Virus record (IMG/VR): IMGVR_UViG_3300025141_009520
Location: 1-27,439 of that record
Origin: a virus
Reading direction: 5' to 3' (one strand)
DNA length: 27,439 bases
Under the pieces are notes generated by a model. That model had not been told where the DNA came from, made no database searches, and saw only the letters and a list, made by a program, of their open reading frames with translations. The position numbers and the translations under genes were made by a program. Below, in pieces: positions 1 through 27,439 of the stretch. Each line of letters starts with the position of its first letter. The stretch's first letter is position 1.

Positions 1-292
1 ATCTATCGGAAAACCTATCTATACAGGATTTCCTCATTGGCTCGGAAATCTCAACGCCAACAAAGGTGTTGAATGGAAGGTAATCTATCAGTCTGGAAAT
101 TCCTTCTCCTCTGGAACACCCAAGGTCAACTATATCGGTTTGTGGTACCGCATACTGTTGGGCCAAATCCGTAACTGCTTCCCTCATTACCTCGTATTGA
201 GGAATGGAGCGTTTTAACATGTCGTCGAAAACCTTTGTGACCTCATCATTGAATTCCCATTTTCCATCAGGGATAACCATGTCTTGGTTCAT
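1..292 (-). CDS. CmoA-like SAM-dependent enzyme (carboxy-SAM synthase candidate), 3' part cut by window edge
   Basis: Only the first 97 codons are visible; the frame is open to the window edge. The start overlaps the upstream stop as ATGA, with GGAG in front. The N-terminus reads WEFNDEV..VFDDMLKRSIPQY (residues 12-33), followed by the Rossmann motif I DLGCSRGEG (56-64) and an acidic strand end at VGVEIS. By memory this matches E. coli CmoA almost without gaps (WTFDERV..VFPDMIQRSVPGY, then DLGCS.G). CmoA makes carboxy-S-adenosylmethionine from SAM and prephenate. The Arg that binds the cofactor carboxylate lies in the missing part, so an ordinary class I methyltransferase remains possible; phages carry such relatives. 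As the last visible gene of a coupled operon with chorismate mutase and a variant C5 DNA methyltransferase, CmoA function is the better reading. Confidence 0.72.
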   Translation of the reverse strand, partial: MNQDMVIPDGKWEFNDEVTKVFDDMLKRSIPQYEVMREAVTDLAQQYAVPQTDIVDLGCSRGEGISRLIDYLPFNTFVGVEISEPMRKSCIDRFSDR

Positions 293-1137
293 TGCTCCAC
301 TCCTATCCTGTTGTTTGCCAATGCGTTATAAATTCCAACTGGTGACCTCCACCCTCCAACGTTCCAATTCGTATCTATTAACGAACGGAAATGTTTGGCT
401 ATACCTGAGTCACCAAGCTGAAGGTTTGTATGTGGGAGTAGGTTTACAATTCTTGGGATTTCCTTCTTGAATGCAAGGCGCGCATGTTTTTTCTGTTTTG
501 GGGAATTCAAGTCCTTGAAGTTGAACCCGTTAAATAGGTCCAGAAGGTCCGGAGATCGGTCCCTGTATGGAACGCTTATTTGGCATTCCTTAGATGCGGC
601 AACTTTCCTAACGCATCTTATTTGAGGGGAACCCTTTAGGAATTCTTCTCTCCTGAAAAGATTTATTGGTTCGGGGTCAACTTGGTCCCTGTAGGTTATC
701 TCCCTCTTCCTACCAAGAGCAAAGTATCTCTCCGCATTGTACCCAATGAGTACGGTAAACCCTGGTTCCAATTCTCTAATTGTCCTAACTATGGGCCATG
801 AGCATTCAATGTCGGATTTTTTCCTAAGACCAAACACCTTTACTAATTCCGAAACGTCCTCTTGTAAAATATCTATGGATCGAGGAAGGATGGTAACCCG
901 GCACTCCAGACCACAGGCCTTTGCGGTCCTCCTTGCCTCCCTTTGGTCCATTGAGTTGACACCCTCTAAGGCAAATGTAAGGCAAAGAGGATTTTTTTTT
1001 GCTGCTATTGCTGCACCAAGCAGTGTATGGGAATCAACTCCACCAGATAGAAGAACGGCAATCCTTCCATCTATCTTCTCCACTTCCTCGATAAGGACTC
1101 TCCTTATTCCTTCCGTTAGATGGTCATCGCTTGGCAT
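289..1137 (-). CDS. Asparagine-synthetase-type PP-loop amide ligase, no glutaminase domain
   Basis: 282 residues. The PP-loop SGGVDS lies at 31-36, followed by LCLTFAL (51-57) and an alpha-hairpin typical of the AsnB synthetase domain. GYNAERYF (132-139) sits where AsnB has its GADELFGGY loop. VPYRD (189-193) and a KK..R.AF stretch (216-223) match the AsnB C-terminal signature. The N-terminal Ntn glutaminase domain with catalytic Cys is absent, so ammonia must come free or from another protein. The family activates a carboxylate as an acyl-AMP and replaces AMP with an amine. The start ATG lies 14 nt inside the upstream methyltransferase gene, with GCGGAGA ahead of it. Context suggests amidation of a carboxymethyl group on DNA (inference). 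QueC or thiolation-type PP-loop enzymes are less likely because the C-terminal AsnB pattern is present. Confidence 0.75.
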   Translation of the reverse strand: MPSDDHLTEGIRRVLIEEVEKIDGRIAVLLSGGVDSHTLLGAAIAAKKNPLCLTFALEGVNSMDQREARRTAKACGLECRVTILPRSIDILQEDVSELVKVFGLRKKSDIECSWPIVRTIRELEPGFTVLIGYNAERYFALGRKREITYRDQVDPEPINLFRREEFLKGSPQIRCVRKVAASKECQISVPYRDRSPDLLDLFNGFNFKDLNSPKQKKHARLAFKKEIPRIVNLLPHTNLQLGDSGIAKHFRSLIDTNWNVGGWRSPVGIYNALANNRIGVEQ

Positions 1138-2155
1138 TTAATTTCTCCGCAATGGTTGAGGCTATCCGACTCATCATCATTGGAGGTACGGCGCGCCCAA
1201 GCCTTTCCCATCTCTGCTCATATGAACCGGAAAGCTCAAAATCATCTGGAAAGGAACAGAGCCTTTTTAATTCATGTATGGTTAGCCTATCGGAGTTTTT
1301 CTGATTTTCCGAAAAGCAGTTAATGGAACTTGGACGATCCACTTTGTAAACATCGCTAAAAAATCCCATAGTGGTAACGGTTGGTGACTGGAAACTTGGC
1401 GTATAAATAGGAGCGCCGACTCCCCATCCTCTTCCGGTAAACCGAATGCACTGGACAGAGGTATCAAGGCCCTTCAAGGATTCTCCTATCGTATAACCCC
1501 AGCTATCGGGACGTGGAAAAACTGGGCTCAACCCCAAATCATTCCTAAACCCTACAAAAATCAATCTTTGGCGAGCCTGTGGAACTCCTAGTCTTCCAGC
1601 ATTTATAATCGCTGCGGAAACCTTGTAACCGCAATCTTTCAACTCTCCAATTATCTGCTTAAAATATCCTTTGGCTTTTCCTCTTATAAGGGCAGGAACG
1701 TTTTCGGCTACGAAGGCACGGGGTTGCAACCCGTCAAGGATTCGGGTGTACTCGAAAAAAAGGTCATCCGTCCTCTGTTTGGTGTCGCTATACTTTTTTA
1801 CTTTTCCCCAATCCTTTGTTCTCTTTCCTGCGGAAGCCAAGCTAAAGGAAGAGCACGGAGGACTTCCGTCTAAAATATCCACAGAACCTTTTGGGATACC
1901 TGCATCCCGTAAAATATCGGAAGCCTCTACTTCCCTAATGTCCCTAGTGTCCAAATGGGAATTTGGGTGATTCAATTTATAAACCTCTGCCGCGGCTGGA
2001 ACAAATTCAGAGGCCCATACAACCTTGCATCCCGCAATCCTGTATCCCAAGCACGATCCACCGCATCCCGAAAACGTGGAAACCACGTTTATCCCATTCC
2101 ATGGGATCGCCGCTATTTCCTTCATGTCTGGAATTCTATATGGAGGTTTCTCCAT
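1124..2155 (-). CDS. Cytosine-C5 DNA methyltransferase family, motif X Asn replaced by Arg
   Basis: 343 residues. The C5 motifs are in order: I, FSGCGGSCLG (28-37); II around WASEF (47-51); IV, GSPPCSSFS with nucleophile Cys101; VI, ENV (151-153); VIII, QARQR (193-197); a variable target-recognition region about 210-290; and motif X, RWERLGRAVPP (315-325). The usual motif X is QxGNxVPP, in which the Asn lies by the SAM methionine end; here it is Arg321 (codon at 1195-1193). The family transfers the methyl of SAM to C5 of cytosine in a short DNA target. The Arg could instead receive the negative charge of carboxy-SAM, making this a carboxymethyltransferase (inference). The start overlaps the chorismate mutase stop as TAATG, with AGAGGG upstream. 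No restriction endonuclease is next to it. Confidence 0.93.
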   Translation of the reverse strand: MEKPPYRIPDMKEIAAIPWNGINVVSTFSGCGGSCLGYRIAGCKVVWASEFVPAAAEVYKLNHPNSHLDTRDIREVEASDILRDAGIPKGSVDILDGSPPCSSFSLASAGKRTKDWGKVKKYSDTKQRTDDLFFEYTRILDGLQPRAFVAENVPALIRGKAKGYFKQIIGELKDCGYKVSAAIINAGRLGVPQARQRLIFVGFRNDLGLSPVFPRPDSWGYTIGESLKGLDTSVQCIRFTGRGWGVGAPIYTPSFQSPTVTTMGFFSDVYKVDRPSSINCFSENQKNSDRLTIHELKRLCSFPDDFELSGSYEQRWERLGRAVPPMMMSRIASTIAEKLNAKR

Positions 2156-2457
2156 TATCCCTCTGGTTCATCAAACCTAGAATGCTCGAAAAGAACTGTC
2201 CAAATCTTACGGGCTACCTCTTCGCCGTATAATCCAGCATCCACCCTTTTTAAGACCTCTTCCTCTCTGGATGGGTCCCGCATGTCCACTTGGAAATCCT
2301 GTTTCAGTTTCTGCATTTTATGAACAAGCTTGGATCTCCGAAGAAGGGCCATGGATATTTCGTCATCCTGCCTGCTTATCATCTTACGAAGGTCCTCGAC
2401 CTCTTTTCTGAAAAAGTCCTTGGCAATTCTAGGGACTCTTGGGTTGTTGGCAATCAT
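2155..2457 (-). CDS. AroQ-type (class II) chorismate mutase, free-standing
   Basis: 100 residues, the usual size for a single all-helical AroQ domain. From L23 to V72 it aligns without gaps to my recollection of E. coli chorismate mutase. It keeps the residues equivalent to Arg11, Arg28, Lys39, Asp48, Arg51, Glu52 and Ser84: here R24, R41, K52, D61, R64, E65 and S93. The Gln88 position is Glu97, as in the yeast enzyme, which has Glu there. The enzyme rearranges chorismate to prephenate. I chose ATG at 2457 because it overlaps the ParB-like stop as ATGA and has GGAG 8 nt ahead. Phages seldom need aromatic amino acid synthesis; prephenate is also the CmoA substrate, and a CmoA-like gene lies three genes downstream. 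A non-catalytic helical protein is the alternative, but the active-site match argues against it. Confidence 0.82.
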   Translation of the reverse strand: MIANNPRVPRIAKDFFRKEVEDLRKMISRQDDEISMALLRRSKLVHKMQKLKQDFQVDMRDPSREEEVLKRVDAGLYGEEVARKIWTVLFEHSRFDEPEG

Positions 2458-2951
2458 GAGGAGGCTCCAGACCACTCATAGTTACACTTTGGGCATCTAT
2501 GGTCCGTTCCTATGTCCTCATTGAATTCCTCAAATTGGGCTGCCGGTTCATTCTCCACCATGAGCTTTTCCAACTCAACAAGGGACCAACCCAGTCCGTC
2601 CAAGTTCACCTCGTCCTTATCTAATTCCGATAGGATTTTGGATAGATCCTGTGACCAGTTGGCAAGTTCACCCAATCGATTATCCGCTAAAGCCAATGCC
2701 CTCGATTCATGTTCCGTGATGTCCACAAACCTAACAGGAACCTTCTCATGCCCAAGTTTGATTGCTGCCTTAAGCCTTGTATGCCCAGCAATAACCCTCC
2801 CATTCTCACGGCGAGCGATGATAACGGCACCCCAGCCAAATCGTTCAAGGCTCTTGGCAACTTCATCCACTGCGTGGTCATTGTCCCTCGGATTCTCTGT
2901 CCAAGGAACCAGGTCCTCAATATCTACCCATTCCGCTGCATTCGGCTCCAT
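2454..2951 (-). CDS. ParB/Srx-like domain protein with C-terminal CxxC
   Basis: 165 residues. The N-terminal half carries the ParB-like fold signature: DLVPWTENPRDN (13-24), a helix ending SLERFGW (34-40), VIAGHTRLKAA (53-63) and VPVRFVDI. Helices follow, with ALADNRL typical of phage and prophage ParB-like proteins next to DNA methyltransferases. The C-terminus ends with CPKC (153-156), one zinc knuckle half. Some family members bind DNA, cut it, or hydrolyse nucleotides; the exact role here is unknown. I chose ATG 2951 over an upstream GTG because GGAG sits 5 nt ahead of it. It is the first gene of the modification module and overlaps the chorismate mutase start. It may bring the modification enzymes to DNA, which is inference. 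Confidence 0.8.
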   Translation of the reverse strand: MEPNAAEWVDIEDLVPWTENPRDNDHAVDEVAKSLERFGWGAVIIARRENGRVIAGHTRLKAAIKLGHEKVPVRFVDITEHESRALALADNRLGELANWSQDLSKILSELDKDEVNLDGLGWSLVELEKLMVENEPAAQFEEFNEDIGTDHRCPKCNYEWSGASS

Positions 2952-2990
2952 GTTATCTCCATTGTTTGGCACTTGTACTATACTAGCCTA
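2952..2990 (-). promoter_or_regulatory. Candidate promoter for the DNA modification module
   Basis: On the minus strand, GGCTAGTATAGTACAAG lies about 20 nt before the ParB-like ATG. TATAGT (2982-2977) fits a sigma70 -10 element at five of six positions. No good -35 box is seen 17 nt upstream, so activation or read-through is possible. The position, after a gene end and before five coupled genes, makes a separate promoter plausible. Confidence 0.3.
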
Positions 2991-2996
2991 AACAAT

Positions 2997-3260
2997 TCAG
3001 AAAGTAAATTTCACTCCTGCAAGGAATTCATAAACAAGCCTGGACCTATCAGGTTCGGACTCCATGGCAATGGATGCGCTTAGGAATGCGGCGTCCTTGT
3101 CGGTAAAATGGTGTGAATATTCCGCGAGGGCACCAGTCAGGAATCTCTTCCTGTCTCCTTTTATAAACCCGGTGAGATTTAGGCTACTGGTGTTCTCGGG
3201 GAGATCCGTTGCCGCGACTAAGGAGCCCTCAACCTTATCGCTTATATCGTCAAGGGCTAC
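2997..3260 (-). CDS. Open frame after the holin without a standard start codon (possible -1 frameshift product)
   Basis: 87 sense codons, from GTA at 3260 to TGA at 2999-2997, with no stop; the other minus frames here are closed. The peptide looks like real protein: charged and helical, with FIKGDRKRF and DAAFLSASIAME. Arg codons are mixed AGG/AGA as in neighbours. The frame stays open upstream to a TAA at 3329-3327, inside the holin gene, but has no ATG, GTG or TTG before an internal ATG 25 codons from the end. It is in the -1 frame relative to the holin. Possible routes are slippage at CAAAAAG (3308-3302) or CCCC (3266-3263), a CTG start after AGGAAGAG, or an indel error. No function is recognised. 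Confidence 0.5.
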   Translation of the reverse strand, partial: VALDDISDKVEGSLVAATDLPENTSSLNLTGFIKGDRKRFLTGALAEYSHHFTDKDAAFLSASIAMESEPDRSRLVYEFLAGVKFTF

Positions 3261-3490
3261 TTGGGGTCTTGGGTAGAAATGGCACTTGTTAGTGCCTCTG
3301 CCTTTTTGGTCATGCCTCTGGAAATATTATATCCAAGAGCAGTGAACGCACTGGCAGCAAAGGCCATAACCTTGCCTGCGGTCGATTCGTCTCCAACATA
3401 CCCGCTTGCTATCAATGCGCCTAAAATTAAAGCGCAAAGACTTAACCAAAACTCCGAAGTACGGTACCCAGGTTTCCTTGCTTGTGCCAT
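3257..3490 (-). CDS. Small holin-like membrane protein
   Basis: 77 residues. Start ATG 3490 is chosen because it overlaps the endopeptidase stop as TAATG and has AAAGG ahead; a longer upstream reading would run inside the endopeptidase gene. PGYRTSEFWLSL is followed by a hydrophobic segment ALILGALIASG, then a short loop and a second segment ending in ALGYNISRGMTKK. Two membrane passes with a basic end fit small phage holins that release or activate the endolysin. Its place directly after the M15 endopeptidase supports this. Family assignment is by pattern and context, not a catalytic motif. The last 14 codons overlap the open frame described next to it. Confidence 0.7.
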   Translation of the reverse strand: MAQARKPGYRTSEFWLSLCALILGALIASGYVGDESTAGKVMAFAASAFTALGYNISRGMTKKAEALTSAISTQDPK

Positions 3491-4089
3491 TACTTTACCT
3501 TTCTTAAAGAGAAGTGCATAGGATCGCAAAATGTTTTCCATCTGCCGCCCCATTCAAAACCTACACTTTCAAAAGCCATCACCACGCCAGCGGGTAGGCT
3601 GCTATATTCTTTCCAACCCTTAGTAAAGGGCATCGGTCTATCCTTATACTTCCTTCGGCTCCATGCTCTATTTTCTGATGGGTCAATATCGAACGCTATC
3701 CCATAGGTATGGTCCGAGAACGGAACGCGTGGATCTTTGCTATGCCTCATCCTTCTTGGATTGAAACACCCTATCCTTTTTGGTTTCCAATCGGGGCAGT
3801 TGATATGAGCCCGACGCATTGCTTCCACAAAGTACGGAGCAACCAATCGGTGCATATAAAGGCGACGAAAATAATTAGGAAACCTTTCAGCAGGAACCGT
3901 TCCAAGGTTTTTTCCAAACTTCCTAGAAACCTTGAACCTGTTGTCGGCTCCAACGGAAACAGATGGTTCACCATAAACTTCGTCCCTTTCCTTTAATCCA
4001 ACTGGAATACCAATCAACCCACCATCGAACGGTACTACCTCAATTTCCTTTTTCCGAAGCAGTTGGCAAATTTTATTTAGATTCCACAA
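3490..4089 (-). CDS. Endolysin, M15-family peptidase (VanY / Ala-Glu endopeptidase type)
   Basis: 199 residues. SDHTYGIAFDID gives the M15 zinc pattern HxxGxAxD with H127 and D134. GFEWGG (177-182) supplies the catalytic Glu179, and DPMHF supplies the third ligand H192. M15 phage enzymes cut peptide stems of peptidoglycan at the end of infection. The start is probably TTG at 4089, two nt after the upstream stop, with GGGAA ahead; no in-frame ATG occurs before residue 79, which would lose conserved sequence. The stop overlaps the holin start. No signal peptide is seen, so it needs a holin for export, consistent with the next gene. Confidence 0.88.
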   Translation of the reverse strand: MWNLNKICQLLRKKEIEVVPFDGGLIGIPVGLKERDEVYGEPSVSVGADNRFKVSRKFGKNLGTVPAERFPNYFRRLYMHRLVAPYFVEAMRRAHINCPDWKPKRIGCFNPRRMRHSKDPRVPFSDHTYGIAFDIDPSENRAWSRRKYKDRPMPFTKGWKEYSSLPAGVVMAFESVGFEWGGRWKTFCDPMHFSLRKVK

Positions 4090-4090
4090 A

Positions 4091-4426
4091 TCAGGTTCCC
4101 ATCGCGGCCATTAGGACCTGCGCCAATCCTGCTCCAGCTCCCGAGGTTGCTAGCATAGCCAAACAAATTTTCCAGATAAAGGTCCGCTGGTTTTCCATGA
4201 TTCTATGTATCTCCTGTACCTCGGTTGATATTTCTTCCAACTGGTTTGTTATGAATCCTATACGCCCGTTCTTTCCACTACTCCCAACAAGGTCAATCAT
4301 GGCCTCTCGGTTGTTAACGACCATTTTTTTTATGTCCGAATATTTTAATTCTATGGAATTTACACGGTGCTCCAAAACGTTTCCTATACTTCCGGGTGCT
4401 GGAGTATGTGGGAATTCCTCACTCAT
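4091..4426 (-). CDS. XhlA-like membrane-anchored coiled-coil protein
   Basis: 111 residues. The N-terminal two thirds are helical with heptad character (IGNVLEHRVNSIELKYSDI and NQLEEISTEVQEIHRIM). The C-terminus is one hydrophobic segment, FIWKICLAMLATSGAGAGLAQVL. This is the layout of XhlA-type proteins that help holins or anchor lysis proteins at the membrane. It overlaps the preceding tail gene by 8 nt and ends just before the endopeptidase, so it is placed in the lysis cassette. A spanin is less likely: the membrane anchor is at the C-terminus and there is no lipobox. Confidence 0.6.
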   Translation of the reverse strand: MSEEFPHTPAPGSIGNVLEHRVNSIELKYSDIKKMVVNNREAMIDLVGSSGKNGRIGFITNQLEEISTEVQEIHRIMENQRTFIWKICLAMLATSGAGAGLAQVLMAAMGT

Positions 4427-5471
4427 AACTTAAAACGGTGACACCGTAAAACTTTATGGTGTCCCCCGAAGTTCTAACCTGAAAATCGTATTTATCGGCA
4501 GCAGCCCCAACGGGTAACGTACCATCAACGGTGTACCATTGCTTGGTGTTTCCAATTCCTGTAAGTTCAATAAGGTCCGACCCATTTGAAAACCTTACCC
4601 TATTGTCCGCCGTCGAACCTGTCCCACTGGTTCGCTGTGCCAGTGCTGCAAGCCGGACAGGAACAGTAGTTTGGGATTTCACGGCATGGTATCGTAAATC
4701 CAGCGTTATTCCCGGAGTTGCCGCGCCCACAGTTGTCGTAGTCGAACGGTCTATCAAGTTGGTGTAGGTCGTTGCCGCCATCTGATAAGGATCCGTGTCC
4801 AAAGACCACCATGCTAAAACGCTCCCATTTCTTTTCCAAAGGTTTGTCTGCGCCTCTATTATATCCTGTTGGTCCGCGTCAAGTATAGGGGCACCCGTCC
4901 CACCTATGGTTTGTTTAACGATTCCAGTATCCGTATCATCAACTGGATTTCCACCAACCTCGAATGCACAAACCGCTACGCACCGAGCGTAATTTTCTTC
5001 CACGATTTCAATGGAGTATGCCTCGTTGGCATTTACGTTGACGCCCTTTTTCATCCAAGTTATTTTTTCAGGCGTGTCGACCGAATGCCCTGCCGCAAAC
5101 ATTAAGTCATAAAAATAAATGGTCTGGGTACTGGTATCACTTATCCTTGTTACCACTATCTTTACACGGCAATTCTCGGTGTAGCTTGCCGCAACAACCC
5201 GCATAAGACCAACTTGGAATTCCAGTCTGGATGTATTATATCCGTTCCAGTTGTACCCTACTCCAAATGTTCTGCCCGCAGATATTCCAGCAACCAAAGA
5301 GTTTAGGTCACGCCCATAAGTATAAAAACACTTTTTCCTAAAAGCAGCTATATGGTTCGTACCTCTTACAACCGACTGCATATATCGACCATCGGGTGCT
5401 TTCCCGTTACGAACAAAACCCTCATGATGGATTCTTGGGGGAATGCTTTGGTCTGCTAGATAGGTGGCCAT
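4419..5471 (-). CDS. Tail fibre / receptor-binding protein candidate
   Basis: 350 residues, Thr-, Ser- and Val-rich, predicted mostly beta. The last tail gene before the lysis cassette is the usual place of a host-recognition protein. The N-terminal part (ADQSIPPRIHHEGFVRNGK) could attach to the tail tip protein encoded just upstream, with which it shares a TAATG junction. The C-terminal third has short beta repeats with RVRFSNGSDLIELTG. I see no glycosidase motif and no clear fibre family signature, so the role is inferred from position and composition. Confidence 0.5.
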   Translation of the reverse strand: MATYLADQSIPPRIHHEGFVRNGKAPDGRYMQSVVRGTNHIAAFRKKCFYTYGRDLNSLVAGISAGRTFGVGYNWNGYNTSRLEFQVGLMRVVAASYTENCRVKIVVTRISDTSTQTIYFYDLMFAAGHSVDTPEKITWMKKGVNVNANEAYSIEIVEENYARCVAVCAFEVGGNPVDDTDTGIVKQTIGGTGAPILDADQQDIIEAQTNLWKRNGSVLAWWSLDTDPYQMAATTYTNLIDRSTTTTVGAATPGITLDLRYHAVKSQTTVPVRLAALAQRTSGTGSTADNRVRFSNGSDLIELTGIGNTKQWYTVDGTLPVGAAADKYDFQVRTSGDTIKFYGVTVLSYE

Positions 5472-8400
5472 TATTCTCCTCCGGGTGGGAGCACTTCAAA
5501 TCTACTAAGCCCCCAGTATATCGTTGCATGGGACCCGGACCCTTTTAGTTCTATAGTGATATAGGCAATTCCATCACCAGTGTTATAGATTGCGGGAACG
5601 GTCTGTGCGGTAATTTCCGCGTAACTCGTGGAAGAGGTTGTAAACTCTGCCTGAGAAAAAGGTAACTCGAATGCCGTATCGGTTGTCGCAGGAGCCGCCA
5701 CGTCAGGGTCAACGTGCGGAGGAATCTTTGATATTGTAACCCTCATGGAAACACCAGACGCGCCCGATGCTTTCATGAAAGGAGAAATCCTTATAAGCCT
5801 GCCACCCTCCGATGAATGTGGACCAACACCTAGATAAACAGGGAACACTTGATAAACCTTGTATGTTGCCGCAGTTGGTCCGGTGATAGCAGTTCCAGTG
5901 GGGATCATCTCCGTTCCCTTTGTGGCGCACTTGTACCCGACTAGATTATTTACCATCTTCGCCAAATTGCTATGGGCCACAACCGTTAAGGGGTTCCCAT
6001 CACCAAACCAGGAGTTGGCGTGTTTCTCTGGCAACGTGCTGGCTAGAGGGCCAGTAAGGGTGTCCCCTTCATTGAATATCCCGTAGGTGTAAGGGTTGCG
6101 AGTATCGACCACTCTATGGTCTCCATCGTCGGCTTGATAACAATCCGCTTTCTGTGTTGCTACCGCCGACGCATAATCCTGGGAGTAAACATTGTATTCC
6201 TTCGCGGTGTCCCATGCCGGTGAACTCAATGTGGTATTCAAGGTTATAATATTTCCAGAAACACCGGCTACTGTTCTTTCCCATGCTGTTGTACTGGCTG
6301 GATTGGACGGGCTTATCTCCTCAATCCTTATAAGGTCGTCAACTTCAAAGTGGGACGCATCCGCGGGTTCGGCGTCCAAAGAAAACTCATGGGCGTCCAC
6401 TGTTATCGATGGAGTGCCGGAAGTATATCCAGAGTTGGCTTGCGCATCGTCTATCTTTGCCGTAGGCGCATAAGCCACCGTGTCGTCTATGGCGCCAATC
6501 AGGAGGTCCACTTCCCCCATCATTCCAGAAGTTACGGAAAAACTATGTCCGAGAATAAGGGCAGGCTTTGACGTTATTCCTCTCGTCCCATCGTCTGGAT
6601 TTCTAGCAAAGGTGTCCGTTACCAACGCTATATCTCCAGGAGCCATGTCCAGATAGAGAGACATGTCCACGGTTCTCCTCAGTCTCCGCATTGGCTTGCC
6701 CCAAGTCGGTAGCATAACTGCCACAACATTTATTGCCAATTGCTCTGTTGCATCACCGAACGAAGGCCCAGCGTAACTATTCCTTGCCTTAATCGTTATC
6801 GCCTTTGCCTCTCCATAGTCGTCAATCGATGATTGGAATTGGAAGGTTTTCTTTTCTAAATATTTTCCGTCCTGTGTTAAATCCCTTTTGTAGTGTAGCT
6901 TGAAAACATTCCTTAAAAACTCATTCGTGACCTGCGTTGGAGTCCTATTAGGATCAACCTCTCCGGTTGGTGCTGCTTTGTTGGCTTCCGTTAGGTCATG
7001 CGTTTTCAATGATACAACTGGCGTTTGTGGTGCTATTAGCCTTATGGTCCCCTTACGAAAAATAAAGTAGGCACCACGAAGTGTAATATCCGCTAGGAAC
7101 AAATCCTCGAATGTGGTTGGCTCATCAATAACAACGATGATTTGGTTTCCAGCCAAATCAAAACCTGAAACCGAATCTTCAAACGGTGTGTCCATTAAAG
7201 AATAGGGTATGGCTGCTCCCATGTGAGAACCCCAAACGGTCCCCATGTCCATATCTGCCTCGTTATGAGCATCAACGTCCGTTGTTGCCAGCATCTTAGC
7301 CATCAGGTTTTTTAATTTCCCCTCAAGCATAACAACTTGTTTTACATTTAATTCGTCACCCTCTCCATACCGAACATCCCCAAACCCTCCCGAATCAAGG
7401 AAATTTGCATAGGCACCGAATTTTTCCCCCGCTATCTTACTTAGTTCCGGGATTGTCCTGACTGGATTAAATGTGGTGTTGCTGGTTTTCTTTGCCATAA
7501 CAAGGGATTTTTTTATTTGGAGAACCCCCCATCCAGTTCCAGTAAAACCGTCCAAGTTGTAAGTCAAAAAATCTGGCATGTCGTCGGTGTTGTCAACATA
7601 GGTGCCATCTGCGAATTCAAGCTCCAGAGTGCCATTCGTTGCACCTTGGAAGGCGCGAATTGTAATTGGATCCAGAGGAGACCTGAAATTGTCCGGCTCT
7701 ACCTCCATTCCATGAGGAGCCATTGCATTGGCATAAACAGTTTCCGAAGGGAGACCGTTACCCTCAGGGTTGAAACCTAGCATCTCTATATAATGGCGAG
7801 GACCCTTTAACCAGTGCCGGTGTAGCGTCCAAGTACCAGGGTATTCCTCCAAGTTTATATTAAACTTATTCCCTCCCCACCTAGTAGTTATATGGGCGTT
7901 GACGCCTTCATTCATAGTTCCAGCGACTATATGGTCCTGCAACCAATTATTAAAAATATCCACGAACTCGTCTATGGTGTACCAGTTACCTTCTGTTAAG
8001 TCGGAAGTGGTGGCATTGAACAATTGGTTTTTAATACTGTTGGGACCAGATGACGGTGCGGTCAACTGGCTTTCGTACCTAAGCCAAAAATCGGTGCCGA
8101 TATAGATTCCTTTTTTCACTCTACCGACATACTGGTCGTGCAACATGGTCTGACCAGAAACCACATCAAGTATACTTCCAACACTAACAACCGTGTTTCC
8201 GTTAGTTGAATCCTGTATCCCGTTTATTTTTCCAGCGTGAATAAGTTCCGCGTTTGCCTTTGTATCGATAACTCCGCCGATAACTCGGTGCATCCAAATC
8301 CCGCACCACTTTCCAATCCATACGCGGGGGGCATCCGTTACCTTTGTTGGTGCCGGTACCGTTCCCATTTTTAGATTCAGTTTATGGGACCTGCCTATAT

Positions 8401-8911
8401 TCGCGCCTGAATCTCTTTTAAACGGAGAGAACTTCCCACGAGTGAGGGTTTTTAATTCGTTGGTGCCTGCGTCCTTGCTCGCATAGTCTATCCGCTCCGT
8501 CCCTATATATGCGGCTCCAGAACTTGCAAAGTTGGTAACGTCCTTGACCTTAATGCTTGTGGTTTGAGATATGGACATGGAAGCAGCCAATGGGCTTTCG
8601 TTCCCACCTCCAACCTTGAAAACGTCAATCCCAAACTGGTCCGCTCCGTCGTAATCCATCACGGAAAAAGAAATTTCGTTTCCGATTATCTTATTATCCC
8701 AAGGAGTTATTTTCTGCTCAAACACAACTCCTTCCAGAGACAACCCTCCGAGAGCACTGGACCAGTCAGTCCCGTGCCATCCAGTGCTGGAAGTAAAAAG
8801 ATCCGATGGCGTGTGGTAATCCGTTAAAAGGTAGCTATAGCCCTCTACGGCAACCACGAAGCATACGCGTATTCCATCATCATTCTGGAGCGATGTTAAG
8901 GTTGTTCCCAT
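5471..8911 (-). CDS. Large tail tip / tail hub protein
   Basis: 1146 residues, the largest gene in the window. It follows the tape measure by one gene. This matches the position of the central tail tip proteins (lambda J or Tal-type) that close the tail tube and contact the host. The N-terminus has YLLTDYHTPSDLFTSS and a segment around DNKIIGNEISFSVMDYDG seen in hub-type proteins. A beta-rich C-terminal region of about 300 residues may carry Ig- or carbohydrate-binding-like domains. No peptidase motif was noticed. It overlaps its upstream and downstream neighbours by one base (TAATG). The assignment rests on size and gene order. Confidence 0.65.
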   Translation of the reverse strand: MGTTLTSLQNDDGIRVCFVVAVEGYSYLLTDYHTPSDLFTSSTGWHGTDWSSALGGLSLEGVVFEQKITPWDNKIIGNEISFSVMDYDGADQFGIDVFKVGGGNESPLAASMSISQTTSIKVKDVTNFASSGAAYIGTERIDYASKDAGTNELKTLTRGKFSPFKRDSGANIGRSHKLNLKMGTVPAPTKVTDAPRVWIGKWCGIWMHRVIGGVIDTKANAELIHAGKINGIQDSTNGNTVVSVGSILDVVSGQTMLHDQYVGRVKKGIYIGTDFWLRYESQLTAPSSGPNSIKNQLFNATTSDLTEGNWYTIDEFVDIFNNWLQDHIVAGTMNEGVNAHITTRWGGNKFNINLEEYPGTWTLHRHWLKGPRHYIEMLGFNPEGNGLPSETVYANAMAPHGMEVEPDNFRSPLDPITIRAFQGATNGTLELEFADGTYVDNTDDMPDFLTYNLDGFTGTGWGVLQIKKSLVMAKKTSNTTFNPVRTIPELSKIAGEKFGAYANFLDSGGFGDVRYGEGDELNVKQVVMLEGKLKNLMAKMLATTDVDAHNEADMDMGTVWGSHMGAAIPYSLMDTPFEDSVSGFDLAGNQIIVVIDEPTTFEDLFLADITLRGAYFIFRKGTIRLIAPQTPVVSLKTHDLTEANKAAPTGEVDPNRTPTQVTNEFLRNVFKLHYKRDLTQDGKYLEKKTFQFQSSIDDYGEAKAITIKARNSYAGPSFGDATEQLAINVVAVMLPTWGKPMRRLRRTVDMSLYLDMAPGDIALVTDTFARNPDDGTRGITSKPALILGHSFSVTSGMMGEVDLLIGAIDDTVAYAPTAKIDDAQANSGYTSGTPSITVDAHEFSLDAEPADASHFEVDDLIRIEEISPSNPASTTAWERTVAGVSGNIITLNTTLSSPAWDTAKEYNVYSQDYASAVATQKADCYQADDGDHRVVDTRNPYTYGIFNEGDTLTGPLASTLPEKHANSWFGDGNPLTVVAHSNLAKMVNNLVGYKCATKGTEMIPTGTAITGPTAATYKVYQVFPVYLGVGPHSSEGGRLIRISPFMKASGASGVSMRVTISKIPPHVDPDVAAPATTDTAFELPFSQAEFTTSSTSYAEITAQTVPAIYNTGDGIAYITIELKGSGSHATIYWGLSRFEVLPPGGE

Positions 8912-9711
8912 TATACAACAACCATTCGATCCAATTCAATTTGCCAGAGACCAAGCCACCCGTCCTGCACCATACTCGGATTAAACCCGCGCATCGCTTC
9001 ACCGACCACTTTATAATCTCCATAGGCTGTATCGTCGCCAGCATCCCAATAGACCCGAATTGGTCCGCATGGTCCTGCCGCCCATGACTGCTCTCCTAAT
9101 ATGGAGTCAAGCCAAAACTGTTCAAAGGATTCATTGGTGGTGTCCTCTGCGCTTGCCCTGCATTTCGCGTGGGATATCCCGGTCCATGACAATTGGTTAA
9201 CCTGCTTTTTGTTTCCAAAGAATGCCTTAACCGCCCCAGATGGGGATTCGGTTGCCAACGCGTCCGTTTCATAAAACCCTTTATCCGCCGCACCAAATAA
9301 ACTATTCATCGGGGCATCTGGCAACCATAAGGATTTAGCCTGAGAGTCCCCCGTGTATGATGCCGAGCCACTTAGATTTCCTTGTGTAAACCCTAACAAG
9401 TCACGTAGTTCGGTGGACACCCACGTTATAGCAAAGTTTGCAGGCCCTCCATCCGTGCGGGCGATAGTAACTTTCCCCGTTCCGTTTTCGCCTGCTCCAA
9501 ATGATATGGTGTAATCGCCACCAAGCCCATCCAGCACGGTGTCCATGTCTGTTAAAAACGCATTACCTCCGCCGTATCCTGAGGACAGAAAATACTTGGC
9601 ACCTGCGACAACCGTCCCAGTTACGGCACCGCCACCCTCGTTTAGCTGGAAAGTCCAATCACCAGTAGGGATTTCAATCAATCTTTCCAGCTTTCCGTTT
9701 CTTATTGCCAT
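8911..9711 (-). CDS. Distal tail / minor tail protein candidate
   Basis: 266 residues, directly after the tape measure and before the 1146-residue tip protein; in siphoviruses this slot usually holds the distal tail protein. The N-terminal 100 residues are Gly-rich and beta (LIEIPTGDWTFQLNEGGG, SSGYGGGNAF). The C-terminal part contains LSWTGISHAKCR and a SFEQFWLDSI segment similar in style to the end of the tail tube protein at 12520-13746 (KCQASFDFTI, TTFESLWN). That suggests the two share a tail-tube-like fold, which is my inference. It has TAATG junctions at both ends. Confidence 0.5.
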   Translation of the reverse strand: MAIRNGKLERLIEIPTGDWTFQLNEGGGAVTGTVVAGAKYFLSSGYGGGNAFLTDMDTVLDGLGGDYTISFGAGENGTGKVTIARTDGGPANFAITWVSTELRDLLGFTQGNLSGSASYTGDSQAKSLWLPDAPMNSLFGAADKGFYETDALATESPSGAVKAFFGNKKQVNQLSWTGISHAKCRASAEDTTNESFEQFWLDSILGEQSWAAGPCGPIRVYWDAGDDTAYGDYKVVGEAMRGFNPSMVQDGWLGLWQIELDRMVVV

Positions 9712-11630
9712 TACGAAAACTCCACTACTGTAGAACCACCCGTGTCCGCTTGTCTAAGTATGGAAGCCATCCTATGAGAACGTCTCCTTGCCGAATCGGT
9801 TTCAAAGTCGGCTCCCAATATAATGGTCTGAGAACGGGATTCCCTCCCACCCCTCAACATGCCCGCTCCTGCCGCAGTGTTCGGAGCAGCGGAAGGAGTC
9901 CCACCAACTAACCTAGCAGCAACACCGGCAGCCACTGCGACCGCTCCATGTTTTGCGGCAGCCACTGCATGTCCGGCAGCATACCCCTGCATTCCAGGAG
10001 TGAATGCGTAACCAACGGCATAAGCCGCATGCCTCATTGCCTCGATGGACTCCTGTATCGCTATCGCCTTTAGTGCCTGAGCCGCTGCCTGTTCAAACGC
10101 CGCCCCAAAGGATTGACTTCCATCTATCCACGCTCCAACCGCAGAACCAAAGGCGGCCGTCATTCCCTCGAAGGCATCCTTTAATCTATCGATGGCAAGG
10201 GTCTGCAAATCAAAAGCTCCAGGCATCGCGGCTTTTGCCATCTTGTCTTGCGCCTCCTGGTATTCCGCAACCAATTCATCAGCGGTTTTCCTCTCTGGTT
10301 CAAGGTCGATGTCCTGTTTAGCGAAAATCTCTTTCGGCAATTCAAGCCAAGGCATGCCAATCATTTCCTCATCGGCGCGTTGCTGTTGGTACTGTGCATT
10401 CATCTGGTCCAGGAGTCTATTCCATGTGTTGGGGTCAAACGCCGTTTCGTCTACCATGCCCTTGCGCTTTGGAAGCCAAGGCATTCTGGTCCTTTTACCC
10501 TTACCCTTGCCCTTGCCCTTGCCCTTACCCTTGTCAATCACTTCTTCGAGTGGTCCCCTCTCCGGGAGACCGGGCCGCATTGTCATGTGTTCATCTAAGT
10601 ATTCTTGAAATGCCTTGTTGATTGCTTCTCTACTGCTCCATTCACTTTCGCGAGTCATCGCAAGCCAATCAACCTTAGACCCTCCGGTCTCCTCGTCTTT
10701 TACATACCACTCACCAAAGAACGCCCTGTGTGCACCGGCCCTGTATCGTGCCTGCTCTATTGCTGAGTCGGAGTGTAATTTTCCAGTAGTACTTCCCGCA
10801 CCAGGCGTAGCGCCAAGACTCATTGCCTTGCCTAGCCATCCCGGTGCTTCCCATACTTTGCCTATGGCATCGGATACGGAGTTGATGGCCTCTGCCAATG
10901 CCGTGAAAAGTTTAATCAGCGGAGGCAGAACATCCGAAGCAAGTTTTCCTAGTTCAATGGAAAGGTCACTGGTTGCAGTTTCTAAACTGGTCAGGTCCTT
11001 CCTCATTGTGTCGCCGGCGATGGTCATATCGCCACCCATCATTGCGATATGTTTGTCGGCCATCGCCAGCATCTTAGTAAATGATTCGACTTCGCCAGTC
11101 ACGGCGTCAATTTGGACACCGAACTTAACCAGCTTTCTGGAATTTAACTCCACAAAAGCCTGAGTCATTTTTTTCTGGACTTCGTTGAAGTCGTTGCCCT
11201 CTTTCCTTAGAGCCATCATGAACCCGGTAATCCGAACAATCTCCGCACTCGTCGGTCTAATGGCACCGTTCAATAACGCGGCTTCCATTGATAGGAGTTG
11301 AGTATCGCTTACCAATCCTTGCGTAACATCACGCATAGCTTGGAGGTTGCTGCCTGCACCGGCTGCCAGCATTTGTTGACGTTCCGCGTATTTTTCGTAA
11401 GATGCCTTAAGGGCCATATAAGCAGAACCCACAGCCGCTGCGGCAATCCCGATTTTTCCAAGCATGGCAATTTGCTTGTCCATTCGGGCGTTTTCTCTTT
11501 CGATTCCCATCACCAACGCGTTATGGCGTTTCTTTTCTACGCCAGAGAGTTTTTTAACGTCTGCCCTTTGCTGTTTACTGTCAGACCTGAAGGTAGTGAG
11601 TACGTTGCTACCTATGCCTAGGATTCCCAT
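9711..11630 (-). CDS. Tail tape measure protein
   Basis: 639 residues, long and largely helical, with a hydrophobic stretch near residues 55-80 (GKIGIAAAAVGSAYMALKA) and another at about 545-600 rich in Ala and Gly. Its order after the tail tube gene and before the tip proteins is typical. The protein sets tail length and later leaves the tube during DNA entry. About residues 366-379 form a run of alternating Lys and Gly, encoded by a hexamer repeat. The length predicts a rather short flexible tail, roughly 90-100 nm at 1.5 A per residue. The start ATG is fused with the preceding stop as TAATG. Confidence 0.85.
   Translation of the reverse strand: MGILGIGSNVLTTFRSDSKQQRADVKKLSGVEKKRHNALVMGIERENARMDKQIAMLGKIGIAAAAVGSAYMALKASYEKYAERQQMLAAGAGSNLQAMRDVTQGLVSDTQLLSMEAALLNGAIRPTSAEIVRITGFMMALRKEGNDFNEVQKKMTQAFVELNSRKLVKFGVQIDAVTGEVESFTKMLAMADKHIAMMGGDMTIAGDTMRKDLTSLETATSDLSIELGKLASDVLPPLIKLFTALAEAINSVSDAIGKVWEAPGWLGKAMSLGATPGAGSTTGKLHSDSAIEQARYRAGAHRAFFGEWYVKDEETGGSKVDWLAMTRESEWSSREAINKAFQEYLDEHMTMRPGLPERGPLEEVIDKGKGKGKGKGKGKRTRMPWLPKRKGMVDETAFDPNTWNRLLDQMNAQYQQQRADEEMIGMPWLELPKEIFAKQDIDLEPERKTADELVAEYQEAQDKMAKAAMPGAFDLQTLAIDRLKDAFEGMTAAFGSAVGAWIDGSQSFGAAFEQAAAQALKAIAIQESIEAMRHAAYAVGYAFTPGMQGYAAGHAVAAAKHGAVAVAAGVAARLVGGTPSAAPNTAAGAGMLRGGRESRSQTIILGADFETDSARRRSHRMASILRQADTGGSTVVEFS
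10495..10530 (-). repeat. Hexamer tandem repeat GGGYAA with G-quadruplex pattern
   Basis: Six head-to-tail copies of TTRCCC on the plus strand, i.e. GGGTAA or GGGCAA on the coding strand. They encode alternating Gly-Lys inside the tape measure gene. Six G3 runs with 3-nt loops fit the canonical G-quadruplex rule, and the G-rich strand is also the mRNA. Copy number could vary by slippage in steps of two codons without breaking the frame. Confidence 0.85.
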
Positions 11631-12037
11631 TACTTATTCCCTTCGTTGGATATTTGTATTTCCAAATCCTGAACGTAGCCTTCCAGCAACTCCAATCCAT
11701 CCAAGAGAACGCCCGTTAGTTCCTCGCCTTCGTATCTCTCCCTTAGTAAACCCTTATTCCAGTGAACCCTTGCCCTTGCCACTTCGATAACCTGGGGCAG
11801 TTGTATGATGTATCCAGGACATATATCCTTATCCGCTTCCCATCCGGCGGGAGAGGGAAACCCAGGACCAACACGTTTTTTAGGTGTTAGAAAACCACAA
11901 TTCCAACGGGCGCGGACATTCGCAGGAAGATCCTTCTCGCACGTTGAACAGTTTAGGTAATTTCTGGATTGTGGATTTTTATCCATTCTCAGTTTCATCC
12001 TTTTATACTGGACCTGCGGAAGAATCCGAAGGCCCAT
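11630..12037 (-). CDS. Small Cys-rich protein upstream of tape measure (tail assembly factor candidate)
   Basis: 135 residues. Cys30-x2-Cys33, Cys47 and Cys73 could form a zinc site (NCSTC, WNCGF, DICPGY). The C-terminal half is helical. The gene occupies the position where siphoviruses encode the second tail assembly chaperone. It is a separate gene with its own ATG two nt after the preceding stop, not a frameshift extension. An alternative start at MKLRMDK (residue 14) is possible. The N-terminal half with Cys residues does not look like classical chaperones of the lambda G/GT type, so the role is open. Confidence 0.5.
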   Translation of the reverse strand: MGLRILPQVQYKRMKLRMDKNPQSRNYLNCSTCEKDLPANVRARWNCGFLTPKKRVGPGFPSPAGWEADKDICPGYIIQLPQVIEVARARVHWNKGLLRERYEGEELTGVLLDGLELLEGYVQDLEIQISNEGNK

Positions 12038-12039
12038 GA

Positions 12040-12519
12040 CTACAAAGGGCTTAAGGACATACTCATAATCACCCGGATACCTAATTGGTTCACCAACTGC
12101 CCTTCGTCGATGTTATCCAACACCTGCATCACCTCTTCCCGCACAACCTTCATAGTTAAATCCCGGTCGAACTGGGTTTCCAATGAAAATTCCCTTCCGT
12201 CCTTGTCCACCAAGTTTTCAACTTCCAAAAGACCCATCTGGCACGCAAGATACGCGGCAGTCGGTGAAATCATTCCATCAACTGCGGTTTTTCTTATCGT
12301 ATCCTGGAGCATCCTTTTCGCCTTGCCTCGAATATGGCGCAACCTCCATCTGGTAGGCTGCCTCCCTGCTTTCATTGGAATCTTGGAGCAGTCGTTGGTA
12401 CTTAGGTAGTCCTGCCAAATGTCATTATACCCTTCGGCATCCGTGTCGATTGCAGGATCTTCGGAATAGAAGACATCATACGACTTGACCAGAGTGGCGA
12501 CTGTTCCAACTTCTAACAT
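12040..12519 (-). CDS. Tail assembly chaperone candidate
   Basis: 159 residues, mostly helical, acidic and basic mixed, with RQPTRWRLRHIRGKAKRML in the middle. It lies between the tail tube protein gene (stop TAA followed directly by this ATG) and the small Cys-rich gene before the tape measure. In long-tailed phages this slot encodes the chaperone that coats the tape measure during tail assembly. No specific motif is recognised. The assignment is positional. Confidence 0.5.
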   Translation of the reverse strand: MLEVGTVATLVKSYDVFYSEDPAIDTDAEGYNDIWQDYLSTNDCSKIPMKAGRQPTRWRLRHIRGKAKRMLQDTIRKTAVDGMISPTAAYLACQMGLLEVENLVDKDGREFSLETQFDRDLTMKVVREEVMQVLDNIDEGQLVNQLGIRVIMSMSLSPL

Positions 12520-13746
12520 TTACCCAAGTCCTAAAATAAAGTTAGCACGTTCCAGTGCGGTAGCGGTCGCCGCACTTGTTACGGCCCGGCAGCTAATGGA
12601 TTGCCTATTTATTCCATCCATGTCCATCTGCGTTGGTCGTTGACCAGTTAAATGGACTTTCGGGAAGTAAAAGCCAACGGTCGCACCATCCCTTCCAGCG
12701 GAACAGGTATACAAACAATGTTTAAAGGTTTGTGAACCTTCCGCGGTATTCCATAAACTCTCGAAAGTTGTAGTGTTGGCCGCCTCCGAATCAATTGTGA
12801 AATCAAAGCTGGCTTGGCACTTTGTTCTTTTTGCTCCAACGATTACTTGGTGCGCGTTGGTCGCTCCAGGTCCTCGAATTTCCGTAACTGCCATATCGAT
12901 GTTCAAAGAGAAATCACGGATGCTGTAGGTTGTGCGAGTGTCCGCTCCAAACGTGCCAAAGAAAAACGATCCTGCGGCTACAGGTGACGGCACGAAGGAG
13001 TTAACCGATGTAGCGGTTGGGAATGTTGTGTTGTAACTGTTCCACCTCGAAACACCCATAGTAATGTCGATTTTTGGGATTTCTCCTGGGCTGAGTCCAG
13101 TTATGCTTATGGCAGTAGGATAGCACCCAAAGCAGTGATAGGACTGGTTGGCGGTTATTATCTCAATCCTCTGCGATGTTATGGATGACGAGGTCCCTGC
13201 CTCGCTTGGGTAAATCATGGCGGGAGCGTAAAGAACGTCGCCAGCATCCGGAGATCCATCCAGTGCCGTGTGCATTAGCATAGTGGACGCATTTTTCACG
13301 GCAATGTATTGACCGTTCCCGCGTCCATCGCCGAGCGTTCCAACTCGCGTCAAGCCGCCCGCCGAAAGGGTTGCGTCCGTTTCCGTGAACTGGTTGGCAT
13401 TTGTCGTCGCAGCGACTGTTCCGCCATCATTGGTTACGTCAAGATTACCGATGCACCTTGAAATGAAATTCTCCTCGGCAGTCGCTGAAATGGCGCCAGT
13501 GGTTGCCGACCCATGCCCGCATAGATAGAGGGAAACCGTAAACGATCCACCTTGAACCCCGCGCATTGGCAAAGCCGCATCGTTTTGAAACTGAACGGTC
13601 GGATCAACCATTTCCATTGTCTGCGTCAATCCTCCTGCATCGATTGGAGCGATAATTTCCAATCTTTCATCGAAGGTCGTTGACACCTCTCCAAAGGTTG
13701 CCTCATCCGCGAACCGCATTGCTCCTAAATTTGATGGATTACCCAT
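12520..13746 (-). CDS. Major tail tube protein
   Basis: 408 residues, rich in Thr, Ala and Gly, and beta in character. The N-terminus MGNPSNLGAMRFADEATFGEV is of the sort found in tail tube proteins, and the C-terminus LERANFILGLG ends the structural domain. Position before chaperone-like genes and the tape measure supports it. The length is larger than the usual 200-300 residues, so an inserted Ig-like or decoration domain in the first half (about residues 90-180) is likely. Start and stop are tightly joined to neighbours (TAATG upstream, TAAATG downstream). Confidence 0.65.
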   Translation of the reverse strand: MGNPSNLGAMRFADEATFGEVSTTFDERLEIIAPIDAGGLTQTMEMVDPTVQFQNDAALPMRGVQGGSFTVSLYLCGHGSATTGAISATAEENFISRCIGNLDVTNDGGTVAATTNANQFTETDATLSAGGLTRVGTLGDGRGNGQYIAVKNASTMLMHTALDGSPDAGDVLYAPAMIYPSEAGTSSSITSQRIEIITANQSYHCFGCYPTAISITGLSPGEIPKIDITMGVSRWNSYNTTFPTATSVNSFVPSPVAAGSFFFGTFGADTRTTYSIRDFSLNIDMAVTEIRGPGATNAHQVIVGAKRTKCQASFDFTIDSEAANTTTFESLWNTAEGSQTFKHCLYTCSAGRDGATVGFYFPKVHLTGQRPTQMDMDGINRQSISCRAVTSAATATALERANFILGLG

Positions 13747-14213
13747 TATACACTCCTATAAAACCTGAAAACGTAAACCAATGAAAGGAACACTACACCT
13801 TCCGAATCCTCAATGGATGCGGCTTCCAAAACGGCATGTGAGTCGGTATAGTTTCCAGTTCCTCTATGTCCTAACTTGTTATCTATTAAATATTGGTCAT
13901 TCCTAACCAAGTCCCTTAAATCTGAATAATTATCTCCACCATACCTAAAATCCTCCGGGTAGCATACGGTTACCTCTTCTCTTCCTTCAACGAATTCCAA
14001 ATCCGTATTACTTACCATTGGAATCTCATAGTCGAACTGGTCAACGATTGAAAATCTTCGGAAAGCAGCTTGTGGGTTTTCGATGCACCAATCTCTAAAG
14101 TCCTGCTCCTCTCGGTGTCTTAAGAACTTGGCACTAGCTAATGCCGTAGGAGTTAACCCTTCGACCAACGACATCTGAGCCGTTCTAATAGCTTCAAAGG
14201 TAGTCGTCGCCAT
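13746..14213 (-). CDS. Head-tail joining / tail completion protein candidate
   Basis: 155 residues. The N-terminal helix FEAIRTAQMSLVEGLTP is followed by a mixed alpha/beta region (FDYEIPMVSNTDLEFVEGREEVTVCYPED) and ends in a beta strand GVVFLSLVYVFRFYRSV. This size and secondary structure fit tail terminator or completion proteins, which cap the tail tube next to the head, and the gene precedes the tail tube gene. No specific family signature was seen. It has TAATG junctions at both ends. Confidence 0.45.
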   Translation of the reverse strand: MATTTFEAIRTAQMSLVEGLTPTALASAKFLRHREEQDFRDWCIENPQAAFRRFSIVDQFDYEIPMVSNTDLEFVEGREEVTVCYPEDFRYGGDNYSDLRDLVRNDQYLIDNKLGHRGTGNYTDSHAVLEAASIEDSEGVVFLSLVYVFRFYRSV

Positions 14214-14716
14214 TATGAAACACCCTTTAATCGAAAAACGACGGCGATTTTTCCGCGCTTATTCTCTGAAAAATACCGCATTCCTAAACATTTTTCCAAC
14301 GGGTACACGTCGCTTTTGATACTCGGCTCGTGGCTAAGCCATGCGACCGGATAGTCGCCCGATGCTTGGATTAAGTACCCAGTTGTAACGTTTCCCTGCG
14401 CGCTAAAAATGGGGTGGGTATTCATTCCTTCGGTGCCGTCCTCGCTCCATGCGAAGACAAGCCAGTCGCTATCTTGCAGGGTGAAGTTGCCGGTGTATGG
14501 CAACGCGTCCCAGTTCAGGCTCATCCTCTGGATATAGCTTTGAGGGGTATCGCCTGGATTCACTGCCAACACCGCAACCGCAGCATCTTGCCTGCCTGCT
14601 ACCTGGTAGCACTCCTGCGCTATCTGGGCTCCGTTCTTATCAGTGAAGCCGGGATATGCTTTTGGACCCTTACACATTGTTTCACTAAGCAAAGCCTTGT
14701 AATCTTCATGTGCCAT
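14213..14716 (-). CDS. Structural protein of unknown type in the head-tail region
   Basis: 167 residues from ATG 14716, which overlaps the upstream stop as TAATG with GGTGG ahead; an in-frame GTG seven codons upstream would run inside the previous gene. The protein begins MAHEDYKALLSETMCKGPK and has a beta-rich middle with SLNWDALPYTGNFTLQDSDWLVFAWSEDG. I do not recognise the family. Arg codons are mixed (AGG twice, then CGG, CGC, CGA). By place it belongs to the set of small head completion or decoration proteins. Confidence 0.5.
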   Translation of the reverse strand: MAHEDYKALLSETMCKGPKAYPGFTDKNGAQIAQECYQVAGRQDAAVAVLAVNPGDTPQSYIQRMSLNWDALPYTGNFTLQDSDWLVFAWSEDGTEGMNTHPIFSAQGNVTTGYLIQASGDYPVAWLSHEPSIKSDVYPLEKCLGMRYFSENKRGKIAVVFRLKGVS

Positions 14717-15495
14717 TATGAAACCACCACTTCCCATACACGCTTATCGCTCGCATCACCGTCGATAGTAACATCATCAATGAGGTTGTGCAGAGTGCCG
14801 CCCGTGCTCGCTATCGCGCAATCTGCATCGAACGCCGAATTGAAAATATTGTACGCGTCGGTCTGGACTGTCCAAGTGTTGTCGGTGCCCCAAGTAAATT
14901 GTATTTTTTTGTTACCGCTGACCTTTGTATCCCCTACGGACGTATACGACTGGTAGCTAGATGCGTCCTGCGTCCACGTCAGATAAACAGTGATAACATT
15001 ACTGGTACAACTCATCACGGCCGTGATTGAATAGTAGAGATCACTCTTCGCATCATGCCGCATTTGGTATTGTAGCGCATGGTCGCCATCGACCAGATTG
15101 CCTCCTGAAAATTCAATCCCCGTTGCAGTTGTGCAAACCACATTCGAGTTACCAAGGTACACACCAACATCAACCTGATTGAAATCGTCAGCAGCGTCGT
15201 AATTGTGCCACCCGAACACCATTTTTAATGCCGGTGTGCCCGAGAAATCAACCCAGAAAAGAAACGCATTCCCGTGAGGTTTATAAAACACCGATCGTTT
15301 TTTGGGTGCCGCTTGATCCCACTCGTCGCCCGTCCCCGCATCCGCGTCAATGTTGTTCTCGTCAAACAGGCTCGCAGTCCAATCGTAAGCAGACGCCGCA
15401 ACTGCGGCACGATAAAAAAAAGACGCCGCGACATACGAACGCCAATACCCCGTCGCGCTGGTTTTCAAAAAAGTATTTCGGTTTAAGTAACCCAT
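14716..15495 (-). CDS. Beta-rich structural protein, unusual codon use
   Basis: 259 residues, aromatic- and Asp-rich, predicted beta sandwich (NAFLFWVDFSGTPALKMVFGWHN, DLYYSITAVMSCTSNVITVYLTW), possibly a jelly-roll or concanavalin-like domain that decorates the virion and binds surfaces. All six Arg codons are CGN, while neighbours mainly use AGG and AGA, which hints at recent transfer. The upstream ribosome site is weak; the nearest GGTGG lies about 18 nt from the ATG. No enzyme motif is visible. A decoration or adhesion role is inference. Confidence 0.5.
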   Translation of the reverse strand: MGYLNRNTFLKTSATGYWRSYVAASFFYRAAVAASAYDWTASLFDENNIDADAGTGDEWDQAAPKKRSVFYKPHGNAFLFWVDFSGTPALKMVFGWHNYDAADDFNQVDVGVYLGNSNVVCTTATGIEFSGGNLVDGDHALQYQMRHDAKSDLYYSITAVMSCTSNVITVYLTWTQDASSYQSYTSVGDTKVSGNKKIQFTWGTDNTWTVQTDAYNIFNSAFDADCAIASTGGTLHNLIDDVTIDGDASDKRVWEVVVS

Positions 15496-15517
15496 GCGGA
15501 AATACTATTCGGTCCAC

Positions 15518-15943
15518 CTAATCGATAATATCTTCGGCAACAACGAAAACAGAGACAGCGGTCGCCGACCCACCTATCGCCGTGATCTCCGCATAAAGCC
15601 TATCGAACGTTCCACAATAGGACAGTGGTTCAACATGCCGAAGACCATTTGGTACCACTTCGTCGATCGCCGCGCCTTCATTCAGAATTCCGCGCGTAGC
15701 AACGGCACCCGTCCCCAAGACAAACCAAGATCCGGAAATCGGTGCATCCAAAACATAACCGAACAGCTTAATAGTCACGGTCATTGTCCCCGATCCCGCT
15801 GTGCTTTTAACGAACACTGAGCAAGTGTCGGGGATGTTCCCGCCAGTCTTTAAACCGTTCGTTGATACACCCGCTGAACTACCAGAAGGTGCGCTATTCG
15901 TTGCCGTTGCGGAAGTTAGTAATGTAATTATTTTTTGACCCAT
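15518..15943 (-). CDS. Head decoration / fibre-like protein candidate
   Basis: 141 residues from ATG 15943, chosen because TTGGAG lies 9 nt ahead and the previous stop ends two nt before it; a TTG five codons upstream would overlap that stop. The protein is small, neutral and beta (TMTVTIKLFGYVLDAPISG, FDRLYAEITAIGGSATAVSVFV) with a Ser/Ala/Gly-rich N-terminus. Proteins of this type often decorate capsids or sit at the head-tail connector. No firm family match. Confidence 0.45.
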   Translation of the reverse strand: MGQKIITLLTSATATNSAPSGSSAGVSTNGLKTGGNIPDTCSVFVKSTAGSGTMTVTIKLFGYVLDAPISGSWFVLGTGAVATRGILNEGAAIDEVVPNGLRHVEPLSYCGTFDRLYAEITAIGGSATAVSVFVVAEDIID

Positions 15944-15945
15944 TG

Positions 15946-16890
15946 TTATCTGCTCCAAATAGAGGTGGGAGTTATTATTGATCCTGCCCCTTCAGAATCA
16001 ACTGCAAATGGTATCTTACTGGTGCGAACAACAAGGGCGTCCAACCTAGTGTGGTACTGAGTCCGCGCCTCGTCGGCTATCTCTGGACCTGTACCACTTT
16101 CAAAAAACCTTTGGAAAAGGATAAGCTCACGCGCCTTATTCTTTACCAATTCATTTACCGCTTCCCTGTCTCGTATCATTTCATCGGCGCGGGAATGGGA
16201 ATACAAGTCGAATTTTATTTGTTGGTATGCCTCATCGATTAACGCCCTACCATTGTCCTCTCGGTGATAGGTGGGGAGAATATTTCTCCACGATGGTAGG
16301 AACCTTTCCATGTCGGCAGGGGTCACCGAGTGGGTTCCTTTATATCTAACCAAATCAAAGTAGGAGTCCTTTACAAAGGTTTCGCTATTAACCACATACA
16401 CCCAACGAACCCTATAGCCCGCATTCGGACTAAGGTCGTCTGAGATGTTTGTCTTATCTGCAACCCATGTAGAATCGACGCTGAGGGTCATCCTGGTTGA
16501 CTGTAGGGTGTCCGTGCTCACGTATGCGTTATGCAACGGACTACGAATAACAACATAGTCCCCAGAAACGACTTCCCTTACTTCAACCCATTCCTTTTCA
16601 CTGCTACTTCCTGTCAAGAGATAGGTCCTGCCAACCTCGATCCCAGTCGTCGCCGTAAGTGAAAGTTTTCTAGGATCATCCTGCCCTGCACCAGAAGCCG
16701 CATCGACGGTCGTGTTTGGATTTGTTTCCACACTTGCGGAACCGGTCGTTGCACTCTCCACAGTACCATCGTCGCCAGTAGTATCTTCAAAAACCGAAAC
16801 GCTAGTAATTGAACTTGGCCGCCCTTCGGTTGCATCCAAGTAAATACTTTGCCCCGTTACGTTATAAAAGATTTCCAGCGATGGATTCAT
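15946..16890 (-). CDS. Two-part structural protein (beta N-terminus, helical C-terminus)
   Basis: 314 residues. The first about 180 residues are beta and Thr/Ser-rich (VGRTYLLTGSSSEKEWVEVREV, YVVIRSPLHNAY). From about residue 190 it becomes helical with FLPSWRNILPTYHREDNGRALIDEAYQQIKFDLYS and a charged helix ending RELILFQRFF. The helical part resembles connector or adaptor proteins by general appearance only. It starts on the ATGA overlap with the upstream gene, with GGAG seven nt ahead. Head-tail adaptor is a guess from gene order. Confidence 0.4.
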   Translation of the reverse strand: MNPSLEIFYNVTGQSIYLDATEGRPSSITSVSVFEDTTGDDGTVESATTGSASVETNPNTTVDAASGAGQDDPRKLSLTATTGIEVGRTYLLTGSSSEKEWVEVREVVSGDYVVIRSPLHNAYVSTDTLQSTRMTLSVDSTWVADKTNISDDLSPNAGYRVRWVYVVNSETFVKDSYFDLVRYKGTHSVTPADMERFLPSWRNILPTYHREDNGRALIDEAYQQIKFDLYSHSRADEMIRDREAVNELVKNKARELILFQRFFESGTGPEIADEARTQYHTRLDALVVRTSKIPFAVDSEGAGSIITPTSIWSR

Positions 16891-17387
16891 TTTTTAACTC
16901 CGTCGAAGTAGAGTTTTTGTACCGGCATCTTTCGCCAATCGCCGAACGTTTGATTGCTCTTTTCTATAAGCTGTTCCAATTTATTCCGTGCAAATTGGTG
17001 CTGCTCTGGTGTTCCTGCCACCATCATCAAAGCCACTATCGATTCAACCTTTTTTTTCCATTCAGGTTTACTCCGTAGCTGGACAACTCGCTTGCCAAGA
17101 AGTTTCCGCTCGATTATCAACTTTTTTTCCAGCATGGTTAATGGCCGCGGCTTAGGCCCCGGTTCGTCGATGATTGGTGTCTTGGTGTGTTCCCATTCTC
17201 CAATCTTATCTGCGGGTCCCTGCTCTGGCTTTGATGGTTTTGGCCTAGACGGTTCCTTGTCTACCTTCTCCAGTACGTTAACGATGATTTCCTCGTTTTC
17301 CTGTACCGTAGGCATCAACCCGTTTTGTCGCTGAGATTCAGCGGCACCTTCGAGTAGTGATTCCTTTATTTCAAGATTCTTTGACAT
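16887..17387 (-). CDS. Hypothetical charged helical protein
   Basis: 166 residues from ATG 17387 (a TTG two codons earlier is possible). It begins SKNLEIKESLLEGAAE, has a Pro/Lys-rich linker in the middle (PSRPKPSKPEQG, EPGPKPRPL) and a helical, basic C-terminus. It overlaps the preceding gene by 17 nt and the next by the ATGA junction. I do not recognise it. The disordered linker and position after the capsid gene suggest a small virion-assembly or internal head protein. Confidence 0.4.
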   Translation of the reverse strand: MSKNLEIKESLLEGAAESQRQNGLMPTVQENEEIIVNVLEKVDKEPSRPKPSKPEQGPADKIGEWEHTKTPIIDEPGPKPRPLTMLEKKLIIERKLLGKRVVQLRSKPEWKKKVESIVALMMVAGTPEQHQFARNKLEQLIEKSNQTFGDWRKMPVQKLYFDGVKK

Positions 17388-17886
17388 CGCCAACCGCTTG
17401 GGCTTCCTGAGAAATTTTCAATTTCATGTAATCCCGCATTACCTGTTCATCGGACATCATTGATTTTTTGAATCTTTCCGATTCCTTTAGTGCTGCCGCT
17501 TTACGTTTCTTTTGGACACGTAGAAGGCAGGGGCATGGTTTTTTTGGATCTAGTTTCCCACGACCGTCAATCCCTTGGCACTCTTTGCTTGGTTTGGCTT
17601 GATAGGATTTTATATACCCGCGCATTGTTGGGCATTCATCCATTGGTAAGAACCCTTTTGCCATTTTCTCCGCGAGGATTTGCACGCCATAAGGGTTCTG
17701 TCTCAGAATGGTCGGATGTGTGCTAAGGACTAGCCAGGTAGTGCTTCCGACCAGATTAAGCATTAGCTTCCTGTTCTTATTTTGTGGAACTCGGTCCTCG
17801 ACCATAACGCCATCATCGTTCATGTATTTTTCAACGGGACAGGCGTTTAAGACGTTCCAAATAGGTTGTGGCTTTCCGAAGTTCAT
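17371..17886 (-). CDS. Hypothetical Cys-containing protein after the capsid gene
   Basis: 171 residues. An N-terminal half with WNVLNACPVEKY and MLNLVGSTTWLVLSTHP is followed by Cys85, Cys103, Cys118 and Cys120 (DECPTM, KECQG, PCPC), possibly a metal site, and then a basic helix with many Lys and Arg. AAAGGACC before the ATG is a good ribosome site. It is the first gene after the capsid hairpin, so it may be translated at a lower level. Function unknown. Confidence 0.45.
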   Translation of the reverse strand: MNFGKPQPIWNVLNACPVEKYMNDDGVMVEDRVPQNKNRKLMLNLVGSTTWLVLSTHPTILRQNPYGVQILAEKMAKGFLPMDECPTMRGYIKSYQAKPSKECQGIDGRGKLDPKKPCPCLLRVQKKRKAAALKESERFKKSMMSDEQVMRDYMKLKISQEAQAVGDVKES

Positions 17887-17902
17887 AGTGGTCCTTTCAT
17901 AA

Positions 17903-17927
17903 AGTGGGGGGGATGACTCCCCCCACT
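17903..17927 (-). terminator. GC-rich hairpin right after the major capsid gene
   Basis: A 9-bp perfect stem (AGTGGGGGG and CCCCCCACT) with a 7-nt loop lies 12 nt past the capsid stop on the minus strand. Only a short T run (ACTTTATG) follows, so it is either a weak terminator or an mRNA 3' end stabiliser. Such a structure lets capsid transcripts exceed those of downstream genes. Confidence 0.65.
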
Positions 17928-17939
17928 CCTATGGGTTAA

Positions 17940-18842
17940 TTAGTTCTTGCCAGAGAATACGCAAACCCCAGCATCGTCGTTGATTTCACCAACACCCCAT
18001 CGAGCAGTGGCGACCACCAAGGTGGTTCGGTTATGGATATCGCGGTCCGTTTCCACGCGAACGTCACGGGACATAACCATCCCATAAGCGGCAGACGTTG
18101 GATTGGTGTCCCCGCGAATAATCAGGCATCCCGCTTCATCCGCGCTACTGTTCATAAAGTCCGTAGTAGAGGAACACCAAACAGGAGCGCCCATGAATGA
18201 TCCCAAGAAATTACTATTGTTAGCCTCGATGGTCATGAAGCTACCAATGGTCGTGGCACTGGAAGCAGCTTGTGCCGCTTGTAGGTCCTGAGCCTGTTGT
18301 AATCCAAGAACGAAAACCGCTTGGCCTCGCATTTTTTGGTTACGGAGTTTTGCCATACTCTCAACCATTTGTGCAAGGTCCAGATCCTCAGTTGTGGTTC
18401 CGGTGGTGTTAGACAAGGAACCATGCAAGCCAGAAACATCATCGTCCAAGGAAACCGCGAGCGCATTGCCAGCATCCTTTACGATAAAATCAAAGACGCT
18501 GCTACCAAGGACGTTATCCTCTACGGAAATATCGCTAACATCGCGACGGATACCAACTTCCGCAGCGGTGATGCTTACCTGTGTACTTTGCAATGCGGTC
18601 GAAGTAAGGTCTGTGGTTTCCGCAGAACCACCCGCAGCTGCACTTGTTCCCAAGTCGGTGTGGGCATCTGGAGGACTATTCCATCGTGGGAAACTTCCAA
18701 CGCTGGTAGACTTACCGCGTAAATCCAGAAGATTCAAAAATGGAGCGATAACGATAAAGTCCAAAGCGTATTCGAGCACGGCCCGATTTATAAATTCGCT
18801 TCCAACTAATTCGGTTAGGGTTGTCGTGGTTGTAACTGCCAT
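17940..18842 (-). CDS. Major capsid protein (HK97-fold type)
   Basis: 300 residues. The N-terminal segment LTELVGSEFINRAVLEYALDF is followed by SVGSFPRWN and a long beta region, TQVSITAAEVGIRRDVSDISVED, typical of the long hairpin and spine helix of HK97-fold capsid proteins. The C-terminus has VVATARWGVGEINDDAGVCVF. It follows a scaffold gene, starts three nt after the scaffold stop with AGGAAATAAGG ahead, and is followed by a stable hairpin, as expected for the most abundant virion protein. No protease domain is fused. The assignment rests on gene order and pattern. Confidence 0.82.
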   Translation of the reverse strand: MAVTTTTTLTELVGSEFINRAVLEYALDFIVIAPFLNLLDLRGKSTSVGSFPRWNSPPDAHTDLGTSAAAGGSAETTDLTSTALQSTQVSITAAEVGIRRDVSDISVEDNVLGSSVFDFIVKDAGNALAVSLDDDVSGLHGSLSNTTGTTTEDLDLAQMVESMAKLRNQKMRGQAVFVLGLQQAQDLQAAQAASSATTIGSFMTIEANNSNFLGSFMGAPVWCSSTTDFMNSSADEAGCLIIRGDTNPTSAAYGMVMSRDVRVETDRDIHNRTTLVVATARWGVGEINDDAGVCVFSGKN

Positions 18843-18846
18843 ATCC

Positions 18847-19464
18847 TTATTTCCTTTTCATTTTACGACTAAGCAGGTTGGATCCTCCACCCGGAAGTGT
18901 TTCGCGCCATTTTTCGATGCTTTCTAGGAATCTCCCTTCTCGCACCAGAATTTCAATGTCATCCTGCGTCCACGTTAATGGATTTGGACCATGATCGGTT
19001 TCTCTGGACTGGGAAGGCGCGCCCGGCGACTGATAACCAGTTGGGTTAGTCGTGATAGGGGCCAACTTTTCGAGCATTGCCGTGGTCAGTTCTGGATGTT
19101 CTGGATCGAAAGTCCTTTGCAATAAATTCCTAACATCCTCATCCATCTCCCGACCTCCTACAACAGTCTCAAAGGCGACCTCTCGGCTCTTTTCTGCACT
19201 ATCCGTTTCCAAACGTTCCAATCTGCCCAAAATCTTTTCTAGGGCTTGAACCGTGGCACTGCTTTCCTCCGATGGAGCTTCCTCCTGCGGAGTCGCATTG
19301 TTTTGCTTTCTTAGTTTTCGTTTTAGACGGGAAGACTCCTTAGCTAGTAAGGCATTCACTTCGTTTTGAGTAAACGTCCTCTCCGCTGTGGATTTTTCTT
19401 CCACTTCCGGCGCGGTGTCCGCTGTGCTATCGATGTTTTCCATGTCCGGTTCTTGTTCTTCCAT
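18847..19464 (-). CDS. Capsid scaffold protein
   Basis: 205 residues from ATG 19464, which has AAAGGAGA 7 nt ahead; a longer reading from ATG 19530 would overlap the portal stop with a poorer site. The sequence is acidic and helical, with coiled-coil potential (ALEKILGRLERLETDSAEKS). It has a disordered Pro/Glu-rich start and a short basic C-terminus SRKMKRK of the kind that binds capsid protein. It lies between portal and capsid genes. It guides procapsid assembly and then leaves or is degraded. Confidence 0.75.
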   Translation of the reverse strand: MEEQEPDMENIDSTADTAPEVEEKSTAERTFTQNEVNALLAKESSRLKRKLRKQNNATPQEEAPSEESSATVQALEKILGRLERLETDSAEKSREVAFETVVGGREMDEDVRNLLQRTFDPEHPELTTAMLEKLAPITTNPTGYQSPGAPSQSRETDHGPNPLTWTQDDIEILVREGRFLESIEKWRETLPGGGSNLLSRKMKRK

Positions 19465-19519
19465 TAGGATGTCTCCTTTACGGTTATCGCTCCGCATAGC
19501 GTTTTCGGATAATGCCGAA

Positions 19520-20992
19520 TCATTGTTCATCGACCAACCTCAATCCTCCGTTGTCTTCAGGATCCTGGCCTGGATCATCAACCGTAGAGGAAGGGGAAGT
19601 ATTAAGGGCGCGGAGAAGTTGGACCCGACTGGATTCAACTCTTGCATTGGCAAGCAATGCCTGCTCCGCCTGTTCAAAGGTTGCCTCGGGATTCAAACGG
19701 ATATACATGTCCGCGGTGTTCATCAATCCCATCTGGCGCATTTTTTCAAAGTAGGTAAGCATTTCTCTCGGGTCACGCGGAGGCTGGACCTCTCCAAAGT
19801 TCACCATCCAACCAGATGTCTTAAATTTCAACTTGTGACCTGCGGCAGTTAAAACCCTTGATTGGATTTCCGCAAATTCCCTTTCTACTGGCCTGTAATC
19901 AAGGATTTGGTCCTGCCTTACTTCCATAAGTTGTGACCGCTTCAACTCGATTTCAAAACCACTTGACGCCGCATAGGTCAAATCGAAAACAGATTCAGGA
20001 ATTCCATAGTTGGCCGCCACTTGCTTGATTACGGAACGCGCCGCACGGATATATCCTTCCGGATCTGCTCCCAAGTCCAATGTCTGTAAGGAAATTCCTT
20101 CTCCAAAAGATTGGACCACCTCTTGGTCCAAGGGTTGATTGGTCGGGGTTGTGCTTAGGTCACCAGAAGCAGCAACAACCTTTTCCGCCGACTTGCTTTG
20201 CTTAAGCATCAAGGTATTCAATAGCGCCACTGCCAAATGGGCACTAATCAAATCCTCCCCAGAATCCGAATCCAATAATATATCTTCTGGTTCCTCACGG
20301 TGAACTAGGACCGCTGGCATTATGCCCAGGTTGTGTTTTAAGTAGCTTCCGCTCACCATTCTGCCAGAACTGTCCAGCTTGAAGAATTCCGTATCGCTTA
20401 TGACTAACCATCGAGGAGAGGATTCATTTACCTCAATCCCATTTGTTTCCAGGGAAATGATACTTGCCACATGGTGAGTTGGATCGTTCGGGTGAGAAAC
20501 CGCGAAAAACTTGTCTGGAGTTATCACACGGATTATTGGTTCGTCTTCTCTTATGTCAAACCAAACCAAACATTCGTTTAAGAGGTTTACGTACCTATTG
20601 ACGTTCCTGAATTTCCTGTCCTGCTTGGTTGCCCGTATTACCTCTTGGTAAGAATCGTTTTTATTGCTTACGGTCCGGAGTGCTTCGGAACTATAGACCA
20701 TCGAGATTTCTCGGATAATCCTTTTGGAAACGTTCTGGAACATTGCATATTTCACGAACTCTTTCCGTAGCTCCCTTACCTTGAGATTCCTAAAAAGAGC
20801 CTCGACCATGCTTTCTACAAGTTCTCTTCCTTTGTCCTTGTAAAGCCTGAGCCTGTTTCCGGATCTGGTCTGTCTCCCCTTTTCCTCATCGTTGAAAATA
20901 TATTTCTCACGAAGGAATGTGGTTATCTCGTCCGTTGATAATCCGACAACGTTCCCGCTTGGCAGTGTACCTAGTGCGGTTTTTAAATCCAT
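19520..20992 (-). CDS. Portal protein
   Basis: 490 residues, a normal portal length. The order after the large terminase and before scaffold and capsid is diagnostic. The N-terminal helices, a beta region around EDEPIIRVITPDKFFAVSHPND (wing), and the long C-terminal helices with ARSVIKQVAANYGIPESVFD and IELKRSQLMEVRQDQI (stem and crown) fit portal proteins of the SPP1/HK97 kind. Portals form the dodecamer through which DNA enters. The start overlaps the terminase stop by 10 nt. A disordered acidic C-terminus ends the protein. Confidence 0.85.
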   Translation of the reverse strand: MDLKTALGTLPSGNVVGLSTDEITTFLREKYIFNDEEKGRQTRSGNRLRLYKDKGRELVESMVEALFRNLKVRELRKEFVKYAMFQNVSKRIIREISMVYSSEALRTVSNKNDSYQEVIRATKQDRKFRNVNRYVNLLNECLVWFDIREDEPIIRVITPDKFFAVSHPNDPTHHVASIISLETNGIEVNESSPRWLVISDTEFFKLDSSGRMVSGSYLKHNLGIMPAVLVHREEPEDILLDSDSGEDLISAHLAVALLNTLMLKQSKSAEKVVAASGDLSTTPTNQPLDQEVVQSFGEGISLQTLDLGADPEGYIRAARSVIKQVAANYGIPESVFDLTYAASSGFEIELKRSQLMEVRQDQILDYRPVEREFAEIQSRVLTAAGHKLKFKTSGWMVNFGEVQPPRDPREMLTYFEKMRQMGLMNTADMYIRLNPEATFEQAEQALLANARVESSRVQLLRALNTSPSSTVDDPGQDPEDNGGLRLVDEQ

Positions 20993-22665
20993 TGGTTTTG
21001 TGTCCTAACATGTTCCGCAAGAACTTTGTGGATCTTCTCCGTTGGCCAAAGAGCATACCCAAGGGCTGCCGGCCAATGAGAAAGGTCATCCATGCTTCCT
21101 TTTTTTTCATTCTCCGCTCTTCCTGCGGCGTCCCGCTCGGAATGCTCGAATGCCCGTACCAATTTTTTGGCGCATGGTGCGCCGGTGTCGTCGTTAGATA
21201 CAAAAAGCCTACGGACACCTTTGGCGGAGCATAGAAGACGATTTACCATTTCGATCCGTGCTTCCTTTTGAATAACGCCACGACCTCTCCCTTTTTTATC
21301 ATACTGTGCGGATCTAATATCGAATCCCGCGATTTTGAAAGTAAGGTATACGCTCCTATCTGTTTTATTACCACTATCCCCGTATGGGTCGCAACGAATT
21401 AAGGATTTAGGTTCATGTTCACCGAAATAATCCAATTCCCATTTGGTTCTCATTCTTTCAATCAATAAACTGGCGTGCCGCTCACTGGTTCCTTGAGTTG
21501 TAAGTTCATCGACTACATACCAGCGATAGAATGATTCCTTTCCAAACTGAAATGCTTTAAGACATACGGAAACGTCCTGTACGGTGCCTGGGTCGTGCCC
21601 TATTAGCATTCCGAAATTTCCATAACCTCTAAGCACTTTTGAGGTCACATCCACGGCACCCAATTGCGGAATATTCTTTACGTTTTGGGATCTATCCCAC
21701 GCGTGGTAAACCGCTGTTTCTGGAGGGAGATCCAAAGCCAAACATCTCCGTTTAAACTCTCTTTCACTCAAATTTCGGCGCATGGTTTCCCAGTGTTCTG
21801 GCCACACGCTCCAATTTGCTTGGTACGGCATTCTTTCAATCGTCCAATCTGGCGATAATAACTTTTTGGACTTCCAGTCCCTGAACCTCGATGAGTCCTT
21901 TGCCGTTGCCGTGCATAATCTTTTAGACTTTCCTCCTGGAGCAGTCCTTAACCTTGCCTCTATGTCTCCATCCCGGTCACCACGTTCCTCAATTGTATCC
22001 TGAACCTCATCCGAAACGCAAAAAAGCCATGACGATCCTTGTATCGGAGAACCAAGAGCAGCGGAACTCTGGTGTGTTGGCCTCATCTGCAAAGTCAGTC
22101 CGGTAACAAAACGAATTTCTCCAGGACCTCCATACCCATGGAATGTTCCCCACGACCCACGCCTTTTAACATGCGGAGAATCAATAGGAATCACGGATTT
22201 CAAAACGGATAGGAACGTCCGCAATCTGTCACCAGTTGGAGCAGTACACCCAGCGTTTCCTTTTACTCCTATCAACTTCAAAACCGATAAGGCAATATAA
22301 CAACTCATAATGTGGGACTTCCCCGCACCCTCAGCCCCAAAAGTTAAAATCCTGGATTCTTCCGTCTGGTGTGTAATCAAAGGCCACTGGAGTTCCGTGA
22401 CATACCAAACCAAAGGGTTCTTGCTTGGGCCCACTATTCGCCTTTGCAGATTATCGAACATACCACCGAATTCATGTTCTTCTAATAAAACTACTGGTGG
22501 CTTGTCCTTCTTTACAATTACGCCGTTTTCCAAGTCCTGTTTTACGATTCTGACAAGGACGCCCAAGTCCGTGAACTTGTCCTCGCTCCTAATGAGTCGT
22601 TCGGCTCGTAGTATTATCGAATTCCGTAGCAAACGATTCCCTATCCGCAACATCCTCCATGCCAT
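20983..22665 (-). CDS. terL: Terminase large subunit
   Basis: 560 residues from the first ATG at 22665; a TTG at 22701 or ATG at 22653 are also possible, since the region overlaps the preceding gene and no start has a textbook site. Walker A is GAEGAGKS (110-117) and Walker B is LFCVSDE (catalytic Glu220). A nuclease-type acidic cluster follows: GHDPG (Asp358), then RCDPYGD and a C-terminal DDLSHWPAALGYALWP that contains the last Asp of the RNase H-like site. The protein packages DNA into the procapsid and cuts it. The stop overlaps the portal start. Confidence 0.92.
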   Translation of the reverse strand: MAWRMLRIGNRLLRNSIILRAERLIRSEDKFTDLGVLVRIVKQDLENGVIVKKDKPPVVLLEEHEFGGMFDNLQRRIVGPSKNPLVWYVTELQWPLITHQTEESRILTFGAEGAGKSHIMSCYIALSVLKLIGVKGNAGCTAPTGDRLRTFLSVLKSVIPIDSPHVKRRGSWGTFHGYGGPGEIRFVTGLTLQMRPTHQSSAALGSPIQGSSWLFCVSDEVQDTIEERGDRDGDIEARLRTAPGGKSKRLCTATAKDSSRFRDWKSKKLLSPDWTIERMPYQANWSVWPEHWETMRRNLSEREFKRRCLALDLPPETAVYHAWDRSQNVKNIPQLGAVDVTSKVLRGYGNFGMLIGHDPGTVQDVSVCLKAFQFGKESFYRWYVVDELTTQGTSERHASLLIERMRTKWELDYFGEHEPKSLIRCDPYGDSGNKTDRSVYLTFKIAGFDIRSAQYDKKGRGRGVIQKEARIEMVNRLLCSAKGVRRLFVSNDDTGAPCAKKLVRAFEHSERDAAGRAENEKKGSMDDLSHWPAALGYALWPTEKIHKVLAEHVRTQNQWI

Positions 22666-22918
22666 GGCCCCATAGATTCTCCACTGCCTCAACGGAATCA
22701 ATAAGCCTCTGGTTTTGCTGCTCTTTTAATTGGTCGGTGAGATATTCGTAGATTCTGGAAAGCGTAACTCTCCTAAGGTTCAATCTCCTTATATCTATTT
22801 CCGTAAGATGCAAATCCGAACACTGGATTGCAACGGAAGCCAACTCCGAAATAACTCGGACTCGGTCCTTGCTCAACTTACGAGCGTACGAGGAAATTTT
22901 CGGCAATTTGGAACGCAT
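22589..22918 (-). CDS. Terminase small subunit candidate
   Basis: 109 residues from ATG 22918 (an in-frame TTG at 22936 is possible but lacks a ribosome site). It is basic at the start (MRSKLPKISSYARKLSKDR), then helical throughout with RRVTLSRIYEYLTDQLKEQQNQRL, and acidic at the end. First gene of the minus-strand operon and overlapping the large terminase, it sits exactly where the small terminase is usually found. No HTH signature is certain. The assignment is positional. Confidence 0.5.
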   Translation of the reverse strand: MRSKLPKISSYARKLSKDRVRVISELASVAIQCSDLHLTEIDIRRLNLRRVTLSRIYEYLTDQLKEQQNQRLIDSVEAVENLWGHGMEDVADRESFATEFDNTTSRTTH

Positions 22919-23082
22919 ATTCCAACTGTGGACCAATCCGAGTTTTTAATCCAGTTTTTTGCGCATGTAAACGCTTAAAACCACTTATTTTCATAAAAAT
23001 CATCAAAAACCTTGAAATATTTCATAAGTTGTTGATATTATTGCCCTAATAGTGCTGTTTTATGTTAAAAAAGACTGTATTT

Positions 23083-23113
23083 TTGCTGTTTTTTGTCATA
23101 TTATGCATATATA
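23083..23113 (+). promoter_or_regulatory. Candidate early promoter in the divergent control region
   Basis: The AT-rich stretch between the two diverging operons holds TTGCTG (23083-23088), a 17-nt spacer and CATATA or, shifted by two, TATATA with a TG before it. A start of transcription near 23118 would leave a short leader before the ATG at 23155. The rest of 22937-23082 shows GAAATATTTC, a 10-nt palindrome (23014-23023), and ACTTAT/ATAAGT half sites that may bind a regulator. No clear promoter for the minus operon was found. Confidence 0.35.
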
Positions 23114-23154
23114 GAGCCACAGAACAGAAATCACGAAAAAAAAAGGACGAAAAA

Positions 23155-23604
23155 ATGTACAAAGGAAAAGTAACAAAAACAACGAGAGCGAAAAGACTAG
23201 GAACCAAGATCTACTGCCCCGAGTGCGCTTATGAGAAAACAGTGCTTGGTTTTAGATGGAAATCCTCAACTTGTGCACGATGCCACGTATCAGTTTCAAA
23301 ATTAGATTGGAACTTATCCGCCACGGACGATAGAGGAAATCTTATGAGACGCAATCCTCCAAAAAAAGACTGTTCCACAGTAGAACGCACCGGAATCTGC
23401 AATGACATGTCGGTCCTTCCGCCATGCAGCCCTACGAAAACAGAAAAAATAAATCTGGATTGCGCAGTCGATGAGATCGTCACCGAAACCGCAGACGAGA
23501 TTATGGACATTTTCACAACGCATTCCACGAACCCAGTTTTTTTAAAGCACAAGCGCAACGCCGTTTTGGAATTGATCCGAGCAGCCATTCAGGATTCACA
23601 GTAA
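23155..23604 (+). CDS. Zinc-ribbon protein, first gene of the plus-strand operon
   Basis: 149 residues from ATG 23155, with AAAAGGACGAAAAA in front. CPEC (21-24) and CARC (40-43) form a four-Cys zinc ribbon; a Lys/Arg-rich start could bind nucleic acid. The C-terminal 45 residues form an acidic helix (VDEIVTETADEIMDIF). An upstream in-frame ATG at 23062 would add a hydrophobic segment, MLKKTVFLLFFVILCIY, but that stretch overlaps the likely promoter. Function unknown; a small regulator is possible. Confidence 0.6.
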   Translation: MYKGKVTKTTRAKRLGTKIYCPECAYEKTVLGFRWKSSTCARCHVSVSKLDWNLSATDDRGNLMRRNPPKKDCSTVERTGICNDMSVLPPCSPTKTEKINLDCAVDEIVTETADEIMDIFTTHSTNPVFLKHKRNAVLELIRAAIQDSQ

Positions 23605-23606
23605 CC

Positions 23607-23639
23607 GTTTCACAATAGAACAAGGAGAAAAGACGATGA
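23607..23639 (+). repeat. Leader repeat copy 1 (ribosome site and start of next gene)
   Basis: A 33-nt stretch including CACAATAGAACAAGGAG and GACGATGA is repeated at 24346-24378 with one mismatch (A for G after GGAG). The shorter AAGGAGAAAAGACGATGAC part also recurs at 24116-24134. Each copy holds the Shine-Dalgarno site and start codon of a different gene. Confidence 0.85.
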
Positions 23640-24106
23640 CAAGAGCAAAGAAAACAAACGAGCATTATGGTTTCAAAGTAGGAGACAAGGTCGTGGCAAG
23701 CGACGGAAGCTATGGTTACATTGGAAAAGTGATTCAAGTGAATAAAAACACTTTGTCCATGAGGCCGCTAGAGGACCATCACAATTGTAAAAAAAGCGAT
23801 TGTATAAAAGCTCCATTTTCCTTTTTTACGCATTACCCCTCAAACCGGAACGCAGTCACTTACTGCGACAAGTATCGGTCTGGAATGTGGATTGTAATAA
23901 GTCAAGATGGAATTGAATTGGCGAGAGTGGTTCAAGCGTCGAAGGCAGCCCGAATTGTGGAGCTATACAACACCACCTACGATTCCTTTGACGAGATTAT
24001 TGATTTGGTCCAAGACGAATTCGACATAGACGAGGACATAAAAAAAGACGAGAACGATTTTTCAAAAGTAACCAACCCTGACGGACTTCCAGAGTTCAGT
24101 TTTTAA
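23636..24106 (+). CDS. Hypothetical early protein
   Basis: 156 residues. The start has a strong AAGGAG site within the repeated leader. The N-terminal part has GDKVVASDGSYGYIGKVIQV, a small beta barrel (KOW/SH3-like in look). The middle has HNCKKSDCIKAPFSFF with two Cys, and the C-terminal 40 residues are very acidic (DEIIDLVQDEFDIDEDIKKDEND). I do not recognise a family. Highly acidic phage early proteins often act as DNA mimics or inhibitors of host enzymes, but nothing here proves that. Confidence 0.55.
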   Translation: MTRAKKTNEHYGFKVGDKVVASDGSYGYIGKVIQVNKNTLSMRPLEDHHNCKKSDCIKAPFSFFTHYPSNRNAVTYCDKYRSGMWIVISQDGIELARVVQASKAARIVELYNTTYDSFDEIIDLVQDEFDIDEDIKKDENDFSKVTNPDGLPEFSF

Positions 24107-24129
24107 TATTTGGAAAAGGAGAAAAGACG

Positions 24130-24357
24130 ATGACGAATGAGATGATACTAGAGAACGGAAAGAAAAGACGATTTACAATGGTCGGCGGGTACCCGGTGTT
24201 TTATGTAACAGAGGCAGACTGTGCGCTTTGTGCAGATTGCGCGGACGAAGCTGAGGAGAAAACGACCGGACATGTCAATTGGGGAAGTGATGACCTCGAC
24301 TGCTTTGAGTGTTCAAACAAAATTAAATCCGCCTACGGAATCAACGTTTCACAATAG
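24130..24357 (+). CDS. Small Cys-rich zinc-binding protein
   Basis: 75 residues. The pattern PVFYVTEADCALCADCADEA (Cys31, Cys34, Cys37) followed by CFEC (58-61) and SAYG is of the sort seen in short phage zinc-ribbon proteins of unknown role. The ribosome site AAGGAGAAAAGACG copies the leader of the preceding gene. It sits between unknown early genes with 23 nt and 17 nt gaps. Confidence 0.6.
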   Translation: MTNEMILENGKKRRFTMVGGYPVFYVTEADCALCADCADEAEEKTTGHVNWGSDDLDCFECSNKIKSAYGINVSQ

Positions 24358-24378
24358 AACAAGGAGGAAAGACGATGA
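24346..24378 (+). repeat. Leader repeat copy 2
   Basis: Second copy of the 33-nt leader (first at 23607-23639), differing at one base. It spans the end of the Cys-rich gene, its stop, the ribosome site AAGGAGG and the start codon of the next gene. The conserved part extends upstream of the ribosome site and includes TTTCACAATAGAAC, so it is more than a shared Shine-Dalgarno. Confidence 0.85.
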
Positions 24379-24596
24379 TAAAACGAAGAAAAAAACAAGG
24401 AAACACACCGGCAGATTCAAGGCAGCGAGCGGGAACGCTGGTTGAGGATTACAACAAACTCGCGAATGAGTTCCGGATACTGCAAAAGGAAACCGAAAAA
24501 CTCCGAGAGGCCCTCAGGGATTTGCGAAAGTGTACAGTCACCCGGAATGTCAGCGATGAGTTGGATCATCGCATCTGCCTTCTCGGATGCGAATAG
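24375..24596 (+). CDS. Short basic coiled-coil protein
   Basis: 73 residues with the best ribosome site in the region (AAGGAGG, 8 nt). MIKRRKKQGN gives a basic tip and residues 22-52 form a helical heptad pattern (VEDYNKLANEFRILQKETEKLREALRDLRKC). It ends with DHRICLLGCE. Unknown function; a dimeric DNA- or protein-binding factor is possible. It overlaps a possible early start of the next gene. Confidence 0.5.
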   Translation: MIKRRKKQGNTPADSRQRAGTLVEDYNKLANEFRILQKETEKLREALRDLRKCTVTRNVSDELDHRICLLGCE

Positions 24597-24607
24597 GAGA
24601 AACGAAA

Positions 24608-25240
24608 ATGCACGAGATGGACGAAAACGAAAAAAAAATATTTGCAGCAAAGATGAGAAACGAAGGAGAAACGAAAATGGGCGATGAAATGTTAATGGAA
24701 GAAATGGTAGCAATGCACGAAGTTCTGGAGGAATGTTTTCCGAAAATGTTTTCCTTCGTGCGGCACGAAGTGAAAACCGTAATCGGTGACGCCATGCTGG
24801 ACGATGATACTGAGGAGTGCATTTCCAACGTGGAGAATAAAACCAATAAACTCCAAGAGGAGTTGGATGAGTTGAAAAGAAAAGTGGACGCACTGGATAC
24901 AAACCAAGACGACCAGAATTGTGAAAGAGAAACTTTTGAGGACTTGGCAACCAAGAGGTTTTCGGAAATGGAAGAGAGAATACGCTTGTTGGAAGAGGGG
25001 TCGAACGGAAACTCCGCTGGCTTGGGAATTGGTTTGGTAACGGCAGTGGCAGTTGGACGACTCACAGAACTCCTACGGCATCAACTGGAGATAAGTGAAA
25101 GAGAAGTCCTCTGGAATAAACAGCGAATAGCGGACTTGGAAAAGTGCATGCCAGACGAGGCAGTATCGAACGCGAAAAATGTTTTAGGTGAATTATTGGA
25201 TATGATGGGAATTAACCCAGAAGAAAACTCGGACGCTTAA
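24608..25240 (+). CDS. Acidic coiled-coil protein with two possible starts
   Basis: 210 residues from ATG 24608. TAGGAGAAACGAAAATG precedes it, and the same GGAGAAACGAAAATG string occurs again 69 nt later in frame, so ATG 24677 is an equal candidate (187 residues). The sequence has NVENKTNKLQEELDELKRKVDALD (coiled coil), a Gly-rich stretch LGIGLVTAVAVG and a second helix. The protein is strongly acidic at the start with many Met. Function unknown. Confidence 0.55.
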   Translation: MHEMDENEKKIFAAKMRNEGETKMGDEMLMEEMVAMHEVLEECFPKMFSFVRHEVKTVIGDAMLDDDTEECISNVENKTNKLQEELDELKRKVDALDTNQDDQNCERETFEDLATKRFSEMEERIRLLEEGSNGNSAGLGIGLVTAVAVGRLTELLRHQLEISEREVLWNKQRIADLEKCMPDEAVSNAKNVLGELLDMMGINPEENSDA

Positions 25241-25265
25241 CAGAAAAAAGAAAGAGAGAAAACAA

Positions 25266-25610
25266 ATGGCAAAAACAAAAACAAAAAAGACAACCACCAC
25301 CCCCGTACTTGAACTCCGCGAAACCGTAGAACAAGATCCAACAGAGTTTCAAGGAAACCCAAAACTGGTCCCGACCAAAAAGAAAAGACCAAAGAAAAAA
25401 TTGAACTCCATGCAAGTGGAAAGGAAACGTGCCGTTGCAGCGATGACCAGAAGGTTTAACAATGCGGACAAGATCCGAAAGCTTTTGGAAAAGGCACGGT
25501 CCATTTTTCTGGATCTGGAAACCTATATTCCAGAAGACCAAAGTTGGGACGAAGTGGATACCGCATTGGAAAATGCCCTTAAGTTTTTCCAGTACGAGGA
25601 TTCCGAGTAG
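25266..25610 (+). CDS. Hypothetical basic protein
   Basis: 114 residues. A Lys/Thr-rich disordered start (MAKTKTKKTTTTP) and a Lys-rich stretch (TKKKRPKKKLN) precede helices with RRFNNADKIRKLLEKARSIFLDLE and a terminal acidic part. The ribosome site is a weak GAGAGAAAAC. I do not recognise it. The basic N-terminus would fit binding to nucleic acid. Confidence 0.5.
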   Translation: MAKTKTKKTTTTPVLELRETVEQDPTEFQGNPKLVPTKKKRPKKKLNSMQVERKRAVAAMTRRFNNADKIRKLLEKARSIFLDLETYIPEDQSWDEVDTALENALKFFQYEDSE

Positions 25611-25666
25611 TGGGCCTAAAGCCCAGAAATAAATCCAAGGATACCGTCGCTTTCGAGCGGCGGTAT
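25611..25666 (+). promoter_or_regulatory. Two hairpins in the gap before the DUF932-like gene
   Basis: TGGGC-ctaaa-GCCCA (25611-25625) is a 5-bp stem directly at the previous stop. ATACCGTCGC (25641-25650) pairs with GCGGCGGTAT (25657-25666) over 10 bp with one G-T pair and a six-base TTTCGA loop. A TTTT run comes only 8 nt later, so termination would be weak. It may attenuate or protect the message. Confidence 0.55.
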
Positions 25667-25716
25667 TCTGCCGTTTTAGAGAAACGAAAACAGGAAGAAA
25701 AGAAAAGGAAAAACCA

Positions 25717-26988
25717 ATGTCCGAAGAAATGAAATCAGGAGCACTTGAAATCGCAGCCCAACATGGGATCCAAATGCCAGAAAAACCAATCATTGCTGGA
25801 TATGCTCCAGCATTCAAAGATACCCCAATGCCGAAAGGTTGGGGGACTAACAGGAGAAACAAGTGGGAGACCACTCCGCTGTTTGTTGATGCAGTTGAGG
25901 ACTTTAGTAAAGTTATAGAGGCCGAGGACCGAACGGTTACCGCACACCGAGTTTCCAATTTGGTCGTTAGGCATAATGGTCTTCTCATCGATGCCCACGA
26001 GGACGGGGATACGGAGTTCGACATTTCTCCGAATGCCTGGAGGCAGTTAAAAAAGTTTTCTCCTAAACGATTACAGCAAAAAAGGGAGCAGTTTAATTAC
26101 TGGCGACGACAATTGGAAACCACGGGATACAAGGGTCCGCAGGAATGCAGGATGCTATCCAGGAAAAAAGAAAACCAAGACTACCACCTAAATCAATTCA
26201 CAAAGGAGGGTGGAGAGGAACGTGACCTTTTTGGAATCGTTAGCAAGGAAAGCAATCGGTCCTACCAAGTACATTGGTCCGATGAAATCCTTCGTCAACT
26301 TGCCAAGTCATGTCCTAAAGATGCAAGGGCCGTTATCCGATACAATCGAGACGCAGTGTTAACCACTGCGGACATCACCTTGAACGCTCCGCATGAAATA
26401 GAGTTGTCGGCTAAGGTCAACCAGTTATTCCGTGCTGGTATCAGAACCAAAAATCGCGACAATGGAAATGGAGGCTATAGCCACTCCCTAATGGTTTGGA
26501 GTGATGCCTGTTCCAATGGGATGGCTATACCAAGCTTTGCCAATAAACTTTGGACAAGCCACAAGGGTAAAAGTTTTCTGGTACGGGTCCAGGAGATGAT
26601 AGAATATTCCTCCAATTTCATGGAGCAGTTTTCCAATCTTTGGAAAGACGCCAACATCCGATCCATAAAGGATTCCAATGATGATACCACGCTAGGTAAC
26701 AGGGATTGCCTTGAGCGTTTGGTCGCCTTGGAATATATCAGTGTTGACGGTATAGAGCCGGGTCACTTGGTAAACCTTTTCATGGAGGCACTCCAATACA
26801 ATCCCGGAAAAGAATGGGCGAAGATCCTTGATGCCATCACCCTGACGGCCCACGCCTACGATGGTTGGAGAAGTCCATTCTGCCAAGAAGACCTAGAGGA
26901 GCAAGCCGGTGAACTTCTTTACCAGCAAGTTCAAGTATTAGACCCTTTAACCAAAGACCAAAATGAGTATTTTCAACAGTACCGTTAG
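25717..26988 (+). CDS. DUF932-like phage protein
   Basis: 423 residues. The middle (about 170-300) has the layout of DUF932 proteins: SYQVHWSDEILRQL, then a strand-rich part and GGYSHSLMVWSDACSNGMAIPSFANKLWTSHKG, where family members have an SHDG..NxxG..H-like pattern. Function of that family is unknown; members occur in phages and plasmids. The N-terminus includes GYAPAF and GWGTNRRNKW. The gene ends seven nt before a strong terminator, so it closes this early unit. Alternative: an unrelated replication-associated protein. Confidence 0.4.
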   Translation: MSEEMKSGALEIAAQHGIQMPEKPIIAGYAPAFKDTPMPKGWGTNRRNKWETTPLFVDAVEDFSKVIEAEDRTVTAHRVSNLVVRHNGLLIDAHEDGDTEFDISPNAWRQLKKFSPKRLQQKREQFNYWRRQLETTGYKGPQECRMLSRKKENQDYHLNQFTKEGGEERDLFGIVSKESNRSYQVHWSDEILRQLAKSCPKDARAVIRYNRDAVLTTADITLNAPHEIELSAKVNQLFRAGIRTKNRDNGNGGYSHSLMVWSDACSNGMAIPSFANKLWTSHKGKSFLVRVQEMIEYSSNFMEQFSNLWKDANIRSIKDSNDDTTLGNRDCLERLVALEYISVDGIEPGHLVNLFMEALQYNPGKEWAKILDAITLTAHAYDGWRSPFCQEDLEEQAGELLYQQVQVLDPLTKDQNEYFQQYR

Positions 26989-26994
26989 CCTCCT

Positions 26995-27025
26995 AAAGGA
27001 CCCTCAAAATTGGGGGTCCTTTTTT
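26995..27025 (+). terminator. Rho-independent terminator
   Basis: The 9-bp perfect stem AAAGGACCC (26995-27003) and GGGTCCTTT (27014-27022) has a 10-nt loop and is followed by a run of T to 27025. It starts seven nt after the stop of the preceding gene. Confidence 0.88.
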
Positions 27026-27067
27026 CTGCTCGGTTTCGCATTTATACTCTGGATAGGAAACGCAATC

Positions 27068-27247
27068 ATGGGACGTAAGACAAAAAAGAAAACCTCAAAT
27101 ATAAACTTCGCCTGTTCTCAGGAACTCAAGTCGGAGATTCTGGCAGCCGCGAAAAACGACGGAGAGACCGCACCGGGAACTTGGTGTAGGCAGTTGATAG
27201 CCCGCTGGTTAAAAACCAATAAGGAGAAAGGAAGAAACGATGCCTAA
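27068..27247 (+). CDS. Small basic protein, ribbon-helix-helix-like
   Basis: 59 residues from ATG 27068, with AGGAAACG ahead. MGRKTKKKTSNINFACSQELKSEILAAAKNDGETAPGTWCRQLIARWLK has a short beta strand followed by two helices, like MetJ/Arc-type DNA-binding proteins. A longer in-frame start at 26963 would add a membrane-like segment, but it would run through the terminator and has no ribosome site, so I prefer the short form. It overlaps the next gene by 8 nt. Confidence 0.55.
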   Translation: MGRKTKKKTSNINFACSQELKSEILAAAKNDGETAPGTWCRQLIARWLKTNKEKGRNDA

Positions 27248-27439
27248 AATCATTCTGGATAAGGGCGATATTGTAAACCTAATCATGGACCATGTAATGG
27301 CACAAAAGTATGTTGGTCCTTGCGATATCCAATCAATCGGATTCCAGTTCACACAAAAGTTCTACACGGAACTATGCTGCCATCACCTAGAGGAACTAAA
27401 GGAAGTGGAAGTGGCCTTTGTACGCCAAGAGGAAACCAG
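27240..27439 (+). CDS. Hypothetical protein, cut by window edge
   Basis: The first 66 codons are visible and open to the end of the window. It starts MPKIILDKGDIVNLIMDHVMAQKY with AAGGAGAAAGGAAGAAACG in front. It continues with CDIQSIGFQFTQKF and an acidic helix LEELKEVEVAFVRQEE. It overlaps the preceding gene by 8 nt, so it is translationally coupled. No family is recognised from this part. Confidence 0.5.
   Translation, partial: MPKIILDKGDIVNLIMDHVMAQKYVGPCDIQSIGFQFTQKFYTELCCHHLEELKEVEVAFVRQEET

What the first reader, a model, noticed from the sequence alone, without database searches (positions are those of the whole stretch)
1..2951. Five-gene operon that could build 5-carboxymethyl- and 5-carbamoylmethylcytosine in phage DNA
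Seen: five overlapping genes encode a ParB-like protein, AroQ chorismate mutase, a C5 cytosine methyltransferase, an AsnB-like amide ligase and a CmoA-like enzyme. Known: chorismate mutase makes prephenate; CmoA makes carboxy-SAM from prephenate and SAM; AsnB-type enzymes amidate activated carboxylates. Inferred: the C5 enzyme puts a carboxymethyl group on cytosine and the ligase turns it into a carbamoylmethyl group, to hide DNA from host nucleases. Each gene alone is odd in a phage; together they form a complete route.
Basis: partly seen in the sequence, partly recalled or inferred. Interest (0 to 1): 0.96.

Follow-up and report, generated by a model that had tools for sequence, protein, structure and literature searches.

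The report
Phage DNA-carboxymethylation operon with chorismate mutase
A phage carries a compact gene set that very probably decorates its cytosines with a carboxymethyl group and then an amide, a chemistry first reported in another phage in 2025, and here and in some relatives it adds an extra gene that could make the pathway's own starting material.

Summary
The five overlapping genes are real. Three belong to the CmoA-CmoX-CmoY system published in December 2025 for Synechococcus phage S-B43 (PMC12783734), which makes 5-carboxymethylcytosine (5cxmC) and its glycine amide. The window's C5 enzyme has the diagnostic Arg (SpCmoX R350). CmoA is cut by the contig end; a 99.86% identical contig holds it whole, with Arg199 kept. 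Among 192 related virus and phage loci, Arg-type enzymes have a CmoA nearby in 169 of 173, Asn-type in 0 of 17 (2 unread). Carboxymethylation is well supported, but not new. A carbamoylmethyl product is not supported: the ligase lacks the glutaminase and resembles SpCmoY, which adds glycine. The new part is the chorismate mutase (CM), a word absent from that paper's main text. It sits between ParB and CmoX in 9 of 10 CM-bearing virus records, after CmoA in the tenth, and before CmoX in 17 Verrucomicrobiota loci; AroQ catalytic residues are invariant in 9 aligned copies. Best reading: CM supplies prephenate to CmoA. Against: most relatives lack CM, and one published in vitro assay found it dispensable. 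No biochemistry was done here.

The parts
2454..2951 (-). ParB-like N-terminal domain protein with a C-terminal zinc-ribbon-like CPKC motif; first gene of the operon
   Evidence: phrog_620 1.5e-39; PF02195 2e-5, 25.0 bits, just under cut-off 26.3; ATG 2951 has GGAGAT upstream
2155..2457 (-). AroQ-type chorismate mutase, stand-alone, about 100 aa; its ATG overlaps the ParB stop as ATGA
   Evidence: PF01817 1.2e-10; 2d8d 8.8e-6; invariant R, R, K, D, R, E; AF2 model pLDDT 84.7; the 18 best fold hits are chorismate mutases or CM-domain proteins, but no Foldseek E under 0.05
1124..2155 (-). CmoX: DNA cytosine C5-carboxymethyltransferase homologue, 343 aa; SPPC nucleophile motif (C101) and GRAVPP with R321 at the SpCmoX R350 position
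   Evidence: (best solved relative 8yf3 = SpCmoX, 1.4e-62)
289..1137 (-). CmoY-type ATP-dependent amide ligase, AsnB synthetase fold without glutaminase, 282 aa
   Evidence: phrog_26038 5.7e-40; AF2 pLDDT 95.0; beta-lactam synthetase 2.8e-10, AsnB 1.2e-8
1..292 (-). CmoA-like (carboxy-SAM synthase), N-terminal 97 residues; the rest lies beyond the contig end and is seen whole in sister contig L003:9864-10571
   Evidence: (TIGR00740 8.5e-16)

Best explanation
A phage DNA-hypermodification operon. CM turns host chorismate into prephenate. CmoA uses prephenate and SAM to make carboxy-SAM. CmoX, with an Arg in place of the Asn of ordinary C5 methyltransferases, uses carboxy-SAM to put a carboxymethyl group on C5 of cytosine in DNA. 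[quoted passage not shown] The ParB-like zinc-ribbon protein probably helps CmoX on DNA. The modified genome would resist host nucleases. Shown by sequence here: family membership, key residues, operon structure, recurrence. Shown by others in a homologous phage: the CmoA, CmoX and CmoY chemistry and resistance to HhaI. Inferred: all activities in this phage, the role of CM, the amine, the role of ParB, protection in vivo.
For: CmoX: best solved relative is SpCmoX 8yf3 (1.4e-62), R321 aligned to R350. Arg/Asn control: of 192 deduplicated virus/phage CmoX loci, R with CmoA 169, R without 4, N with 0, N without 17, unread 2; with at least 1.5 kb on both sides 90, 3, 0, 9, one unread. Leaving out representatives first fetched by the CmoA scan and L001-L003: 137, 4, 0, 17 of 160, two unread, Fisher p 2e-19. 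In 80 bacterial-genome loci, not deduplicated: 38, 4, 0, 33, five unread. CmoA of the sister keeps E. coli F137, E164, R199 and Y39, D62, G64, S66, D117. CM: PF01817 over cut-off in the window's copy and in 8 further distinct ones; in all 9 the invariant columns are M1 plus R, D, R, K, D, R, E, R, spaced as the AroQ active site (EcCM numbering recalled). CM lies between ParB and CmoX in 9 of 10 CM-bearing virus records and follows CmoA in one, L227; 17 of 80 genome loci carry it before CmoX. PF01817 over 168 whole records found 3 CMs, each directly before CmoX and none elsewhere. A CmoX-CmoY fusion in L390 ties those two steps together. Published activity: PMC12783734.
Against: CM is absent from most CmoX/CmoA loci: 15 of 236 representative CmoX rows have it. 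Close relatives of the CM-bearing L047 (CmoX 77-82% identical), L250 and L251, have ParB directly before CmoX and no CM hit. A CM-first scan found only the five records its query was made from. In an in vitro CmoA cascade from chorismate, omitting CM gave equal or better carboxy-SAM yields, because chorismate rearranges spontaneously (PMC7496830). The Verrucomicrobiota genomes with the cassette also hold strong CM_2 matches inside long open frames, so prephenate is not missing there. On the tree the Arg/CmoA link rests on 5 independent pairs, sign test p 0.0625. In this phage CmoA D89, N90 and N132 are E, I and V, and the full CmoA and all CMs scanned score under NCBI's equivalog cut-offs. CmoY is only 29% identical to SpCmoY.
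Confidence: 0.75

Rival explanations
1. One reading: CmoY uses ammonia and makes 5-carbamoylmethylcytosine.
For: The fold is that of the AsnB/beta-lactam synthetase family. Relatives in other CmoX operons carry GATase_6/7 domains (all 3 long ligases tested), so carbamoylmethyl is plausible for them. The SpCmoY glycine pocket could not be compared residue by residue, because supplementary files could not be opened.
Against: No glutaminase domain in the window ligase, nor a glutaminase match in the other four genes. It is 29-37% identical to SpCmoY, PaBG and several short ligases, against 17-22% to the synthetase domains of five long ones, though some short ligases are as low as 22%. It shares KK[ST]..EC and H.NLQLG with SpCmoY, while the five long ones read SKAQIEI or YKAQVEI and lack NLQLG.
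Confidence: 0.12
2. CmoX is an ordinary C5 methyltransferase that makes 5-methylcytosine, and CM, CmoA and ligase are unrelated neighbours.
For: The fold and most motifs are those of C5 methyltransferases. Asn-type relatives exist, L017 and L020 among them with a ParB gene.
Against: Arg at the cofactor-carboxylate position; Arg and CmoA co-occur, and no Asn-type locus seen has CmoA in the fetched stretch. Wild-type SpCmoX accepted only Cx-SAM (PMC12783734). A CmoX-CmoY fusion ORF occurs in a SAR116 genome (L390).
Confidence: 0.06
3. CM serves something else: draining host chorismate (folate, siderophores, ubiquinone), a structural part of the CmoX complex, or isochorismate pyruvate lyase activity.
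For: CM is optional in the operon and was dispensable in vitro. AroQ folds include isochorismate lyases.
Against: The CMs recovered in virus and Verrucomicrobiota loci sit beside CmoX or CmoA. The AroQ residues are invariant across 9 copies, with 20-38% identity between lineages in the pairs listed. For the window CM a chorismate mutase model (2.8e-7) beats the isochorismate lyase model (0.032), both under cut-off; four more phage CMs have a chorismate mutase model on top. CmoA needs the product of CM.
Confidence: 0.17

Closest known systems
CmoA-CmoX-CmoY system of Synechococcus phage S-B43 (PMC12783734, Nat Commun, 7 Dec 2025)
   Same: CmoA, Arg-type CmoX and a glutaminase-free CmoY in adjacent overlapping genes; the paper also reports ParBc neighbours in many contigs
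   Different: S-B43 has the order CmoA-CmoY-CmoX and no gene annotated as ParB in the listed neighbourhood; its whole record has no PF01817 match. The window has ParB-CM-CmoX-CmoY-CmoA. CmoX 39% and CmoY 29% identical
Pseudomonas phage PaBG cluster (KF147891)
   Same: ParB, CmoX, CmoA and a short ligase together; top phage hit for the CmoA fragment; CmoY 33-34% and full CmoA 45% identical
   Different: No PF01817 match in the whole 258-kb record; order ParB-CmoX-CmoA-small gene-ligase
Verrucomicrobiota ParB-CM-CmoX-CmoA cassettes (17 loci: L338, L340-L342, L344-L353, L355, L399, L402) and related virus records (L047, L252, L253, L295, L304)
   Same: CM in the same slot before CmoX
   Different: No CmoY hit in the fetched stretches, so the end product there may be 5cxmC itself; shorter CmoA type in L047
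Engineered M.MpeI N374K carboxymethyltransferase (as described in PMC12783734)
   Same: A basic residue in place of the motif Asn lets a C5 enzyme use carboxy-SAM
   Different: Engineered, CG-preferring, no CM or ligase
E. coli CmoA/CmoB tRNA cmo5U pathway
   Same: Carboxy-SAM from prephenate and SAM
   Different: RNA substrate and CmoB; here a DNA C5 enzyme stands in its place in the operon

Membership tests
CmoX (DNA cytosine C5-carboxymethyltransferase) | C5 methyltransferase fold with SPPC nucleophile motif | tested here: met
   PF00145 2e-53; SPPC with C101 invariant in A1
CmoX (DNA cytosine C5-carboxymethyltransferase) | Arg in place of the motif Asn (SpCmoX R350) | tested here: met
   R321 aligned with R350 of 8yf3; Arg in the sister too
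CmoX (DNA cytosine C5-carboxymethyltransferase) | Carboxymethyl transfer from carboxy-SAM to cytosine | not testable with these tools
   needs enzyme assay or LC-MS
CmoA (carboxy-SAM synthase) | CmoA homology with the carboxylate-binding Arg199 (PMC3663124) | tested here: met
   full copy in sister contig L003, R192; the window itself holds only residues 1-97, with Y33, D56, G58, S60 at E. coli positions Y39, D62, G64, S66
CmoA (carboxy-SAM synthase) | All cofactor contacts of E. coli CmoA | tested here: inconclusive
   D89, N90, N132 are E, I, V; in the alignment SpCmoA, active per PMC12783734, also differs at the N132 and R199 columns, so these are not strict
CmoA (carboxy-SAM synthase) | Score over NCBI's equivalog cut-off for cellular CmoA (TIGR00740) | tested here: not met
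   160.3 bits against 193.3 for the full copy, E 6e-47 and by far the best family; so a phage CmoA homologue, not an NCBI-grade equivalog. SpCmoA was not scored
CmoY (5cxmC amide ligase, SpCmoY class) | AsnB-type synthetase domain with SGG.DS PP-loop and no glutaminase | tested here: met
   of 96 distinct ligase ORFs 47 short, 42 long, 7 cut by contig ends
CmoY (5cxmC amide ligase, SpCmoY class) | Residues that bind the glycine carboxylate | not tested
   given only in a supplementary figure of PMC12783734, which could not be opened
AroQ chorismate mutase | All-helical AroQ fold | tested here: met
   PF01817 1.2e-10 over cut-off; AF2 model (pLDDT 84.7) whose 18 best fold hits are chorismate mutases or CM-domain proteins, Foldseek E 0.057 or worse for so short a chain
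AroQ chorismate mutase | Catalytic R11, R28, K39, D48, R51, E52 (numbering recalled) | tested here: met
   R30, R47, K58, D67, R70, E71 with identical spacing, invariant in 9 copies
Glutaminase-bearing (probably carbamoyl-forming) 5cxmC ligase | N-terminal GATase_6/7 domain | tested here: not met
   absent in the window ligase; present in L258, L228, L069

The most novel reading that the evidence does not exclude
The phage carries a complete dedicated route from host chorismate to a hypermodified cytosine, with CM and CmoA working as a prephenate channel, and CmoY joins an amine other than glycine, so the virion holds a DNA base not yet described.
Probability: 0.3. Interest if true: 0.78.

Novelty: new variant of a known kind. 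Interest (0 to 1): 0.6.

Why it matters
The paper that found natural 5cxmC says the availability of prephenate in different hosts needs investigation. A chorismate mutase gene found repeatedly in the slot before CmoX is a direct, testable answer for some phages: they bring their own supply. The Arg/Asn split with CmoA presence gives a simple sequence rule for telling carboxymethyl- from methyl-transferring phage C5 enzymes. Two ligase classes in the same kind of operon point to at least two different amide end products.

Tried and rejected
Rejected: an ordinary 5-methylcytosine operon (no Asn-type locus seen has CmoA nearby). Rejected: a CmoA-CM fusion in L227. The stop-to-stop frame that holds CM overlaps CmoA out of frame; CM starts at GTG 3029 beside the CmoA stop at 3032. 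Led nowhere: tblastn of the window CM (E 0.01) and the L065 CM (E 0.1) in 50,697 phage records gave no match, and the L047 CM gave one record, labelled a Salmonella sequence with an annotated chorismate mutase; tblastn is weak for such short divergent proteins. The Asn-type control scan gave only 6 loci, three of them already held Arg-type ones, so it was not used as a background set. The CM-first scan returned only the five records from which its query was made, so it says that no other close copy was found, and nothing about where CMs lie in general. Papers naming chorismate mutase with bacteriophage (95 held, 20 listed; passages read in two) gave a BLAST-hit name for an integrase and a rumen AMG list, not this system. 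Chorismate mutase with phage and DNA modification gave 5 listings, none on this by title and abstract.

Searches dropped loci without a CmoX hit and loci with an identical core stretch around SPPC (299 loci with CmoX, 192 kept). The genome count is not deduplicated. The CmoX tree used 236 of 372 rows after near-duplicates were dropped; 17 of the 236 had no readable residue. Loci L105-L181 were recruited by CmoA and are left out of the second count. CM counts in loci use a profile built here from these CMs; PF01817 itself was run on 168 records (3 with a match), on 8 genomes (7 with a match) and on 8 of the CMs. An earlier count said 18 genome loci with CM; its own list and one search give 17.
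Full report
What is there. On the minus strand of window 1-2951 five genes overlap head to tail: ParB-like, chorismate mutase (CM), C5 cytosine methyltransferase homologue, AsnB-like ligase, CmoA-like. The junctions are ATGA (ParB/CM), TAATG (CM/C5 enzyme), a 14-base overlap (C5 enzyme/ligase) and ATGA (ligase/CmoA), as expected for a translationally coupled operon. Likely starts are ATG 2951 for ParB and ATG 2457 for CM, rather than the longest-ORF GTGs. The record is the window itself, a virus record without further sequence, so CmoA is cut after 97 residues. Of 9 further window proteins scanned against PHROGs, 4 matched: portal-like, major-head-like, endolysin-like and one of unknown function. 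The rest of the window was not annotated in full.

The sister contig. IMGVR_UViG_3300025112_000113 (L003) matches the window at 99.86% over 10,155 bases and continues past the break. It has the same five genes, and CmoA is complete at 235 aa. Against E. coli CmoA (4gek; residues named in PMC3663124, passages read) it keeps F137, E164 and R199 (R192 here) and Y39, D62, G64, S66 and D117; D89, N90 and N132 are E, I and V. It scores 160.3 bits with NCBI's CmoA equivalog TIGR00740, E 6e-47, under the cut-off of 193.3. SpCmoA, active according to PMC12783734, differs at the N132 and R199 columns in the alignment, so these are not absolute needs.

The C5 enzyme. Its best solved relative is 8yf3, SpCmoX (1.4e-62), ahead of HaeIII methylase at 6.2e-26. 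The window motif GRAVPP puts R321 on SpCmoX R350, the residue that meets the carboxylate of carboxy-SAM (PMC12783734: outline and abstract; parts 1-3 of 8 of the text; term search). As a control I read this residue in related loci and asked whether a CmoA lies in the fetched stretch. Of 192 deduplicated virus and phage loci: R with CmoA 169, R without 4, N with CmoA 0, N without 17, unread 2; with at least 1.5 kb on both sides 90, 3, 0, 9, one unread. Leaving out representatives first fetched by the CmoA scan and L001-L003: 137, 4, 0, 17 of 160, two unread. In 80 loci from bacterial genomes, not deduplicated: 38, 4, 0, 33, five unread. On a tree of 236 representatives (162, 8, 0, 49, 17 unread) the residue changes 5 times, and in the 5 independent pairs CmoA goes the same way 4.9 times on average, which cannot reach significance (p 0.0625).

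The ligase. The window ligase is 282 aa without a glutaminase domain. Its AF2 model (pLDDT 95.0, 40-row alignment) is nearest to beta-lactam synthetase (2.8e-10) and AsnB (1.2e-8). Ligases in these loci fall into two lengths: of 96 distinct ORFs, 47 are at most 330 aa, 42 at least 360 aa and 7 are cut by contig ends. Three long ones tested all have GATase_6 and GATase_7 domains, while SpCmoY and the PaBG ligase have none. The window ligase shares motifs with SpCmoY rather than with five long ones. SpCmoY ligates glycine, and the paper suggests glutamine-derived ammonia only for the glutaminase-bearing class. The likely product here is therefore an amino-acid amide of 5cxmC, not carbamoylmethylcytosine. 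The glycine-pocket residues are in a supplementary figure that I could not open, so the amine stays open. A CmoX-CmoY fusion exists in a SAR116 genome locus, L390: CmoY profile at residues 39-274 and CmoX profile at 337-711 of one 713-aa frame.

The chorismate mutase. The word chorismate does not occur in the main text of PMC12783734. PF01817 searched in 168 whole records of CmoX or CmoA loci found 3, each directly upstream of CmoX (adjacency). Two further scans with the CmoX of L065 and L047 and a profile built here raised this to 10 virus records: window, L003, L065, L047, L252, L253, L295, L304, L246 and L227. In 9 of the 10 CM lies between ParB and CmoX; in L227 it follows CmoA. In addition 17 of 80 genome loci have CM before CmoX, all from five Verrucomicrobiota assemblies; one copy is broken (L402) and one apparently frameshifted (L348). 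A CM-first scan of the viral collection with the five closest CMs returned only those five records. Eight further CMs score over the Pfam cut-off; with NCBIfam four of them have a chorismate mutase model on top, all under equivalog cut-offs. In the nine-row alignment the invariant columns are M1 plus R, D, R, K, D, R, E, R with the AroQ active-site spacing (the E. coli numbering R11, R28, K39, D48, R51, E52 is recalled). Of 26 distinct CM strings 24 keep the motif, the two without it being pieces of the broken L402 gene, and no other ORF among the 41,926 compared has it. On the CmoX tree CM changes state 8 times; 15 of 170 Arg-type and 0 of 49 Asn-type representatives have it, counts that are not independent of kinship. 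Gain and loss cannot be told apart: close relatives of L047 such as L250 and L251 have ParB directly before CmoX without CM, so the slot gains or loses CM easily, and the shared slot could mean one old acquisition with losses.

Why a phage would carry it (inference). CmoA consumes prephenate. In E. coli pheA is a fusion of CM and prephenate dehydratase (PMC6599085, passage read). Of 8 genomes searched with PF01817, 7 have a match; all five with the CM cassette, and one with a CmoX-CmoA locus that lacks CM, hold strong matches in open frames of 312-508 aa, consistent with such fusions but not examined further. A small stand-alone CM would make prephenate without the next step. Against this, in an in vitro cascade CM could be left out without loss (PMC7496830, passage read), and most CmoX loci lack CM.

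Novelty. CmoA-CmoX-CmoY and the ParB association are published. CM as an operon member is not mentioned in that paper's main text. Searches for CmoX/CmoY/5cxmC (10 papers, only that one on the subject by listing), chorismate mutase with CmoA (3 papers, passages read in two), chorismate mutase with bacteriophage (95 papers, 20 listed, passages read in two), prephenate/phage/carboxymethyl/cytosine (98 papers, 15 listed) and phage DNA hypermodification terms (20 papers, 15 listed) showed no other paper on this link. Preprints and supplements were not searchable. I rate it a new variant of a known kind.

Noticed in passing
L390:4990-7131: One 713-aa frame in a SAR116 genome locus holds a CmoY profile match (39-274) and a CmoX match (337-711): a CmoX-CmoY fusion, with CmoA nearby.
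   Followed up: partly
L338, L340-L342, L344-L353, L355, L399, L402 (genome loci): Verrucomicrobiota assemblies carry several ParB-CM-CmoX-CmoA cassettes (six loci each in USDE_maxbin.037 and FR_27), possibly a family of prophages or mobile elements.
   Followed up: partly
L005, L006, L009, L010, L012, L014, L024: A second, shorter CmoA type (212-225 aa) beside Arg-type CmoX in which the Arg199 column is not Arg.
   Followed up: no
window 2454-2500 (-): The ParB-like protein ends in a zinc-ribbon-like motif (CPKCNYEWSG); similar tails end the ParB proteins of L047 and L065.
   Followed up: no
L047, L065, L227, L246, L252, L253, L295, L304: CM-bearing operons other than the window lineage have no CmoY hit in the fetched stretch, so their product may stop at 5cxmC.
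   Followed up: partly
L250, L251: Close relatives of L047 in which ParB directly precedes CmoX and no CM is found: the slot gains or loses CM over short distances.
   Followed up: partly
L304:5950-7238: CmoX is split over two frames in this virus contig, while L399, with an identical CM, has one CmoX frame.
   Followed up: no
L284, L082, L321, L104: Arg-type CmoX loci with no CmoA in the fetched stretch; they may rely on host CmoA, as recombinant SpCmoX did in E. coli (PMC12783734).
   Followed up: no
window 3490-4089 (-): M15-type peptidase, endolysin-like, just upstream of the operon.
   Followed up: no
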